Shown here: positions 1-64,000 of the stretch, piece after piece
Position numbering within the stretch: position 1 is the stretch's first letter
How the letters are laid out: each line of letters starts with the position of its first letter
Source of the DNA: Mesohalobacter halotolerans
Lineage (GTDB): Bacteria > Bacteroidota > Bacteroidia > Flavobacteriales > Flavobacteriaceae
NCBI RefSeq assembly: GCF_006120725.1
Contig: NZ_SWMU01000003.1
Span: 434,001-498,000, forward strand
Direction of reading: 5' to 3'
Length of the DNA: 64,000 nucleotides
Notes under the pieces: generated by a model
Told to the model about the DNA's origin: nothing
Databases searched by the model: none
Seen by the model: the letters and a program-made list of their open reading frames with translations, nothing else
Position numbers and translations under genes: made by a program

Positions 1-3000
1 CTATTCTTTGATAAACCTGAAGTTTTCAGATAAACCATTTATAGTTACATTCATAATATAAGTTCCAGCTTGTAAAGCCTCAACTTTAAGCGAAGGTGAA
101 ACCGTATTAGGTGTTTCAGCCATTACTTGTTGTCCAAGCATATTATACACTTTGACACTTTCTACTTGACTTGTAGTGTGAAAGTTTAGTTCGCTTGCAG
201 TAGGATTTGGATAGAAAGAGAAATTATTACTATCAAACTCAGTTGTTCCAACAGTTGTACTACTAAAGTAAACATTATCAACATAAGCTGTAACTGCTCC
301 AACAGGTAAACCAGATATAATGACTTGCTGTATAGAATTAGTTGCCGTTAACAAGTTATTAGAATCTGTAACAACTGCAGGGTCAGCAAAATCTGTTAAT
401 GGTATCTGTAAACTTACCCATTCTTCTTGAGCGATAGAGAAAGCAATTTCACCTTCAACATTTGATCCTAAATCTACTAACTTCACTCTAAAGGTAGTTG
501 CATCAGGCGACCAAACATCAATGTGGAAAAAGTCCATACCTGAGGCATCAATAGGGTTTGTCACAGTTTCAGCACCGGCAAAGTCTAAATCAGTATAAAG
601 TTTAGTGTCATTACCCTGAATTTGGATATCTGCTAATTGCGCAGAAGACCATGACGTTAACCATGTATCAACCGGAACATCAGTATAGACACCGCTAAAC
701 ATACTAATTACATTTGCTGAATCTTCTGTTGGATCTGGTGCAGGTGCTGCCGGTTCAGGCTCAACAAATGGCAACTCTACTAGATCGCCACCTGCCGGAA
801 GGGCTACCCATAATCCAAAGGCTGCACCATTCTGATTAAGTGAAGGATCCAAGAAACCGCTTGCTAGTACGCTTATAGCTTGATCTCCTAAGCCAAGCGT
901 TTGTAAAGGGGCTTCATAAGTGGCTACTACAGTAGCGTTATCAGCCGTTTCAACATTGAGGACATAGTCTGCAGTTGGAACATCTACATAACCCTGAAAT
1001 TCAGGATAAGACATGTTATCTGCTAAAGTAGATGGTGGAAGCGTTGTTTCAACAACATCAACCATTGGTGCGTCAGGTGATCCGTGGTTTATCAATAAAC
1101 TTGTTTCACCTGCATTAGTCGAAGCTTGTTGAGCTCCTGCAAATACATCAAGATCAAAATCAATAGTATTCACCGAATCATCAAATTGAGCAGGGTCCAA
1201 TACACCATTAGCAACAACTACATAAGTTTCATCTGCTGTTAGTGTGGTATTTAGATTAAAAATACTATCAGAAACGTCTGTACTCGTTCCTGGTGCAATA
1301 TCTATATCTATAGGAGATCCTGCAGGAACATCAACAAAAGGCGTTGCTGTTCTGAATTCAAAATCGTCTAACAGCAGTGTGCCATTTAAATAAACATCTA
1401 CCAGATTTGCAGCTGGATCAGCTGAGTTATGAATTACCTGTACTGATGCAAACTGTGGTATGCTCACCTCAAATTGGATTTCTGTTTGAGCTCCACTGGC
1501 ACAAGAATTTGAAATATCAGAATCAAGCGTAATATACATAAACCCTGAATTTGCTGTTAAGGTAAGACCGGTAAGGTCAGCAGCAGTTACATTGTCTACA
1601 TCAGAATTAAATAATACGGTTCCTGTATCGTCTTGACCATCATAGATGATCAAGTCATCATAAGTTCCTCCTGAGAAAGTATTAACTTCAACAGACCCTT
1701 GTAAAAACTCTATCTGTAAAGGCGAACCATCTGAAGATTCAAATAACCATTCTTTGAATTCATTACTATCATAACAATATGCTTCACTCTCTATATTGCC
1801 TGGCGATAATACAACTGCAGCTATTGATGTTGTAAAACTAGTAGCGGAGGTCCATGAACTAATATCACCACCACCACAATTACTCCTGACGTAGGCATCG
1901 TAATTTGTGTCTGGTGAAAGCCCATTTACTGAAACAGTAAATACCCCATTATTAACAGACCCGGAATCAATTGCGTTAAAAGGATCTGGTGCATCACCTT
2001 CTGCCATAATTAACCATTGGTAACCGTCAGTAGCTGTGCTTAGGGGCTCTTCGTCCCAAGTCAGATCAGCTGAGTCTGGCGTGATATTAGATGTGGTTAA
2101 ATTTTGAGGTTTAATACAACTAGGTGCTTCATCTACTGAGATTTCATCAATAGCAATATCAGAATTAAAGTTTGGACCTCTAACAGCTTTAAATCTAATG
2201 TCGACTGTCTGACCTGAGAAAGCACTTAAGTCAACAAATTGCTCGATAAAAGCATCGGCGTTGCCGGACTGCTGTTCACCTGAAATACTAAATACTTCAT
2301 TATAAGAGGTGTCAGAAACATCTTTTACTTCAACACTTAATGTTCCCATATCGTCTCCAAACATATGGTAGAAAAAAGTTAAGAACGGATTAGTTAATGA
2401 ACTAAGGTCTAATTGTGGAAGGTTTAAAAATGCTTCATCGCCGGCATCTCCTTCAGAAGCTTCTGTATACATATAATTTCCACCCACAGAAACATCATCA
2501 CTAGGTCCTGTTGAAGCAGAACCAGTTTCGCCAGTTATAGCCATCCAGGTAAAGGTGTCACCATCATTAGCTGGAGATCTTGAAAAACAAGGATCTAAGG
2601 CATCCTGATCGTAGGTAAACGTACCGCTTGGGTTAGGTGTAAAATTACTACCATCAAAATTTTCACTTAAAGGAGCACTTACTACATCGCATAAAGTTGA
2701 AAATGCAAATGGACCGGCTAAGTTTGATTCTGATGAACCACTACATATAGCTTTAACATAGTATTCATAGGGTGTTCCACTATTTAGACCGGACAAAGAA
2801 ACACCAAGTGTTCCATCATCATCAGCTACCGTTGTCCCTTCAGTAAGCGGGTCAAAATTGACATCACCCCAAACTACTTCCCATTCGGTTTCAGCATCAC
2901 CTGCTGTCCATGTAAGGTCAGCTGAAGACGTCGTTATATTTTGAGCATCCAGGTTTGTAGGCTCCTGACAATCTATAAAGTACAATGAAAATTCAACTGA

Positions 3001-4632
3001 TGCTTCTCCACTATCAGTCCACACCATGGCGTAGTAGTCATTTCCTTGAGTTAGCCCCGATATTGATCCAGAATCATTATTTATACAATTTCCCGTTAAC
3101 TCGGTTAAGTTATCACAATCCGGCCCTTCAAAAATTGTTATTCCAGGCGAACCGGTAATAGATTCAAATTCTAAATTTGAAGCCGGTGCTGTAAATGTAT
3201 ACCACACTCCAGAATTGCCAAAAGCATCGCAATCTACAATTTCTAAGGGTGTTTCTGTAGCAGCAACTGTTGATAGACTCGTAACATTAGTGTTACTTGA
3301 AGTTATGGAAAGCGGTAAGGCTTCAGGACAATTATCATTTTCCGGAGGACAAGCCTCTTGAGTCAATGCGCTACTTGTAAGCGTGCAATTTGCATCATCA
3401 TCATCTACAACTGTTACGACAACATCAGTACCATTAGTAAAAGGACCAACCTGAACAGTTGATGGGTTTGTAACCGGAATAGTGTTTGCATTTTGGTCAT
3501 TAGATACTGTTAACGAATTAGCACTTCCCATATCGGTAACTTCCACATCAATTAAAAAGCCGCCACTATTATCACAGTCATTAACCACAGTATAATTTAC
3601 AGTAGCATCAGTACAGGAATTTTCAGAAATGTCTAAATCATAAGATGTTGATTGTGGAGCTGCCCATGTAGCTACAACCACGTAATAAGTAACGCCACCT
3701 GTTAAATCTATATCAAGCTCTCTATCGTTAGAATTAGAATTTCCTTCAAAACCAACACATACCGGCGTGTCATCTATACAGCCTTCCATAACATGGAGTC
3801 CGGACCAGGTATCACTTAAGTTAGATAGAAGAAAATTGTAATTACCATCTGAGGATGGTGTAAACGAATAAACGACATCATCACCACTCATATAGAATCC
3901 TGAACAATCACTTGAACCATTATCATACTCATCACCATAGTTGGCAGTATTGTCTGATGTACTAAATGGTAATGCATTTATGACAATAGGATCTGAACAG
4001 TCTACACCAGCATTACTTGATGCCGGAGGCACATATGTACCTACAGAGGTAGCAACTGTTTCTAAGGTAGGATTACCGGGATCATTACACAATCCCACGG
4101 CATTTAGATCATCAATAGTACCAAATGACCACTCACTTAAAGTAAACGTAGTATTAGGACCTTCACCATCATTCCTTGCAACCCAGCTGTCACCATATTC
4201 CCATGGCTCACCGGAACCATCTATGTCTCCTCCAAATTGGTCAATAACAACATCACCTGCTACCTCGACAAGGCGATAAGAATCGTCTCCATTGTGAGAT
4301 ATACTGCCATCTTCAATTGCATTAGATGTTGAAATGCCTGCGCTAGGGAATTCTGTTTCTAAAGTGGGAATATCTCTACCCACGTAAACAAATTCATCTG
4401 TTCTACTTCCTAAAGCAGACAGGTCAATGTCAACTCCGTTTGACCAGGGATTGGCATTTGATCTTCTGACTAACTTGTAATCAGCCATATCTACCGTGCC
4501 TGACACGTAAAGTTCTACAAACTTACCATCACTACCACATGCATCCACAACGGATGTTATCACTGGCGTTTGAGCGTAAGAAGATAATGCTAACATTAAT
4601 GAAAGCATTAATAAATAATAATGTTTCTTCAT
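1..4632 (-). CDS. Giant T9SS-exported modular surface protein (lamin-tail-like, FN3, CUB-like, DUF4397)
   Basis: A 1543-aa exported protein. Residues 1-20 form a Sec signal peptide ending in SSYA. Then follow a lamin-tail-like region (about 20-180), a pre-peptidase-like beta domain (about 205-345), fibronectin type III domains (about 554-645 and 838-935), a MAM-like jelly-roll module (about 647-834, starting near SENFDGSNF), a CUB-like domain (about 939-1057, YCYDSNEFKEW), a DUF4397 region (about 1064-1277, IHNSADPAANLVDVYLNG) and a carbohydrate-binding-like module. The last 80 residues carry the T9SS sorting domain (FSFYPNPTASELNF to the final FRFIKE). No catalytic domain is visible, so adhesion or surface scaffolding is inferred. 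The start ATG opens the signal peptide directly; the TAG stop lies on the first three bases of the window, so the gene is complete. A TATATTTG box lies about 24 nt upstream of the start. The CUB and MAM modules resemble those in the next gene upstream. Confidence 0.9.
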   Translation of the reverse strand: MKKHYYLLMLSLMLALSSYAQTPVITSVVDACGSDGKFVELYVSGTVDMADYKLVRRSNANPWSNGVDIDLSALGSRTDEFVYVGRDIPTLETEFPSAGISTSNAIEDGSISHNGDDSYRLVEVAGDVVIDQFGGDIDGSGEPWEYGDSWVARNDGEGPNTTFTLSEWSFGTIDDLNAVGLCNDPGNPTLETVATSVGTYVPPASSNAGVDCSDPIVINALPFSTSDNTANYGDEYDNGSSDCSGFYMSGDDVVYSFTPSSDGNYNFLLSNLSDTWSGLHVMEGCIDDTPVCVGFEGNSNSNDRELDIDLTGGVTYYVVVATWAAPQSTSYDLDISENSCTDATVNYTVVNDCDNSGGFLIDVEVTDMGSANSLTVSNDQNANTIPVTNPSTVQVGPFTNGTDVVVTVVDDDDANCTLTSSALTQEACPPENDNCPEALPLSITSSNTNVTSLSTVAATETPLEIVDCDAFGNSGVWYTFTAPASNLEFESITGSPGITIFEGPDCDNLTELTGNCINNDSGSISGLTQGNDYYAMVWTDSGEASVEFSLYFIDCQEPTNLDAQNITTSSADLTWTAGDAETEWEVVWGDVNFDPLTEGTTVADDDGTLGVSLSGLNSGTPYEYYVKAICSGSSESNLAGPFAFSTLCDVVSAPLSENFDGSNFTPNPSGTFTYDQDALDPCFSRSPANDGDTFTWMAITGETGSASTGPSDDVSVGGNYMYTEASEGDAGDEAFLNLPQLDLSSLTNPFLTFFYHMFGDDMGTLSVEVKDVSDTSYNEVFSISGEQQSGNADAFIEQFVDLSAFSGQTVDIRFKAVRGPNFNSDIAIDEISVDEAPSCIKPQNLTTSNITPDSADLTWDEEPLSTATDGYQWLIMAEGDAPDPFNAIDSGSVNNGVFTVSVNGLSPDTNYDAYVRSNCGGGDISSWTSATSFTTSIAAVVLSPGNIESEAYCYDSNEFKEWLFESSDGSPLQIEFLQGSVEVNTFSGGTYDDLIIYDGQDDTGTVLFNSDVDNVTAADLTGLTLTANSGFMYITLDSDISNSCASGAQTEIQFEVSIPQFASVQVIHNSADPAANLVDVYLNGTLLLDDFEFRTATPFVDVPAGSPIDIDIAPGTSTDVSDSIFNLNTTLTADETYVVVANGVLDPAQFDDSVNTIDFDLDVFAGAQQASTNAGETSLLINHGSPDAPMVDVVETTLPPSTLADNMSYPEFQGYVDVPTADYVLNVETADNATVVATYEAPLQTLGLGDQAISVLASGFLDPSLNQNGAAFGLWVALPAGGDLVELPFVEPEPAAPAPDPTEDSANVISMFSGVYTDVPVDTWLTSWSSAQLADIQIQGNDTKLYTDLDFAGAETVTNPIDASGMDFFHIDVWSPDATTFRVKLVDLGSNVEGEIAFSIAQEEWVSLQIPLTDFADPAVVTDSNNLLTATNSIQQVIISGLPVGAVTAYVDNVYFSSTTVGTTEFDSNNFSFYPNPTASELNFHTTSQVESVKVYNMLGQQVMAETPNTVSPSLKVEALQAGTYIMNVTINGLSENFRFIKE

Positions 4633-4655
4633 AATTTAATATTTTGTTAATCCAT

Positions 4656-4663
4656 CAAATATA
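4656..4663 (-). promoter_or_regulatory. Bacteroidota -7 box (TATATTTG) for the 1543-aa surface protein
   Basis: On the minus strand this reads TATATTTG, an exact match to the TAnnTTTG -7 element of Bacteroidota primary promoters. It lies 23 nt before the ATG at 4632, which leaves a short leader. I see no TTTG element at the expected 19-21 nt further upstream, so the call rests on the -7 box alone. Confidence 0.4.
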
Positions 4664-5168
4664 TAAATAATTAATCAAAAATTATAATGCTAAAAGATTT
4701 TTAGTGATATTCGTTTTGTTGCTATTACTAAATCAGGCCCGTCATACATATATTTAAGATATTGTATCATAATCAATAGTACTGACTCTAACTATTTAAA
4801 TATCAAGTATACTCACCTTGATTTAATTATACATTAAGATTAAATATATCTACCTTTATAGAAGCATTTAAAATAAAAATATTTTTACTTTTTTTACTAG
4901 TCGTGTCCGACTAAGATATGAGATTTTAGATATAAGATTTTAGATAAATTTTAAACATCTCATTATCAATTATATAGATATCAAAAAAGTAATTTATTAG
5001 CGTTCTATCGATCTTGTACTATAGCAAGGTATTATAAAATTAAGTTCTCAAATCGTTCATTATAAGTACAAAGCATGGGTTTTATGAATTTTAAATCGGA
5101 CAACAATGTTTTTTTACTATTATTTTATTAAACTAATTAGGATTAAATGATAATATGATATTGTTCAA
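4664..5168. other. AT-rich gene-poor stretch
   Basis: About 500 bases between the surface-protein gene and the VCBS-like fragment. No ORF, RNA or hairpin terminator can be supported. The stretch contains an imperfect direct repeat of the word AGATTTTAGATA (about 4920-4947) and many stop codons in all frames. If the 177-aa ORF that follows is a truncated gene, its lost 5' part would have lain here, but I cannot recognise remnants. Confidence 0.6.
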
Positions 5169-5702
5169 ATGTCTAATTCTTGGTATGATAGAATCTCTAA
5201 AGAGCTACCCTCGTTTAAAAGAAGGTTTAACTCATATGAGTCTTTTGCAAATGCTGATTGGTCGTATATTTTAAATAAAAAAGATCTTCAAAAAATTAAT
5301 CAAGCAAAATATCTTAAGCATATGGTTTTGATGAATCAAGGGAATCAAAACTTTGAAATCAAACCTTTACCAAAGTTAACACAAAACACTTATGTAAAAG
5401 ATATAGCTATATTAAAAATTAACAAAGATGATAAAATAGTTATCTTAGCTGGAAACGATTTCGTTACAGATGCTGAATTTACTTTATATGATGGATCTAA
5501 CGGTCATGTTTTAAAATGGAACACAGAACAAGAAATATTTGAAATTATACCATACAGTAAAACTGGTTTTATAGCAGACAAAAATGTAAGAGGAATTGAG
5601 AAAATAAAAATTTCAAATCAATCTCATCTGTTAATTTTCAATAATAATTCAAATATAGAATCTTTTAAACTTGAAAATTTAAAGTCTTTAAATTTATATT
5701 AG
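5169..5702 (+). CDS. Orphan C-terminal fragment of a VCBS/FG-GAP repeat (CRTAC1-like) protein
   Basis: A 177-aa ORF without signal peptide. Its sequence resembles the last part of the long VCBS/FG-GAP repeat proteins common in Bacteroidota: an N-terminal PSFKRRFNSYESFANADW segment, then a line of the type FEIKPLPKLTQNTYVKDI, an incomplete FG-GAP-like strand set (VILAGNDF), a YDGSNGHVLKW loop and an ending like GFIADKNVRGIEKIKI. Family members are normally several times longer and start with a signal or lipoprotein peptide. An in-frame TAA lies six codons upstream (5151-5153), so the ORF cannot be extended. I infer a truncated remnant or a gene reduced to this domain; the frame has stayed open for 177 codons, which suggests recent truncation or continued use. 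The similarity is recalled, not computed. Confidence 0.6.
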   Translation: MSNSWYDRISKELPSFKRRFNSYESFANADWSYILNKKDLQKINQAKYLKHMVLMNQGNQNFEIKPLPKLTQNTYVKDIAILKINKDDKIVILAGNDFVTDAEFTLYDGSNGHVLKWNTEQEIFEIIPYSKTGFIADKNVRGIEKIKISNQSHLLIFNNNSNIESFKLENLKSLNLY

Positions 5703-5726
5703 GTTTTTTATGGTTTAAATAAAAAA

Positions 5727-5757
5727 GCCTGAAGAACAAATCTTCAGGCTTATTAAA
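5727..5757 (-). terminator. Intrinsic terminator of the 2132-aa surface protein gene
   Basis: A perfect 9-bp stem GCCTGAAGA / TCTTCAGGC with a 5-nt loop (5727-5749). Read on the minus strand it is followed by TTTTTTATTT, so it ends the gene whose stop codon is at 5777-5779. On the plus strand the tail is only TTATTAAATT, so it may also act weakly on the 177-aa ORF. Confidence 0.85.
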
Positions 5758-5776
5758 TTATTTAATGAGGTTGTTC

Positions 5777-8700
5777 TTATTCCTTTATCACTCTAAAGGT
5801 TTGTGAATTACCACTAATAGAAACTTTCATCAAATAAGTTCCACTGCTTAAAGCGTTCATATTAATATTAACAGATAAGTTTTCATAATCTTGACTGAAA
5901 ACCTCTTTACCTAGTATATCAAATACTTGAACAGATTCAATTGGGTTTGCGGAATCAATATTTAATATAGACTCTACAGGGTTAGGATAATATTTAAAAT
6001 TATCTTCAGAGAATGCCACAGTAGATATAGTACCGGCAAATACATCAAAATCAAACGGTACTTCTACATCAAGACCGTTTTGACAAGAGCCATAAATATC
6101 AGACTCCAGTAAAATGTAAGCAGCTCCGGAATTGGCTGTTAGAGAAACCCCAGATAAATCAGTGCCATCGACATCAGAATCATAAAGTACAGGCGATGAT
6201 ACATCGAAACCGTCAAAGACTCTGAAACGGTCTGTTGACCCAAATCCATCTTCTATAGTACCACCGTTAAATACAACTTCAACAGCTGTAGTTCCATCTG
6301 AAGATACAAACAACCATTCTTTGAACTCATTGTTGTCATAACAATATGTGTTATTGATGGCAGGATCATTAACAATTACACTCACAGGTGTTATGGCAGT
6401 GGTAAAACTCTCTGGCCCTACCCAGTTACTAACATCTCCTGGACCACAATCTGCTCTGACATAGAAGTCATAATCGGTTTCAGAGTTTAAACCCGTTGCC
6501 GTAAATGGTACACTCACGTCTTCAAAAGTTGGTACTCCTGTAGGTGTAGTACCCGCCAAAACAACTTCTACATCAAAGTTGGTTTCACTTGAGCCCGGCT
6601 GCCAATTGAGATCGGCAGTCGTATCACTTACTGATAAGACTTCTAGATTTAAAGGGTCGAAACAAGTTGGAGCCTCGTCAAAATTGACATCATCTATAGC
6701 AACATCTCCGGCAAAACCATCTCCTCTTGTGACCCTAAATCTGACTTGAATAGTTTGTCCAACATAGGGTGACAAGTCAACAAAAGTTTGTATCCAATCA
6801 TCTGTTTCAGAAGATTGTTGTTCTCCAACTATGGTTAAGACGTCTAAATCTAAAGTTGATCCATCATCAATATCTATACTGAGTTGGTCTATTTCTGCAC
6901 CATACATATGATATCTAAATGATAATGCTGGTGTTGACAAACTTGATAAATCGACTTCTGGTGATAAAACTATGGCTTCATCTCCTAGCAATCCTGAAGA
7001 CGCTTCTGTAAAAAGGTAGTTTGCTCCTGAAAAAGCAGCGTCTGGTCCAGTATTTGCTGAAACTGTATCCCCTGTACCTACGTCCCAAGTAAAAGCACCT
7101 GAAGAAACATCTTCCCAACAACCGTCTTCAACAAAGTCAACATTAAAAGTAGTAGAAATTGTAAAGTTTTCAAAGTCCTCAAAATAAGGCGTTGGGAAAA
7201 CATCACATAAGGTTTCAAAACTCACTGCAGGAGATAATTCACTTAGTCCATCAGCCGTACCACAATTGGCTTGAATATAGGCTTCTAAAAATGATGAACT
7301 CGGTAAGCCTGTCACATTATCTGAAGTCACACCAGCTGCTGTTGAACCTGAAGCAACAGGTGGATCTACAGCAGGATCATCGCCTGCATTAAAGATAAAC
7401 CAATTGTAACCTGCTGAGGCATTTCCAATAGCATTCCAGCTTAAGTCAGCTGTATTTTCAGTAATATTTGTAACAGTTAAACCCGTTGGTGTTAAGCATG
7501 AAGGGGCTTCATCGACTTGAAAATCATCTATGGCAATATCACTACCAAACCCATCTCCACGAACAGCTCTAAATCTAATCTGAACGGTTTGACCAGCATA
7601 AGCTGATAAGTCTACAAACTGTTCAATCCATGGTTCATTTCCGGCTGTTTGTTGTTGTCCAGAAAGTGTGAAGACAGCTAAATCATATCCACTACCGGCA
7701 TTAACATCTACATTAATTGTTCCTATATCTCCACCAAACATATGATACCAAAAAGATAACGCTGGATCAGATAAAGGAGATAGATCTATAAGAGGTGATA
7801 CCAAGAAAGCTTCATCACCAAGACTTCCATTTGAGCTTTCAGTAAATACGTAATTTGCTCCACTGTTAGCTGAATCTGGACCAGTTCCGGTTGAACCAGT
7901 AGTTCCTGTTCCTGTACCCCAGAAATAATCCGGGCTTTCAGGATCTCTACTCCAACAATCATCAATAGCATCTCCGGTGTTCCCAAACCCTGTTCCAGGA
8001 ACCCATGATGCAGATTCAAAGTCTTCTGTAATCGGAGCAGAAAACACATTACAAGGTGTTGTAAATGAAACAGGTAAAGATTGATCACTCTGCCCATCTG
8101 CACCACAATCTGTAGTAATGTAGGCATCGTATGGTGTATTATCTGTGAGGCCTGTAGCAATTGCAGATGTATCTCCACTGCCCGCTACACCTGAATCTAC
8201 AGGCGTAGCAGTTGCAGGATCATCGCCTGCATTAAATACAGCCCATGAATAACCATTTGTGGCATTTGGTATACTTGACCAATTTAACTCTGCTGAGTCG
8301 GGTTGCAAATTGACAACTTCAAAAGTTGATGGTAAGCTACATAGTTCTGTCGTTGTAAAACTAATAGGATTAGTCAAATCACTTTGCCCATCAGTCGCTC
8401 CACAATCTGATGCCAAATAAAAGTCATAATCTGTTTCTGGCGAAAGGCCATCGGCTATTCCCTGTGAAGTACCTGCAGCAAATATCCCGGTCGAAACCGG
8501 TGTATCCACAGCTGGGTCATCTCCGGCTTCATATATCTCCCAAATGTAACCATTTGTCGCATTGCTTACAGCGTTCCAAGACACTTCTAATGAATCCGCA
8601 AAAACATCTACAACACTTACATTACTGGGTTTAGGACATGTGGGTGCTTCTTCTAACCTCACGTCGTCTATAGCCACATCGTCATAAAAGTCTGTGCCAT

Positions 8701-11700
8701 TGTTTTCATCTACGATAAAGGCAATTTGCGCATCACCGGTAAAAGTTATAGAGGAAAGTTCTACTTGAATCTCTTCCCATTCACCATTAAGGGTGTTTGA
8801 ATTGCTGGTATAGACTTCATTCCAAGCCGCACCATCCCAAATTTCTACACTGAAGTCAACATTGGTATTCCCTTCATTGTTGCTGATGAGATAAAAACTC
8901 AAAAATGGCACACTTAAAGGAGAAACATCTATGAGTGGTGAATGCAATCTCGTATCGGTGACATGTGGAGCAGAGTCATCTACCCAAGCAAGACCTCCAT
9001 TACTTTGTGTAGATCCGCCTAAAGTACCGTTATCTCCAACATGACTAAAGCCCGGTGGCACAGTGAATAACCAATCTTTATCAGTATTACCGGCTTGAGT
9101 CCAACAAGTCGGGATATCATCACCGTTAGACTCAAAATCTTCTAAAAATGGTGCCAGGAATGCATCGCAAGCCGTATCGAACGTAAATGGCGAACTCAAT
9201 GCACTAACACCAACTGTTGAACCACAATCAGATTCTACATAAAAATCATAAGTTGAACTTGCCATTAGACCGGATATATCAGCTGTCAAAACACCGGTCG
9301 CCACAGAACCTGTAGCTACTGGTGTATCTGAAGTTACATCTGCACCCTGGTCAAAAACAAACCAATTGTAACCATCTGTAGCCTCTGTGACATCATCCCA
9401 GGATAAGCTGGCAGTAGTTGTTGTGACATTATTCAATACAATATTTTCAGGTGCCGAACATGGGGGATTGGTATCTATAACACTTATACCAAATTCACCG
9501 GGGGCAGTAGTACCCCATTGATCAACTTGAATATAATATGTATCTCCTGCGGTGAGTCCGGTGAGATTTATAATAGAATTAAATCCTACAACAATACCGC
9601 CATCTTGATTACAGCCAATATCTGTACCCAATGTTAATGGATCTGTACAGTCTGTTGGCGCTGCATAGACCGCAATTTCTGTATCTGTAAGGCTTGCTCC
9701 TGCGATATCGGTAGAAACCTCAACTTCTCCGGAGGCTGGTGCCACAAATGTAAACCATACTGAACCATTGATACCACCATTAAAACAATCGGGCACAGGT
9801 TCATCAGTTTGTCCGGTTGCTGCTAAATTGTTGTAAGCATCACCCGGTGGAATGACACCAACGGTTAAAGGTATGGCATCACAAATATCATCATTAGCAG
9901 GAGGTAAAGCCAAAGTTGTAAAAGTTGAAGGTCCCTCGGTTAATGATAAACCATCTGCATCACAATCTGACGTAATGTAGAAATCATAATCTGTATTATC
10001 CGTTAAACCTGTTAAACTTAAGGTGTTTGTACCAAAAGCTTCGTTTCCGTTTTGAAACGGCGTATCTGTTGCCGGATCATCACCGCTCAGAAACAATTCC
10101 CAAATATAACCGTTACTGGCATTAAAAGATTCATCCCATGACACATCAACTGCATCAACGGCAATGTTTGTAAATGCAACATTTGTAGGGCTTGGGCAAA
10201 TGGCCAAAGTAGAAAATGTAATCGGACCGGCTAAATCTGATAAGCCATCGGCATCACAATCGGAAATCAGGTAAAAATCATAATCTGTCAATTCGCTTAA
10301 ACCTGTTGCTGTACCGGTAGTCGTTCCAGCCGGGAAAGTTCCTGTTGCAGCAGGAGTATCCACAGCGGGATCATCTCCTGTTTCATAGGCTTCCCATATG
10401 TATCCGTTTGTAGCATTAGCAATTGCACCCCATGACACTTCAACAGAATTTGAAAACACTTCAACAACAGCAAGATTTGCCGGTTTAATACAAGTTGGTG
10501 CTTCATCTACGGAAAAATCATCTATGGCCATATCGCTGGCAAATGTATCGCCTTTAATTCCTCTAAATCTTATTCTTACTGTTTGACCGGCATAGGGTGC
10601 TAAATCAACAATTTGCTCCACAAAAGGATCTGATAAAGCAGTTTGTTGTTCACCGGAAATGGTAAACACATCTAAATCGAAACCTGTACCGGGATCTACA
10701 TCTACGCTTAAAGTTCCCATTCCTGCACCAAACATATGATACCAAAAGGTTAGCGCCGGTGCATTAAGGTTTGATAAATCTATCAAAGGAGAAACCAAAA
10801 ACGCTTCGTCTCCGTCTATACCATTTGAACCTTCGGTATAAATATAATTTGAACCACTATTTGCAGAATCAGGTCCGGTCCCAGTTGAGCCTGTTGTACC
10901 TGATCCGGTACCCCAAAAGAATCCTGATCCATCAGGTGTTCTCTGCCAACAATCATCAATAGCATCACCAGCATTACTAAATCCAGTTCCAGGTACCCAA
11001 GATGCAGATTCAAAATTTTCTGTAACAGGGGCTAAAATGGCTAAACATGGCGTTGTTACAGTCACCACATTAGACAGTTCACTCGTGCCATCGGTATCAC
11101 AATCTGCTGATACATAAACATCATAAGTTGTGTTATCAGAAAGTGCAGTAACATTGGCTGTAGTTGTTCCAAAAGGTACAGACCCTGTTGATACTGGCGT
11201 ATCAACTGCTGGATCATCACCTGAGTTAAACACAGACCATGAGTAACCACTTAATGCATTAGGAATTTCAGTCCAATTGATATTAAAAGAATCTGCTAGT
11301 AAGCCATCTATAGTGACGTTGGTTGGCGCTGGACATAAAAAATCTGTGGTAAATGAAACTACATTACTTCTTTGACTTAATCCATCTGTAGAACCGCAAT
11401 CTGTGATCACATAAAAATCGTAATCAGTTAGCTCTGAAAGTCCATCAGCATTAACTGTGTTAACGCCTGAACCTACTGTTCCGGTTGAAACTGGTGTATC
11501 AACATCTGGGTCTGCGCCAGCTGCAAAGACTTCCCAAATGTAGCCATTCTGATCATTTGGTGCTAAGTCCCATGAAAAATCAGCCGATGAGCCAAAGGCT
11601 ATATCTAACTGAACATTAAAAGGTTGTTCGCAGGTGATATCTATACCACCTGAAATAACGATTTCAAAATCGGTAACAGATCCCCAGGAGAATGAACCAC

Positions 11701-12175
11701 ATGGGTCTAAAGGTAAAGTTCCACCTTCCCATTGCATTACACGCATTCTTGAATTACCATTAAGTGCGTCATTAGGAACTGTAATTGAAAAGGATTGAAG
11801 TGCAAATGGAGGTGTTCCATTTACTGTTCCTATTGATTCACTCGCTTCAAATGTGCCATCACTGTCATAATCTATCCAGGCTTCACCAGCACCAGCGAAA
11901 TTACCTCCACAGGTCCCATATTGAACATCTACTGTGTAAGTATTTCCAGCCACAATGTCAGCTGTTTGGGAACCCGTTTGATCATCTACTCCAGCTACAC
12001 CGTTACCAGCATTTTGACAACCTAGGTAAGCAATTGTTGTGGTTTCTCCGACTAGGTCGACAGATTCAACATTAGAGTCAGAGGTAATGGATGGTCCGCC
12101 ATCTGTACAATAATCTTGTGCATTGATTTGCCAACAAGTGATTAACAAACCAAAGATGAGTATAATTTTTTTCAT
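5777..12175 (-). CDS. Giant T9SS-exported surface protein with repeated FN3 and MAM-like modules
   Basis: A 2132-aa exported protein with signal peptide (about residues 1-19). After a GEVED-like domain (about 20-175, with AWIDYDSDGTFEASESIG) comes a long array: FN3 domains starting near 181, 281, 561, 658, 905, 1178, 1278, 1558 and 1836, interrupted by four MAM-like jelly rolls starting near 375, 1001, 1374 and 1656, plus one pre-peptidase-like domain near 756-900. A CUB-like domain (about 1935-2055, YCYDNNEFKEW) and the T9SS sorting domain (KYYPNPVESILNI, end FRVIKE) close it. Modules near 375-660 and 1374-1655 are so alike (shared TGSTGTGPDSANSG and DEAFLVSPLIDLS) that internal duplication is evident. 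No enzyme domain is seen; a large surface adhesin or filament-like protein is inferred. The start is the ATG opening the signal peptide. Confidence 0.9.
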   Translation of the reverse strand: MKKIILIFGLLITCWQINAQDYCTDGGPSITSDSNVESVDLVGETTTIAYLGCQNAGNGVAGVDDQTGSQTADIVAGNTYTVDVQYGTCGGNFAGAGEAWIDYDSDGTFEASESIGTVNGTPPFALQSFSITVPNDALNGNSRMRVMQWEGGTLPLDPCGSFSWGSVTDFEIVISGGIDITCEQPFNVQLDIAFGSSADFSWDLAPNDQNGYIWEVFAAGADPDVDTPVSTGTVGSGVNTVNADGLSELTDYDFYVITDCGSTDGLSQRSNVVSFTTDFLCPAPTNVTIDGLLADSFNINWTEIPNALSGYSWSVFNSGDDPAVDTPVSTGSVPFGTTTANVTALSDNTTYDVYVSADCDTDGTSELSNVVTVTTPCLAILAPVTENFESASWVPGTGFSNAGDAIDDCWQRTPDGSGFFWGTGSGTTGSTGTGPDSANSGSNYIYTEGSNGIDGDEAFLVSPLIDLSNLNAPALTFWYHMFGAGMGTLSVDVDPGTGFDLDVFTISGEQQTALSDPFVEQIVDLAPYAGQTVRIRFRGIKGDTFASDMAIDDFSVDEAPTCIKPANLAVVEVFSNSVEVSWGAIANATNGYIWEAYETGDDPAVDTPAATGTFPAGTTTGTATGLSELTDYDFYLISDCDADGLSDLAGPITFSTLAICPSPTNVAFTNIAVDAVDVSWDESFNASNGYIWELFLSGDDPATDTPFQNGNEAFGTNTLSLTGLTDNTDYDFYITSDCDADGLSLTEGPSTFTTLALPPANDDICDAIPLTVGVIPPGDAYNNLAATGQTDEPVPDCFNGGINGSVWFTFVAPASGEVEVSTDIAGASLTDTEIAVYAAPTDCTDPLTLGTDIGCNQDGGIVVGFNSIINLTGLTAGDTYYIQVDQWGTTAPGEFGISVIDTNPPCSAPENIVLNNVTTTTASLSWDDVTEATDGYNWFVFDQGADVTSDTPVATGSVATGVLTADISGLMASSTYDFYVESDCGSTVGVSALSSPFTFDTACDAFLAPFLEDFESNGDDIPTCWTQAGNTDKDWLFTVPPGFSHVGDNGTLGGSTQSNGGLAWVDDSAPHVTDTRLHSPLIDVSPLSVPFLSFYLISNNEGNTNVDFSVEIWDGAAWNEVYTSNSNTLNGEWEEIQVELSSITFTGDAQIAFIVDENNGTDFYDDVAIDDVRLEEAPTCPKPSNVSVVDVFADSLEVSWNAVSNATNGYIWEIYEAGDDPAVDTPVSTGIFAAGTSQGIADGLSPETDYDFYLASDCGATDGQSDLTNPISFTTTELCSLPSTFEVVNLQPDSAELNWSSIPNATNGYSWAVFNAGDDPATATPVDSGVAGSGDTSAIATGLTDNTPYDAYITTDCGADGQSDQSLPVSFTTPCNVFSAPITEDFESASWVPGTGFGNTGDAIDDCWSRDPESPDYFWGTGTGTTGSTGTGPDSANSGANYVFTESSNGSLGDEAFLVSPLIDLSPLSDPALSFWYHMFGGDIGTINVDVNAGSGYDLAVFTLSGQQQTAGNEPWIEQFVDLSAYAGQTVQIRFRAVRGDGFGSDIAIDDFQVDEAPSCLTPTGLTVTNITENTADLSWNAIGNASAGYNWFIFNAGDDPAVDPPVASGSTAAGVTSDNVTGLPSSSFLEAYIQANCGTADGLSELSPAVSFETLCDVFPTPYFEDFENFTISTTFNVDFVEDGCWEDVSSGAFTWDVGTGDTVSANTGPDAAFSGANYLFTEASSGLLGDEAIVLSPEVDLSSLSTPALSFRYHMYGAEIDQLSIDIDDGSTLDLDVLTIVGEQQSSETDDWIQTFVDLSPYVGQTIQVRFRVTRGDGFAGDVAIDDVNFDEAPTCFDPLNLEVLSVSDTTADLNWQPGSSETNFDVEVVLAGTTPTGVPTFEDVSVPFTATGLNSETDYDFYVRADCGPGDVSNWVGPESFTTAITPVSVIVNDPAINNTYCYDNNEFKEWLFVSSDGTTAVEVVFNGGTIEDGFGSTDRFRVFDGFDVSSPVLYDSDVDGTDLSGVSLTANSGAAYILLESDIYGSCQNGLDVEVPFDFDVFAGTISTVAFSEDNFKYYPNPVESILNIDSANPIESVQVFDILGKEVFSQDYENLSVNINMNALSSGTYLMKVSISGNSQTFRVIKE

Positions 12176-12259
12176 AAGTTAAATGTATTTTAAATGGACG
12201 TTAAATTTATACAAATGTTATGAAGTACCAAACTTCATTTTAAGTTTTAACTTTACAAA

Positions 12260-12289
12260 AAAACCCGAAGCCTTTCAACATCAGGTTTT
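12260..12289 (-). terminator. Intrinsic terminator downstream of fabI
   Basis: On the minus strand AAAACCTGA pairs with TCGGGTTTT (one G-T wobble) around a 12-nt loop and is followed by a T-run. It sits 25 nt after the fabI stop, at the end of the housekeeping block. Confidence 0.6.
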
Positions 12290-12314
12290 CCAAACTATAA
12301 AAAAATTTTATTTT

Positions 12315-13130
12315 TTATTCTTCTGTAAATTTATTGATGATTTCTTCACTGACTCCCATATTTGAAAATCCGCCGTCGTTGTATAAGTTTTGAAGAGTAA
12401 CGCGTTTTGTCAAGTCAGAAAATAAAGTAATCGTATAGTCTGCACAATCTTGAGCCGTGGCATTGCCTAAAGGAGACATTTTATCAGCATAAGCGATAAA
12501 ACCATCAAAGCCTTTTACACCTTTACCCGCAGTAGTTGGCGTAGGCGATTGAGAAATGGTATTGACTCTTACGTTCTTCTTTTTCCCAAAATGATAGCCA
12601 AAACTTCTGGCAATAGATTCTAAAAATGCTTTATTGTCTGCCATATCATTGTAATCCGGGAAAACGCGTTGTGCTGCCATATAAGTCAATGCTACGATAC
12701 TACCCCATTCATTCATCGCGTCTTTTTGATACAAAACTTGCATAACTCTATGAAAAGACATGGCTGATACATCAAGTCCTTTGTGCGTCCATTCATGATT
12801 TTGTTCTGTGTAATGTTTACCTTTTCTGACGTTTATAGACATTCCTATAGAGTGTAAAACAAAGTCTAATTGTCCTCCTAAAATTTCCTGAGCTTTCTCT
12901 ATCAAATTTTCAAGATCTTCAGTTTTTGTAGCATCAGCTGGTATAATCTCAGAACCTGTTTGTTCTGCAAGTGTTTTAATATTTCCCATTCGCATTGCTA
13001 TAGGTGCATTGGTTAAAACGAATTGCCCACCTTCTTCGTGAACACGTTCTGCTGTTTTCCAGGCGATAGAGTTTTGATCTAGAGCTCCAAAAATGATTCC
13101 TTTTTTTCCTTTTAACAAATTATATGACAT
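12315..13130 (-). CDS. fabI: Enoyl-[acyl-carrier-protein] reductase (NADH), FabI type
   Basis: A 271-aa short-chain dehydrogenase family protein of normal FabI length. It reduces the trans-2-enoyl-ACP bond in the last step of each fatty-acid elongation round in the cytoplasm. The N-terminal nucleotide-binding segment GALDQNSIAWKTAE (15-28) has the FabI-specific SIAW variant of the Rossmann glycine loop. The FabI active-site set is present: Tyr150 (TYMAAQ), Tyr160 and Lys167 (YNDMADNK, Tyr-x6-Lys). The NTISQSPTPTTAG stretch (190-202) is the substrate loop region. It is the last gene of the minus-strand block and is followed by a terminator; 83 nt with a heptad repeat separate it from recN. A second fatty-acid locus (fabH-accBC) lies about 8 kb away on the other strand. 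Start ATG at 13130. Confidence 0.97.
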   Translation of the reverse strand: MSYNLLKGKKGIIFGALDQNSIAWKTAERVHEEGGQFVLTNAPIAMRMGNIKTLAEQTGSEIIPADATKTEDLENLIEKAQEILGGQLDFVLHSIGMSINVRKGKHYTEQNHEWTHKGLDVSAMSFHRVMQVLYQKDAMNEWGSIVALTYMAAQRVFPDYNDMADNKAFLESIARSFGYHFGKKKNVRVNTISQSPTPTTAGKGVKGFDGFIAYADKMSPLGNATAQDCADYTITLFSDLTKRVTLQNLYNDGGFSNMGVSEEIINKFTEE

Positions 13131-13143
13131 GAATTTGATTTTA

Positions 13144-13170
13144 GATTTGTGATTTGTGATTTGTGATTTT
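13144..13170. repeat. Heptanucleotide tandem repeat (GATTTGT)x3
   Basis: Three and a half copies of a 7-nt unit between recN and fabI, directly upstream of the fabI start. Similar short word repeats occur in other gaps of this window. No function can be assigned; replication slippage is the simplest origin. Confidence 0.8.
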
Positions 13171-13213
13171 TAAAAATGCTTATTCAATTAAAGAATCAAA
13201 TATAACCATTTTA

Positions 13214-14863
13214 TCAATTGAGCAAGCTTTTGGCATGAGCTATTGCTGAAGTTGAGTTTTCATCTCCTCCTAACATTTGAGATAATTCTTTTATTCTTTC
13301 GTTTCTCCTTAAGTTTTTTATGTGGGTTTGTGTTTCAGATTTTTCTATTGTTTTCAGGACTTTAAGGTGTTGTTGCCCTTTAGCAGCAATCTGAGGCAGA
13401 TGAGTAATAGATATCACTTGCATCCGACGACTCATTTTATGCATAATTTCTCCCATTTTAAGGGCTATTTCACCAGATACACCCGTATCAATTTCATCAA
13501 AAATGATACTGGGTAAATTTTCATAAGACGCCAGTGTGCTTTTTACAGCGAGCATCATTCGGGACATTTCCCCGCCAGAAGCTACTTTGTGCAATGGTCT
13601 AAGTGGCATACCTTTATTTGCAGAAAATAGCCACTCAATGTGATCTTTACCGTATTTATGGCATTTTTCAGTTTTAGTCAGCCTGATCTCAATCGACGCA
13701 TTTTTCATTCCCAATTGCCCGAATAATATGAGTAATTGTTTTTCTAAAGTTTGAATTGATTTTTTTCGACTTTTAAACAATTTGTCTGATAAGCTTATTA
13801 AGTTTTCATCAAAAGCTTTTAATTTGGTTTCTATAGAAATGATTTCTTCATCAATATTTGAATATTCTTGAAGTTTTAATTCAATTTGATTTTTAATTTC
13901 TATCAATTCATAATCGGTTTTTACTTGATGTTTTTTTAAAAGATGATTTATACCTTGTAATTGTTCATCAATCTTTTCTAATTTATCAGGATTAACCTCA
14001 ACATCAGCTAATCGCCCTTCAAGTTCAGAAGCTATATCTTGGGTTTCTATTAATACAGATTGGAGTCTTTCTTTTAAATCATTATAGCTTGATACAGATT
14101 GTGATAAGCTTTGCAAGCGCTGGTTTATCTTGGTAAGCTGGTCAAAAACCCCGTATTCTTCTTGCTGTATAATATTTATAGATTCTGATAGATCGTTTTG
14201 GATATCTTCAGCATTTTGCAAGTTATTGTATTGGTCTTCCAGTTCTGCCAAAAGACCTTGTCGAAGATTTGCAGATTCTAATTCGTCAAATAAAAATTGA
14301 TTGTAATCCTGGCGTTGGGTTGCTTCTTGTTTTTCAAGTTTTAATTGTTTTAATTGGGACTTCAAGGAATTGAAGGAAATGAACGTATTTTGATATTGTT
14401 CAAAAACCTTTACATTATTTCCTATTTTATCTAATACATGATATTGGTATGAAGTTTCTGATATTGATTTTGATTCATTTTGACTGTGTATATCGACCAA
14501 AAAGGGTTTTAAATCCTGAAGAACCTTTAACTTGACTGGTGTATCATTGATAAAAGCTCTGGTTTTTTGCTTGGTTATTTCTCTTCTAATAATGCTCAAT
14601 TTATCATAATCAAGGTCAAATTCTTTAAACACGGACTTAAGGTTAAAATTTGACAGATCAAATTCGGCTTCAATTATGCATTTTTCATTGGGCTCTCTCA
14701 AACTCTCTTTATCAGCACGATTACCTAACAATAATGATAACGCGCCTAGTAATATTGATTTCCCGGCTCCTGTTTCACCGGTGATAGTGGTAAAAGATTC
14801 TTCAAAGTTGAGCTGAATATCTTTAATAAGCGCGTAATTTTTGATGTAAAGGGATTTGAGCAC
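13214..14863 (-). CDS. recN: DNA repair protein RecN
   Basis: A 549-aa SMC-like ATPase of normal RecN length, acting in double-strand break repair and holding DNA ends for RecA. The N-terminus MLKSLYIKNYALIKDI is the family signature; Walker A GETGAGKS is at 29-36; a long coiled coil fills about 150-370; the ABC signature region (VASGGEMSRMMLA) and Walker B (IIFDEIDTGVSGE, about 449-461) are at the C-terminal side. The start codon is GTG at 14861-14863, supported by the exact family N-terminus; no ATG lies in frame nearby that keeps it. It follows the DUF4835 gene by 86 nt and precedes fabI in the conserved flavobacterial order. Confidence 0.96.
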   Translation of the reverse strand: MLKSLYIKNYALIKDIQLNFEESFTTITGETGAGKSILLGALSLLLGNRADKESLREPNEKCIIEAEFDLSNFNLKSVFKEFDLDYDKLSIIRREITKQKTRAFINDTPVKLKVLQDLKPFLVDIHSQNESKSISETSYQYHVLDKIGNNVKVFEQYQNTFISFNSLKSQLKQLKLEKQEATQRQDYNQFLFDELESANLRQGLLAELEDQYNNLQNAEDIQNDLSESINIIQQEEYGVFDQLTKINQRLQSLSQSVSSYNDLKERLQSVLIETQDIASELEGRLADVEVNPDKLEKIDEQLQGINHLLKKHQVKTDYELIEIKNQIELKLQEYSNIDEEIISIETKLKAFDENLISLSDKLFKSRKKSIQTLEKQLLILFGQLGMKNASIEIRLTKTEKCHKYGKDHIEWLFSANKGMPLRPLHKVASGGEMSRMMLAVKSTLASYENLPSIIFDEIDTGVSGEIALKMGEIMHKMSRRMQVISITHLPQIAAKGQQHLKVLKTIEKSETQTHIKNLRRNERIKELSQMLGGDENSTSAIAHAKSLLN

Positions 14864-14949
14864 TTTTTTAAATCGTATATAATGAGAGGTAAATATAAAT
14901 ATTCAGAATTATTTAAGCGAAATAAGTTGAACTTAATCAACTTATAAAT

Positions 14950-15840
14950 CTAATATTTGATTCTTCTCCATTTATTATTATGCACTGGAGCTATACGGTA
15001 TAAGTATTCTTTGGTTTGAGCTATGTTCATTTTTGGACCACCATTGAGTATTTGCTGAATTTCTCCAGCTTTTGTATCGAAGAAAAGTCTCAATAAAACG
15101 GAATTTGGCCTCGCATCATTAACCGCTTTAAGTAGTGCTATACTCTCTAGAATATTCTCTTTGGCCTTCCGAGTATCGTTGTGCATCACATCTAGACCTT
15201 TAATATGGTAGTCGTAAAAGGCTTGTCTAAATTGAGCAAAATTTTGAGATAAAATATCATTGTTGAGATTAAACCTTGAAAATCCTACACCAGCAGCTTG
15301 CCATCCGGCTCCTGCATTGGGTTGAGCAGCATTTACAATTTGCCGAGCTGTTTCGTGATACGAATCTCCTCCATTCAGCGAAAACGAATCTGCTTCTAAA
15401 CCTAATATCGTGTACAGGTAAAAACTCACTACAGAAACCAAATTAGACTGATAATTATTGACATCGTAAATTAAGGGTTGACTTTCGGTATAAGAAAAAT
15501 TAAAATCTTGGTCTTTAACATTAATGATTGGTGTTTTAATAGTAGACCCAAATATTGGTCTTGAAGCTTGAACTTGTATGTTCGCCTGAAAACGATCTGA
15601 GTCGTAGCTGTTTATCGTAATAAAAAAACTACAATCTATTTTTTGCAACTCTGAATAGTCTTTGTTTGTAAATGCAGTTTGGTTAATAAATTCCTGTAAG
15701 GATTTTTCTAAAATATCAAAAATCCTTAGCCTGGTTTGACCAGTTTGTCTAGCATCAATAGTAACTGTAGAATTAAATTCTTGGGAATAAGTCGAGCCAA
15801 AAATCAAAAGCGTGAGTATTGAAAAAAGTATTTTACGCAT
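14950..15840 (-). CDS. DUF4835 family exported protein
   Basis: A 296-aa protein with a signal peptide (MRKILFSILTLLIFGSTYSQ) and the DUF4835 body (EFNSTVTIDARQTGQT, later an ETARQIVNAA segment and the NDARPNSVLLRLFFDTKAGE end region). Its molecular role is unknown; it is found almost only in Bacteroidota and nearly always sits between coaBC and recN, as here. A longer reading from 15852 adds MVKT before the signal peptide; I prefer 15840, which places the ATG eight nucleotides inside the end of coaBC and gives a clean signal sequence. Translational coupling to coaBC is likely. Confidence 0.88.
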   Translation of the reverse strand: MRKILFSILTLLIFGSTYSQEFNSTVTIDARQTGQTRLRIFDILEKSLQEFINQTAFTNKDYSELQKIDCSFFITINSYDSDRFQANIQVQASRPIFGSTIKTPIINVKDQDFNFSYTESQPLIYDVNNYQSNLVSVVSFYLYTILGLEADSFSLNGGDSYHETARQIVNAAQPNAGAGWQAAGVGFSRFNLNNDILSQNFAQFRQAFYDYHIKGLDVMHNDTRKAKENILESIALLKAVNDARPNSVLLRLFFDTKAGEIQQILNGGPKMNIAQTKEYLYRIAPVHNNKWRRIKY

Positions 15841-17047
15841 TGTCTTTACCATCAGATATAAAACTTAAGATTTCATTAAATATATCTTGCGCCACTTCAG
15901 GTTTTGGCTTAATATCAAAACGCTTGATATTATCTTTTGTTATAATACTGATTTTATTCGTGTCATTTTTAAACCCTGCACCTTTATCTTGTAGAGAATT
16001 TAGCACAATAAAATCTAAATTTTTCTTTGCCAACTTTTGTTTGGCATTTTCAACTTCGTTGTTGGTTTCTAAAGCAAATCCAACTAAAAATTGATGTGTT
16101 TTGTTCTGACCAAATGTTTTTAAAATATCAGGGTTTTTTACTAAGTCTATTCTAAACGTATCTTCAGTTTTTTTAACCTTTTGATTCTGATATGTTTTGG
16201 GCCTGTAATCTGAAACAGCAGCAGAGGCAATCGCAATATTGACACTTTCAAACTGTTGCATAGCATGGTCAAACATTTCTTGAGCGGTATTGACCTTCAC
16301 CAACTCTAAATTTGGATGAGACAATTTTAAATGTGTGGGTCCCGAGATTAAAATAACTTTTGCACCGAGGTTTAATGCGGTTTTTGTCATTTCATACCCC
16401 ATTTTACCACTAGAATGATTTCCGATGTATCTTACAGGATCTATCGCTTCATAAGTTGGCCCTGCCGTAATCAATACTTTTTTACCGTAAAGGGGCATTT
16501 TTTTGAAAAGATGCCGAGAAATAAAATTAACAATGTTTTCAGGTTCAGCCATTCTGCCCTGACCTTCTAGTCCGCTGGCCAACTCACCAGATTCGGGTTT
16601 AATAATAGTATGTCCTGATTTTGAAAGTTGATTGAGATTTGCTTTGGTAGTGTGATGTTGATACATTTCCAAATCCATTGCCGGAGCAATATAAACAGGA
16701 CAGGTTGTCGACAAATAGGTAGTAATCAATAGGTTATCAGACTTTCCTGAAACCATTTTTGATAATGTGTTGGCTGTTGCTGGTGCTATGAGCATCAAAT
16801 CTGCCCATTCTGCTAACTCAACATGATTGTTCCAATTTTTTTCTCGGTCTGTAAAACTTGAAACAACTGGATTTTTTGAAAGTGTCGATAAGGTTAAAGG
16901 CGTAACAAACTCTTCAGCGTCTGGTGTCATAACACATCTGACTTTGGCGCCCGATTTTATAAACAACCTGACAAGGAATGCTGTTTTATATGCTGCTATT
17001 CCGCCTGTGACACCTAATAATATGTGTTTGCCACTTAATGCAGACAT
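15833..17047 (-). CDS. coaBC: Bifunctional phosphopantothenoylcysteine decarboxylase / phosphopantothenate-cysteine ligase
   Basis: A 404-aa two-domain enzyme of coenzyme A synthesis: it joins cysteine to 4-phosphopantothenate and decarboxylates the product. The N-terminal flavoprotein domain shows GVTGGIAAYKT (8-18), the FMN-binding PATANT (about 90-95) and the active-site segment PAMDLEMY (about 119-126), where the usual PxMNxxMW motif has Asp for Asn and Tyr for Trp; I recall this variant from other Bacteroidota. The CoaB domain shows ITAGPTYEAIDPVRYIGNHSSGKMG (in part, about 193-216) and a KKTEDTF segment for CTP handling. The ATG directly abuts the rpoZ stop, and the end overlaps the DUF4835 start, so the genes are co-translated. 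Confidence 0.95.
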   Translation of the reverse strand: MSALSGKHILLGVTGGIAAYKTAFLVRLFIKSGAKVRCVMTPDAEEFVTPLTLSTLSKNPVVSSFTDREKNWNNHVELAEWADLMLIAPATANTLSKMVSGKSDNLLITTYLSTTCPVYIAPAMDLEMYQHHTTKANLNQLSKSGHTIIKPESGELASGLEGQGRMAEPENIVNFISRHLFKKMPLYGKKVLITAGPTYEAIDPVRYIGNHSSGKMGYEMTKTALNLGAKVILISGPTHLKLSHPNLELVKVNTAQEMFDHAMQQFESVNIAIASAAVSDYRPKTYQNQKVKKTEDTFRIDLVKNPDILKTFGQNKTHQFLVGFALETNNEVENAKQKLAKKNLDFIVLNSLQDKGAGFKNDTNKISIITKDNIKRFDIKPKPEVAQDIFNEILSFISDGKDNA

Positions 17048-17386
17048 CTATAGTTCTGTATCGTCTTGTTGAGTGTGTCTGAAATAAATCTTGTCTTTCA
17101 ACCATTCATCCATTGCGATAGCATGAGGTTTAGGTAATCTTTCATAGAATTTTGAGACTTCAATTTGTTCTTTGTTTTCAAAAACCTCTTCCAAACTTTC
17201 GTTATGCGTGGCAAATTCTTCTAATTTTTCAACCAATTCTTTTTTTAAGTCTGTGTTGATTTGATTAGAGCGTTTAGCAATTATTGAAATAGCTTCATAA
17301 ATATTGTTTGTTTTTTCGTCGACTTTATTTTTGTCGGTCGTTTTTGTGCTGATTTCAGCATCTTGGTAATTGAGTTTTGTATTCAT
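17048..17386 (-). CDS. rpoZ: DNA-directed RNA polymerase omega subunit
   Basis: A 112-aa protein matching the Bacteroidota form of RNA polymerase omega, which helps assemble and stabilise the core enzyme. The family region NNIYEAISIIAKRSNQI (27-43) corresponds to the conserved omega helix with the R-A/S-x-Q-I/V pattern. The acidic, helical C-terminus (FYERLPKPHAIAMDEWL) is typical of the Bacteroidota type. It lies 8 nt after bamD and directly before coaBC; the rpoZ-coaBC neighbourhood is conserved widely in bacteria, which supports the call for such a small protein. Confidence 0.9.
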   Translation of the reverse strand: MNTKLNYQDAEISTKTTDKNKVDEKTNNIYEAISIIAKRSNQINTDLKKELVEKLEEFATHNESLEEVFENKEQIEVSKFYERLPKPHAIAMDEWLKDKIYFRHTQQDDTEL

Positions 17387-17394
17387 AACAATGT

Positions 17395-18228
17395 TTATTG
17401 TTGTTCTGTATTATTAGTTTCCATTTTTTTTATCCTTAAGTTAATGTCATTGGCATAATCTTGAGCTTGATCTAAAAATTCTCCTTCTGGATAACGTTCT
17501 TTATAATCTTCAAAATAACTTAAGGCAGTTTCTAAACGATCTTTCATTAAGTTTATAAAACTATTGATAGCCAATAAGTAAGCCGATTCGAATCTATAAA
17601 AATAAGTCTGCTCTTTAAAAGCAGAACCTGGGTATTTGACCAGATAATTATTAAAATCACTTATAGCTGCTTTATATCGGTAGGTATGATGATATTGTTT
17701 TGCTATTTCATAATATTTTTTCTCTAGCTTAAATCGAAGCTCCTGTAGCTTTTCATTAGCTTCATCAAAATATTGACCATCCGGATACTCATTAATGTAT
17801 AGTTGTAATTTGTTAATGGCTTTTTTGGTATCTATTTGATCTAAGCTATATCTTGGTGATTCGTGATAGTAACTCTCCGCACTCTTAAATACAGCTTCTT
17901 CTGCTTTTTGACTCGTGGGATAGGCTTTGGTAAAACGTTCAAACTTATAGCCAGATAGTAAATAATCTCCAACGGTATAATAAGCATTAGCTGTATTAAA
18001 CTGAATGATTTCAGCCTGAGGTTTACCTTGTAGTGTAGGCAAAATTTGTTCATATAGCTTAATCGCTCTAGTTAACTTTCTGTTTTTATTTTCTTTTAAA
18101 CCTTCTTCGTAAAAACGATTTGCTAAATCAAATTTGGGCTTAATATCTTTTTGCTTCAATACCTTTTGGTATTCACTACAAGAGGTAAGTAAAACAAAAG
18201 CAAATAATATGTATATAAGTTGTCTCAT
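17395..18228 (-). CDS. bamD: Outer membrane protein assembly factor BamD
   Basis: A 277-aa lipoprotein: the signal peptide ends in the lipobox LLTSC (Cys17), followed by tetratricopeptide-like repeats over about 35-250 (for example AIKLYEQILPTLQGKPQAE and GDYLLSGYKFERFTKAYP). BamD is the essential lipoprotein partner of BamA, folding beta-barrel proteins into the outer membrane. The length and the YPxSxxAEEAxF motif (AYPTSQKAEEAVF) agree with the family. It is encoded between dapA (76-nt gap) and rpoZ (8-nt gap), the usual place in flavobacteria. Start ATG at 18228. Confidence 0.94.
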   Translation of the reverse strand: MRQLIYILFAFVLLTSCSEYQKVLKQKDIKPKFDLANRFYEEGLKENKNRKLTRAIKLYEQILPTLQGKPQAEIIQFNTANAYYTVGDYLLSGYKFERFTKAYPTSQKAEEAVFKSAESYYHESPRYSLDQIDTKKAINKLQLYINEYPDGQYFDEANEKLQELRFKLEKKYYEIAKQYHHTYRYKAAISDFNNYLVKYPGSAFKEQTYFYRFESAYLLAINSFINLMKDRLETALSYFEDYKERYPEGEFLDQAQDYANDINLRIKKMETNNTEQQ

Positions 18229-18304
18229 AAATAATTTTGCAAAGCTAAGAATTAAAGCTTTAACTAAAAAATAATTAATTTATTACCTACAATGATGCTG
18301 GAGT

Positions 18305-19192
18305 TTAATAATCTAGTTTTTTAATAAAGTGTTTAAGACGTAAATCTAAATCATTATCTACATTGACCAAAGGTAGTCTTAAATAATCGTGACTAAGTCC
18401 AAGTTGTTTAAATACACACTTAATACCAGCTGGGTTTCCTTGTTCAAAAATCATATCGATGGCAGGTGCAATTTTATAGTGTAACTCAAAGGCTTCTTTA
18501 CTTTTGCTTTGCAAACCTAAATTTACCATATCTGAAAACAACTTAGGAAATCCCTGAGCTATAACAGAAATTACACCGGCACCACCACCTAAAACCATAG
18601 GTAATGTAAGCATGTCATCCCCAGAAATAACCAGAAAATCATCTGGCGAGTCATGTATAAGTTGATATGCTTGTAAAATATCTCCTGCGGCCTCTTTAAT
18701 TCCTATGATGTTGTCAAAATTATTTGCCAACTTTACAACCGTTTCAGGTAAAATATTTGAGCCTGTTCTGCCTGGTACATTATACAATATAAGAGGTTTG
18801 GGACTAGCCTTTGATATGGCTTCAAAATGAGTATAAATTCCTCTTTGAGTAGGTTTGTTATAATAAGGTGAAACAGACAATAAAGCGTCAAAATCTGTCA
18901 AATCTGTGCTTTCAATTTCTTCAATAAGCGCTTGAGTATTATTGGAACCCATTCCTAAAACTAAGGGTAATTTTCCTTGATTTGCCTCGATTACAGTTGT
19001 TTTGACAAGCTCTTTTTCATTTTTATTTAAAGTGACACTTTCTGCTGTTGTACCCAAAACGACCAAATAATCTATGCCGTTTTTGATTTGAAATTGAACA
19101 ATTTTTTTAAGAGACATCACATCAATATTGCCATTTTTGTCAAAAGGTGTAATTAATGCAACGCCAGTTCCTGTAAATTTACGATCTGCCAT
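18305..19192 (-). CDS. dapA: 4-hydroxy-tetrahydrodipicolinate synthase
   Basis: A 295-aa (beta/alpha)8 aldolase that condenses pyruvate with aspartate semialdehyde, the first committed step to lysine and meso-diaminopimelate for peptidoglycan. The Schiff-base lysine is Lys166 (GIKEAAGD); the proton-relay Tyr137 ([10 protein letters not shown]), Arg142 and Thr48/Thr49 (LGTTAES) are all present, as is the [11 protein letters not shown] loop (110-120). Its start overlaps the end of the DUF6913 gene by 14 nt, so the two are co-transcribed. Normal family length; start ATG at 19192. Confidence 0.97.
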
Positions 19193-19685
19193 TTCCTAGG
19201 ATTTTATGGTATTTTAAAATTTCGTCTCCAAACAAAGAAGATTCGTATCTATCTAATTTAATTGATAAATGGTAAATGTTATTTTCATACTGTCCCAAAG
19301 AGATCTTATAAGCCTGATTAGCTATACTTATAGCATAATCTTTAATAAATGAGACTTTTTGACTTAAATCTATCAACATATCTAAACCACTTAAATCTTT
19401 ATGTAATGAGGGGTTTTTAATTTTACCAAAAACATCAAATGTACTTTTGCTGAGACTATAAGCCTTATCTAGTTTATGATTTTTTTCTAAAACAAAGATG
19501 ATAAGTTGAACCTGATCACCCAAAGTATATTTAATTTTTGTGATAAGATTATCATCAGGAATATTTGAGGCTAGACAAAATATGCCAACTTTAGAAAATG
19601 ATTGTGGGTAATATTTAAGACCAGTCGCCTTTTGGTTAACAGACGTATTGCGACGAATGTAAAAGGATTTTACTAAATTTATCAT
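19179..19685 (-). CDS. DUF6913 family protein
   Basis: A 168-aa cytosolic protein of unknown function that in Flavobacteriaceae is characteristically encoded just upstream of dapA, as here. Visible features: a basic N-terminus ([14 protein letters not shown]), a [13 protein letters not shown] strand resembling the family's VGVIL segment, and a central DMLIDLS segment that matches the family's LICYY-type strand. An in-frame ATG nine nucleotides further up (19694) would add MTT, but a perfect TAATTTTG -7 box covers 19692-19699, which would put the transcription start after that ATG; I therefore prefer 19685. The assignment is from recalled sequence pattern and synteny. Confidence 0.75.
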
Positions 19686-19691
19686 TGTGGT

Positions 19692-19699
19692 CAAAATTA
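19692..19699 (-). promoter_or_regulatory. -7 box (TAATTTTG) for the DUF6913-dapA operon
   Basis: Exact TAnnTTTG match on the minus strand, with a TTG 15 nt further upstream (19715-19717), somewhat close for a -33 element. The expected transcription start falls at about 19685, the preferred ATG, so the mRNA may be leaderless or nearly so. Confidence 0.4.
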
Positions 19700-19714
19700 A
19701 TAAAGAAACTTGTA

Positions 19715-19748
19715 CAATTCATATTTTAAAAAATAAATTTTGCAGTCT
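19715..19748 (+). promoter_or_regulatory. Possible promoter of the aldehyde dehydrogenase gene
   Basis: In the divergent gap, TTG (about 19710-19712) is followed after about 21 nt by TAAATTTTG (about 19733-19742), one base longer than the TAnnTTTG consensus. It would give a leader of about 60 nt before the ATG at 19812. Weak evidence. Confidence 0.25.
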
Positions 19749-19811
19749 TCAGACCATATTAAATTATTAAATTCGCAATCAATATTATATTTAATCTAAA
19801 AAATTAGAAAA

Positions 19812-21368
19812 ATGACAAGCAATACTGCTACTCAATACGGAATTGATAAAGCCTTAAAAGAATTAGATATTCATGCCGAAAACCATGGGACATCGTTTAG
19901 CCAAAACTTTTATGGACAAGGAAAAATGATTTCATCGTATTCACCTGTAGATGGTCAACTTATCGGTAAAGTAAGTCAAACCACAGCTGAAGATTATGAA
20001 AAAGTCATTCAAGAAGCTGAAAAAGGTTTTAAAGAATGGCGCAAATGGACCGCGCCTCAACGAGGCGAAGTAGTAAGACAGTTTAATGACGAGTTAAGAC
20101 GATTAAAAGCCCCATTAGGTAAACTCGTTTCTTATGAAATGGGTAAATCTTATCAGGAAGGACTAGGTGAAGTACAAGAAATGATTGACATATGCGATTT
20201 TGCAGTTGGTCTTTCAAGACAGCTTTACGGACTTACAATGCATAGTGAAAGACCTGGTCACCGTATGTATGAGCAATGGCATCCGCTTGGTGTTGTAGGT
20301 ATCATTTCAGCATTTAATTTCCCTGTTGCTGTTTGGTCTTGGAACACGGCTTTGGCTTGGGTGTGCGGTGATGCCTGCATTTGGAAAGGCTCAGAGAAAA
20401 CCCCTTTAACTTCTGTGGCATGTCAAAAAATAGCTGCTCGTATTTTTGAACAAAACAATGTTCCTCATGGTATTTCTTCTCTCATCACCGGGGATTATAC
20501 AGTGGGTGAAATGATGACTAGCGACGAGCGTATTCCGCTTATATCCGCAACTGGTTCTATAAGAATGGGGAAAGTTGTAGCCCAAGCAGTTGCCAAGCGT
20601 TTAGGCAAATCACTTTTAGAGTTAGGAGGTAACAATGCCATTATCATTACGCCGGATGCCGATATCAAAAATACTGTAATAGGTGCTGTATTTGGTGCAG
20701 TAGGTACTTGCGGTCAACGCTGTACCTCGACACGCAGACTTATTATCCACGAATCAGTGTACGACGAAGTAAAGCATGCTATCACCGATGCTTACAAACA
20801 AATCAAAATTGGAAATCCTCTTGATGAAAACAATCACATGGGCCCATTAATCGATAAAGATTCTGTTGCCAATTATCTCAATGCACTCAAATCTGTAAAA
20901 GAAGAAGGCGGAAATATTTTAGTTGAAGGTGGTGTTTTAGAAGGTAAGGGTTATGAAAGTGGTTGCTATGTTAAACCAGCCATTGCTGAAGCTGAAAATC
21001 ATTTCAAAATTGTGCAAGAAGAAACTTTTGCGCCCATACTTTATTTGATAAAATATAAAGGAGATTTAAGTGAAGCAATTAATGTTCACAACGACGTTGT
21101 TCAAGGGTTATCCTCAGCTATCATGACCAATAACTTGAGAGAGGCCGAGCAATTTTTATCTGCTGAAGGTTCAGACTGTGGTATTGCCAACGTTAATATT
21201 GGAACTTCAGGAGCTGAAATTGGCGGTGCATTTGGAGGAGAAAAGGAAACTGGTGGCGGAAGAGAGTCTGGCTCTGATGCATGGAAAATATACATGAGGA
21301 GACAAACGAATACGATAAACTACACCTCTGAATTACCACTAGCTCAAGGTATTAAATTTGACCTTTAA
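19812..21368 (+). CDS. ALDH7-type aldehyde dehydrogenase (L-aminoadipate-semialdehyde dehydrogenase-like)
   Basis: A 518-aa NAD(P)-dependent aldehyde dehydrogenase. The catalytic cysteine is Cys304 in GQRCTS and the general base is Glu270 in LELGGNN; the cofactor-site GIISAFNFPVAVW segment is also present. The C-terminal stretch (GGAFGGEKETGGGRESGSDAWKIYMRRQTN, in part) is characteristic of the ALDH7/antiquitin group, whose best-known members oxidise alpha-aminoadipate semialdehyde in lysine catabolism; other members act on related semialdehydes or betaine aldehyde, so the substrate is inferred. It stands alone on the plus strand, divergent from DUF6913-dapA, a lysine-synthesis gene, with about 190 nt before fabH. 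Start ATG at 19812. Confidence 0.88.
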   Translation: MTSNTATQYGIDKALKELDIHAENHGTSFSQNFYGQGKMISSYSPVDGQLIGKVSQTTAEDYEKVIQEAEKGFKEWRKWTAPQRGEVVRQFNDELRRLKAPLGKLVSYEMGKSYQEGLGEVQEMIDICDFAVGLSRQLYGLTMHSERPGHRMYEQWHPLGVVGIISAFNFPVAVWSWNTALAWVCGDACIWKGSEKTPLTSVACQKIAARIFEQNNVPHGISSLITGDYTVGEMMTSDERIPLISATGSIRMGKVVAQAVAKRLGKSLLELGGNNAIIITPDADIKNTVIGAVFGAVGTCGQRCTSTRRLIIHESVYDEVKHAITDAYKQIKIGNPLDENNHMGPLIDKDSVANYLNALKSVKEEGGNILVEGGVLEGKGYESGCYVKPAIAEAENHFKIVQEETFAPILYLIKYKGDLSEAINVHNDVVQGLSSAIMTNNLREAEQFLSAEGSDCGIANVNIGTSGAEIGGAFGGEKETGGGRESGSDAWKIYMRRQTNTINYTSELPLAQGIKFDL

Positions 21369-21457
21369 CATACTGTATTCTAATATTTTAGCATAATTAA
21401 TTACTATTGTTGTATTGTTAAATATAAATAGATGTTAAATAAATGTTGTGTAAGTTT

Positions 21458-21488
21458 TTTGATATACCCCAAAAATAATTTTACTTTG
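21458..21488 (+). promoter_or_regulatory. Promoter of the fabH-accB-accC operon
   Basis: TTTG (21458-21461), a 19-nt spacer, then TTACTTTG (21481-21488): both elements of the Bacteroidota consensus at the right distance, with one mismatch (T for A) in the -7 box. Predicted start of transcription near 21495, giving a leader of about 65 nt. Confidence 0.5.
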
Positions 21489-21560
21489 CATGTTAATTAA
21501 TATAGTTTTAGCTTCATTTCATTTCAGCTTAGCTGTTATCAAATGACATAAATATAACTT

Positions 21561-22556
21561 ATGCAAAAAGTTACCGCTGCCATAACAGCTACGGGTTATT
21601 ATGTTCCTGAAGATGTTCTTAGCAATAAGGATCTCGAACAAATGGTTGATACAAATGATGAATGGATTACAACAAGAACTGGGATCAAAGAAAGGCGAAT
21701 TTTAAAAAAAGAAGGAAAAGGTTCTTCCTATCTAGGGATAAAAGCCTGTAAAAATCTTATTGAAAAAAGTGATTTAGATCCTAAAGATATCGATCTATTA
21801 ATTGTAGCAACAGCAACTCCAGACATGCCCGTAGCCTCTACAGCAGCTTATATTGCTAGTGAAATTGGAGCAACCAATGCATTTTCTTACGACCTGCAAG
21901 CAGCTTGTTCAAGTTTTTTGTTTGGCATGTCAACCGCAGCGAGTTATATTGAATCAGGTCGGTACAAGAAAATTTTATTAGTAGGCGCAGATAAAATGTC
22001 GTCAATTATAGATTATAAAGACAGAGCAACCTGTATTATCTTTGGAGATGGTGCAGGTTGTGTACTTTTTGAACCCAACGAGGAAGGCTTAGGCCTTCAA
22101 GATGAATACTTAAGAACAGATGGGGTTGGACGTAACTTTCTTAAAATAGATGCTGGTGGTTCTATCCTTCCTACAAGTGAAAATACAGTTGCAAACAGAC
22201 AACATTATGTTTTTCAAGATGGACGGACAGTTTTTAAATTTGCAGTATCTAATATGTCTGATGTCAGCGCAAAAATTATGGCACGCAATAAGTTATCTGC
22301 TGAAGATGTTGATTGGTTGATGGCTCACCAGGCCAATAAGAGAATTATTGATGCCACATCAAAACGTATGAATTTAGATGACGATAAAGTTTTGATGAAT
22401 ATTCAACGTTACGGCAATACAACTTCAGCAACATTGCCTTTATTAATAACAGATTACGAACATCAACTCAAAAAAGGAGATAATATCATATTTGCCGCTT
22501 TTGGCGGTGGATTTTCATGGGGTTCCATCTATTTAAAATGGGCCTATAATTCCTAA
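21561..22556 (+). CDS. fabH: 3-oxoacyl-[acyl-carrier-protein] synthase III
   Basis: A 331-aa thiolase-fold condensing enzyme that starts fatty-acid synthesis by joining an acyl-CoA primer to malonyl-ACP. The Cys-His-Asn triad is clear: Cys116 (LQAACSSF), His256 (MAHQANKRI) and Asn286 (RYGNTTSAT). The family start VTAAITATGYYVPE and the FGDGAGC loop are present, and the length is normal. It leads the fabH-accB-accC group (17 nt to accB). In many flavobacteria rpmF and a DUF177 gene precede fabH; here the upstream neighbour is the aldehyde dehydrogenase. Confidence 0.96.
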   Translation: MQKVTAAITATGYYVPEDVLSNKDLEQMVDTNDEWITTRTGIKERRILKKEGKGSSYLGIKACKNLIEKSDLDPKDIDLLIVATATPDMPVASTAAYIASEIGATNAFSYDLQAACSSFLFGMSTAASYIESGRYKKILLVGADKMSSIIDYKDRATCIIFGDGAGCVLFEPNEEGLGLQDEYLRTDGVGRNFLKIDAGGSILPTSENTVANRQHYVFQDGRTVFKFAVSNMSDVSAKIMARNKLSAEDVDWLMAHQANKRIIDATSKRMNLDDDKVLMNIQRYGNTTSATLPLLITDYEHQLKKGDNIIFAAFGGGFSWGSIYLKWAYNS

Positions 22557-22573
22557 ACCTAAATCTAAACACT

Positions 22574-23062
22574 ATGAATTTAAAGCAAATTCAAAATCTT
22601 ATTAAATTTGTTGCCAAATCTGGAGCCAGTGAAGTAAAACTGGAAATGGATGATGTTAAAGTCACCATTAGAACTGGAAGCAACGACGACAACAAAGAGA
22701 CAATTGTTCAACAGATCCCTGTTAGTGCCGTTCAACAACAAGCACCAGCACCTCAACCTGCTCAAGAGCAAACACCACAACAAGAAAAAAAAGCGTCTCA
22801 TGACCAAAAAGATGAAGAAAATTTGGTCACTGTAAAATCTCCAATTATTGGTACTTTTTACAGAAAACCTTCTCCTGACAAACCCGTTTTTGTTGAGGTT
22901 GGTGATTCTATCAAAGAAGGCGATGTGTTGTGTACAATCGAAGCTATGAAACTTTTTAACGAAATAGAAAGTGAAGTTTCAGGTAAGATTGTAAAAGTAT
23001 TGGTTGACGATGCTACTCCAGTAGAGTTTGATCAACCTTTATTTCTCGTTGAGCCTTCATAA
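22574..23062 (+). CDS. accB: Acetyl-CoA carboxylase biotin carboxyl carrier protein
   Basis: A 162-aa carrier subunit of acetyl-CoA carboxylase. The N-terminal helix region (1-35, MNLKQIQNLIKFVAKS) precedes a flexible linker rich in Gln, Pro and Ala (about 48-72), then the biotinyl domain (about 85-161) with the biotin-accepting Lys126 in EAMKLFNEIE. Biotin on this lysine is carboxylated by AccC and handed to the carboxyltransferase. It sits 17 nt after fabH and 43 nt before accC, so one transcript supplies all three. Confidence 0.96.
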   Translation: MNLKQIQNLIKFVAKSGASEVKLEMDDVKVTIRTGSNDDNKETIVQQIPVSAVQQQAPAPQPAQEQTPQQEKKASHDQKDEENLVTVKSPIIGTFYRKPSPDKPVFVEVGDSIKEGDVLCTIEAMKLFNEIESEVSGKIVKVLVDDATPVEFDQPLFLVEPS

Positions 23063-23105
23063 AAAGGCAAAACGACTCTGATTAATTTTAAAATCTATAA
23101 AAGGT

Positions 23106-24464
23106 ATGTTCAATAAAATACTTATTGCCAATAGAGGTGAAATTGCCTTACGTATTATCAGGACTTGTAAGGAAATGGGCATCAATACTGTTGCTGTATA
23201 TTCCACAGCAGATAAAGAAAGTTTACACGTTAGATTTGCTGATGAAGCTGTATGTATTGGCCCAGCTGCGAGTAGCGAGTCTTATTTAAAAATTCCAAAT
23301 ATTATTTCTGCAGCCGAAATTACAAATGCTGATGCTATTCATCCAGGATATGGCTTTTTATCAGAAAATGCCAATTTCTCAAAAATATGTGCAGAACACG
23401 ACATCAAATTTATTGGAGCCTCTCCAGAAATGATTTCTAAAATGGGAGATAAAGCGACTGCGAAGGCAACAATGAAAGCTGCTGGAGTGCCCTGTATACC
23501 TGGTTCTGATGGTATCATCAAAGATTTTAAAGACTGCCAAAAAGTAGCAAAAAAAACAGGCTATCCCGTAATGTTAAAAGCTACAGCTGGTGGTGGCGGT
23601 AAAGGGATGCGAGCGGTGTGGACAGAAGAAGATTTAGAAAAAGCCTGGGAATCTGCTCGTCAAGAATCAAAAGCAGCCTTTGGCAATGATGATATGTATA
23701 TGGAAAAACTTATTGAAGAGCCAAGACATATCGAAATACAAATTGTTGGTGACCAAACTGGTAAAGCTTGCCATCTGTCTGAAAGAGATTGCTCTGTACA
23801 ACGCCGACACCAAAAACTCACTGAAGAAACACCCTCACCTTTTATGACCAAAGCCCTGAGAGAAAAAATGGGTAATGCGGCCATAAAAGCTGCTGAATAC
23901 ATTAAATATGAGGGCGCAGGTACAATAGAATTTCTGGTGGATAAACACAAGAATTTCTATTTTATGGAAATGAATACAAGAATTCAAGTAGAGCATCCTA
24001 TTACCGATGAGGTTGTTGAACACGACTTAATCAAAGAACAAATAAAGGTTGCCGCTGGAATCCCTATCTCAGGAAAAAACTATTTCCCTAGATTACATTC
24101 TATTGAATGCCGGATTAACGCAGAAGATCCTTACAATAACTTTAGACCTTCACCGGGAAAAATAACAAACCTGCACGCTCCAGGCGGACATGGTGTTAGA
24201 CTTGACACTCATGTCTACAGTGGTTATATTATTCCACCAAACTACGACTCGATGGTGGCCAAGTTAATCACTACTGCACAAACCCGTGAAGAAGCCATTA
24301 ACAAGATGAAAAGAGCTCTAGATGAATTTATTGTAGAAGGCGTTAAAACCACTATTCCGTTCCACAGACAACTTATGGATCATCCGGAATATCTCGCTGG
24401 AAAATACACCACGAAGTTTATGGAAGATTTTGTCATGTCAAAAGAATATGATGACGAAGAGTAA
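23106..24464 (+). CDS. accC: Acetyl-CoA carboxylase biotin carboxylase subunit
   Basis: A 452-aa ATP-grasp enzyme that carboxylates the biotin on AccB. Visible: the N-terminal [19 protein letters not shown], the glycine-rich ATP loop [10 protein letters not shown] (about 161-170), the metal/ATP residues in [12 protein letters not shown] (about 280-291), and the biotin-carboxylase C-terminal domain from about 335. Length is standard. It closes the fabH-accB-accC operon and is followed 24 nt later by a strong terminator. Confidence 0.97.
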
Positions 24465-24488
24465 ACGCTTACCAAACAAAAATAGCGA

Positions 24489-24520
24489 AGCCTACTTTCA
24501 ATAAGTAGGCTTTTTTATTT
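24489..24520 (+). terminator. Intrinsic terminator of the fabH-accB-accC operon
   Basis: A perfect 9-bp stem AGCCTACTT / AAGTAGGCT with a 5-nt loop, followed by TTTTTTATTTT, 24 nt after the accC stop. Confidence 0.92.
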
Positions 24521-24586
24521 TAAGCTATTTTAGATTTTAACATCTTAATGAAACTATATTAATTATTTTAGTCATAGATTTTAAAT

Positions 24587-26380
24587 ATGGCTACAAAAAA
24601 CATTGAATTGATTCTAAAAACACTCCCGGAAAATCCTGGCGTTTATCAATTTTATGATAAAAACGTTAAACTTTTATACGTGGGTAAAGCCAAAAATCTA
24701 AAAAAAAGGGTCAATTCTTATTTTACAAAATCACATGACTCTCGCCGCATAGAAGTCATGGTAAAAAAAATAACTGATATCAAGCATATCGTTGTCAATT
24801 CAGAAGCTGACGCTTTACTTTTAGAAAACAACCTCATTAAAACTAGACACCCACGTTTTAATGTGATGCTAAGAGATGACAAAACCTATCCATGGTTATG
24901 CATTAAAAATGAAAGATTTCCAAGAGTCTTTTTAACTCGTCGTGTTATTAAAGATGGTAGTGAATATTATGGTCCTTTTCCCAGTTTAAAAACCGTAAAA
25001 ACACTACTCGGACTCATCAAAGGACTTTACCAAATCAGGACTTGTAAATACGATTTAGCTGAAGATAAAATCAAAGCGGGTAAATATAAAGTCTGTTTAG
25101 AATACCATTTAGGCAATTGTCTTGGACCTTGTGAAGCTTATCAAACTGAAGAAAATTACAATAAACAAATTGAATCTGTTCGTCAAATTGTTAAAGGGAA
25201 CTTTAAAAATTCTTTGAAAACTTTTAAACAACAAATGAAAGACAAAGCCGAAAACCTTCAATTTGAAGAAGCCGAAAAAATTAAACAAAAAATTGAAAGC
25301 TTAGAACGATACCAGTCTAAATCGACCGTTGTTAATCCTAAAATAAGCGATGTTGATGTGTTTTCGATTGTCTCAGACGAAAGTTTTGGCTATGTCAATT
25401 TTTTACAAATTGTACACGGCGCTATCATTCGTTCTCATACCATTGAAATTAAAAAGAAACTCGAAGAAGATGACAAAACTTTATTGGAACTTGGTATCAT
25501 AGAAATCCGCCAGCGCTTTGAATCTCAGTCCAAAGAAATCTATGTGCCTTTTGAAGTTGATCTGGGTGAAGATGTCCAAGTCGTTGTGCCTAAATTAGGT
25601 GATAAAAAAGCACTGGTTGACTTGTCTCAACGCAATGCCAAATACTTTAGAATGGAGCGTTTTAAAACCATGAAAATTGTCGATCCGGAACGCCACACCA
25701 AACGTTTAATGGCACAAATGAAAGAAGATTTAAGGCTGCCAAATGAACCTAGACATATCGAGTGTTTTGACAACTCCAATATTCAGGGCAGTAATCCTGT
25801 TGCGGCTTGTGTGGTTTTTAAAAATGGAAAGCCTTCAAAAAAAGACTATCGAAAATTTAATATCAAAACTGTCGATGGTCCAGATGACTTTGCCTCTATG
25901 GAAGAAGTGGTATATAGACGTTATAGAAGGTTATTAGAAGAAGACGAAACTTTACCACAACTTATCGTCATAGATGGTGGTAAAGGGCAACTCTCTTCTG
26001 CTGTTAAAGCACTTGAAAAATTAGATTTGAGAGGGAAAATTTCTATCATTGGTATTGCTAAACGATTAGAGGAGATTTATTTTCCAGGTGATAGCATTCC
26101 TCTATATTTAGACAAAAAATCTGAAAGTTTAAAAATAATTCAGCAGCTTAGAAATGAAGCGCATCGGTTTGGTATTACCTTTCACCGACAAAAGCGAAGC
26201 AAGCAAGCCATTGAAACCGAATTAGAACGAATAAAAGGTATAGGTCAAAAAACTGCTCTAAATTTGTTGAAAGAATTTAGATCTGTCAAACGCATAAAAA
26301 ATGCTGAGAGGTCTCAATTATCTAAAATTGTTGGACAAGCTAAGGCCAAAATTATAAAAGATTATTTTTCAAAGAATTAA
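24587..26380 (+). CDS. uvrC: Excinuclease ABC subunit C
   Basis: A 597-aa nucleotide-excision-repair nuclease that makes both incisions with UvrB. Domains in order: GIY-YIG nuclease at about 15-95 (here GVY at 18-20 and YVG at 31-33), a UvrB-binding UVR motif at about 212-247 (FEEAEKIKQKIESLERY), the RNase H-like 5' incision domain starting near 391 (IECFDNSNIQGSNPVA, VIDGGKGQLSSA) and a helix-hairpin-helix pair at about 545-590 (IKGIGQKTALNLL). The stop codon is directly followed by the GTG start of the patatin-like gene. Start ATG at 24587. Confidence 0.96.
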   Translation: MATKNIELILKTLPENPGVYQFYDKNVKLLYVGKAKNLKKRVNSYFTKSHDSRRIEVMVKKITDIKHIVVNSEADALLLENNLIKTRHPRFNVMLRDDKTYPWLCIKNERFPRVFLTRRVIKDGSEYYGPFPSLKTVKTLLGLIKGLYQIRTCKYDLAEDKIKAGKYKVCLEYHLGNCLGPCEAYQTEENYNKQIESVRQIVKGNFKNSLKTFKQQMKDKAENLQFEEAEKIKQKIESLERYQSKSTVVNPKISDVDVFSIVSDESFGYVNFLQIVHGAIIRSHTIEIKKKLEEDDKTLLELGIIEIRQRFESQSKEIYVPFEVDLGEDVQVVVPKLGDKKALVDLSQRNAKYFRMERFKTMKIVDPERHTKRLMAQMKEDLRLPNEPRHIECFDNSNIQGSNPVAACVVFKNGKPSKKDYRKFNIKTVDGPDDFASMEEVVYRRYRRLLEEDETLPQLIVIDGGKGQLSSAVKALEKLDLRGKISIIGIAKRLEEIYFPGDSIPLYLDKKSESLKIIQQLRNEAHRFGITFHRQKRSKQAIETELERIKGIGQKTALNLLKEFRSVKRIKNAERSQLSKIVGQAKAKIIKDYFSKN

Positions 26381-28609
26381 GTGAAATTTAAACTATACAT
26401 AGCATTATTTTTTCTCAGTTTGAGTCTTTGTTCTCAAAATCAATCCGATACCATTCGTCCTAAAGTCGGTTTGGTATTGAGTGGAGGCGGCGCTAAAGGT
26501 TTAGCTCATATTGGGGCGTTAAAAATGATTGAAGAAAGTGGCGTCAAAATAGACTACATTTCTGGTACAAGTATGGGTGCCATCATAGGTGGTCTTTATG
26601 CTTCAGGATATACCGCTGAACAATTAGACTCGATTTTTAATAAAACAAATTTCACTAAACTCATCAGAGACGAATTACCTAGGGAAGCCAAAACTTTTTA
26701 CGAACGTGAAGAATCAGATAAATATGCCTTTACTTTTCCTTTTGATAATTTCAACTTAACCTTACCCACAGGCATATCAAAAGGCCAGAACATTTATAAT
26801 CTTCTAGCCCAACTTACCCAACATGTAAAAAAAGAAGACTTTAGCCAACTTGACATTCCATTTTTTTGCATAGCTACAAATATCGAGACAGGTCAAGAGG
26901 TAATTTTAGATCAAGGCAATCTAGCACAAGCAATATCTGCCAGTGGTGCTATTCCAACCTTGTTTAGGCCAGTAGAAATAAACGACCAATTGCTAACTGA
27001 TGGTGGCGTAGTTAATAACTACCCGATAGAACAGCTGAGGCTTAAAGAGATGGACTACATTATAGGTGTTGATGTGCAGGATAGTTTATTCCCTCGTCAA
27101 AAACTAAAAAGTGGATTAGATATCATGACTCAAGTCAATAATTTCAGAACTATCAAAGCCATGAAAACCAAACGGCAGCAAACCGATGTTTATATTAGAC
27201 CCAATATCAAAAACTTTTCTGTATTGTCCTTTGATGAAGGAGAGACCATCATTAATAATGGATTAATTGCAAGCTTGGAAAAATACTCAGAATTAAAACA
27301 ACTAGCTAAACTTCAAAATCGACCTGAAACCACTAGAAAACCCATTAAAATACTTGATTCGATTTATATTGATGGAATTGAAATCAAAGGAAATAAAACA
27401 TACCCAAGGAATTATATACGAGGAAAACTAAAAATTGAATCTAATCAAAAAATTGCATACGAAAATCTAAACAACGGATTAAATAATTTGTCTGCTACAG
27501 GAAATTTTAACCGTGTTACCTACGGGATCAAATCACAAAACAACAAACAAAATTTGGTTGTCGAAATTGAAGAAAATCAAAGTAAAACCTTTTTAAAACT
27601 TGCTGCCCATTACGATGACTTATACAAAAGTGGATTATTAATAAATTATACGAGAAAAAGTCTTTTTCTTACTAACGATGTTGCAAGTTTAGACCTTATA
27701 CTAGGAGACAATATTCGTTACAATTTTGAATATTTTATTGACAAAGGAAAATATTGGAGTATCGGTTTAAAATCAAGATTCAATCACTTTGAAGACAATG
27801 TCGATTTTGATTTTGTTCAGGACAATTCTGATATTGGAGATTTTGATGTTAATCAAATCAGGCTTGATGTTGATGATTTTACAAATCAACTCTTTGCTGA
27901 GACTTATCTTTTCAAAGATTTTCGATTTGGTCTGGGTCTTGAGCAAAATGATATTAATGCTTCTACAGCGACTATAGATAACGACTTGACTAATACTGAG
28001 GAAGAAACAGTCATTCAAGACTCTAACCTATTGAGCACTTATGGTTACTTAGATTATGACAGTTTAGATGATAAATTTTTCCCTACCAAAGGGGTGTTTT
28101 TTAGTGGAGATTTTCACCTTTATTTTAACGATTTAAACAATGGTGGTATAAATGAATTTTCGATTGCTAAAGGACGAGTTGGTTATGTCACCACACCTAT
28201 AAATAAAGTCACCACGCGATTTTCTTCGGAATTAGGTTTTAGAATCGGAGAAGAAGAAGTCAGTAGTCTTAATTTTTTTCTCGGCGGTTATGGTAATAAA
28301 ACCATTAACAACTTTAGGCCATTTTATGGTTATGATTTCTTTAGCTTATCTGCCAATAGCTACATCAAATGGATGATAGAGATTGATTATAACTTTTACA
28401 CTCAAAATCATATTATTTTAAGTGCAAATTATGCCAATGTTCAAGATGATATTTTATCTACAGGAGAATGGTTTAGTTCTCCTGATTTTAGCGGTTACGC
28501 TCTTGGTTATGGCTGTAAAACTATTTTTGGCCCCATAGATATCAAATACTCCTACTCGCCAGAAACAGGCGAATCGCATTGGTTTTTTAGCTTAGGGTAT
28601 TGGTTTTAG
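26381..28609 (+). CDS. Patatin-like phospholipase fused to an outer-membrane beta-barrel
   Basis: A 742-aa exported protein with signal peptide (1-19). The patatin domain (about 27-300) has the oxyanion loop LSGGGAKGLAHIG (33-45), nucleophile Ser64 in GTSMG and catalytic Asp207 in TDGGVVNNYP. A POTRA-like segment (about 325-395, ILDSIYIDGIEIKGNKTY) and a 16-strand-type barrel of the BamA/TamA class (to the final HWFFSLGYWF) follow. This is the PlpD-like arrangement, in which the lipase is presumably held at or passed through its own barrel; the natural substrate is unknown. The GTG start begins on the base after the uvrC stop; it keeps the whole signal peptide. Translational coupling to uvrC is likely although no functional link is known. 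Confidence 0.9.
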   Translation: MKFKLYIALFFLSLSLCSQNQSDTIRPKVGLVLSGGGAKGLAHIGALKMIEESGVKIDYISGTSMGAIIGGLYASGYTAEQLDSIFNKTNFTKLIRDELPREAKTFYEREESDKYAFTFPFDNFNLTLPTGISKGQNIYNLLAQLTQHVKKEDFSQLDIPFFCIATNIETGQEVILDQGNLAQAISASGAIPTLFRPVEINDQLLTDGGVVNNYPIEQLRLKEMDYIIGVDVQDSLFPRQKLKSGLDIMTQVNNFRTIKAMKTKRQQTDVYIRPNIKNFSVLSFDEGETIINNGLIASLEKYSELKQLAKLQNRPETTRKPIKILDSIYIDGIEIKGNKTYPRNYIRGKLKIESNQKIAYENLNNGLNNLSATGNFNRVTYGIKSQNNKQNLVVEIEENQSKTFLKLAAHYDDLYKSGLLINYTRKSLFLTNDVASLDLILGDNIRYNFEYFIDKGKYWSIGLKSRFNHFEDNVDFDFVQDNSDIGDFDVNQIRLDVDDFTNQLFAETYLFKDFRFGLGLEQNDINASTATIDNDLTNTEEETVIQDSNLLSTYGYLDYDSLDDKFFPTKGVFFSGDFHLYFNDLNNGGINEFSIAKGRVGYVTTPINKVTTRFSSELGFRIGEEEVSSLNFFLGGYGNKTINNFRPFYGYDFFSLSANSYIKWMIEIDYNFYTQNHIILSANYANVQDDILSTGEWFSSPDFSGYALGYGCKTIFGPIDIKYSYSPETGESHWFFSLGYWF

Positions 28610-28684
28610 CACTTCTATGATTTTAAGGTTTTTGTCTTTTTTAATTTATCTTTATTCACGATATTTGAATAAATTCTAAAAAAT

Positions 28685-29842
28685 ATGCCTTTTTATCATA
28701 AACTTGGTAAAATACCACATAAACGCCATACCATTTTTAAGAAACCTGATGGTGGTTTGTATTACGAACAACTGTTTGGCACCATAGGTTTTGATGGCAT
28801 GTCCACCAATTCTTATCATGTGCATCGCCCAACACAGGTTAAGGAGATAAAATCTCAAAAGTCAATTGCTCCAAAAATTGCGGTAAAAAACAATCTAGAA
28901 TCTTTAAGATTAAAAGGCTTTGAAGTCAAACCAGAAGCCGATTATCTGGAGAGCAGAAAAATCATCATGCACAATAGCGATGTAAATATTACACTTGCTG
29001 CACCACAAAATTCAACTAAAGATTATTTTTATAAAAATGCCGATGCTGATGAACTCCTTTTTATTCACGAAGGAAGCGGGAAACTACGAACACATCTGGG
29101 GAATTTAGATTTTAAATACGGAGACTACCTGATGATTCCACGAGGGATGATTTACAAAATTGAATTTGACAATAAAAACAACCGATTGTTCATTGTAGAA
29201 TCTACAAGACCGATTTACACGCCTAAACGCTATCGCAACTACTTTGGGCAACTCCTAGAACATTCGCCCTTTTGTGAACGTGACCTCAGAGCTCCCCAAG
29301 ATTTAGAAACCCACGATAAAAAAGGTGAATTTATCATCAAAATCAAAAAGCAAAATGATTTGTTTGAGATGGTTTATGCTACACATCCTTTTGATGTGGT
29401 AGGTTACGATGGTTATAATTTTCCTTACGCCTTTTCCATTCATGATTTTGAACCGATAACAGGACGCATACACCAACCACCACCAGTGCATCAAACTTTT
29501 GAGACTGATGCCTTTGTCGTCTGTTCATTTTGCCCAAGAAAATACGACTATCATCCAGAGAGTATTCCAGCCCCTTACAATCATTCCAATATAGATAGTG
29601 ATGAAGTCTTATACTACGTTGATGGCGATTTTATGAGCCGAAACGATATTGACCGTGGTCACATTTCTCTACACCCGGCTGGTATCCCACACGGACCTCA
29701 TCCAGGAGCTGCTGAGCGTAGTATTGGCAAAACCGAAACTGAAGAACTCGCTGTGATGGTTGACACCTTTAAACCACTACAAATTACAGAAGATGGCATG
29801 AAACTGTCTGATGGAAAATATTACAAATCTTGGTTAGAGTGA
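28685..29842 (+). CDS. hmgA: Homogentisate 1,2-dioxygenase
   Basis: A 385-aa iron-dependent ring-cleaving dioxygenase that opens homogentisate to maleylacetoacetate in tyrosine and phenylalanine breakdown. The N-terminus (FYHKLGKIPHKRHTIFK) matches the bacterial family. The C-terminal cupin carries the metal motif His300-x-Asn302-x4-Glu307-x6-Gly314 (HSNIDSDEVLYYVDG) and the second-motif His336 (HPAGIPHGPHPG). It is shorter than the roughly 430-aa proteobacterial enzyme, as usual for the Bacteroidota group. hpd, the enzyme of the preceding step, lies 108 nt downstream, so both act in one pathway. Start ATG at 28685. Confidence 0.93.
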   Translation: MPFYHKLGKIPHKRHTIFKKPDGGLYYEQLFGTIGFDGMSTNSYHVHRPTQVKEIKSQKSIAPKIAVKNNLESLRLKGFEVKPEADYLESRKIIMHNSDVNITLAAPQNSTKDYFYKNADADELLFIHEGSGKLRTHLGNLDFKYGDYLMIPRGMIYKIEFDNKNNRLFIVESTRPIYTPKRYRNYFGQLLEHSPFCERDLRAPQDLETHDKKGEFIIKIKKQNDLFEMVYATHPFDVVGYDGYNFPYAFSIHDFEPITGRIHQPPPVHQTFETDAFVVCSFCPRKYDYHPESIPAPYNHSNIDSDEVLYYVDGDFMSRNDIDRGHISLHPAGIPHGPHPGAAERSIGKTETEELAVMVDTFKPLQITEDGMKLSDGKYYKSWLE

Positions 29843-29950
29843 TTTAATTGGAAGAAATGATAATTTGAAATTTTGAAGATTGAAAATTCATTATAAACCA
29901 TAATTTCAAAACTAAAACCCTTGAAACTTGAAAACTTTAAACTCAGAAAA

Positions 29951-31090
29951 ATGAAAACCGATACAACCAGCTTAAATTTACCCGTAGAAAATCCTGAAGC
30001 CGAAGATTTTTTACCCATATTAGGAACCGATTTTGTTGAACTCTATGTCGGTAATGCCAAGCAAGCCGCTTATTATTACCAAACAGCTTGGGGTTTTAAA
30101 CCCATTGCCTACGCGGGACTAGAAACCGGAAAGAAAAACACCGTATCTTATGTATTGCAACAAGACAAAATCAGACTAGTATTAACCAGCCCACTCGAAC
30201 CTGGAGGCGATATTAATGCTCATATTAACAAACATGGCGACGGTGTAAAATACATCGCCCTTTGGGTCGATGACGCTACAAAAAGCTATCAAGAAACCAC
30301 TAAGAGAGGTGCTGAATCTTACGTAGAACCCTATACTATAGAAGACAGAAATGGAAAAGCCGTCATATCGGGAATTCATACTTATGGCGAGACCGTTCAT
30401 CTATTTATAGAACGCAAAGATTATCACGGACCATTTTTACCGGGATATAAAGATTGGGACAAACCTTACACCACAAAACCAACGGGAATCAAATACATCG
30501 ACCATATGGTTGGAAATGTGGGTTGGAATGAAATGAATAAGTGGTGTGAATTTTATGCTAATGTCATGGGGTTTGCACAACTGGTATCCTTTGATGATAA
30601 AGACATTTCAACAGAATATACGGCATTAATGAGCAAAGTGATGAGCAATGGCAATGGCCGAATTAAATTTCCTATCAACGAACCGGCTCATGGCAAAAAG
30701 AAATCTCAAATTGAAGAATATATTGATTTTTATAATGGCGCCGGTGTCCAGCATATTGCTGTAGCTACTGACAATATTATAGAAACCGTAACCGATTTAA
30801 GAGATCGGGGTGTGGAATTTTTGTATGTGCCCGAAACTTATTATGAAACCGTATTAGATCGCGTAGGCGAAATCGACGAAGATTTAGAACCTTTAAAAGA
30901 ACTCGGTATCTTGATAGATAGAGATGATGAAGGCTATTTGTTACAAATTTTCACTAAACCCGTATTGGATAGACCAACGATGTTTTTTGAAATTATTCAA
31001 CGTAAAGGGGCAAAATCTTTTGGAAAAGGTAACTTTAAAGCTCTTTTTGAAGCCATAGAACGCGAACAAGACCTGAGAGGAACCTTATAG
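29951..31090 (+). CDS. hpd: 4-hydroxyphenylpyruvate dioxygenase
   Basis: A 379-aa Fe(II) enzyme that turns 4-hydroxyphenylpyruvate into homogentisate, the substrate of the neighbouring hmgA product. The iron ligands are His185 (YIDHMVGN), His268 (VQHIAVATDN) and Glu347 (FFEIIQRKG); the C-terminal gating helix with SFGKGNFKALFEAIEREQ is present. The frame is open from 29921, but the family N-terminus (a short tail before DFLPILGTDFVELYVGNA) fits the ATG at 29951, and the upstream codons come from an AT-rich low-complexity tract. Its downstream gap contains the same kind of tract. Confidence 0.95.
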   Translation: MKTDTTSLNLPVENPEAEDFLPILGTDFVELYVGNAKQAAYYYQTAWGFKPIAYAGLETGKKNTVSYVLQQDKIRLVLTSPLEPGGDINAHINKHGDGVKYIALWVDDATKSYQETTKRGAESYVEPYTIEDRNGKAVISGIHTYGETVHLFIERKDYHGPFLPGYKDWDKPYTTKPTGIKYIDHMVGNVGWNEMNKWCEFYANVMGFAQLVSFDDKDISTEYTALMSKVMSNGNGRIKFPINEPAHGKKKSQIEEYIDFYNGAGVQHIAVATDNIIETVTDLRDRGVEFLYVPETYYETVLDRVGEIDEDLEPLKELGILIDRDDEGYLLQIFTKPVLDRPTMFFEIIQRKGAKSFGKGNFKALFEAIEREQDLRGTL

Positions 31091-31165
31091 TTAATTTGAT
31101 GATGTGTTAATTTGAAAATTTGATGATTTGAAAATATGGTAATTTGAAGTTTTGATAATATCGAT
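31091..31165. repeat. Low-complexity ATTTGA-type tract
   Basis: Imperfect repetition of the words ATTTGAAA, TTTGATG and AATTTGAAG directly after the hpd stop. A similar tract lies before hpd (about 29850-29945). No coding or structural signal; probably slippage-derived. Confidence 0.6.
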
Positions 31166-31225
31166 TAGAAAATTAAAATTTATTCTAAAAACCAGAGGTT
31201 TAAAAATATTAAAGACTAGTATTAG

Positions 31226-31270
31226 CTTTGCGAACATTGCGTTAACTCTGCGCCATTTGCGGTTAAATAA
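31226..31270. repeat. Degenerate CTTTGCG-type interspersed repeat
   Basis: Four spaced copies of the word TTGCG/CTGCG (CTTTGCGAA, CATTGCG, CTCTGCG, CATTTGCGG) followed by TTAAATAA. The same kind of element appears near 41326, 42501, 42621, 42687 and 43131. I recall such degenerate repeats from many flavobacterial intergenic regions; function unknown. Confidence 0.6.
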
Positions 31271-31328
31271 AATGCAACCCATTAATCATTCAGCTAAACT
31301 CAATGTAACACCTCATAAACTATAAACA

Positions 31329-31640
31329 ATGAAAAATCTCGATAACAAATCTTGGGAAAAAGCCCTAAAAAATGACCAAAACTCTGTCATTCTCGATGTG
31401 AGAACACCAGAAGAGTATGAAGAACAACGTATTCCTAACTCAAAACTGATTGACGTAAAGGATGCCCAGCAGTTTGTAGAAGAAGTTGAAAAACTCGACA
31501 AAACAAAAGCTTATTATTTATATTGTAAAGCAGGCGGAAGAAGTGCTATGGCTTGTAATATTATGGAACAAATGGGGTTTTCTGACGTATCCAACCTTGA
31601 GGGTGGCATTACCGAATGGCACGGAGAAGTTGAGGAGTAG
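31329..31640 (+). CDS. Cytoplasmic rhodanese-like domain protein
   Basis: A 103-aa single-domain rhodanese without signal peptide. The fold markers are VILDVRTPEEYEEQRIPNS (20-38), the catalytic Cys66 in the loop CKAGGRS and LEGGITEWHG at the end. The CxxGxRS loop is that of sulfurtransferases that carry a persulfide; the sulfur donor and acceptor are unknown. A second rhodanese, exported as a lipoprotein, lies about 200 nt downstream. Start ATG at 31329. Confidence 0.87.
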   Translation: MKNLDNKSWEKALKNDQNSVILDVRTPEEYEEQRIPNSKLIDVKDAQQFVEEVEKLDKTKAYYLYCKAGGRSAMACNIMEQMGFSDVSNLEGGITEWHGEVEE

Positions 31641-31648
31641 ATAGTAGA

Positions 31649-31676
31649 GGGTTGTTGGTTGTTGGTTGTTGGTTTT
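31649..31676. repeat. Heptanucleotide tandem repeat (GGTTGTT)n
   Basis: About four copies of a 7-nt unit just after the first rhodanese gene. Same type of short word repeat as between recN and fabI. No function apparent. Confidence 0.75.
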
Positions 31677-31846
31677 GGTAGTTAAAAGTTGAAAGTTATG
31701 AGATGCTTTATGTTGCAAAACAAACTGATAAATTCGCTTTGAGTGGTGAAGTGTCAAAAACATAATGGCTTTTGCATAAATTTTAGCTATAAATGGTTGA
31801 TATTTGAATTATAAAATAAACAAAGCAACAGGAAAACTATAGCAAT

Positions 31847-32236
31847 ATGAAGCATTTTAAATTTATTCTGATTTTAATTTTATTACTTAGCATTGGCTGT
31901 AAAGAGAAAGCAAAATACACTAATATCACAATGATAGGTGGTGAAGAGATGAAAACTTTGCTTAAAAATGAAGAGGTTCAATTGGTTGACGTGAGAACTG
32001 TAAAAGAGTTTAACGAAAATTATATTGAAGGCGCTGAAAATATTGTATTTGACGACAATTTTGATCAAAAGCTTAAAGGACTTCAGAAAGATAAACCAGT
32101 TATCGTTTATTGCCGGTCAGGGAGGCGAAGTGCTAAATGTGCAGATATTTTAGCTGAAAAAGGGTTTAAAAAAATCTATGACTTAAAAGGAGGAATTACA
32201 CAGTGGAAGAAAGAAGGGAATAAAATTAAAAATTAA
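31847..32236 (+). CDS. Rhodanese-like lipoprotein
   Basis: A 129-aa rhodanese domain exported as a lipoprotein: hydrophobic signal segment and lipobox LLSIGC with Cys18. The rhodanese body has LVDVRTVKEFNENYIEGAEN (46-65), catalytic Cys89 in CRSGRRS and LKGGITQWKKEG near the end. The two extra basic residues in the loop (RSGRRS) resemble periplasmic sulfurtransferases of the PspE type. The protein would face the periplasm, whereas its neighbour upstream is cytoplasmic. Start ATG at 31847. Confidence 0.87.
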   Translation: MKHFKFILILILLLSIGCKEKAKYTNITMIGGEEMKTLLKNEEVQLVDVRTVKEFNENYIEGAENIVFDDNFDQKLKGLQKDKPVIVYCRSGRRSAKCADILAEKGFKKIYDLKGGITQWKKEGNKIKN

Positions 32237-32338
32237 TTCAATTTTTAATAAATACTACATCAAGCTTTTAATGCTATATAATAATTTGTTACTTTTATCT
32301 TGACAACATATTATTTATTATAAAAGCAGATTTCAATT

Positions 32339-33877
32339 ATGCTCATCAAAGTCTATGGCAGTGCCGTTTTTGGTGTTGAAGCGACGAATATCACTGTCGA
32401 AGTCAACGTTGATTCTGGTATTGGATACCATTTAGTTGGTTTGCCTGATAATGCCATCAAAGAAAGTAGTTTTCGGATTCAGGCTGCGCTTAAAAATAAT
32501 GGCTACAAATTACCTGGCAAAAAAATTACCATCAACATGGCACCTGCAGACTTACGCAAAGAAGGGTCGGCCTATGATTTGACTTTAGCCCTCGGTATTC
32601 TTACCGCCTCATCTCAAATCAAAGCACCAAATATCAGTGAGTATATCATTATGGGCGAATTGTCCCTCGATGGAAGTTTACAGCCAATCAAAGGAGCATT
32701 ACCGATAGCTATAAAAGCTTTAGAAGATGGTTTTAAAGGTTTTATTTTGCCCAAACAAAATGCTAAAGAAGCTTCTATTGTCGATGGTCTTGAGGTTTAT
32801 GGTGTTGAGAATATCACAGAAGTTATTGATTTTTTTGACAAAGGGCAAACACTTGAACAAACCATTATTAATACGCGAGAGGAATTTTATAAAAATCTCG
32901 AACATCCTAAATTTGACTTTTCTGAAGTCAAAGGTCAAGAGTCTATAAAACGTTGCATGGAAATTGCTGCGGCAGGTGGCCATAACATTATTATGATTGG
33001 GCCGCCGGGTTCGGGTAAAACCATGTTGGCCAAACGCTTACCAAGCATTCTCCCACCAATGACCCTTCATGAAGCTCTTGAGACGACTAAAATTCACTCT
33101 GTTATTGGTAATGTAAAAGAAGAAACTGGTTTGATGGCCAACAGACCGTTTCGAAGTCCACATCACACGATAAGCGATGTGGCTTTAGTTGGTGGTGGTG
33201 CCTATCCGCAACCTGGTGAAATCTCGTTATCGCATAATGGCGTTTTATTTTTAGATGAATTACCAGAATTTAAGCGTTCGGTATTAGAAGTCATGCGTCA
33301 ACCGCTTGAAGATCGCGAAGTCACGATTTCCAGGGCTAAATTTACGGTAACATATCCATCAAGTTTTATGTTAGTCGCCAGTATGAACCCGAGTCCTGGC
33401 GGTTATTTTAACGATCCCGACGCACCTGTTACCTCATCACCAGCAGAAATGCAACGCTACCTCAGCAAAATTAGTGGTCCACTACTCGACCGTATTGACA
33501 TACACATTGAAGTCACGCCAGTGCCTTTTGATAAACTCAGCGAAGAGCGAAAAGGTGAATCCAGTGCCGAAATTAGAGCTAGAGTAACCGAAGCCCGCGA
33601 AAAACAAGCCGAACGTTTTAAAGATATCGAACACATTCACTATAACGCCCAGATGGATGTCAAACAAATCCGGATGTTTTGTGAATTGGATGAAAGTTCA
33701 AAAACTTTACTCAAAACAGCTATGGAAAAACTAAACCTGTCTGCAAGAGCCTACGACAGAATATTAAAAGTTGCTAGAACCATAGCCGATATAGAAAATC
33801 AAGACAACATTACTAGTAGTCATATCAGTGAAGCAATTCAGTACCGAAGCCTTGACCGTGATGGGTGGTTAGGTTAA
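32339..33877 (+). CDS. comM: YifB/ComM family Mg-chelatase-like AAA+ ATPase
   Basis: A 512-aa AAA+ protein of the YifB/ComM family, in naturally competent bacteria a helicase that promotes branch migration of incoming DNA. The N-terminal ChlI-like region (1-185) with VDSGIGYHLVGLPDNAIKES is followed by the AAA+ core with Walker A GPPGSGKTMLAKRLP (about 221-235), the long FRSPHHTISDVALVGGG insert, Walker B-like GVLFLDELPEF, a sensor region with ASMNPSPGG, and the C-terminal Mg_chelatase_C helices. Length is normal. A role in transformation here is inferred only; no other competence gene is in the window. Confidence 0.93.
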   Translation: MLIKVYGSAVFGVEATNITVEVNVDSGIGYHLVGLPDNAIKESSFRIQAALKNNGYKLPGKKITINMAPADLRKEGSAYDLTLALGILTASSQIKAPNISEYIIMGELSLDGSLQPIKGALPIAIKALEDGFKGFILPKQNAKEASIVDGLEVYGVENITEVIDFFDKGQTLEQTIINTREEFYKNLEHPKFDFSEVKGQESIKRCMEIAAAGGHNIIMIGPPGSGKTMLAKRLPSILPPMTLHEALETTKIHSVIGNVKEETGLMANRPFRSPHHTISDVALVGGGAYPQPGEISLSHNGVLFLDELPEFKRSVLEVMRQPLEDREVTISRAKFTVTYPSSFMLVASMNPSPGGYFNDPDAPVTSSPAEMQRYLSKISGPLLDRIDIHIEVTPVPFDKLSEERKGESSAEIRARVTEAREKQAERFKDIEHIHYNAQMDVKQIRMFCELDESSKTLLKTAMEKLNLSARAYDRILKVARTIADIENQDNITSSHISEAIQYRSLDRDGWLG

Positions 33878-34066
33878 TAAACTTCAAGTCGATAGATGCT
33901 AGTTTTTAGTGAGTAGGTATTCAATAATGGCTAGTAAATGCAATTTTATTGAAGAAATTTAGCTTAATCACCTCAATGAATTCTAGTATTTAACCAATTT
34001 CTTTGAATTCTGTTATGAACTATCTTTTCTTTTATATTGCTTAATTTTACATCACAATTTCAATAT

Positions 34067-35155
34067 ATGAAAAATATATACGTCTTATTAACAGTATTTT
34101 CCCTTTGGGCATGTCAATCCAGCCAAAAAAATGAAGACATAGTCAAACAACAAATTCAAAAAGTGAAAGTAAATTTTGAAGTTGCTTCAAAATTAATCGA
34201 ACTTCCTTTAAAGTGTTCAACTCAAGAATTCCCTAATAAATTGGGACAAGTCATTGGGGACTCTACAGATTTAAAAAGGCCACGTCAATTGCATCCGGCT
34301 TTTTATGGCTGTTTTGATTGGCACTCAGCTGTTCACGGACACTGGTCAATGGTTGAATTACTTAAACTCTATCCTGATTTAAAACAAGCCGATAGCATCA
34401 AAAATATTTTAAAATCTAATTTAAAACAAGAAAATATCGCTAAAGAAGTTGAGTATTTTCAAAAAGACATAAACCGTGGTTACGAGCGCATGTATGGTTG
34501 GGCTTGGTTGTTTAAACTCAGTCAATCGCTTTATAAATGGGACGACCCATTAGGTAAAGATTTATATCAAAACCTCAAACCTTTGACTGATGAGTTAGAG
34601 CAAAAATTTAAAATATTCATTCCAAAACTCATTTATCCCATAAGGGTTGGCGAACATACCAATACTGCTTTTGCCCTGAATCTAATGTATGAATATGCCG
34701 AAAGCCTAAATAAGACAGATTTTCAAAACCAAATCAAACAGGCGGCGATAAGATTTTATGAGAATGATCAATATTGTCCTTTATCATGGGAACCCAGCGG
34801 GTATGATTTTTTATCCCCTTGTCTTGAAGAAGCTGTGTTGATGAAAAAAATTTTAGGTCAAGACACTTACAAGACCTGGATCAAACAGTTTTTACCTCAG
34901 CTTAAATCTGATAATTTTAAGCTTGAGGTCGCAAAAGTAAGCGACAGAAGTGATGGAAAATTAGTCCATCTGGATGGGTTAAACTTCAGTCGTGCATGGA
35001 ATCTTTTTAAATTATCCAAAGTCGAAGGTTTTAGCCATCTTAAACCCATCGCTGCTAAACATTTTAATGCAGCTTATCCCAATTTAATCGGTGACAGTTA
35101 TGAAGGTGGGCATTGGTTGGCCTCATTTGCTGTTTATGCTTATCTCGCTAAATGA
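34067..35155 (+). CDS. DUF2891 domain lipoprotein
   Basis: A 362-aa protein whose signal peptide ends in a lipobox (FSLWAC). The body matches DUF2891: RPRQLHPAFYGCFDWHSAVHGHW near the start, later AYGWAW-like YGWAWLFKL, RVGEHTNTAFAL, and the C-terminal HLDGLNFSRAWNL and GGHWLASFAVYAYL. The repeated short helical hairpins suggest an alpha/alpha-barrel of the glycoside-hydrolase or lyase type, but no activity is known to me. The frame is open from 34037; the ATG at 34067 opens the lipoprotein signal. Its stop overlaps the start of the Nramp-like transporter by 4 nt (ATGA), so the two are translationally coupled. Confidence 0.85.
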   Translation: MKNIYVLLTVFSLWACQSSQKNEDIVKQQIQKVKVNFEVASKLIELPLKCSTQEFPNKLGQVIGDSTDLKRPRQLHPAFYGCFDWHSAVHGHWSMVELLKLYPDLKQADSIKNILKSNLKQENIAKEVEYFQKDINRGYERMYGWAWLFKLSQSLYKWDDPLGKDLYQNLKPLTDELEQKFKIFIPKLIYPIRVGEHTNTAFALNLMYEYAESLNKTDFQNQIKQAAIRFYENDQYCPLSWEPSGYDFLSPCLEEAVLMKKILGQDTYKTWIKQFLPQLKSDNFKLEVAKVSDRSDGKLVHLDGLNFSRAWNLFKLSKVEGFSHLKPIAAKHFNAAYPNLIGDSYEGGHWLASFAVYAYLAK

Positions 35156-36357
35156 AGTTTTTAAGAGAAATAGGACCAGCAACGCTAATAGCTGGTGCTT
35201 TTATAGGTCCTGGAACAGTGAGTGTATGCACTTTGGCAGGCATGAATCATGGCTATGCTTTAATAAGTGTGATGTTTGTATCGTTATTTATGACGATAGT
35301 TTTACAAGAGCTTTCTGCAAGATTAGCCATAACTTTTCAAAAAGATTTAATTGAACTTATTAGACACTATTTTAAAGGCCAAAAAAATCTAAAATTTGCT
35401 ATCTTCATTTTGATATTTTTAGCCATTGTATTTGGTAATATTGCTTATGAAGCTGGAAATTTAAGTGGTATCAATATTGGACTTCAAATTATGCAACAAA
35501 ATGATTTGTTTATTCATATTCTTGGTATAAAAATTAACTACGCCATACTTATCATAAGTGTTATTGCTTTTATTATTTTGCATTTAAAATCTTACCGCTA
35601 TCTTGAGAAGACTTTGATGGTTTTGGTCGGTTTGCTTAGTCTTTCTTTTGTTATTACAGCAGTTATAACCACAGAAGATTTTCAAATCATTTTTGATGGT
35701 ATGCTTTCTGCATCCTTTTCTACAAATGATGTTTTGATGGTATCGGCATTGATTGGAACAACCGTTGTTCCCTATAATTTATTTTTACACGCATCACTCG
35801 CTAAACAAAGGTGGCACAAGACTGAAGATGTCTTCAAGATGAGAGTTGACACCTATGTAGCTGTCAGTCTCGGTGTTTTAGTCTCAATTTGTATTATCAT
35901 TACTTCGGCCAATGTTCAATCTGAGGTCAATGATATCTCTTCACTAGGTTTAGCTTTAAAGCCAATATATGGCGCTTTTGCAAGTTATCTTTTGGGAATA
36001 GGTTATATTGCTGCCGGCCTTACTTCTGCGGTCACAGCGCCTTTGGCTGCAGCTTATGTCATAAATGCTTTATTTAACTATAATTATTCTTTAGAGAGTT
36101 ACGCTTTTAAGCGACTAAGTTATGCCGTGTTGTTGATTGGTTGTATAGTTGCTGCTTTAGATTTCAACCCTATTCAAGTTATTACAATCGCTCAAATCTC
36201 AAATGCTATAGTCTTGCCTATTTTAGTGTTGATAATTTTTGGATTGGCTCAAAAAATAAATCATTCAAAATCTATTTTAAACTCAGTATTACAATTACTA
36301 ATTATCATTCTAAGTGTTGGTCTTTCGCTATCATCCTTATATAAAATAGTATTTTAA
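35152..36357 (+). CDS. Nramp-family transporter, divergent in the metal-binding motifs
   Basis: A 401-aa integral membrane protein with about 11 helices in the LeuT fold. The start FLREIGPATLIAGAFIGPGT is Nramp-like, but the helix-1 DPGN metal motif reads GPGT (19-22: Asp to Gly, Asn to Thr) and the helix-6 AxxMPH motif reads TTVVPYN (203-209: Met to Val, His to Tyr). Classic Mn/Fe transporters use exactly those Asp, Asn and Met residues, so a different substrate (for example Mg2+, as in Nramp-related magnesium transporters, or something else) is likely. Coupled by a 4-nt overlap to the DUF2891 lipoprotein gene. Its stop lies 8 nt from the end of the convergent mscS-like gene. Confidence 0.85.
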   Translation: MKFLREIGPATLIAGAFIGPGTVSVCTLAGMNHGYALISVMFVSLFMTIVLQELSARLAITFQKDLIELIRHYFKGQKNLKFAIFILIFLAIVFGNIAYEAGNLSGINIGLQIMQQNDLFIHILGIKINYAILIISVIAFIILHLKSYRYLEKTLMVLVGLLSLSFVITAVITTEDFQIIFDGMLSASFSTNDVLMVSALIGTTVVPYNLFLHASLAKQRWHKTEDVFKMRVDTYVAVSLGVLVSICIIITSANVQSEVNDISSLGLALKPIYGAFASYLLGIGYIAAGLTSAVTAPLAAAYVINALFNYNYSLESYAFKRLSYAVLLIGCIVAALDFNPIQVITIAQISNAIVLPILVLIIFGLAQKINHSKSILNSVLQLLIIILSVGLSLSSLYKIVF

Positions 36358-36365
36358 TTGGTATA

Positions 36366-36872
36366 TCAATTATCCTTCATTGAAATGGATTTTTGTAAAA
36401 TCAAATTATTAGGATATGTAACTAAATCGCCTTCATCTGTTCGCAAATGAATCTGAAAAGCTTTGATATCCTCTATTGTGGCTTCAAGTGGAAAATCCTT
36501 ATCTAAAATTTTAATTTTATCCCCAATTTTAAAAGGATAATAAAAATATAATATGACACCTGCAGTTACATTACTCAAAATTGACCATATCGCAAACAAT
36601 CCTATGCCAATGATGGCAAATACAGATGAAAACACCAAAGCGACTTGATTAGGCTGAATACCCCAAATTAATAGTATGGCAAATAGCACAACGAATGTAA
36701 CTAAGGTATTGATATAACGAACTATAAGCGTTGTTCTCTGCACATTAATGTCTCTTCTTTTCGCTATACCGACAGCTGCCTTTTTAAAAATAAAGCGAAT
36801 TACAATTAAGCTTACAACAATAACTATCGTAAGGATGATTTCAGTTTGGTGTTGATTAAAAAATGTTTTCAT
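36366..36872 (-). CDS. Small MscS-type mechanosensitive channel
   Basis: A 168-aa membrane protein with two or three helices (about 10-28, 52-70, 75-108) followed by the MscS beta domain: SNVTAGVILYFYYPFKIGDKIKIL is the pore helix and the start of the beta layer, and VTYPNNLILQKSI the conserved YPN segment. It lacks the C-terminal alpha/beta vestibule of full MscS (about 286 aa). It presumably releases solutes at hypo-osmotic shock. Last gene of the pepE-ubiA-maf group, 3 nt after the lipoprotein gene. Confidence 0.85.
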   Translation of the reverse strand: MKTFFNQHQTEIILTIVIVVSLIVIRFIFKKAAVGIAKRRDINVQRTTLIVRYINTLVTFVVLFAILLIWGIQPNQVALVFSSVFAIIGIGLFAIWSILSNVTAGVILYFYYPFKIGDKIKILDKDFPLEATIEDIKAFQIHLRTDEGDLVTYPNNLILQKSISMKDN

Positions 36873-36875
36873 ACT

Positions 36876-37775
36876 TTACTTTAAATTCAAACTATCTCTT
36901 AAAAATTGATATTGATTGGCATTTTTAGTCCAATAATCAATGCGCATTGATTTATTTAAAATAGCTTCTGTCGTATCGTTCTCAATCTCTTGCCATTTTA
37001 AAATGATGTAAGGAAATTTTGAGTTTTGATAAACCTTTAATGTTCTTTTTATATGTTGATATTCCAAAATAGTCAATAACGTGTCTTTGTTTGTAACTTG
37101 ATTAATTTGAGCATCATATGCTTTGACGTCTTTATGTTGCAGTCTAAAATACGAAAAGTCTGGAATCACTTTAAGTTGACCTGTAGGAATATTTTTAGGA
37201 TTTACCCTTAATTTTGTCCAGAGCTCGTTTTCTAAAAGATTTTTATCGATTTTAAAATCTTGATCAGCCTCACCTTCAAAGTAAGAATGCAGTTTTATAT
37301 CAAATTGATTTCGATTGTTCAACTGCATGTAAGTTTGACCACACCATTCTTGGATTGTGGCCGTAACTTTTAAAGCGTGAGGTTGTGTGGTCAAAGGCGA
37401 AAATACGCTTTGCATGATGCTGTAAGGATAAATTCCGGTATTGAATTTTTTAGTGTAATTCAATTTCATCACATCCACAGTTTTAGCAGAGGCGTTGTTG
37501 GCTTTGACTTGGGTTTTGGGTAAAAAGGGTTCTTTTACAAAAATCAACACCGCCGAACCTTCACGGGCTTCACCATAGCGCATTTGTGTTAAATCATAAC
37601 TGGCGACTTCTGCTTTTCCATCAAACCAATGATTTTTGAATTGATCGCTTAAATCTAAATAAGAATAGTCTTTTTCAGATTTTGAATCTGTGTTGTTTTG
37701 AGGATTTGAATTGGTTTGGCAAGACCACAATAATATGTTAATAACAAATATTGTTAACTTCATTAAGGGTTTCAT
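36876..37775 (-). CDS. Lipoprotein of unknown function next to maf
   Basis: A 299-aa lipoprotein (lipobox LLWSC, Cys19). The body has no enzymatic motif I recognise: GKAEVASYDLTQMRYGEAREGSAVLIFV, a CGQTYMQLNNR segment and an all-beta look dominate. Homologues in flavobacteria are encoded beside maf and for that reason sometimes carry the name septum formation inhibitor Maf, which the sequence does not support. It follows maf by 6 nt and precedes the mscS-like gene by 3 nt. A second ATG (Met5, 37763) is possible as start. Confidence 0.75.
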   Translation of the reverse strand: MKPLMKLTIFVINILLWSCQTNSNPQNNTDSKSEKDYSYLDLSDQFKNHWFDGKAEVASYDLTQMRYGEAREGSAVLIFVKEPFLPKTQVKANNASAKTVDVMKLNYTKKFNTGIYPYSIMQSVFSPLTTQPHALKVTATIQEWCGQTYMQLNNRNQFDIKLHSYFEGEADQDFKIDKNLLENELWTKLRVNPKNIPTGQLKVIPDFSYFRLQHKDVKAYDAQINQVTNKDTLLTILEYQHIKRTLKVYQNSKFPYIILKWQEIENDTTEAILNKSMRIDYWTKNANQYQFLRDSLNLK

Positions 37776-37781
37776 ATCGAT

Positions 37782-38363
37782 TTATTTTTTAATAAATGCT
37801 TTTAAAGTTTTATAAAACAAATGTGTAGGCAGTCCCATGACATTAAAATAAGAGCCTTTTATTTTTGAAATACCGATCTGCCCAATCCATTCCTGAATGC
37901 CATAAGCACCCGCTTTATCGTAAGGTTTATAATTTCTAATGTAATACCAAATATCATCTTCTTCTAGTTCTTCAAAAAATACATCCGTAAAATCACTTTT
38001 TACAATTATCTTGTCTTTAGATTTTATACAAAATGCACTGATGACTTGATGCCAGGAATTTTGTAGAGACGAAATCATTTCATAGGCTTCGTTTTCATGT
38101 TCAGCTTTATTTAAAGCTCTACCCTTATGCCAAACAATGGTATCACCGGTGATGATAATATCATTTTCATTTAAATCGTCATAGGCATCAGCTTTGAGTT
38201 TCGCCAGATATTCCGGAATTTCTTCTTTATTCAAATGATTGGGAAAATCTTCGTCAACAGATTTGAGTTTTATTTCAAATGGAATATCCAAATCTTTCAA
38301 AAACTGTTGACGCCTGGGAGATCCTGACGCCAAAATAATGTTGTATTTTTCTAACTCCTTCAT
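37782..38363 (-). CDS. maf: Maf family nucleotide pyrophosphatase
   Basis: A 193-aa Maf/HAM1-superfamily enzyme that removes pyrophosphate from non-canonical or surplus nucleoside triphosphates such as dTTP, UTP or modified forms. Motifs: ILASGSPRRQQFL (10-22), the catalytic-acid segment TGDTIVWHKGRALNKA, and KAGAYGIQEWIG near the C-terminus. Length is typical. The ATG overlaps the ubiA stop by 4 nt, so translation is coupled. Confidence 0.94.
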   Translation of the reverse strand: MKELEKYNIILASGSPRRQQFLKDLDIPFEIKLKSVDEDFPNHLNKEEIPEYLAKLKADAYDDLNENDIIITGDTIVWHKGRALNKAEHENEAYEMISSLQNSWHQVISAFCIKSKDKIIVKSDFTDVFFEELEEDDIWYYIRNYKPYDKAGAYGIQEWIGQIGISKIKGSYFNVMGLPTHLFYKTLKAFIKK

Positions 38364-39253
38364 ATTTTAAATAAAATTAAGCTAAACACACCTATCAACA
38401 TGGTTAATTTATAAATTGAGCTTAAGACTTTGTAATTGACGTGGTTTTCAAATTTCCAAATTTTATAGAGCACTATAGATAAAGGAATACATATTCCAAA
38501 TATAAAGTATAAACTAAAGATCAACTCTGCTTTCAATAAAACTTTGACTATAAAAAATAAAGCCACAATGAGCAAGAGTGTAGAAAAGAAAATCAGTGTA
38601 TTCATTCTCGATTTTCCGATCAAAATTGGTAAGGTTGAAATATTTTGCGCATAGTCGCCTTTGATATCTGAAGTGTCTTTGATCCATTCACGATTAAGAT
38701 TTGACCAAAAAGCAAGAACACTGTAGAACAAAATCCATTTAAATATTTTATAACTGAAAAGTAAATTATGATCCATATCAAAATACAACACTAAAACAAA
38801 TGATAAGCTCACCAATAAACTGACTAAAACATTACCTAAAATTGGTATAGCTTTAAAATATCTAGAATAATAATACAAAACTAAAATTACAGCAAATTCT
38901 ACAATTAATAGTGACCAAAGTTCAAGTCTAAAACTAATGTAAAAGCTCAAGGTAATAGCGATGATATTGAGTATAAAGTAAGCTGAATAAGCTTTTGAAA
39001 AATTGATTTGATTTAAAGCAATTGGCCTTCTACTTCGTTTATTGACAAAATCAGTTTTAATATCAAAAATATCATTGATAATATTCCCAGCTGCAGCGAT
39101 GCTTATAATACTAAAGCTCAATAAAAAAAATTCTAATGGGTTAAGACGAAAACCCAATTCAAAATGATCTAAAAAAGACAATCTAAATAAGATATGCGTA
39201 ATAAAGATGAGCAGCAAGTTGGGCCATCGCAAAAGGTTTAACCAAGCTATCAT
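38360..39253 (-). CDS. UbiA-family prenyltransferase (GGGP synthase-like)
   Basis: A 297-aa membrane protein of the UbiA superfamily with 8 to 9 helices. The first Asp-rich motif is NIINDIFDIKTD (about 56-67) followed by the KRSRRPI basic segment; the second is KDTSDIKGD. Flavobacterial homologues are often annotated as geranylgeranylglycerol-phosphate geranylgeranyltransferase; the true prenyl acceptor is not known. The frame is open from 39361, but those residues overlap the end of pepE; the ATG at 39253, 4 nt after the pepE stop, begins a proper first helix (MIAWLNLLRWPNLLLIF). Part of the compact pepE-ubiA-maf-lipoprotein-mscS group. Confidence 0.87.
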   Translation of the reverse strand: MIAWLNLLRWPNLLLIFITHILFRLSFLDHFELGFRLNPLEFFLLSFSIISIAAAGNIINDIFDIKTDFVNKRSRRPIALNQINFSKAYSAYFILNIIAITLSFYISFRLELWSLLIVEFAVILVLYYYSRYFKAIPILGNVLVSLLVSLSFVLVLYFDMDHNLLFSYKIFKWILFYSVLAFWSNLNREWIKDTSDIKGDYAQNISTLPILIGKSRMNTLIFFSTLLLIVALFFIVKVLLKAELIFSLYFIFGICIPLSIVLYKIWKFENHVNYKVLSSIYKLTMLIGVFSLILFKI

Positions 39254-39257
39254 TATT

Positions 39258-39950
39258 TCATATATAATTTTCTGACTTGATAATTTTTGGTGTATTGCTT
39301 GGCTCAAACCAAATCGCATCCAATTGGCCTTTAAGTTGAATAGTTTCGCCTCGCACTTCAAGCCAACTGCCTTCTTTTAAACCAATCACATTAATATCAT
39401 TAAACACCTGAAACTCTTTGATACGTGTACGACGTGTTTCGCCCTTATGTTTAGAGTTGGGGTCTGGCTCAATATAATGCGCATTGATATTAAATGGTAA
39501 TATACCCAAAGTTTCAAACGATTCAGGCCTCACAATGGGCATATCATTGGTGGTCTGCATATTAGGCCCGCAAATATTACTGCCGGCGCTTGTACCTAAA
39601 TAAGGGGTTCCTGACAAGATTTTATCTTTTAAAACACTCATCAAACCGAAATCTTGAAGGGTTTTTACCAGCAAAAAAGTATTACCGCCACCAACAAAAA
39701 TGGCTTCTGATGATTGTATGGCTTGCTTGGGGTCTTCAAATTCATGTAAGCCTTTGACTTCAACCTTTAAAAAACTCAGCCCTTCTTTGGCTTTGGCGGT
39801 ATATTCATCGTGAGTTAATCCGGACGGTCTGGCATAAGGGATAAATAAAATATGATTGACCCCTTTAAAATATGATGTTAATACAGATTTTAAATACTTT
39901 AAATACCCACTTCCATGAATGGTTGATGTGCTGGCAATTATGCAATTCAT
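39258..39950 (-). CDS. pepE: Dipeptidase E (peptidase family S51)
   Basis: A 230-aa cytosolic serine peptidase that splits dipeptides beginning with aspartate. The nucleophile lies in GTSAGSN (about 121-127) and the EAIFVGGGNTFLL segment (about 76-88) forms the second part of the active site; NAHYIEPDPNSKHKGETR holds the probable histidine. Length is normal for the family. First gene of the five-gene minus-strand group ending in the mscS-like gene; start ATG at 39950. Confidence 0.93.
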   Translation of the reverse strand: MNCIIASTSTIHGSGYLKYLKSVLTSYFKGVNHILFIPYARPSGLTHDEYTAKAKEGLSFLKVEVKGLHEFEDPKQAIQSSEAIFVGGGNTFLLVKTLQDFGLMSVLKDKILSGTPYLGTSAGSNICGPNMQTTNDMPIVRPESFETLGILPFNINAHYIEPDPNSKHKGETRRTRIKEFQVFNDINVIGLKEGSWLEVRGETIQLKGQLDAIWFEPSNTPKIIKSENYI

Positions 39951-40095
39951 TTAGTTTTTATTCAAATATTGTAATTTAGTAATTTATAAATTGACTATTA
40001 AGACAAAATTTGTCGAAAATATAAAATTAAGTCTATAGTATTGATCAACAATTGAAAATCTTATGTTTTAGTCTTTTAGTATTATCATAGCCTTA

Positions 40096-41310
40096 GTGTC
40101 TTTATTTAGCTTTATCAATTATAAATTTTTAAAGCTTCCCAACACTATCGCGCTAATGATGATGAGTCTAATTAGCGTATTCATTTTGATTTCTATTCAA
40201 GATATTTTTCCTGAAGTCTACCGATTTTTTTGTGATTTGGTTATCCATTCAAATTTCGACAAATTAATTATGGATTCGCTGTTGATTTTTTTGTTGTTTG
40301 CCGGAGCTTTGCATGTCAATATCAAAGATTTAAAACATGAGCGTTGGTCAGTATTACTATTTGCTAGTCTTGGCGTTTTGATATCGACCAGTTTAGTCGG
40401 AAGTCTTGTGTATTTTACTGCTCAACTTTTGGGGATTGATTTTGCTTTTACTTATGCTTCAGTTTTTGGAGCGCTCATCTCCCCAACTGATCCTATCGCT
40501 GTTCTGGCGATTTTAAAAAAATACGATATTTCAAAAAGCCTGAAGATGAAAATAGAAGGCGAATCGCTCTTTAATGATGGTGTAGGCGTAGTGGTATTTT
40601 CTGCGATGTTACTCATTGCTCAACTCAAACATCCCGAAATTAATGCTGAAGTTGGGCAGGAAGTTGGCTTGTTATTTCTTGAAGAAGCCATTGGTGGTTT
40701 AGTCTTTGGCGCGTTGATTGGTTTTATAGGATATTACAGCATCAAAGCTACTCAAGACAACCCGCATCTGGCTGTTATGATGAGTATTGCCATAGTCGTG
40801 AGCGGTTATGCGGTGGCTTCACTCTTGCATATTTCAGGACCATTAGCTATGGTGGTCGCGGGTTTGATTATTGGAAACAAATTAGATATTAATCATCACA
40901 AACATAAAATTTATACCTCTCAACTCAATAACTTTTGGGAAATTTTGGATGAAATTCTCAATGGGGTCTTGTTTGTTTTAATTGGCTTGTCATTGCATCT
41001 TATTACTTTCGACAATACCGTCATTATTTTAGGGCTTATCGCTATCATGTTGGTTTTATTTTCACGTTTTTTCTCCGTGTTTTTACCCTATAGTTTTTTG
41101 AGACACAAAGAATATTCAACTTTTAAAACTTCAGCTATATTAACTTGGGGCGGTTTGCGAGGCGGTATTTCTCTGGCTTTGGCTTTTAGTCTATCTGATT
41201 CAACTTACGGAAACATCATCGTTCAAATCACTTTTATCATTGTGATTTTTGCCATTTTAGTGCAAGGTTTAAGTATTGGGAAATTGGTAGAAAAGTTGTT
41301 ACCGAGTTAA
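40096..41310 (+). CDS. Na+/H+ antiporter of the CPA1 (NhaP) family
   Basis: A 404-aa membrane protein with about 12 helices. The CPA1 ion-binding segment ISPTDPIAVLAILKK and the EGESLFNDGVGVVVFS motif with the conserved ND pair are present, as is the LTWGGLRGGISLALAFSL segment typical of NhaP-like antiporters. It exchanges Na+ (or K+) for protons, as expected in a marine cell. The start codon is GTG at 40096; the next ATG codons are a run of three at Met21-23 inside the first helix, so GTG is favoured. No cytosolic regulatory domain follows. Confidence 0.9.
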   Translation: MSLFSFINYKFLKLPNTIALMMMSLISVFILISIQDIFPEVYRFFCDLVIHSNFDKLIMDSLLIFLLFAGALHVNIKDLKHERWSVLLFASLGVLISTSLVGSLVYFTAQLLGIDFAFTYASVFGALISPTDPIAVLAILKKYDISKSLKMKIEGESLFNDGVGVVVFSAMLLIAQLKHPEINAEVGQEVGLLFLEEAIGGLVFGALIGFIGYYSIKATQDNPHLAVMMSIAIVVSGYAVASLLHISGPLAMVVAGLIIGNKLDINHHKHKIYTSQLNNFWEILDEILNGVLFVLIGLSLHLITFDNTVIILGLIAIMLVLFSRFFSVFLPYSFLRHKEYSTFKTSAILTWGGLRGGISLALAFSLSDSTYGNIIVQITFIIVIFAILVQGLSIGKLVEKLLPS

Positions 41311-41325
41311 TATTAATTAAAAAAG

Positions 41326-41351
41326 TCTTTACGACTCCGCGACTTTGCGAA
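41326..41351. repeat. Degenerate CTTTGCG-type interspersed repeat
   Basis: Words CTTTACGA, CTCCGCGA and CTTTGCGAA in a row just after the antiporter stop. Same element type as at 31226-31270 and around 42501-43160. Confidence 0.55.
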
Positions 41352-41443
41352 AAATAGCTATGCTATTTTCAATTAATCATTTTGGAATATTTGATTTAAA
41401 TCTTGCATTTATCAATAAATTTTCCAATACAACACGCATTCCC

Positions 41444-41451
41444 TACCTTTG
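41444..41451 (+). promoter_or_regulatory. -7 box (TACCTTTG) at the rlmN start
   Basis: Exact TAnnTTTG match ending 4 nt before the preferred GTG start of rlmN. Transcription would begin at or just after the start codon, which points to a leaderless mRNA. No -33 TTTG at the expected distance is seen. Confidence 0.45.
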
Positions 41452-41455
41452 CAAT

Positions 41456-42499
41456 GTGAAAACGACAGACAAAAAAGACATACGCGCTTTAAGCAAAGAC
41501 CAATTACGAGAATTCTTTGTGTCTAATGGCGATAAAGCTTTCAGAGGCAATCAGGTTTACGAATGGTTATGGAATAAAGCCTGCTACGATTTTGAAGATA
41601 TGACAAATATTTCTAAAGACACCCGAGCCATGCTTGAGGCTAATTTTGTCATCAATAACATCAAAGTCGATACCCAACAACGCAGTCAAGATGGAACGAT
41701 AAAAAACGCTGTAAAACTCCACGATGGCTTTGTGGTAGAAAGCGTGATGATTCCTACAGAAAACCGCACCACGGCTTGTGTGTCTTCTCAAGTGGGTTGT
41801 AGCTTAGACTGCAAATTTTGTGCAACCGCAAAACTCAAACGTCTCAGAAATCTTAATCCAGACGAAATTTACGACCAAGTGGTCGCAATTGACGAACAAA
41901 GCCGCTATTACAATAATCGACCATTGAGTAATATTGTCTATATGGGTATGGGCGAACCGCTGATGAATTACAAAAATGTCTTGAAATCTATTGAAAAAAT
42001 TACTTCAGAAGACGGCTTAAACATGTCTCCCAAACGCATCACCGTTTCAACTTCAGGTGTTCCAAAAATGATTAAAATGCTGGCTGATGATCAAGTGAAA
42101 TTCAACTTGGCTGTGTCTCTGCATTCTGCCAGAGATGAAGTGCGCACGCAAATTATGCCCTTTAATGCCAAATTTAGCCTAGATGCTTTAAAAGAATCTT
42201 TAGAATATTGGTATGCCAAAACCAAAAAACAAGTGACCTACGAATATATAGTTTGGAAAGGCATTAACGATACAGAGGCTGATATTGAAGCTTTGGTAGA
42301 ATTTTGTCAAGCCATTCCATGCAAAGTTAACCTGATAGAATACAATCCAATAGACGAAGATAACTTTATTCAAGCCAACGACAAAGCCGTGGCCAAGTAT
42401 GTAACTACACTTGAAGCTCACGGTGTGACGGTGACTCTAAGGCATTCCCGAGGAAAGGATATTGATGCGGCCTGTGGTCAGCTGGCTAATAAAAAATAA
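41456..42499 (+). CDS. rlmN: Dual-specificity 23S rRNA (adenine-2503-C2) / tRNA methyltransferase RlmN
   Basis: A 347-aa radical-SAM enzyme that methylates A2503 of 23S rRNA and A37 of some tRNAs. The iron-sulfur cluster motif CxxxCxxC is Cys115, Cys119, Cys122 (CSLDCKFC), and the C-terminal mechanistic cysteine is Cys340 (DAACGQLA). The body shows FRGNQVYEWLW, VYMGMGEPLMNY and LAVSLHSA as in the family. The frame is open from 41345, but the upstream codons run through the CTTTGCG repeat; the GTG at 41456 starts the family N-terminus MKTTDKKDIRAL and is preceded by a -7 box. No ATG fits. Probably leaderless. Confidence 0.94.
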   Translation: MKTTDKKDIRALSKDQLREFFVSNGDKAFRGNQVYEWLWNKACYDFEDMTNISKDTRAMLEANFVINNIKVDTQQRSQDGTIKNAVKLHDGFVVESVMIPTENRTTACVSSQVGCSLDCKFCATAKLKRLRNLNPDEIYDQVVAIDEQSRYYNNRPLSNIVYMGMGEPLMNYKNVLKSIEKITSEDGLNMSPKRITVSTSGVPKMIKMLADDQVKFNLAVSLHSARDEVRTQIMPFNAKFSLDALKESLEYWYAKTKKQVTYEYIVWKGINDTEADIEALVEFCQAIPCKVNLIEYNPIDEDNFIQANDKAVAKYVTTLEAHGVTVTLRHSRGKDIDAACGQLANKK

Positions 42500-42500
42500 A

Positions 42501-42530
42501 TTCTCACCGCAAAGTCGGAAAGTTCGCTAT
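42501..42530. repeat. Degenerate CTTTGCG-type repeat, inverted copy
   Basis: Reads GCGAACTTTCCGACTTTGCG on the minus strand, right after the rlmN stop. One of four copies flanking the GxxExxY gene. Confidence 0.55.
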
Positions 42531-42578
42531 GTTTAAATACTCTACTTTCTAATTATTTTTAAATTCTATTAATTATAA

Positions 42579-42617
42579 ATCTCAATTATAAAAAATTATA
42601 GATCTCAATTATAAAAA
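42579..42617. repeat. Direct repeat pair ATCTCAATTATAAAAA
   Basis: Two identical 16-nt copies at 42579-42594 and 42602-42617, in the repeat-rich gap between rlmN and the GxxExxY gene. Confidence 0.7.
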
Positions 42618-42620
42618 TTT

Positions 42621-42650
42621 GTGCTCTTTAAGTCTCTGCGGTTTAATTAA
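42621..42650. repeat. Degenerate CTTTGCG-type repeat
   Basis: Contains CTCTTTAAGTCTCTGCGG followed by TTTAATTAA, the same ending as the copy at 31226-31270. Confidence 0.5.
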
Positions 42651-42686
42651 CAGTCATAAAATTTTAATCACTGTATCTGATTTTTA

Positions 42687-42711
42687 TCGCAGAGAGCAGA
42701 GAATACTGAGT
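42687..42711. repeat. Degenerate CTTTGCG-type repeat, inverted copy
   Basis: ATCGCAGAGAGCAGAGAAT; the reverse reads CTCTGCTCTCTGCGAT. It lies 10 nt from the GxxExxY stop codon and faces the copy at 43131-43160. Confidence 0.5.
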
Positions 42712-42720
42712 GATTTTCTT

Positions 42721-43026
42721 TCACAAGTTATTTACAATTCTTCGAATCCCATTTTTTAATAGGACTTCATTAAAATTTATAAGTAATCCTAATTTTAAAT
42801 CTTTTAATATTAGATATGTCAGAAGTTGTGCTGTGTGAATATCAACTAAAGCCTCAACACTTTTTATTTCCACAATCACTTTATTTTCAATAAGTAGATC
42901 AATTCTATAACCGGCATTGAGCTTTACTTTTTTGTAAACTATGGGTAAAGCCATTTGTCTTTTTACCTCTAAACCTTGTTCTTCTAATTCATATAAAAGA
43001 CATGCTTCGTATGTCTTCTCTAACAA
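42721..43026 (-). CDS. GxxExxY family protein, probably start-damaged
   Basis: At least 101 aa of the GxxExxY family (PD-(D/E)XK-like fold, function unknown). The name motif is GLLEKTY, right at the reported start, followed by RIDLLIENKVIVEIKSVEAL, which holds the D...E-x-K nuclease-like residues, and HTAQLLTYL. Family members begin about 25 residues earlier. Codons 43027-43098 indeed continue the family N-terminus in frame (NNISSKVIGAAIEVHKQLWPG), but no ATG, GTG or TTG precedes it: the expected initiator position reads GTA (43096-43098), and a TAA follows three codons further up. The gene therefore either starts at the internal TTG (43024-43026), losing its first helix, or is a pseudogene. 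Repeats of the CTTTGCG type flank it on both sides. Confidence 0.7.
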   Translation of the reverse strand: MLEKTYEACLLYELEEQGLEVKRQMALPIVYKKVKLNAGYRIDLLIENKVIVEIKSVEALVDIHTAQLLTYLILKDLKLGLLINFNEVLLKNGIRRIVNNL

Positions 43027-43130
43027 ACCAGGCCAGAGTTGCTTGTGAACCTCGATTGCTGCACCAATGACTTTTGAAGATATATTATTTTCGTGTACGA
43101 TTAAATATTAAAATAAAATTATAAAAAATA

Positions 43131-43160
43131 ACCTTGCGATCTCTGCGACTCTGCGGTGCA
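43131..43160. repeat. Degenerate CTTTGCG-type repeat
   Basis: Words CCTTGCGAT, CTCTGCGA and CTCTGCGG in a row, between the GxxExxY gene and the beta-barrel gene. Confidence 0.6.
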
Positions 43161-43180
43161 TATTTCTTAAATAAAAAAAC

Positions 43181-44272
43181 TTAAAACGCAAACCTTAAAC
43201 CCAATTGAACATTATTGATATCAACCGGGTTATTTTCAAAAATTGGATTCAAGCTGTAGGTGAAATACAAATTAACATCTCCAAATCCTGCATAAGCACT
43301 TAAACCGTATAGAAAATTGTTGGTATTGTAGTCGTCTTTGAATTTATCTTTCTCGTCATCTCCGTTAAAGTCATATTTCAGCTTTTGAATATTATTGAGG
43401 TTCAATCCTACAAATCCCCCAAAACCTAAATTAAACCCACTTCTGGTATAATAATCTCCATTACTACTTTTTTTCGTATTGATCTGGAGATGAACCGGAA
43501 AGATGAGATTATCCTGTCTGAACTTATTCTTATCTAAATTAATCACCTGACCATCTCTTTCAAAATTATCGAGAACGGTCTGTTCGCCATCTTCAAAAAA
43601 GATCAAATCGTCTTCAGGCTTTAGTCCATTAAACTGAAATGAAAATCCGTAATCCAGTCGAAAAAAGTTCTTTTTATCTAAAGGCGATGACCATAAGTAA
43701 CCGATTTCAAAAAATCGACTGCCGCCAACTTTAAAAGGTGAGTCGTTTATTCCACCATTACTCGGTATAGCATTATTTAAACCAAAAGCAAAAATAAGAT
43801 CGCTTTGGGTGCGGTTGCGGTATTTCTTATCATCTTCATCTTTCCATGAAAAATCTATACGTCCTTTGGATATTTCTATACTTTCTATTCTATTATCTTC
43901 TTTATCATTATTATCTATTGAAACTTCATCAGATAGGTATCCATTTCGCTTTAAAAAGTCAATTTGATTCTGAACAATGGCTTGTCTGTTTTTAATATTC
44001 TGGGCAATGCGTTCTGCATTTTCTAATTTTATAGTCTCAAAATCTTTAGAGCTGTACAAGGAATCTTTGGCTTGCTGAGCATTTAATTCTGAAATTATTT
44101 TCTTGAGCTTGTTCTTTTCCTCAGTTTCAATCTCCTGGAGTTTCTTTTCCAATTTTGCCAACTCCATTTTGGCTTTATCGTCAAGTTTGACTTGAGTCGT
44201 ATCTTGTGCATAATTACTATAACAAAACAGACTAAATAATAATAAGATAGGTAATTTTTTAATGGTTTTCAT
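43181..44272 (-). CDS. Outer-membrane beta-barrel protein with N-terminal coiled coil
   Basis: A 363-aa exported protein: signal peptide (about 1-22, ending SNYA), a charged coiled-coil region (about 30-115, KAKMELAKLEKKLQEIETEEKN in part) and a C-terminal part (about 140-363) with alternating amphipathic strands (FFRLDYGFSFQFNG, SGFNLGFGGFVGLNL) and a final VQLGLRFAF, typical of porin-like barrels. No enzymatic motif. It is the third gene after an ECF sigma factor and an anti-sigma-like protein, so it may belong to their regulon; the spacing to the preceding gene is 76 nt. Function unknown. Confidence 0.75.
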   Translation of the reverse strand: MKTIKKLPILLLFSLFCYSNYAQDTTQVKLDDKAKMELAKLEKKLQEIETEEKNKLKKIISELNAQQAKDSLYSSKDFETIKLENAERIAQNIKNRQAIVQNQIDFLKRNGYLSDEVSIDNNDKEDNRIESIEISKGRIDFSWKDEDDKKYRNRTQSDLIFAFGLNNAIPSNGGINDSPFKVGGSRFFEIGYLWSSPLDKKNFFRLDYGFSFQFNGLKPEDDLIFFEDGEQTVLDNFERDGQVINLDKNKFRQDNLIFPVHLQINTKKSSNGDYYTRSGFNLGFGGFVGLNLNNIQKLKYDFNGDDEKDKFKDDYNTNNFLYGLSAYAGFGDVNLYFTYSLNPIFENNPVDINNVQLGLRFAF

Positions 44273-44348
44273 AGGTTTTAATTTTAAAATGAGACATAAA
44301 TTTGGCTATTCAGTTTTTATAAAAATCTGTTTTTCAGTTGTTTAAATT

Positions 44349-45041
44349 TTAATTTAGAGCGACGACTTCTTTGATATCATTTAAGTTTGACACCAGTGCT
44401 TCCCAAATTTTATCTTTGAGATTTTTGGGTTTTTGTAATTCAATTTCGGCTTCAACTTCAGCTAAAAGTATTGTGGCTTGCATGTTTTGCAATATTTGTT
44501 TTTGCTCTATATCTTGTGTTTGTTTCATAGCTTTAGCCAGAAGGGCATTGACTTCTTTGCGTAACTGTTTTTCTTTTTTAGCTTTAGCCAAAGCATTTTG
44601 AGCTTGACTTAACAAGTTTTCAACCTCAGTGTCAATAGAGGGTTTTTCTTCATTAACTATCGTGTTTTTGACGGTTGCATTGTTTTCAACAATTCGGGTT
44701 TTGACATTTGAAATAGTTTTGTTTTGTATTTCAGGAGTTGAGGCCACATAATTAATTGTTGAGGTCTTAAATTCTAATTCTATATTGTTATCAATGATAG
44801 GTTTAGACTCTAAAACCATCTGAGTTGAATTAGTTCTATCTGATTTTAATCCCTGATAAACCAAAAACCCAATGCACAAGACAGCTGCAATACTGGCATA
44901 TTTCAACCAAAACTTTTGCTTTTTAGGTTTTGACGTTTTGTCTAATTTCTGTTCAATATTATCCCAAAGGTTTTGACTTGGTGTCAATTTTCTTTGAGCT
45001 AACTCTTTTTTAATTTTATGTTCGGTTTGAGAAATTTTCAT
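44349..45041 (-). CDS. Anti-sigma-factor-like membrane protein
   Basis: A 230-aa protein with a basic cytosolic segment (1-44, with TPSQNLWDNIEQKLD), one membrane helix (about 45-63, WLKYASIAAVLCIGFLVYQ) and a helical, charged periplasmic part with a NALLAKAMKQTQDIEQKQ coiled-coil segment. The order and topology (short N-terminal helix near the cytosol, one membrane pass) agree with Bacteroidota anti-sigma factors, and the start overlaps the sigma-factor stop by 4 nt. It lacks an obvious ZAS zinc motif. The anti-sigma role is inferred from position and topology. Confidence 0.7.
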   Translation of the reverse strand: MKISQTEHKIKKELAQRKLTPSQNLWDNIEQKLDKTSKPKKQKFWLKYASIAAVLCIGFLVYQGLKSDRTNSTQMVLESKPIIDNNIELEFKTSTINYVASTPEIQNKTISNVKTRIVENNATVKNTIVNEEKPSIDTEVENLLSQAQNALAKAKKEKQLRKEVNALLAKAMKQTQDIEQKQILQNMQATILLAEVEAEIELQKPKNLKDKIWEALVSNLNDIKEVVALN

Positions 45042-45595
45042 TTCAACGATTTTAATTGGTCTTTCTTTAATTCATCTTTCAACATTTTACGGGCTTTATA
45101 GAGCTGAGATTTTGATGTCCCAATATCAATATTTAGCAACTCAGCAATATCTTTGTGCTTAAATTCTTCTAAAACATATAGGCAAAACACAGTTTTGTAA
45201 CCCGCAGGTAGTTGGTCAATAGCTTTTTGGATATGCGAGATGTCACTGACCTCATCTAATGGATTTTCAGCGGTTTTGTAATACGAAAAATCCTCTGTAG
45301 GAATCATCATTTTCTTTTGCTGCCTTAAAAAATCAATACTTTGACGCACAACAATTCGCCTTAACCAACCTTCAAAACTGCCTTTAAATTGATAACTTTT
45401 TAGATTGATAAAAGCTTTACAAAAGGCATTTTGTAAGATATCTTCCGCATGTTGTAAATCTTTAATATAATAGCGGATCACCCCAAGCATTTTTGGCGCA
45501 TGTTTTTCGTATAAGCGAAATTGAGAAACGCGATCTTGTTTTTGCGCTTTTTTAATAAGCTTATCATGTTCGGCATGTAGATTAACAACTTTCAA
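45038..45595 (-). CDS. ECF-type RNA polymerase sigma factor
   Basis: A 185-aa sigma-70-family factor with region 2 (about 25-95: RLYEKHAPKMLGVIRYYIKDLQHAEDILQNAF, in part, then FEGWLRRIVVRQSIDFLR) and region 4 (about 125-180: LPAGYKTVFCLYVLEEFKHKDIAE). It would direct a small regulon, probably under control of the membrane protein encoded next, with which it shares a 4-nt overlap. The only start that includes the conserved N-terminus is TTG at 45593-45595; no ATG is in frame before Met36. Three hairpins and tRNA-Leu lie upstream. Confidence 0.9.
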   Translation of the reverse strand: MKVVNLHAEHDKLIKKAQKQDRVSQFRLYEKHAPKMLGVIRYYIKDLQHAEDILQNAFCKAFINLKSYQFKGSFEGWLRRIVVRQSIDFLRQQKKMMIPTEDFSYYKTAENPLDEVSDISHIQKAIDQLPAGYKTVFCLYVLEEFKHKDIAELLNIDIGTSKSQLYKARKMLKDELKKDQLKSLK

Positions 45596-45670
45596 AAAAA
45601 ATAGGGTCTTTCTTATAAAGACGTAAGATACTTAAAAAGGGTGGTCTGGTGTAAGTAAATTTTTATAAAA

Positions 45671-45700
45671 AAAGCTGGTTTCTAATTGAAACCAGCTTTT
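45671..45700 (-). terminator. Strong intrinsic terminator upstream of the sigma-factor gene
   Basis: A perfect 12-bp stem AAAGCTGGTTTC / GAAACCAGCTTT with a 5-nt loop, followed on the minus strand by TTTTATAAAA. No recognised gene ends here: the tRNA already has its own terminator at 45836-45876. It may end an unrecognised short transcript. Confidence 0.8.
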
Positions 45701-45714
45701 CCATAGATTAAAAA

Positions 45715-45736
45715 TTCCCCCGAAGCTTCGGGGGAA
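45715..45736. repeat. 22-nt perfect palindrome (CCCCCGAAGCTTCGGGGG core)
   Basis: An 11-bp self-complementary element with GC-rich arms around GAAGCTTC, far above the local G+C content. It lies 15 nt from the terminator at 45671-45700. Similar palindromes with CCCGAAGCTTCGGG cores are familiar from Bacteroidota intergenic DNA; here a protein-binding site, a structured RNA arm or a mobile short palindrome are all possible. Confidence 0.8.
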
Positions 45737-45835
45737 CCCATTACTGTACACCAAATTGATATATTTTCGAACCAAACAATCCAAATATTCAAAAATTTAG
45801 TTACTCAAAAATTAGATTAAATTTCATTTGACAAC

Positions 45836-45876
45836 AAAAAAATATTCCCAAGTATAAAAAATTATTCTTGGGAATA
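45836..45876 (-). terminator. Intrinsic terminator of tRNA-Leu
   Basis: A perfect 10-bp stem TATTCCCAAG / CTTGGGAATA with a 14-nt loop; on the minus strand it is followed by seven T residues. It begins 6 nt after the tRNA 3' end. Confidence 0.9.
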
Positions 45877-45881
45877 AAAAG

Positions 45882-45963
45882 TACTCAAGGCGGGAATCGA
45901 ACCCGCACTTCCGAAGAAACTGGATTTTGAATCCAGCGCGTCTACCAGTTCCGCCACTTGAGC
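45882..45963 (-). tRNA. tRNA-Leu (anticodon CAA)
   Basis: An 82-nt cloverleaf on the minus strand: acceptor GCTCAAG / CTTGAGT (G-T closing pair), D arm with GGAACTGGTAGACG, anticodon stem CTGGA / TCCAG with loop TTCAAAA (anticodon CAA at 45927-45929, reading UUG), a long variable arm (TTTCTTCGGAAGT) as expected for leucine tRNAs, and the T arm GCGGGTTCGATTCCCGC. No CCA is encoded. A class-II tRNA, so the leucine identity is well supported. Confidence 0.97.
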
Positions 45964-45975
45964 AAATTTGGACTG

Positions 45976-45983
45976 CAAAAATA
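45976..45983 (-). promoter_or_regulatory. -7 box (TATTTTTG) of tRNA-Leu
   Basis: Exact TAnnTTTG match on the minus strand, ending 12 nt before the mature tRNA 5' end. A -33 element at the expected distance is not evident. Confidence 0.5.
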
Positions 45984-46050
45984 GAAAAAAAATGAGATAT
46001 TAGCATTAGAAATTAAGCAAAAGAAACCGCAAAAGCTTGAAATTATTTTT

Positions 46051-46058
46051 TACTTTTG
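46051..46058 (+). promoter_or_regulatory. -7 box (TACTTTTG) of prs
   Basis: Exact TAnnTTTG match 34 nt before the prs ATG; predicted transcription start near 46065. A TTG lies only 11 nt upstream, too close for a -33 element. Confidence 0.45.
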
Positions 46059-46092
46059 CAAACCATAAATAACTTGGTAAGTATTATTTAAG

Positions 46093-47034
46093 ATGTCTGA
46101 AATAGAAAAAGTTGCTAAAATTTTTCCGTGTTCACAAAGTGAAGCCCTAGCGCAAGCCATAGCACATTCTTATGGAATCCCTTTAGGCAAAATTAATCGG
46201 CTTAATTTTAGTGATGGGGAATTTCAGCCATCTTTCGAAGAATCTGTAAGAGGAACGCGGGTTTTTATTATTGGATCCACAAATCCTAATAGTGATAATT
46301 TAATGGAAATGTTGTTGATGCTGGATGCGGCTAAGCGTTCATCTGCTAGACATATCACAGCTGTTATGCCCTATTTTGGTTGGGCTAGACAAGATCGTAA
46401 AGATAAACCACGTGTCCCTATAGCTGCAAAAATGATTGCTAAAATGCTTGAAACCGCTGGAGCAACTCGCATCATTACCATGGACTTACACGCTGATCAA
46501 ATTCAAGGCTTTTTTGAAAAACCAGTCGATCATCTTTATGCTTCAACTATATTTTTACCTTACTTAAAAGGACTCCAACTCGATAATCTCACAGTAGCTT
46601 CACCAGATATGGGTGGTTCAAAAAGAGCTTATGCCTATTCTAAATTTTTAGAATCTGACGTTGTTATCTGTTATAAGCAAAGAGCCAAGGCTAATGTTAT
46701 TTCTCATATGGAATTGATTGGAGATGTGACAGGGAAAAATGTGGTTTTGGTTGACGATCTAGTAGATACAGCTGGAACATTAACCCATGCAGCCAATTTG
46801 ATGATAGAGCGCGGAGCAAAAAGTGTGAGGGCAGTATGTACGCACCCTGTTTTATCCGGTAATGCTTATGAAAAACTAGAAAATTCAAAGCTAGAAGAAC
46901 TCATTGTTACAGATAGTATCCCCTTAAGACAACAGAGTGCAAAAATAAAAGTGGTAAGTTCAGCGGCTCTATTTGCAGATGTCATGAAAGCAGTTCACCA
47001 CAATGAATCAATAAGTTCAAAATTTTTAATGTAA
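46093..47034 (+). CDS. prs: Ribose-phosphate pyrophosphokinase
   Basis: A 313-aa enzyme that makes PRPP from ribose 5-phosphate and ATP, the common precursor of nucleotides, histidine, tryptophan and NAD. Motifs: FSDGEFQPSFEESVRG near the N-terminus, the flexible loop YFGWARQDRKDKPR, the DLHADQIQGFF segment and the PRPP-binding loop VVLVDDLVDTAGTL (about 217-230). Normal length. It leads the prs-rplY pair (20-nt gap) that ends at a strong terminator; this pair is common in bacteria. Start ATG at 46093. Confidence 0.96.
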   Translation: MSEIEKVAKIFPCSQSEALAQAIAHSYGIPLGKINRLNFSDGEFQPSFEESVRGTRVFIIGSTNPNSDNLMEMLLMLDAAKRSSARHITAVMPYFGWARQDRKDKPRVPIAAKMIAKMLETAGATRIITMDLHADQIQGFFEKPVDHLYASTIFLPYLKGLQLDNLTVASPDMGGSKRAYAYSKFLESDVVICYKQRAKANVISHMELIGDVTGKNVVLVDDLVDTAGTLTHAANLMIERGAKSVRAVCTHPVLSGNAYEKLENSKLEELIVTDSIPLRQQSAKIKVVSSAALFADVMKAVHHNESISSKFLM

Positions 47035-47054
47035 ATCAATTCAATTAAACAACT

Positions 47055-47729
47055 ATGAAATCAATTACGATCAATGGATCTAAAAGAGAAAGCGTAGGCA
47101 AAAAAGCGACAAAAGCCTTACGTAATGCTGGAGAGATTCCTTGCGTATTATACGGAGGGAATGATGTCACGCATTTTTCAGCACCAAGCATTGCCTTCAA
47201 AGATTTAGTTTACACAGCAGATGTTCACACTGTCAATTTAGTGCTAGACGGCAAAAAAGCCAATGCTGTTTTACAGGATATTCAATTTCATCCTGTTACA
47301 GATGAAATCCTTCACATGGATTTCTATAAGTTTGAAGACGATCAGGAAATTACTATGGAAATACCAATCCATGCTGAAGGTACACCAAAAGGTGTTAAAA
47401 ATGGTGGTGTTTTAAGATTTAACCTAAGAAGGATGGAGGTTCGTGGCCTTGCCAAGGATTTACCAGATTATATTGTAGCAAACGTTACTCCACTTAAGAT
47501 TGGTGATAAATTGGATGCTGCTTCTGTAAAGAGTGATGATTATACAATCCTTCACCCTGATAGCACGGTGATTTGTCAAGTAAGAACACCTAGAAACCTT
47601 GAACTCTTAGAACCTGACACTGAGGAAGACGAAGAAGGTGAAGGTGAAGAAGGTGAAGGTGAAGAAGGTGAAGCTACAGAAGGCGATGGTGATAACCAAG
47701 CTGAAGGAGAAGACAAAAAAGAAGAATAG
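47055..47729 (+). CDS. rplY: 50S ribosomal protein L25/general stress protein Ctc
   Basis: A 224-aa long-form L25 (Ctc type) that binds 5S rRNA. The L25 domain (about 3-92, [28 protein letters not shown] in part) is followed by the Ctc beta domain (about 95-190, [21 protein letters not shown]) and a strongly acidic tail (about 191-224) of Glu and Gly that is encoded by a 15-nt tandem repeat. The tail varies in length among relatives. Partner of prs in the operon, with a terminator 24 nt after the stop. Confidence 0.94.
47634..47672 (+). repeat. 15-nt tandem repeat coding the acidic tail of L25
   Basis: Unit GAAGGTGAAGGTGAA, two full copies and a partial third, coding Glu-Gly-Glu-Gly-Glu. In-frame changes in copy number would alter only the tail length. 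Confidence 0.9.
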
Positions 47730-47752
47730 ATCATTTCTTTTAATAAATTTTG

Positions 47753-47790
47753 AAAGCTGTCTTAAATTGATTTAAGACAGCTTTTATTTT
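47753..47790 (+). terminator. Intrinsic terminator of prs-rplY
   Basis: A perfect 15-bp stem (47753-47767 with 47770-47784) with a 2-nt loop as drawn, followed by TATTTTATAT. The A/T arms make it nearly symmetrical, but it lies 24 nt after rplY on the plus strand. Confidence 0.88.
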
Positions 47791-47876
47791 ATATCAAATC
47801 CACAGAATTTGTGGTTTAGTTTTTTAGCTATTCTATTTTTTAAATTAAATTTGAATATTAATACGTTTTGTAAGTA

Positions 47877-48443
47877 ATGAAGAAATTTTTGATTGTTGGT
47901 TTAGGAAATCCAGGACTAAAATACCAAAACACAAGACACAATATAGGTTTTGAAATTTTAGATGCCTTAGCAAAACAAGATGAACTTAGTTTTACAACAG
48001 AAAAACTTGCAGACATTTGCACTTTAAAACAAAAAGGACGAACTTTTATATTAGTTAAACCGAATACATACATGAACCTTAGCGGCAAAACTGTGAGGTA
48101 TTGGCTTCAGCAAGAAAAAATTGAACTTAACAACCTTCTCGTGGTCACAGATGATATCAATCTAGACTTTGGAACTTTAAGAATCAAAAGCAAAGGCAGT
48201 CATGGTGGACATAATGGTTTAAAGCATATTCAAGAAGTTTTAAGCACCAACCAATACCCCAGATTTAGGTTTGGGGTTGGAAGTCAGTTTCCAAAAGGCC
48301 AGCAGGTTGATTATGTTTTAGGTCATTGGGATGAAGAACAGAAAAAATCTTTGGACGAACGCTTAGATAAAGCCACTAAAGCAATTATAAGTTTTGGGCT
48401 TGCCGGCATTCATAATACCATGAATGATTTTAATGGAAAATAA
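47877..48443 (+). CDS. pth: Peptidyl-tRNA hydrolase
   Basis: A 188-aa enzyme that frees tRNA from prematurely dropped peptidyl-tRNA. Catalytic His21 lies in NTRHNIGFE, Asn11 in GLGNPG; the VKPNTYMNLSG segment and the SHGGHNGLKHI loop that binds the tRNA are present, as is RFGVG. Normal length. It starts a new plus-strand group with ribF (6-nt gap) and the HTTM gene. Confidence 0.96.
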   Translation: MKKFLIVGLGNPGLKYQNTRHNIGFEILDALAKQDELSFTTEKLADICTLKQKGRTFILVKPNTYMNLSGKTVRYWLQQEKIELNNLLVVTDDINLDFGTLRIKSKGSHGGHNGLKHIQEVLSTNQYPRFRFGVGSQFPKGQQVDYVLGHWDEEQKKSLDERLDKATKAIISFGLAGIHNTMNDFNGK

Positions 48444-48449
48444 TTTATT

Positions 48450-49385
48450 GTGAAAACTTTTAAACCTGCATCTAGTTTTAAATCCAAGCGTCAAACCGTA
48501 GTGACGATTGGCACATTTGATGGTGTACATTTAGGGCATCGCAAAATTATTTACCGCTTAAACGAAGTGGCCAAATCTAAAAAACTAGACTCTGCCTTAT
48601 TGACCTTTTTTCCGCACCCTAGAATGGTATTGCAACAAAAACAAGATCTAAAGCTTATTAATACCATAGATGAACGCATAAATTTATTGTCCCAGACTGG
48701 ACTGGACCATCTGGTCATTGAGCCTTTTACCAAAACATTTTCAAGATTAAAAGCCCAAGAGTATGTCAAACAATACCTGGTTGATTATCTTAATGCTGCC
48801 GTTGTTATTGTTGGTTACGATCACAGGTTTGGTCGAAATCGTACGGCCAATATTGAAGATCTAAAACGTTTTGCAAAAACTTATAATTTTGAAGTTGAAG
48901 AAATTTCGAAACAAGATATTGATGATGTCGCCATAAGTTCTACAAAAATCAGATCAGCTATTACTGAAGGTCAAATTCATTTAGCCAATACCTATTTATC
49001 AAAACCTTTTGTGCTGACAGGAAAAGTAGTAAAAGGTAAACAGCTTGGAAAATCTTTAGGCTATCCTACTGCAAATTTACAAGTCAAAGAAGACTATAAA
49101 ATTATTCCTAAAGAAGGTGTTTATGTTGTCAGTGCTTATATCGATTCAGCATTGCATTACGGTATGATGAATATAGGTCACAATCCGACGATTGCAAACA
49201 ATAATCGCAAATCTGTTGAAACTTACTTCTTTGATTTTAGTGGAAACTTATATGATAAAACAATTCAAATACAATTATTAAAACGCCTCAGAAACGAAAG
49301 AAAATTTGATTCTTTAGAGGCTTTAAAATCTGCAATGCAAAAGGATGAAAAATATTCTAAAGATTTTATCAAAACCCTCAGATGA
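48450..49385 (+). CDS. ribF: Bifunctional riboflavin kinase / FAD synthetase
   Basis: A 311-aa enzyme that phosphorylates riboflavin to FMN and adenylates FMN to FAD. The N-terminal adenylyltransferase domain shows TIGTFDGVHLGHRK (19-32) with the HxGH motif at 27-30 and the ISSTKIRSAI segment; the C-terminal kinase domain shows VVKGKQLGKSLGYPTANL and GMMNIGHNPT. The start codon is GTG at 48450, 6 nt after pth, and gives the usual N-terminus. The stop overlaps the following HTTM start by 4 nt. Confidence 0.95.
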   Translation: MKTFKPASSFKSKRQTVVTIGTFDGVHLGHRKIIYRLNEVAKSKKLDSALLTFFPHPRMVLQQKQDLKLINTIDERINLLSQTGLDHLVIEPFTKTFSRLKAQEYVKQYLVDYLNAAVVIVGYDHRFGRNRTANIEDLKRFAKTYNFEVEEISKQDIDDVAISSTKIRSAITEGQIHLANTYLSKPFVLTGKVVKGKQLGKSLGYPTANLQVKEDYKIIPKEGVYVVSAYIDSALHYGMMNIGHNPTIANNNRKSVETYFFDFSGNLYDKTIQIQLLKRLRNERKFDSLEALKSAMQKDEKYSKDFIKTLR

Positions 49386-50689
49386 AAAATATATTATTTA
49401 AGCGCGTAGACAATTCACCTTTGATTTTATTTAGAATCATTTTTGGGTTTTTGATTGCGGCTGAAGCTTGGGGTGCGATTGCTACAGGTTGGATAAAACG
49501 TACGCTTATTGAACCTGAATTTACCTTTAGTTTTATTGGTTTTGACTTTTTGCAACCTTTGCCTGGCGATTGGATGTATGCCTACTATATCATTATGGGT
49601 TTGACGGGATTATTTGTTATGATTGGGTATAAATATAGGCTTAATATTATTCTTTATACAGTAATGTGGACAGCGGTCTATTTAATGCAAAAAACCTCAT
49701 ATAATAACCACTATTACTTACTGATTTTACTACTTATTTTCATGAGCATAGTTCCGGCTCATCGGTACAAATCGGTTGATGTAAAACTAAATCCAAAACT
49801 CAAATGTCATCACATGCCTAATTGGGTAATTATTTTTATTATCGCTCAATTATGGATAGTTTACACTTATGCCTCTGTGGCCAAAATATACCCAGATTGG
49901 CTAGATGCCACCGTGCCTAAACTTCTTATGCAAGGCAAATCCCATTTTTATTTAGTTGGTGAATTACTACAGCAATCCTGGATTCACTATTCAATTGCTT
50001 ATTTTGGTATCCTTTTCGATTTACTCATCGTGCCTGCATTACTGTGGAAGAAAACTAGAAACCTTGCGTTTTTTATCAGTGTTTTCTTTCACTTATTCAA
50101 TAGCTTCATCTTTCATATTGGGATATTTCCGTATATGTCTTTGGCTTTTACCTTGTTTTTTTATCCGAAAGAATTTATCAATCGTAAATTTTTAAAATCA
50201 AAACCATTTTATGATAAAGCAGATGTTGTTGCCCCTAATTATCATAAAAGTCTGACTGGGTTTATTATCATTTGGTTGTGTATTCAGTTTGCATTACCCT
50301 TAAGGCATTGGTTCATTGAAGGCGATGTATTGTGGACAGAAGAAGGCCATCGTATGAGTTGGCGAATGATGCTAAGAACAAAATCCTCTTCGACATTGAT
50401 AAAAATTGTCAACCCTGATAATAACAAAACATTTTATGTCCAAAAAAAGGATTACCTCACCAAAAAGCAACAACGTATGTTGGCTAAACCTGACGGGGTT
50501 TGGCAATTTTGTCAACGATTAAAAGAGGAATATCAAAGTAAGGGCGATGACATTGAAATTTATGTCAGATCTAGAGTGAGTGTAAATGGTAAACCGTACA
50601 AACCATTAATTGATCCAAAACAAAACATGGCTCAAGCCAAATGGGATTACTTTTTTCACAATGATTGGGTTTTGCTTCACAAAGATTAA
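49382..50689 (+). CDS. HTTM domain membrane protein (gamma-carboxylase-like)
   Basis: A 435-aa integral membrane protein of the HTTM group, related to the membrane half of vitamin-K-dependent gamma-carboxylase. It has several membrane helices in the first 300 residues (for example LILFRIIFGFLIAAEAWGA and YLLILLLIFMSIVPAHR), an EEGHRMSWRMMLR segment typical of the family after the helices, and a soluble C-terminal part. The substrate in bacteria is unknown. Coupled to ribF by an ATGA overlap. Its stop codon shares four bases with the stop of the convergent cytochrome peroxidase gene. Confidence 0.85.
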   Translation: MKNILFKRVDNSPLILFRIIFGFLIAAEAWGAIATGWIKRTLIEPEFTFSFIGFDFLQPLPGDWMYAYYIIMGLTGLFVMIGYKYRLNIILYTVMWTAVYLMQKTSYNNHYYLLILLLIFMSIVPAHRYKSVDVKLNPKLKCHHMPNWVIIFIIAQLWIVYTYASVAKIYPDWLDATVPKLLMQGKSHFYLVGELLQQSWIHYSIAYFGILFDLLIVPALLWKKTRNLAFFISVFFHLFNSFIFHIGIFPYMSLAFTLFFYPKEFINRKFLKSKPFYDKADVVAPNYHKSLTGFIIIWLCIQFALPLRHWFIEGDVLWTEEGHRMSWRMMLRTKSSSTLIKIVNPDNNKTFYVQKKDYLTKKQQRMLAKPDGVWQFCQRLKEEYQSKGDDIEIYVRSRVSVNGKPYKPLIDPKQNMAQAKWDYFFHNDWVLLHKD

Positions 50690-51756
50690 AACTCTGAAAA
50701 TCTGTCGTCTAACAGAAAATTATCATCAGTTAAGGTGTTGAGATAAGCAATAATTTCATCTTTTTCAATTTCTGTAAGCGGTATCCCTAATTGCCCATTT
50801 TCCTGTATAAATACACTGTCTAAATTTTGAGTTTGAACCACACCAGAATCATAATGGTCGAGTACGTCTCTTAAGGTTTGATATCGCCCATCATGCATAT
50901 AAGGAAAGGTCACCGCAATATTTCTCAAGCTTGGGACTTTAAATTTGTATTTATCTGCTTCTTCTCCAGTGACTCGCATTCGACCTTCATCATCGTATTG
51001 TGGGTCGATAGGCAAACCATTATTGCGATAGCTTTGGTCTGTAAAGAGGCTTCCTGAATGACAACCCGCACATTTTTGATCAAAAACAGCTTTGCCTGCT
51101 TCTTCCATTTCATTAAAATGGCTACCTTCATTACGCACGACTTTATCGTATTTTGAATCTGCAGACACCATCATCATTACAAATTGAGAAATGGCTCTCA
51201 ACATATTTTGGGTGTCGATCGTATCGTTTTCAAATGCTGCATTAAACAGTTGTACATATTCCTCATCATTTTGGAGTTTTGTCAACACATTGGTAATGCT
51301 TTCATTCATCTCAAATTCAGTAGTAATCGGCACAATAGGTTGAGCATCAAGATGAGAGACGCTACCGTCCCAATTAAAATCTTCCATAAAAATCATATTT
51401 TGCAGTGACGGTGCGTTACGTGTACCTAAAGCACCATTCACGCCATGACTTACAACATGCGTGTGATGGGTAAAAGCAAAATCTTGAATATGACAAAACC
51501 CACAAGAAATCACACCAGTAGATGATAATTTACCATCGTAAAATAATTTTTTCCCTAACTCAAAGCCAGCTTGAGTAGGTCTGTTATTTTCAATTTCATA
51601 AGTGGGCTCGGGAAAGTTGGATGGTAGTTCTAAATCTAAAAAAATATTTTCGTTATCCGAGTTTTCATCATTAAGGTTTTGATAGGACTCATCAAGTCCC
51701 TCATTTTGGCAAGCGCTCAAAAAGATAATTAATAATATGAAAACTGAGTATTTCAT
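50686..51756 (-). CDS. Di-heme cytochrome c peroxidase / MauG family lipoprotein (MbnH-like context)
   Basis: A 356-aa lipoprotein (lipobox LLSAC-like, Cys16) with two c-type heme motifs, CGFCH (85-89) and CAGCH (229-233), as in bacterial cytochrome c peroxidases and MauG. Family features such as FYDGKLSSTG, RNAPSLQN and VPSLRNIAVTFPYMHDGR are present. Ordinary members reduce H2O2; MauG/MbnH-like members instead oxidise residues of a partner protein. The gene directly follows an MbnP-like gene (3-nt gap), which suggests the latter type; this is inference. Last gene of the four-gene exported operon. The stop overlaps that of the HTTM gene by 4 nt. Confidence 0.88.
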   Translation of the reverse strand: MKYSVFILLIIFLSACQNEGLDESYQNLNDENSDNENIFLDLELPSNFPEPTYEIENNRPTQAGFELGKKLFYDGKLSSTGVISCGFCHIQDFAFTHHTHVVSHGVNGALGTRNAPSLQNMIFMEDFNWDGSVSHLDAQPIVPITTEFEMNESITNVLTKLQNDEEYVQLFNAAFENDTIDTQNMLRAISQFVMMMVSADSKYDKVVRNEGSHFNEMEEAGKAVFDQKCAGCHSGSLFTDQSYRNNGLPIDPQYDDEGRMRVTGEEADKYKFKVPSLRNIAVTFPYMHDGRYQTLRDVLDHYDSGVVQTQNLDSVFIQENGQLGIPLTEIEKDEIIAYLNTLTDDNFLLDDRFSEF

Positions 51757-51759
51757 ATT

Positions 51760-52539
51760 TTAATTTAAAATAATTTCAAAGGCATTAGTGATATTATCAA
51801 CAATTTTAGGGGCATTCACAGGATCGATTTGAATATCATCCTTATCGGATAGCAATAACTGAAAATCTGAATTAAAAATCTTTTGAACATCAAAACCAAT
51901 ATTTAGTTCGGGTGTATTAGATGCGCTCAAAGCCAAAGGTTGCATGAAATTTAAACTGATTTCACGGTAATTGTCTAAATTTTGCCCATGACTTCCTATA
52001 TGATATAGAAAGGGTTGATCGGTTATCTCATCAGTAGAATAAGTCCCTTCAAATTTCAAAAACTTATATCCGGCAGACCAAGACCAAAGCATCTCACTTT
52101 CCTCTGCTTCGGGCACAAAATTATCCACGCCATTAAGCGGATAATTAGTTTGATCAACACCAAATCCAAAAGTAATTGAAGTATAATTATTGGCATCTAT
52201 ACTGTCTAATGTTATCGTTTTTGACTGAGCTACTTCTTCATTGATCAAAAAATAGCTATCAGCTTGAGGATAAACAAATTGATTTCCTTCTGTATCGGTC
52301 AACACAATATTGCTAATGATATATTTAAGCTCATTGACTTTATAAGTTTCACCTCCGTTTTTCACATAAGTTTGAGTGTTTAAATTCAGTGGCTCATCGC
52401 CTACCGTGTTGGTAAAGTTTATTTTTAAATCTCCAACTTCAATTTGAGAATCATCTACTACGTCTGTAGCATTGTCAGAACTGCATGCTATTAAAAAAGC
52501 TATGCATAAAGCTGTAATATAAATTCTAAGTTTCATCAT
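51760..52539 (-). CDS. MbnP-like lipoprotein (putative copper-binding)
   Basis: A 259-aa lipoprotein (lipobox FLIAC) matching the MbnP family: an N-terminal INFTNTVGDEPLNL strand, KVNELKYIISNIVLTD, an SYFLINE segment, the Trp-rich MLWSWSAGYKFLKFEG (Trp152 and Trp154) and a C-terminal region with LNIGFDVQKIF. Known MbnP carries a copper site made when its partner MbnH turns a tryptophan into kynurenine. Here the conserved Trp pair and the adjacent di-heme peroxidase gene (3 nt away) fit such a pair. No methanobactin genes are present, as in most genomes with this pair. Copper binding is inferred. Confidence 0.82.
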   Translation of the reverse strand: MMKLRIYITALCIAFLIACSSDNATDVVDDSQIEVGDLKINFTNTVGDEPLNLNTQTYVKNGGETYKVNELKYIISNIVLTDTEGNQFVYPQADSYFLINEEVAQSKTITLDSIDANNYTSITFGFGVDQTNYPLNGVDNFVPEAEESEMLWSWSAGYKFLKFEGTYSTDEITDQPFLYHIGSHGQNLDNYREISLNFMQPLALSASNTPELNIGFDVQKIFNSDFQLLLSDKDDIQIDPVNAPKIVDNITNAFEIILN

Positions 52540-52543
52540 TGTA

Positions 52544-53905
52544 TTATTTTATTTTTATAATTAAAATGTCCTTGTCACCTTTATTCTCAGTGATAAGGTC
52601 ATCTTTGCTTTGGCTACTTCCAACGACAATGACTTCTCCATTTTGCAATTGAACAGCCTCTTGAGCAAAGTCTAAATTTGAGCCTCCAACACTCAACTCA
52701 CTTTCCAGATTTCCCCTGTCATCTATTAAAGCTAACCAAACATCATTTTGCCCATAATTTTCTGAAATTTGATTGTCATTGCTCTTTGAACTTCCACTGA
52801 CTAAAATCTGGCTAGATTGTAATTCTATCACATCTCTTGCAGATTCAAAATCACTTCCGCCATAAGTATTTTCCCAAAGCATCTGACCATCGTCAGTAAA
52901 TTTAAAAGTCCAATAATCTGTATTCCCTTTAAAGTTACTAATATCTGTATCGTTACTTCTGGTATCGCCTGTTAAAATATAATTTCCGTCAAAAGTTTTA
53001 GTGATGCTGTAGCCGATTTCAATACTACTTCCACCAAAATTTTTTTGCCAAATCAGATTTCCTTCTAAATCTATTTTTACTACCCAGATGTCATAGCTTC
53101 CAAGCGGATTTGTAATATCAAAGTCATTACTCTCAGAACTGCCTATCATGATGATATTGCCATCATGTCCTTCGACAACATCATAAGATCGGTCATTATT
53201 GCTTCCACCAAAGTAACGACGCCATTGGGTTTGACCATTAGGGTCAAGTTTGATGCCCCAAAATTCACCAACACCATGTCTAGTAAAGGGAAATCCTGAA
53301 CGCTCAGCATTACCGTTATCATTTCCAGCTCCACCACTCGAACTCACATCTAGAAAACCACTTAAAAAATAACCCCCATCTGAAGTTTGGATAGCACTAA
53401 AAGCACGATCATTTCCAGAAAATCCAAAACTTTTCTCCCAAATGATATTACCTGTCGCATCAAGTTTTAAAGCCCAAAAATCGTGAAAACCAAAGTTTTC
53501 TGTGACATCCCCGTCATTACTTCTTGTAAAGCCTGTGATTAAAAATCCACCATCTGTCGTTGATACAACCTTTTGACCTCTATCATCACTGCTACCTCCA
53601 AAGGTTTTTTGCCATATAATATTGAGCTCTAAATCTAGTTTTAGTAGCCAATAGTCACTATCTGTTGTTGTTTTTCCTGTAACATCTCCATCATTACTTT
53701 GGGTAAAACCCAAAACAGCAATATTACCATCCATAGTTTGCACAACAGATAGCGCATCATCTTCTTCACTTCCACCTAGTGTGACTAAAGATTGTAATTC
53801 GTTTTCAAATTCAAATACAGGCTCTTCTGTATTAATAGCAGTATCATCTTCACTACATGAAGATATGGTGAAAATTAAAAATAGTATCGGGATTATCCTT
53901 TTCAT
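52544..53905 (-). CDS. Beta-propeller-like repeat lipoprotein
   Basis: A 453-aa lipoprotein (lipobox ISSC, about Cys17) built of about seven repeats of 50-60 residues, each with a QKTFGGSSDDRG-type start, a DGGFLITGFTRSNDGDV-type middle and a DYWLLKLD/DFWALKLD end. The arrangement suggests a beta-propeller exposed on the cell surface or in the periplasm. No catalytic residues are recognised. It overlaps the preceding choice-of-anchor-B gene by 4 nt and precedes the MbnP-like gene by 4 nt, so the four genes form one tight operon. Confidence 0.75.
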   Translation of the reverse strand: MKRIIPILFLIFTISSCSEDDTAINTEEPVFEFENELQSLVTLGGSEEDDALSVVQTMDGNIAVLGFTQSNDGDVTGKTTTDSDYWLLKLDLELNIIWQKTFGGSSDDRGQKVVSTTDGGFLITGFTRSNDGDVTENFGFHDFWALKLDATGNIIWEKSFGFSGNDRAFSAIQTSDGGYFLSGFLDVSSSGGAGNDNGNAERSGFPFTRHGVGEFWGIKLDPNGQTQWRRYFGGSNNDRSYDVVEGHDGNIIMIGSSESNDFDITNPLGSYDIWVVKIDLEGNLIWQKNFGGSSIEIGYSITKTFDGNYILTGDTRSNDTDISNFKGNTDYWTFKFTDDGQMLWENTYGGSDFESARDVIELQSSQILVSGSSKSNDNQISENYGQNDVWLALIDDRGNLESELSVGGSNLDFAQEAVQLQNGEVIVVGSSQSKDDLITENKGDKDILIIKIK

Positions 53906-55311
53906 TCTACTATCAATTTTTTACTGATTTTATCATTTATTTTCATGAGATACAAGCCTCTTGATAAACCAGAAACATCAATACTATAATTAGGATTATT
54001 TATTTGACTTTTTTCATAAACCAATTGACCTAAGTGACTTAATATTTTAAGGGTTTGTATGGTTTCATTGCTTGTCGATATATTTACATAAGTCCTGACT
54101 GGGTTGGGGTATATTTTAATATCATCTGCTTGATCAAATATTTCTGTTGAAAGTGACGAATTTCTAACCAGATAAAACCCTGTATTAATATCACTTAAGA
54201 CCAGATTTCCACTCTCAAAAAAAGGATAAACACTCCACAATCCACTAAATCCAATATTATCATTATTAGGAAAAGTGTCAAAAAAGCCAATTTCGTTTAG
54301 GTTTTGATTGCTAATATCCGACACATCTATAACGCGTAAGCCAGCAGTATAACTTGCTAGGTAAAATAATCCGTTTTTGACATAGCCATTGTGATCAATA
54401 GCACTTGTGCTTCCTGTGTAGTCAAAATGTACAGACGGTAAATCTAAATCAGATAAATCAAAAATAATGGTGCGTGTATCAAATCCAAAACTGAGTTCAT
54501 CAGTTTCATCACCAAGTAATAAATATTGCTGATTTTCTGTCAACCATGCTTGGTGTGTATAACCAATATTTGTGTAAGAAATTGTAGAAATATTACTAAT
54601 ATTAGTCTTATCAGTAACATTGAGAATTACAACTTCATCTTCATTGCTGCCAATATAAATTTCTTCACCTTGGTAATCTGGATCAGGACCATTATAAGTT
54701 ACCACTTGAGCATCGTGAGTATAAAAATCACTCGCATAACCTCCAGCAAAAACAGGATTCAGCGGATCTGAAATATCAACCACGTGAGGCCCACCACTAA
54801 AAGTCTGGGTACCCACGGCATAGGCGTAAGGCTGAGATTCGTTGATGACAATATTATGTGCATTGCCAAACCCATCGTAGTGAGCATCATCTGAAAAGTT
54901 GATTGGTGGATTTGTTACATTTCTAAGTTTAGTAAGGTCAAAAACCTGCATTCCGTGACCACTTGCTTCACTTACAATGAATGCATAGTTTCCGAATACT
55001 TTAATATCACGCCACTGACTATTTGTGGTGTGGGTAGGTAGTTTACCGAGATATATAGGAGATGTCGGTTGACTGACATCAATAAATGCAGTCCCATTAT
55101 TCAAACCCATAATCGCGTATTCTTTACCATCTAATGGATCTGTCCAGCCCCAAGAATCATTGCCAGACCCGGCATTTAAAGTGTTTAAATCAATATGAGA
55201 TTGAAGGTTGTAAACATTACATGGAAATGACCCAGCTAGGCCATTATCACAAGGTGTTTGACCATAACCCAAAAAAGAAACAAAACTAATGTAAAACAGT
55301 ATATTCTTCAT
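53902..55311 (-). CDS. Choice-of-anchor B family protein with T9SS sorting domain
   Basis: A 469-aa exported protein: signal peptide (about 1-18), then LVIVD-type beta-propeller repeats (TAFIDVSQPTSPIYLGKLP, HVVDISDPLNPVFAGGY, LRVIDVSDISNQNLNEIG) over about 40-385, and a C-terminal T9SS sorting domain (about 395-469, IKIYPNPVRTYVNIST). Members of this group are surface proteins of unknown function, often near MbnP and di-heme peroxidase genes. First gene of the operon, divergent from thiL, 42 nt apart. Start ATG at 55311. Confidence 0.88.
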   Translation of the reverse strand: MKNILFYISFVSFLGYGQTPCDNGLAGSFPCNVYNLQSHIDLNTLNAGSGNDSWGWTDPLDGKEYAIMGLNNGTAFIDVSQPTSPIYLGKLPTHTTNSQWRDIKVFGNYAFIVSEASGHGMQVFDLTKLRNVTNPPINFSDDAHYDGFGNAHNIVINESQPYAYAVGTQTFSGGPHVVDISDPLNPVFAGGYASDFYTHDAQVVTYNGPDPDYQGEEIYIGSNEDEVVILNVTDKTNISNISTISYTNIGYTHQAWLTENQQYLLLGDETDELSFGFDTRTIIFDLSDLDLPSVHFDYTGSTSAIDHNGYVKNGLFYLASYTAGLRVIDVSDISNQNLNEIGFFDTFPNNDNIGFSGLWSVYPFFESGNLVLSDINTGFYLVRNSSLSTEIFDQADDIKIYPNPVRTYVNISTSNETIQTLKILSHLGQLVYEKSQINNPNYSIDVSGLSRGLYLMKINDKISKKLIVE

Positions 55312-55330
55312 CTAAGAACTTTAAAACTTG

Positions 55331-55338
55331 TAATTTTG
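55331..55338 (+). promoter_or_regulatory. -7 box (TAATTTTG) of thiL
   Basis: Exact TAnnTTTG match, 15 nt before the thiL ATG at 55354, in the short divergent gap. It supports the shorter thiL start; the longer frame from 55258 would begin inside the divergent gene. Confidence 0.5.
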
Positions 55339-55353
55339 CAAAAAATTGATTTA

Positions 55354-56403
55354 ATGCAAGATAATCCCAAAAATAGTAAAACAAAACTCACAGAATTAGG
55401 CGAATTCAAATTAATTGACCATCTAACCACAAATTTTAACATAACGCAAGCCTCAACAAAACTTAGCATAGGAGATGATGCTGCTGTGGTTAGACATCAA
55501 GACAATACATTAATTAGTACCGATTTGTTGGTAGAAGGTGTCCATTTTGATCTGGCTTATATGCCTTTAAAACATTTAGGATACAAAGCAGTAATTGTCA
55601 ATTTATCAGATATCTATGCCATGAATGCTGAAGCTACCCAGATTACGGTTTCTATAGCTTGCTCAAATCGTTTTACTGTCGAAGCACTAGAAGAAATTTA
55701 TGCCGGAATTCAAAAAGCCTGCGAGATCTACAATGTAGATTTGGTTGGAGGTGATACGACCTCATCGGTCAAAGGTCTGCAAATATCAGTTACAGCTATA
55801 GGGGTTGCAGAAGAAGAAAATATAGTAAAGAGAAGCGGTGCAAAGCCAAATGAATTACTGGTGGTTTCCGGAGATCTTGGTGCTGCATATATGGGATTAC
55901 AGGTTTTAAAAAGAGAAAATGAAGTTTTTAAGGTTAATCCAAATAATCAACCGGACCTATCACCATACGCTTACATCATTGAACGTCAATTAAAACCCGA
56001 GGCAAGGAAAGATATTCCTGAACTCCTTGAAAAGCTGGAAGTAAAACCAACCAGCATGATAGATATTAGCGACGGCTTATCTTCTGAAATCTTGCATTTG
56101 TGCAATTCGTCTAAGGTCGGTGTAAAATTGTTTGAAGAAAAAATTCCATTGGATCCCATGGTCATTTCAAGCTGCGAAGAGTTTGAACTTGACAGTACAA
56201 CAATAGCCCTGAGTGGCGGTGAAGACTACGAGTTACTTTTTACCATTAAACAAGATGACTTTCCCAAAATAAAAGCCAATCCAAATCTTTCTGTCATTGG
56301 CCATATGACCTCTGAAGATGTAGGTAAACACATTATCACAAGAGCCGAGCAACAAATACCTCTGGTCGCAAGAGGCTGGTCTTCAATACCTGAGCAGGAG
56401 TAG
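55354..56403 (+). CDS. thiL: Thiamine-monophosphate kinase
   Basis: A 349-aa enzyme that makes thiamine diphosphate from the monophosphate. Family marks: LTELGEFKLIDHL, LSIGDDAAVV, STDLLVEGVHFD, LVGGDTTSS, SGDLGAAYMGL, DISDGLSSEILHL and ALSGGEDYELLFT. The frame is open from 55258, but that part lies within the divergent gene; the ATG at 55354 lies just after a good -7 box and gives normal length. No other thiamine genes are nearby. Confidence 0.94.
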   Translation: MQDNPKNSKTKLTELGEFKLIDHLTTNFNITQASTKLSIGDDAAVVRHQDNTLISTDLLVEGVHFDLAYMPLKHLGYKAVIVNLSDIYAMNAEATQITVSIACSNRFTVEALEEIYAGIQKACEIYNVDLVGGDTTSSVKGLQISVTAIGVAEEENIVKRSGAKPNELLVVSGDLGAAYMGLQVLKRENEVFKVNPNNQPDLSPYAYIIERQLKPEARKDIPELLEKLEVKPTSMIDISDGLSSEILHLCNSSKVGVKLFEEKIPLDPMVISSCEEFELDSTTIALSGGEDYELLFTIKQDDFPKIKANPNLSVIGHMTSEDVGKHIITRAEQQIPLVARGWSSIPEQE

Positions 56404-56471
56404 ACCCTTACAGACCATATTACCATAAGGTTAAATCATTTATTTTATTTATAATATACATTTAGAATTTA

Positions 56472-56479
56472 TACTTTTG
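56472..56479 (+). promoter_or_regulatory. -7 box (TACTTTTG) of the lamin-tail T9SS gene
   Basis: Exact TAnnTTTG match, 24 nt before the ATG at 56504. No -33 element found. Confidence 0.45.
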
Positions 56480-56503
56480 TGAAAACTTTAAATAAAATTA
56501 AGT

Positions 56504-58918
56504 ATGAAGAAAATTTACATTTTGGCTTGCTTGCTGATTGGTTTTGGATCAGTAGCGCAAGACCTAATCATTACAGGAGTATTTGATGGGCCTTTAAGCG
56601 GTGGAACACCAAAAGCCATTGAGGTTTACGCTATCAATGATATTCAGGATCTCAGCTTGTATGGTATTGGAAGTGCCAACAACGGAGGTGGCACAGATGG
56701 AGAAGAGCTGACTTTCGCAGGCTCTGCGACAGCTGGTCAATTTATTTACATCACAACCGACGATACACAATTCAATACTTATTTTGGTATTTCAGCAGAC
56801 TATGTTGACGGTTTTGCAGGAATAAATGGTGACGATGCTATAGAGCTTTTCTTCAACGGAGGTGTTGTAGATACATTTGGAGACATTAATGTAGATGGCA
56901 GTGGTCAATCATGGGAATATGCCGATGGTTGGGCCTACAGACTGGATAGTACCGGTCCTGACGGATCTACTTTTGTTGAAAACAACTGGTCTTTTAGTGG
57001 TCCTGATGCTGTTGATAATTGTACAGACAACGCGTCTTGTACTTCGGTTTTCCCATTAAGTACTTTTTCATTTTCTGGCTCACCCTGTGGTGTTACCTTT
57101 GATAATGCATCTTACAGTTGTGCAACAAACACAATTGGCGATAATAATGATGCTGTAACTATTAGCATTCCCTATTTTGGATCAAATGGTACAATAGTCA
57201 ATATTTCTACTTCTTCGGGTGGAACTCTTGGAGGAGATGATCCTGCGCTTACAGAAGACGGTACAATAACTATATCAGGCCTGTCTGAAGGTGACAATTG
57301 GGATATAACATTAAATGGTGGTGACTGTGACGGGACAACTTTCTCAGGTTCAGTTCCAGCTGCCGAGTGCGATCCTACACCAAATACATGTTTTGATTTA
57401 AGTACAGATTCAGAATTATTTGAATTGGTAGCAGTAACTCCAAACTCAGGTTTTTCCAACAACGGAATCTGGGAAGAAAATAACGGTACTTACAGTGCCA
57501 ACGGATTTTGTGGTGGTGGCTGCCAGGAACTTGTTGAGACCTGGTTGATCTTTGGTCCATTAGATATGAATAGTGTATCAGACCTGGAATTAAGCTTTGA
57601 TGCTTCAGAAAATTTTGGAACGACAGATCTCGTTGTTGCATATACTGATAATTATTCTGGCTGCCCATCTTCTACAACATGGACAACAGCCCAAACCATC
57701 ACTGATGCGGGTGCTGTAGGAGTAGACCTTTCAATGGCAAACGGTTCAGATGTGTTTATTGGTATTCAGTATTTTGATGATGGCGCAGATGGATATTCTG
57801 ACTGGGAACTATCAAATGTAAGTCTAGATGCATTTGGAGCTTGCCCAACATTAGGACCAAGACCAACATCAAATTGTGCTGTTTGTGATTTGACCTTAGG
57901 AGAAGAATCTTTCAATTGCTCAACTAACACAGCCGGTGACAATAATGACACAGTTACTGTAGAAATTCCATATACGGGAGTTGAAAGCTCTATAACATCT
58001 TTAACATCTACCAATGCTACAGTCGCAGGTGATAATCCTGCCAGTGTTGCTGATGGCGTTATATTCCTGACTGGCTTAACTGAAGGTGATGCATGGGACT
58101 TAACGATAAATGGTGGTGACTGTGATGGGACTACAATATCCGGCACAATACCTTCTGCGGCTTGTGACCCTACCACAAATGATCTTGTAATCAACGAAAT
58201 TCATGCAGATCCTGCACCAGATATTACAGGTGACGCTAACGGAGACGGTACCAGAGATGGTTCTGAAGATGAATTTGTAGAATTTTACAACGTTGGTTCT
58301 TCTGACATCGACCTTTCTGGTTTTACCATCGAAGACGGGTTTGGCTTAAGACATACTTTTCCTGCTGGTACAATAATAGCTTCAAACACTTTCATGACTG
58401 TATTTGGAGGTGGGACACCAACAGGTGTACCAGGCATGGTACAAGTAGCCTCTGAAGGTGGCCTTGGACTTAATAACGGCGGTGATGATGTTATCGTTAA
58501 AAATGCAGCAGGAAATATTGTAGTCTCTGTGACATATGCAGGAGCATCAAATCAATCTGTTGGTCGTAGTCCCGATTTCACTGGTGATTTCACAGATCAC
58601 TCTGCAATTGCAGGTAACAATGGTGCTTTGTTTTCTCCAAATCAGGAAAATGACGATCCAACTTTATCTACAGAAAACTTCAATATAGATGACATCGAAA
58701 TATTCCCAAATCCGGTAAATAATGGAATGGTAACTATTTCAGTAAAAAACAATACGGATTTTAATATTGAGATGTACAATATATTAGGTAAGAAAGTATT
58801 GAGTCAAAACGCCAGTTCTTCTGTACAGATAAGCGTTTCAGGACTTCAGAAAGGCATATACCTGGTAAAAATTACTGAAAACAATAGCAGCTTAACAAAA
58901 AAGCTCATTGTTCAATAA
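56504..58918 (+). CDS. T9SS-exported lamin-tail domain surface protein
   Basis: An 804-aa exported protein with signal peptide (1-18, GSVAQ). A lamin-tail-like domain fills about 19-190 (VFDGPLSGGTPKAIEVYA, GDDAIELFFNGGVVDTFGD). Then a module of about 90 residues occurs twice (about 200-295 and 465-560), each copy with C(A/S)TNT-x-GDNND at its start and GGDCDGTT near its end, framing a jelly-roll-like region. A canonical lamin-tail domain follows (about 558-715, LVINEIHADPAPD, DEFVEFYNVGSSDIDLSGF) and the T9SS sorting domain closes it (about 720-804, IEIFPNPVNNGMVTI). No nuclease partner domain is visible. Surface location is clear; function unknown. A terminator follows after 25 nt. Confidence 0.9.
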   Translation: MKKIYILACLLIGFGSVAQDLIITGVFDGPLSGGTPKAIEVYAINDIQDLSLYGIGSANNGGGTDGEELTFAGSATAGQFIYITTDDTQFNTYFGISADYVDGFAGINGDDAIELFFNGGVVDTFGDINVDGSGQSWEYADGWAYRLDSTGPDGSTFVENNWSFSGPDAVDNCTDNASCTSVFPLSTFSFSGSPCGVTFDNASYSCATNTIGDNNDAVTISIPYFGSNGTIVNISTSSGGTLGGDDPALTEDGTITISGLSEGDNWDITLNGGDCDGTTFSGSVPAAECDPTPNTCFDLSTDSELFELVAVTPNSGFSNNGIWEENNGTYSANGFCGGGCQELVETWLIFGPLDMNSVSDLELSFDASENFGTTDLVVAYTDNYSGCPSSTTWTTAQTITDAGAVGVDLSMANGSDVFIGIQYFDDGADGYSDWELSNVSLDAFGACPTLGPRPTSNCAVCDLTLGEESFNCSTNTAGDNNDTVTVEIPYTGVESSITSLTSTNATVAGDNPASVADGVIFLTGLTEGDAWDLTINGGDCDGTTISGTIPSAACDPTTNDLVINEIHADPAPDITGDANGDGTRDGSEDEFVEFYNVGSSDIDLSGFTIEDGFGLRHTFPAGTIIASNTFMTVFGGGTPTGVPGMVQVASEGGLGLNNGGDDVIVKNAAGNIVVSVTYAGASNQSVGRSPDFTGDFTDHSAIAGNNGALFSPNQENDDPTLSTENFNIDDIEIFPNPVNNGMVTISVKNNTDFNIEMYNILGKKVLSQNASSSVQISVSGLQKGIYLVKITENNSSLTKKLIVQ

Positions 58919-58934
58919 TTAGCAAATAGATTAA

Positions 58935-58942
58935 TATCTTTG
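58935..58942 (+). promoter_or_regulatory. -7 box (TATCTTTG) just before the terminator, for the LuxE-like gene
   Basis: Exact TAnnTTTG match directly before the hairpin at 58944-58972, with a TTG 24 nt further upstream. The next start codon is at 58977, so transcription from here would begin inside the hairpin and leave only a short leader. Confidence 0.4.
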
Positions 58943-58943
58943 T

Positions 58944-58972
58944 AAAAGCTCCTCTATTGAGGGGCTTTTTTC
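58944..58972 (+). terminator. Intrinsic terminator of the lamin-tail T9SS gene
   Basis: An 11-bp stem AAAAGCTCCTC / GAGGGGCTTTT (one G-T wobble), 4-nt loop, followed by more T residues; 25 nt after the stop codon. Confidence 0.88.
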
Positions 58973-58976
58973 TGTT

Positions 58977-59966
58977 ATGAAATCACTGAATAGCAAAATA
59001 CTCAAATCATTGGATGATAAGACTTTCAACGAATTAAGTCTAGAAGTATTTAGCTATCAATATGAGAATTGTTCTGTCTACAGACAGTTTTGTGAACTTC
59101 TTAAAAAATCACCACAAAATGTCAATGAACCAGAAGCTATCCCTTTTCTTCCTATAGAATTTTTCAAAAGCCATAAAATTTTATCAAGCCAGAAGCCTGT
59201 CCAAAAATCCTTCACAAGTAGCGGAACAACCGGCAGCCAGACGAGCAAACATCACATAACCGACCTTAGACTATATGAAGATAATTCTACAAGGATATTC
59301 GAGAAATTTTATGGCCCGGTAGAAGATTATTGTATTTTGGCTCTGCTTCCCTCCTATCTTGAACGCGATGGATCCTCTTTGGTTTACATGGTAGATCATT
59401 TCATCAAAAAAAGTAATAATTCTGAAAGTGGTTTTTATTTGAATAACCATGAAAAACTTTATCGGAAATTGATTTCACTTGAAAATAAATCTCAAAAGAC
59501 ACTCTTGATTGGTGTTTCATTTGGACTGCTTGACTTTATTGAAAAATACAAGCTTAATCTCAATCACACCATTGTAATGGAAACCGGAGGCATGAAAGGA
59601 AGACGAAAAGAAATGATAAGGGAAGATTTACACGACAGACTCAAAAAAGGTTTTGGTGTTCGGTCAATTCACAGCGAATACGGCATGACCGAATTACTTT
59701 CGCAGGCTTATTCGAAAGGTGCAGGAATCTTTGATTTACCTGATACCATGAAAATTTTAATAAGGGATCCCGAGGATCCTTTGATGCTATTTTCAAAATA
59801 TAATAAAACAGGTGGCATTAATGTAATAGATCTTTGTAATATGAATTCTTGTTCCTTCATTGCGACACAAGATCTTGGGCAGAAAACAAATGATAATACA
59901 CTAAAAATTTTAGGCAGATTTGATCACAGTGATATCAGAGGTTGCAATTTATTAACCTTGAATTAA
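58977..59966 (+). CDS. LuxE-like acyl-protein synthetase family protein
   Basis: A 329-aa protein of the LuxE/PaaK-like branch of the adenylate-forming enzymes. The phosphate-binding loop SSGTTGSQTSKH (about 81-92) is clear, as are LPIEFFKSHKI (about 59-69), GVSFGLLDFIE, the METGGMKGRRKEM segment and HSEYGMTELLSQAY (the adenylate motif YGMTE). LuxE activates fatty acids for the luminescence reductase; stand-alone homologues in Bacteroidota must act on another acid, probably joining it to a carrier or coenzyme A. No luxCD or lux genes are nearby. Start ATG at 58977, four nucleotides after the upstream terminator's T-run. Confidence 0.86.
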   Translation: MKSLNSKILKSLDDKTFNELSLEVFSYQYENCSVYRQFCELLKKSPQNVNEPEAIPFLPIEFFKSHKILSSQKPVQKSFTSSGTTGSQTSKHHITDLRLYEDNSTRIFEKFYGPVEDYCILALLPSYLERDGSSLVYMVDHFIKKSNNSESGFYLNNHEKLYRKLISLENKSQKTLLIGVSFGLLDFIEKYKLNLNHTIVMETGGMKGRRKEMIREDLHDRLKKGFGVRSIHSEYGMTELLSQAYSKGAGIFDLPDTMKILIRDPEDPLMLFSKYNKTGGINVIDLCNMNSCSFIATQDLGQKTNDNTLKILGRFDHSDIRGCNLLTLN

Positions 59967-60015
59967 TTTAAAAGTTAAATATGGTTAAGTCCGATAATTG
60001 TAAAACATTAAAAAT

Positions 60016-60023
60016 TATATTTG
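60016..60023 (+). promoter_or_regulatory. -7 box (TATATTTG) of the first 36-nt element
   Basis: Exact TAnnTTTG match ending 8 nt before the repeat unit at 60032. A TTG lies 15 nt upstream (59998-60000), a little close. Predicted transcription start about 60030. Confidence 0.45.
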
Positions 60024-60030
60024 CAGTCTA

Positions 60031-60100
60031 GGATGAAGTTTTTCATAATAGATTGGTTAGTTAATGCAAAGCCCCGATATTATTCGGGGCTTTGTTATTT
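60031..60100 (+). ncRNA. Candidate small RNA or micro-ORF, copy 1 (36-nt element plus terminator)
   Basis: The 36-nt unit 60032-60067 is identical to 60220-60255. It begins with a small hairpin (ATGAA / TTCAT around GTTT) and is followed at once by a strong terminator stem AAAGCCCCGA / TCGGGGCTTT (60068-60093) and GTTATTT. With the -7 box upstream this defines a transcript of about 70 nt. An ATG at 60033 opens a frame beginning MKFFIIDWLVNAKPRYY, but its stop (60147-60149) lies beyond the terminator. RNA and peptide are both possible; the RNA reading is favoured for this copy. Confidence 0.45.
60032..60067 (+). repeat. 36-nt direct repeat, copy 1
   Basis: Identical over 36 bases to 60220-60255, 188 nt apart. 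Similarity continues in part upstream (shared TCTAG) and into the terminator stem (shared CCCCGA / TCGGGG). Confidence 0.95.
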
Positions 60101-60219
60101 AAAATCAATTTATTTATCAATTTATTTAAGCTCGCAATTAAAGTACTAACCAGCTTGGGATGTTAAAGTTTGTTAATGAATGTAATAATTCAGGTTTCTG
60201 CTCGTATTTATAATCTAGA

Positions 60220-60255
60220 GATGAAGTTTTTCATAATAGATTGGTTAGTTAATGC
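60220..60255 (+). repeat. 36-nt direct repeat, copy 2
   Basis: Second identical copy. At the place of the copy-1 promoter box it reads GTATTTAT, which is not a good -7 element. Confidence 0.95.
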
Positions 60256-60294
60256 GAGACCCCGATTCTTTTGAGTCGGGGTTTTGTTATTTTA
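60220..60294 (+). ncRNA. Candidate small RNA or micro-ORF, copy 2 (36-nt element plus terminator)
   Basis: The repeat is followed by a 10-bp terminator stem ACCCCGATTC / GAGTCGGGGT with TTTT loop (60259-60282) and TTTGTTATTTT. The ATG at 60221 opens a 17-codon frame MKFFIIDWLVNARPRFF with TGA at 60272-60274, inside the hairpin. Compared with copy 1 the differing codons give Lys/Arg, Tyr/Phe and Tyr/Phe, conservative exchanges that hint at coding. The promoter box is degenerate, so expression is uncertain. Confidence 0.4.
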
Positions 60295-60308
60295 GTCACT
60301 CGTTACAG

Positions 60309-61586
60309 CTATTCAAACTTAATCACGTAAGTATACTTTTTACCTTTATTAATTAAGACGTATTGGTCATTAATAAGGTCTTTTTCAGAAATCATGTAAT
60401 CCTTCTGAACTTTTTCTTTATTGACGGCAATAGCATTTTGCTTTAAATTTCTTATAGCTTCGCCGTTAGATTTCAAAAACTCTGATTCTGCTACAATGGC
60501 ATCGACAATATTGAGACCACTGCTCAGCTTAGCTTTAGATATTGTTGATTTTGGAACTCCATCAAAAACTTCATTAAAAGTTTTTTCATCCAGGTTTTTA
60601 ATATCTTCAAAAGTGCTCTTACCAAAAAGTATATTGGTTGCTTTTTGAGCAGTTTCCAAATCTTTTTTAGAGTGGACACGTTTGGTAATTTCTTCTGCCA
60701 GGGTTCGTTGTAATAGCCTTAAGTGAGGCGCTTCTTTGTGTTTTTCTATTAGATCTGAGATTTCATCTTTCCCACGAAGACTAAATATCTTGATGTACTT
60801 TTCAACATCTTCATCGGTCGCATTGATCCAGTATTGATAAAACTTAAATGCTGATGTTTTTTCAGCATCCAACCAGACATTACCTCCTTCAGATTTCCCA
60901 AATTTAGACCCGTCGGCTTTTGTAATCAAAGGTGTTGTAAGCGCAAAAGCTTCTCCTTGTCCTTTACGTCTAATCAATTCAGTACCGGTAACAATATTTC
61001 CCCACTGGTCTGAACCACCGAGTTGTAATTTTACGTTTTTGTGTTTCCAAAGGTGATAAAAATCGTACCCTTGAACCAACTGGTATGAAAACTCTGTAAA
61101 AGACAAACCACTATCCAATCTGGATTTTACAGAATCTTTAGCCATCATATAATTCACCGTAATATGCTTACCAATATCTCTAATAAATTCTAAAAAATTA
61201 AACCCTTTAAACCAGTCGTAATTATTAACCACTTCAGCTGCATTATCTCCTTCAAAATCTAGAAACTTTTCAAGCTGAGATTTTACAGCGGCCAAATTAT
61301 GCTGAAGGGTTTCTTCATCTAAAAGATTTCTCTCTGCAGATTTTCCAGATGGATCACCAACCATACCTGTTGCGCCACCGACAAGCGCTACAGGTTTATG
61401 CCCACATCTTTGAAAATGTACTAAAATCATAATCTGTACAAGATTTCCTATGTGAAGGGAATCTGCTGTAGGATCAAAGCCTATATAAGCTGAAGTTATA
61501 CCTTTATTTAAACAGTCTTGAGTCCCAGGCATCATATCGTGTATCATACCTCGCCATTGCAATTCTTGTATAAAATCTTTTACCAT
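60309..61586 (-). CDS. tyrS: Tyrosyl-tRNA synthetase
   Basis: A 425-aa class I aminoacyl-tRNA synthetase of the bacterial TyrRS type. The HIGH-like motif is HIGN (45-48, PTADSLHIGNL), the KMSKS-like motif is KFGKS (about 229-233, KADGSKFGKSEGG), and the LQLGGSDQWGNI segment recognises tyrosine. The C-terminal S4-like domain (about 355-425, LSSGLNIVDAIV to GKKYTYVIKFE) binds the tRNA. Standard length. Encoded alone on the minus strand, convergent with the 36-nt elements; no T-box or attenuator is seen upstream. Confidence 0.96.
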   Translation of the reverse strand: MVKDFIQELQWRGMIHDMMPGTQDCLNKGITSAYIGFDPTADSLHIGNLVQIMILVHFQRCGHKPVALVGGATGMVGDPSGKSAERNLLDEETLQHNLAAVKSQLEKFLDFEGDNAAEVVNNYDWFKGFNFLEFIRDIGKHITVNYMMAKDSVKSRLDSGLSFTEFSYQLVQGYDFYHLWKHKNVKLQLGGSDQWGNIVTGTELIRRKGQGEAFALTTPLITKADGSKFGKSEGGNVWLDAEKTSAFKFYQYWINATDEDVEKYIKIFSLRGKDEISDLIEKHKEAPHLRLLQRTLAEEITKRVHSKKDLETAQKATNILFGKSTFEDIKNLDEKTFNEVFDGVPKSTISKAKLSSGLNIVDAIVAESEFLKSNGEAIRNLKQNAIAVNKEKVQKDYMISEKDLINDQYVLINKGKKYTYVIKFE

Positions 61587-61674
61587 GTTAAGTCTATTGA
61601 ATAATTCTATTAAAGTTTGGCAAAGATATTATTTTCTAAAACTTATCTTTTGTGCATTTGTTTATATTTACCGC

Positions 61675-62697
61675 ATGATTTTAATTTCTGGGGCTACAGG
61701 TTTTTTAGGAACACATTTACTCAAAACCTTATGTTTAGAACACGAGAAAAACATCAGAGCATTATACCGCTCTGAACATAAAAAAAAATATACTTTAAAT
61801 TTTCTAAAGACTATATTACCTAAAGAGTGTCAAACTAATATTAGCCGAATAGAGTGGACTAAAGCTGACATTTTAAATATTCCTGAGCTTGATAAGGCTT
61901 TTGATGATATTACAAATGTATACCATTGTGCTGCGTGGGTTGGCAATTCACCTCAAGATTACAACACAATGAGAAAAGTAAATATAGAGGGAACCGCCAA
62001 TATGGTCAATCTAGCTCTATACCATCATGTTGTTAAATTTTGTCATGTTAGCTCTATCGCTGCTTTAGGCCAATATCAAGATACACATGTCATAGATGAA
62101 AAGGCACCGAGAGATTCTGAGCATTCAAAAAGTCGTTATAGCATTACCAAATTTGGTGCAGAAATGGAAGTTTGGCGAGCTTCTCAAGAAGGGCTAAATG
62201 TTGTTATTGTAAATCCGGGACTAATTCTGGGGTCAGGTTTTTTTGACTCAGGGAGTGGAATGATTTTTAATAAGGTTTTGAACAACTTTAAATTTTACCC
62301 GCCAAAACAAACAGGTTTTGTTTTTGTGGACGATGTCATCCTTGCGATGATAAAACTCATGCAATCTGACATTATAAACCAACGTTATATATTAGTTGGA
62401 GAAAATACAAGTTTTAAAAAAGTGATGATTACAATAGCAAATACTTTTCAGCGTAAACCACCTCAATATAAAATAAATAAGCTTGCTTTGTACATACTCT
62501 GGGTTTTCCAAAACATTTTAAGCTTATTTAAGTCTCAAAAAAACCAAATCACTTTAAATACCATAAGACAAATCAATTCAAAACGAATTTTTAGTAATAA
62601 AAAATCTGTTCAAGATTTAGGTTTACAATATACTTCCTTAGACAAATCTATAAATCTTATATTTGAAGATTACAAAAAACTAAAAAAGACAATTTAA
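61675..62697 (+). CDS. NAD-dependent epimerase/dehydratase family protein
   Basis: A 340-aa extended short-chain dehydrogenase. The N-terminal Rossmann loop ISGATGFLGTHLL (4-16) binds NAD(P); the catalytic Tyr-x3-Lys is in SRYSITKFGAE; VNIEGTANMVNLAL and VIVNPGLILG are typical of the family. The substrate cannot be told; related flavobacterial proteins are annotated as nucleoside-diphosphate-sugar epimerases or dihydroflavonol-like reductases. The frame is open from 61585, overlapping tyrS; the ATG at 61675 starts directly before the Rossmann strand. It precedes the methyltransferase gene by 2 nt. Confidence 0.88.
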   Translation: MILISGATGFLGTHLLKTLCLEHEKNIRALYRSEHKKKYTLNFLKTILPKECQTNISRIEWTKADILNIPELDKAFDDITNVYHCAAWVGNSPQDYNTMRKVNIEGTANMVNLALYHHVVKFCHVSSIAALGQYQDTHVIDEKAPRDSEHSKSRYSITKFGAEMEVWRASQEGLNVVIVNPGLILGSGFFDSGSGMIFNKVLNNFKFYPPKQTGFVFVDDVILAMIKLMQSDIINQRYILVGENTSFKKVMITIANTFQRKPPQYKINKLALYILWVFQNILSLFKSQKNQITLNTIRQINSKRIFSNKKSVQDLGLQYTSLDKSINLIFEDYKKLKKTI

Positions 62698-62699
62698 AT

Positions 62700-63416
62700 A
62701 TGAGTCAAAAGGGGCAACTTTATTTAATACCTACCCGTTTAGGAGACCAACCACCACTAGAAGTTTTACCGCTTTCTATCAGAAAGAAAATCACAGATAT
62801 TAACCATTACATCGTCGAAAATGAAAAGGTTGCACGTAGGTTTATCAAGAAAATTGTCCCGTCAAAAAGCCAAGATAAATTGAATATCAACCTCCTAAAC
62901 AAATTTACCCAAGACATCGAAATCCCTGAGTTTTTAAAACCTTGTGAAGATGGACTTGATATTGGTTTGATGACCGATGCCGGATGTCCAGGCGTAGCAG
63001 ATCCAGGATCAAAAGTCGTAAACCTTGCACATCTTCAAAGCATAAAGGTCGTGCCCTTAGTTGGACCGTCTTCAATTATTTTAGCATTAATGGCAAGTGG
63101 ATTAAATGGTCAAAATTTTGCCTTTAATGGGTATTTACCTATTGATAAAAGTGAGTGTAAAAAACGAATTAAACAGTTGGAAAAACATGCTGAGACCAAC
63201 AATCAATCACAAATTTTTATAGAAACCCCTTACCGTAACGGTCAACTTTTTGAAACTTTTTTAAAAACACTTAAACCTCATACACAACTCTGTGTAGCTG
63301 TCGATTTAACCTTGAATACAGAATTTATTTTGACAAAAAGCGTCAGTGCATGGCAAAATGAAAACCCCGATTGGCATAAACGCCCCGCTATTTTTATTTT
63401 TCAGCCTGAGTTTTAA
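62700..63416 (+). CDS. RsmI-like SAM-dependent methyltransferase (short form)
   Basis: A 238-aa tetrapyrrole-methylase-fold protein related to RsmI, which methylates C1402 of 16S rRNA. Marks: MTDAGCPGVADPGSKVV (about 91-107), VVPLVGPSSIILALMASG, FNGYLP and FIETPYRN. RsmI proper is about 280 aa with YIVETPFNI-like start and GDPLL loop; this short Bacteroidota form begins YLIPTRLGDQPPLEVLP instead, so a different target is possible. It follows the epimerase gene by 2 nt. Confidence 0.85.
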   Translation: MSQKGQLYLIPTRLGDQPPLEVLPLSIRKKITDINHYIVENEKVARRFIKKIVPSKSQDKLNINLLNKFTQDIEIPEFLKPCEDGLDIGLMTDAGCPGVADPGSKVVNLAHLQSIKVVPLVGPSSIILALMASGLNGQNFAFNGYLPIDKSECKKRIKQLEKHAETNNQSQIFIETPYRNGQLFETFLKTLKPHTQLCVAVDLTLNTEFILTKSVSAWQNENPDWHKRPAIFIFQPEF

Positions 63417-63460
63417 GATTTTATTATACTTAAATTGAATTACCAGACCGGGCAGACTAT

Positions 63461-63468
63461 TATATTTG
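63461..63468 (+). promoter_or_regulatory. -7 box (TATATTTG) of the TonB-dependent receptor gene
   Basis: Exact TAnnTTTG match with a TTG 23 nt upstream (63435-63437), an acceptable though long spacing. Leader of about 35 nt before the ATG at 63509. Confidence 0.5.
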
Positions 63469-63508
63469 TTTGCTTATAAATTTATGATTTTTTCAATTTA
63501 TATCAAGC

Positions 63509-64000
63509 ATGAAAATTATCTGGTTTTTATTGCTAATTGCTTTTAGCTTAAAATGCCTATCGCAAGAAAAGTTCAGCGTTAGTGGCAAAATAAAAGATAT
63601 AGAAAACAATGAAACCCTACTTGGGGTAAATATAATAGTTGAAGAACTTCAAACGGGAACCGTAAGTAATGCCTATGGTTTTTATTCATTGACTCTTCCA
63701 AAAGGTCAATATACATTTACAATAAGCTATCTTGGTTTTGAAACATTAAAAGATACAATCAAACTTAACGGAAATATCAAAAAAAACTTTTTCCTCACTC
63801 CAGCTTCAGAACAATTAGAGGAAATCACTATAAGAGACAATTTTGAACAGCAAAATATTCGTAAACCAGAAATGAGTATTAATCGCTTAAAGCAATCAAC
63901 TATCAAACAGATACCAGTTGTTTTTGGAGAAGCTGATGTCTTAAGGTCAATTGTCCAGTTTCCCGGAGTTACAAACGCTGGAGAAGGTTCTTCTGGGTTT
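63509..64000 (+). CDS. TonB-dependent receptor with N-terminal carboxypeptidase-like domain (5' part)
   Basis: The first 164 codons of a gene cut by the window end. The translation has a signal peptide (about 1-18, ending CLSQ), a carboxypeptidase-regulatory-like domain (about 22-105: SVSGKIKDIENNETLLGVNI, GTVSNAYGFYSLTLPKGQYT, YLGFETLKDTIKL) and the start of the receptor plug (about 140-164: IPVVFGEADVLRSIVQFPGV). The plug wording is that of outer-membrane TonB-dependent transporters in Bacteroidota. No TonB box or substrate can be judged from this part. It is in frame to the last base, and the next gene(s) might show a SusD-like partner. Confidence 0.9.
   Translation, partial: MKIIWFLLLIAFSLKCLSQEKFSVSGKIKDIENNETLLGVNIIVEELQTGTVSNAYGFYSLTLPKGQYTFTISYLGFETLKDTIKLNGNIKKNFFLTPASEQLEEITIRDNFEQQNIRKPEMSINRLKQSTIKQIPVVFGEADVLRSIVQFPGVTNAGEGSSGF

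Follow-up and report, generated by a model that had tools for sequence, protein, structure and literature searches.

In Mesohalobacter halotolerans, two identical 36-nt units lie between tyrS and a LuxE-like gene, and the locus raises the question of what these units encode and what their product might do. To our knowledge, trans-acting small RNAs have received little study in Flavobacteriaceae. The family itself is called understudied in the available part of PMC9723704. Coordinates refer throughout to the window, the whole 64,000-nt stretch of DNA that was analysed.

Organisation of the gap

A repeat search placed the units at 60032-60067 and 60220-60255, at a spacing of 188 nt. They form the identical first 36 nt of a direct repeat which extends over 47 nt at 94% identity, and a second repeat, at 60084 and 60276, is the 3′ arm of a terminator. 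The conserved upstream neighbour is a gene for a LuxE-like acyl-protein synthetase (58977-59966, + strand; Pfam PF04443, E 1.8e-12), which falls far under the NCBIfam equivalog cut-off for LuxE (41 vs 550 bits). The conserved downstream neighbour is the convergent tyrS (60309-61586, − strand), recognised by NCBIfam TIGR00234 (405 bits, cut-off 113.8) and Pfam PF00579. An earlier sequence-only reading had described two identical units between these genes, and both the repeat search and the gene calls bear this out.

The first predicted RNA (copy 1), of ~70 nt, spans 60028-60100 of the + strand on the basis of the repeat and the fold. It is matched at 60028-60106 (contig positions 494028-494106) by R1, a covariance model built from 35 copies. 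A sigma-A type −7 box, TATATTTG, lies at 60016-60023 on the same strand and agrees perfectly with TAnnTTTG, as had been claimed, which gives a predicted start near 60028. In the predicted fold, a 5′ mini-hairpin (AUGAA/UUCAU, 60033-60046) precedes the unpaired invariant core GATTGGTTAGTTA (60051-60063), presumed to be a seed or binding site. This is followed by an intrinsic terminator (60066-60100), assigned by fold and covariation, with a stem at 60066-60095 and then a U-rich tail.

The second predicted RNA (copy 2), of ~78 nt, occupies 60213-60292 of the + strand according to the repeat, the fold and synteny, with an R1 match at 60216-60298. Fold and alignments place its invariant core, also GATTGGTTAGTTA, at 60239-60251, and its intrinsic terminator at 60254-60292 was identified by terminator scan and fold. 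The TAnnTTTG box is absent upstream of copy 2. An ECF-sigma-like promoter, TGTAAT-N16-CGTA, is found at 60181-60206 (+ strand), an imperfect form of TGTAAG-N15-17-CGAC/CGTC.

Hairpin and terminator together fold at −24.8 kcal/mol in copy 1 and −26.9 kcal/mol in copy 2, with z-scores of −4.3 and −5.8 against shuffled sequences. The 5′ mini-hairpin alone is at shuffle level (−2 kcal/mol, z +0.6). The terminator scan detects copy 2 only, the terminator of copy 1 being visible only in the fold. Across the whole window, Rfam yields a single match at the gathering score, to a tRNA outside the gap.

Coding or noncoding function

The two units almost certainly belong to small noncoding RNA genes whose products would be ~70-80 nt long, and both would be expected to be transcribed. 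A duplicated small RNA had been proposed before. This proposal gained support, and the RNA proved in addition to be multicopy in the genus, syntenic in the family and associated with two promoter classes.

The alternative offered alongside it was a micro-peptide beginning MKFFIIDWLVNA, and the frame is indeed open from 60033 and 60221. A T-run in the loop nevertheless changes that frame. Among 49 unique genus copies which keep ATGAAG, the run comprises five T (30 copies), six T (18) or seven T (1), shifting the frame MKFFIIDWLV while the surrounding nucleotides are fixed. Of the 49 copies, 18 would read MKFFHNRLVS and then stop, and the sequence ahead of the core differs in other genera. A peptide gene was rejected because the reading frame is not kept across homologues, and this alternative is now so improbable that it can be set aside.

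A further reading reduces the locus to a conserved terminator serving the convergent LuxE-like and tyrS genes, with the remainder passive. The site between convergent genes would suit such a role. The highest conservation, however, lies 5′ of the terminator, the U-run 3′ of each stem is seen by eye on the + strand only, some copies are found away from both genes, and a promoter motif is present upstream. A terminator function alone is therefore very unlikely, and the units are treated below as small-RNA genes.

Distribution within the genus

The genus, called Psychroflexus here, was represented by 27 genomes including that of the window. When the genomes of 100 relatives were searched with the 321-nt gap, 25 genomes of the genus, out of 26 besides that of the window, gave strong matches. 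R1 finds the RNA in 26 of the 27, the missing genome being only 52% complete. At E <= 1e-4 there are one to six copies per genome, a count that omits six weaker R1 rows, and 21 of the 26 genomes have more than one. Several copies form pairs or triplets, 140-330 nt apart. Matches of the 36-mer in a named collection were to an uncultured Psychroflexus and a Flavobacteriaceae bacterium, and the genus name used here rests on them.

In the alignment of genus copies, the stretch from the hairpin to TAGATTGGTTA is nearly invariant. The terminator, in contrast, varies but keeps its pairing. For each of its nine predicted pairs, one or more of 35 copies carries changes in both partners, and a given pair is broken or gapped in no more than eight of the 35. 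At two loci (L019 and L025) the terminator is quite different. The five pairs of the 5′ stem barely vary in the genus, so covariation gives no test of this stem.

The identity of the units had been attributed to selection or to very recent duplication. The pair of window copies recurs in genome G026 (92% over 322 nt), and G013 and G010 each contain the identical 36-mer. For this reason, selection on the RNA would explain the identity better than very recent duplication, the part of the earlier claim that does not stand.

A second fixed site of the small RNA, between an O6-methylguanine methyltransferase-like gene and a gene for a 476-aa protein without Pfam or NCBIfam match, was observed in 11 genus genomes (loci L033-L037, L039, L041, L044, L049, L050 and L053). 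Two genus copies have prophage-like neighbours, which include a gene for a DUF5675 protein at L088 and are similar at L093, so phages may have moved some of the copies.

A family-wide locus at tyrS

R1 was run over 397 genomes of the family, of which 95 were matched at E <= 0.01, three of them from the genus. The proposed covariance-model search thus recovered relatives in other Flavobacteriaceae. Within 1.5 kb of the best 27 non-genus loci, tyrS is present in 25 and luxE in 20, and at least one of the two in all 27. Forty weaker matches (E 2.4e-4 to 3.6e-3), a part of those listed, were also read; 24 are at tyrS, and the 16 away from it are counted as noise or other RNAs.

A check independent of the model took tyrS from 35 genomes regardless of the RNA. 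Among the 29 loci read from other genera, 18 have the core beyond the 3′ end of the gene, on the strand opposite to it (L348 is doubtful), and 11 are without it.

The core reads TTGGTT(G/A)GTTAGTTAGTT in a family alignment of 53 rows, the invariant form being GAUUGGUUAGUUA in the window and UUGGUUGGUUAGUUAGUU elsewhere. Six relatives were folded, and each has a terminator as well as a hairpin ahead of the core. The core is partly paired in two of the six (L172 and L177), and L206 gives an ambiguous best fold.

A second and weaker model, R2, with three base pairs only, gave matches at E <= 0.01 in 58 out of 296 genomes from the order. Six of the 30 R2 loci read are at tyrS, namely the window's own, two of the genus and three of other genera, all within the family. 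Among these 296 genomes and 30 loci, R2 gave no convincing locus beyond Flavobacteriaceae. The comparison of loci places the home of the RNA family in the gap between the LuxE-like gene and tyrS and indicates that the family is old within Flavobacteriaceae. Copy 2 is the nearer one to tyrS and is probably ancestral.

Twenty loci gave no Rfam match at the gathering score. The exact 36-mer and the GGTTGGTT form of the core are both absent from the viral collection. One viral match to a degenerate core (L233) adjoins a tRNA-like stretch and has no terminator by eye, and was not taken as a phage copy.

A second RNA-like element was seen in five other genera, away from tyrS (L204, L210, L243, L254 and L257, near position 1500). 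It consists of a GGGGTGGTTCCC hairpin, TTTTCATAATTTAAAG..TTTGGTTGGTTA and a terminator, and has no Rfam match at the gathering score.

Promoter classes and a candidate ECF regulon

The strict motif TGTAAG-N15-17-CGAC/CGTC lies upstream of 34 of 51 syntenic copies and is missing in the other 17, compared with a mean of 0.005 in 200 dinucleotide shuffles. A loose form is present at 42 of the 51 loci vs a shuffle mean of 0.77. In the available part of PMC9723704, a −10 CGT box of F. psychrophilum (SM6) is assigned to an ECF sigma factor. The TGTAAG/CGAC motif is read as an ECF promoter because of that assignment. The motif is mostly CGAC, not CGT, and both its −35 half and the correspondence of CGAC to the CGT box are our own reading.

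The TAnnTTTG box, which spans −12 to −5 according to the same partial source (PMC9723704), marks the other class. Among 60 unique genus copies with a full upstream region, 47 are preceded by a sigma-A box, either TAnnTTTG or TAnnTTCG, six by an ECF-like motif, one by both and six by neither as judged with the patterns used. Copy 1 belongs to the sigma-A class and copy 2 to the ECF-like class, the latter in imperfect form (TGTAAT, CGTA). The ECF-like genus copies are those on the tyrS or luxE side, a location which fits the ECF-like promoter as the ancestral state. It is accordingly regarded as likely that an ECF sigma factor controls the ancestral copy.

Upstream of the ECF-like promoters in the genus, TTAA occurs as a direct repeat with a spacing of about 11 bp (10 bp for the window), seen by eye at L001, L002, L003, L004, L009 and L060, as if it were the site of a response regulator.

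The exact form TGTAAG-N16/17-CGAC was sought in four other genera, where 18 matches vs 40 for the reversed pattern show no overall enrichment. Three of the 18 are promoters of the small RNA itself (L266, L272 and L275), and three, in three of the four genera, precede Spond_N genes with a type IX sorting tail. Two precede a gene for a 300-aa protein without Pfam match, which looks like an outer-membrane protein. One precedes a gene for a TonB receptor (SusC-like) and one a Crp-like gene. The remaining eight either have no gene start downstream or fall within a long frame. A regulon is nevertheless likely because the same genes recur behind the motif in different genera.

The Spond_N genes with the motif of the small-RNA type (L265, L274 and L280) adjoin an HMGL-like gene, identified by Pfam in L265 and by eye in the others.

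It is tentatively proposed that the tyrS-anchored RNA of Flavobacteriaceae, under an ECF sigma factor which also drives type-IX-sorted surface proteins, may act as the noncoding branch of a regulon that remodels the surface. In Psychroflexus, the copies would then have been amplified and most of them rewired to housekeeping promoters. If this is true, a switch of promoter class among paralogues of a small RNA is in progress in the genus. In the literature, which could be searched by words and not by sequence, no description was found of an RNA with tyrS/luxE neighbours, its locus across the family or its amplification in Psychroflexus.

Comparison with known small RNAs

No Rfam family fits the tyrS RNA. 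Flavo-1, which had been suggested for comparison, is found neither at the gathering score nor among 34 Rfam matches with E up to 10. The units belong to a small-RNA family that is real and conserved and matches no Rfam model; it is probably an overlooked regulator and perhaps one of the cell surface.

FopS, which represses SusC mRNAs in Bacteroides according to the part of PMC11697453 available, is the RNA that invites closest comparison. Its model, RF04319, gives a full-length match under the cut-off, 23.3 and 19.9 bits against a gathering score of 56. None of the 27 genus genomes reaches this cut-off, and membership of FopS was rejected on these scores. A diverged lineage of the multicopy Bacteroides family was also considered. 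The sub-threshold match is full-length, and about 2% of 2000 shuffles (39 for the window, 33 for the G057 copy) align as well to the FopS seed. As in FopS and GibS, the RNA is multicopy and has a conserved core followed by a terminator (PMC11697453 and PMC7366714, each in part). Yet the RF04319 matches listed include one copy of the tyrS-RNA family (G018, 23.8 bits). When 13 better or similar matches were read, 10 were found to oppose an ATG which opens at least 60 codons, so in the genus this model chiefly detects the opposite strand of start regions. The family-wide core GGUUGGUUAGUUAGUU is moreover unlike FopS, and common descent is considered improbable.

Other features set the tyrS RNA apart from FopS, namely the different core, the home at tyrS and the ECF-like motif. 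By the FopS criterion, a 5′ single-stranded seed is directly followed by a terminator; in the window copies an unpaired core leads into a terminator, but with a 5′ hairpin ahead of the core. As described in the accessible parts of the sources, GibS and FopS have different promoter classes (PM2 vs sigma-ABfr), and the copies of the tyrS RNA likewise fall into two.

Rfp11 (THC0290_N_0107) of F. psychrophilum is described in the available part of PMC9723704 as a structured small RNA that other species conserve and that is transcribed from a sigma-ECF promoter of the SM6 type, with a CGT box. The likeness, compared by description only, would lie in the promoter, the ECF-like motif here being mostly CGAC. 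Rfp11 could be an orthologue of the tyrS RNA. If it adjoins tyrS and has a GGTTGGTTAGTTA-like core, the family has already been seen as a transcript in F. psychrophilum.

Several paralogues are likewise known for Qrr, LhrC and the Cia-dependent small RNAs (PMC11697453, in part). These belong to other phyla, whereas the tyrS RNA shows one syntenic ancestral copy.

Putative targets and mode of action

The core is the most conserved part of the RNA and should be its working part. MicA and RybB are small RNAs of the envelope sigma-E response in enterobacteria, which repress the mRNAs of porins and outer-membrane proteins. The tyrS RNA resembles them in its proposed logic only, in which an envelope sigma factor activates a small RNA and this represses outer-membrane mRNAs.

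When the core was paired with translation starts of its own genome, three TonB/SusC starts paired better than all 49 genes of the window, and the start of another SusC gene (L133) paired poorly. Across the genus, 46 starts of SusC homologues gave a mean of −7.1 kcal/mol vs −5.8 for 191 control starts (p 8.6e-5), the SusC starts being non-independent, with one common leader motif in 26 of the 46, and some of them doubtful. The SusC pairing was equalled by seven of 200 shuffled seeds, compared with 150 for the controls. The first 40 nt of the RNA, used as the query for SusC starts, gave no discrimination. The antisense pattern AACCAATN{2,9}ATGAAAAA has 109 matches in the 27 genomes, of which 61 are copies of the small RNA. 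The other 48 exceed the control with the reversed pattern (19), and no recurring target gene appeared among the few of these that were read.

In the proposed mechanism, the home copy would be read by an ECF-type sigma factor. Most Psychroflexus copies, including copy 1 of the window, would be transcribed from housekeeping promoters, giving a constant as well as a regulated supply. The core may pair with the translation-start regions of mRNAs for SusC-type transporters and thereby lower their translation. The RNA might in this way supply the repression within a response of the envelope or of secretion, comparable to FopS acting on SusC or to MicA and RybB acting on porins. Pairing with surface-transporter mRNAs is the leading mechanism, put forward tentatively, because of the analogy to FopS and a promoter motif common to secreted surface proteins. 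As an account of the whole, small-RNA genes with two promoter classes and repression of SusC form the best explanation, one thought reasonably probable.

A rather unlikely alternative is that the core, as GGUU-GGUU-AGUU-AGUU, acts as a protein decoy. It would bind an RNA-binding protein (for example an RRM protein of the RbpB type) and titrate it from the SusC leader GGCUAAUUC. The core is repetitive and similar in sense to the leader motif of those 26 SusC-homologue starts. Multiple copies would fit titration, as would the failure to find a clean conserved target. The likeness between core and leader is however short, about nine of 12 positions by eye, and may be due to chance.

Control of surface transporters by pairing is the leading candidate mechanism. 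A conserved RNA with a fixed address, a defined core, a candidate sigma motif and natural gain of copies makes its regulon testable in laboratory flavobacteria. It would add a second small-RNA system beside that of Bacteroides, in a phylum which does not rely on Shine-Dalgarno initiation.

The leader motif of those 26 genus SusC-homologue starts is GGCTAATT, often TTGGCTAATTCAAATAAA, and is located just 5′ of the ATG, within 40 nt. It was recorded at loci L131, L289-L292, L294, L296-L298, L300-L302, L304, L308, L309, L311, L313-L316, L318, L319 and L321-L324, and resembles the core of the small RNA in the same sense.
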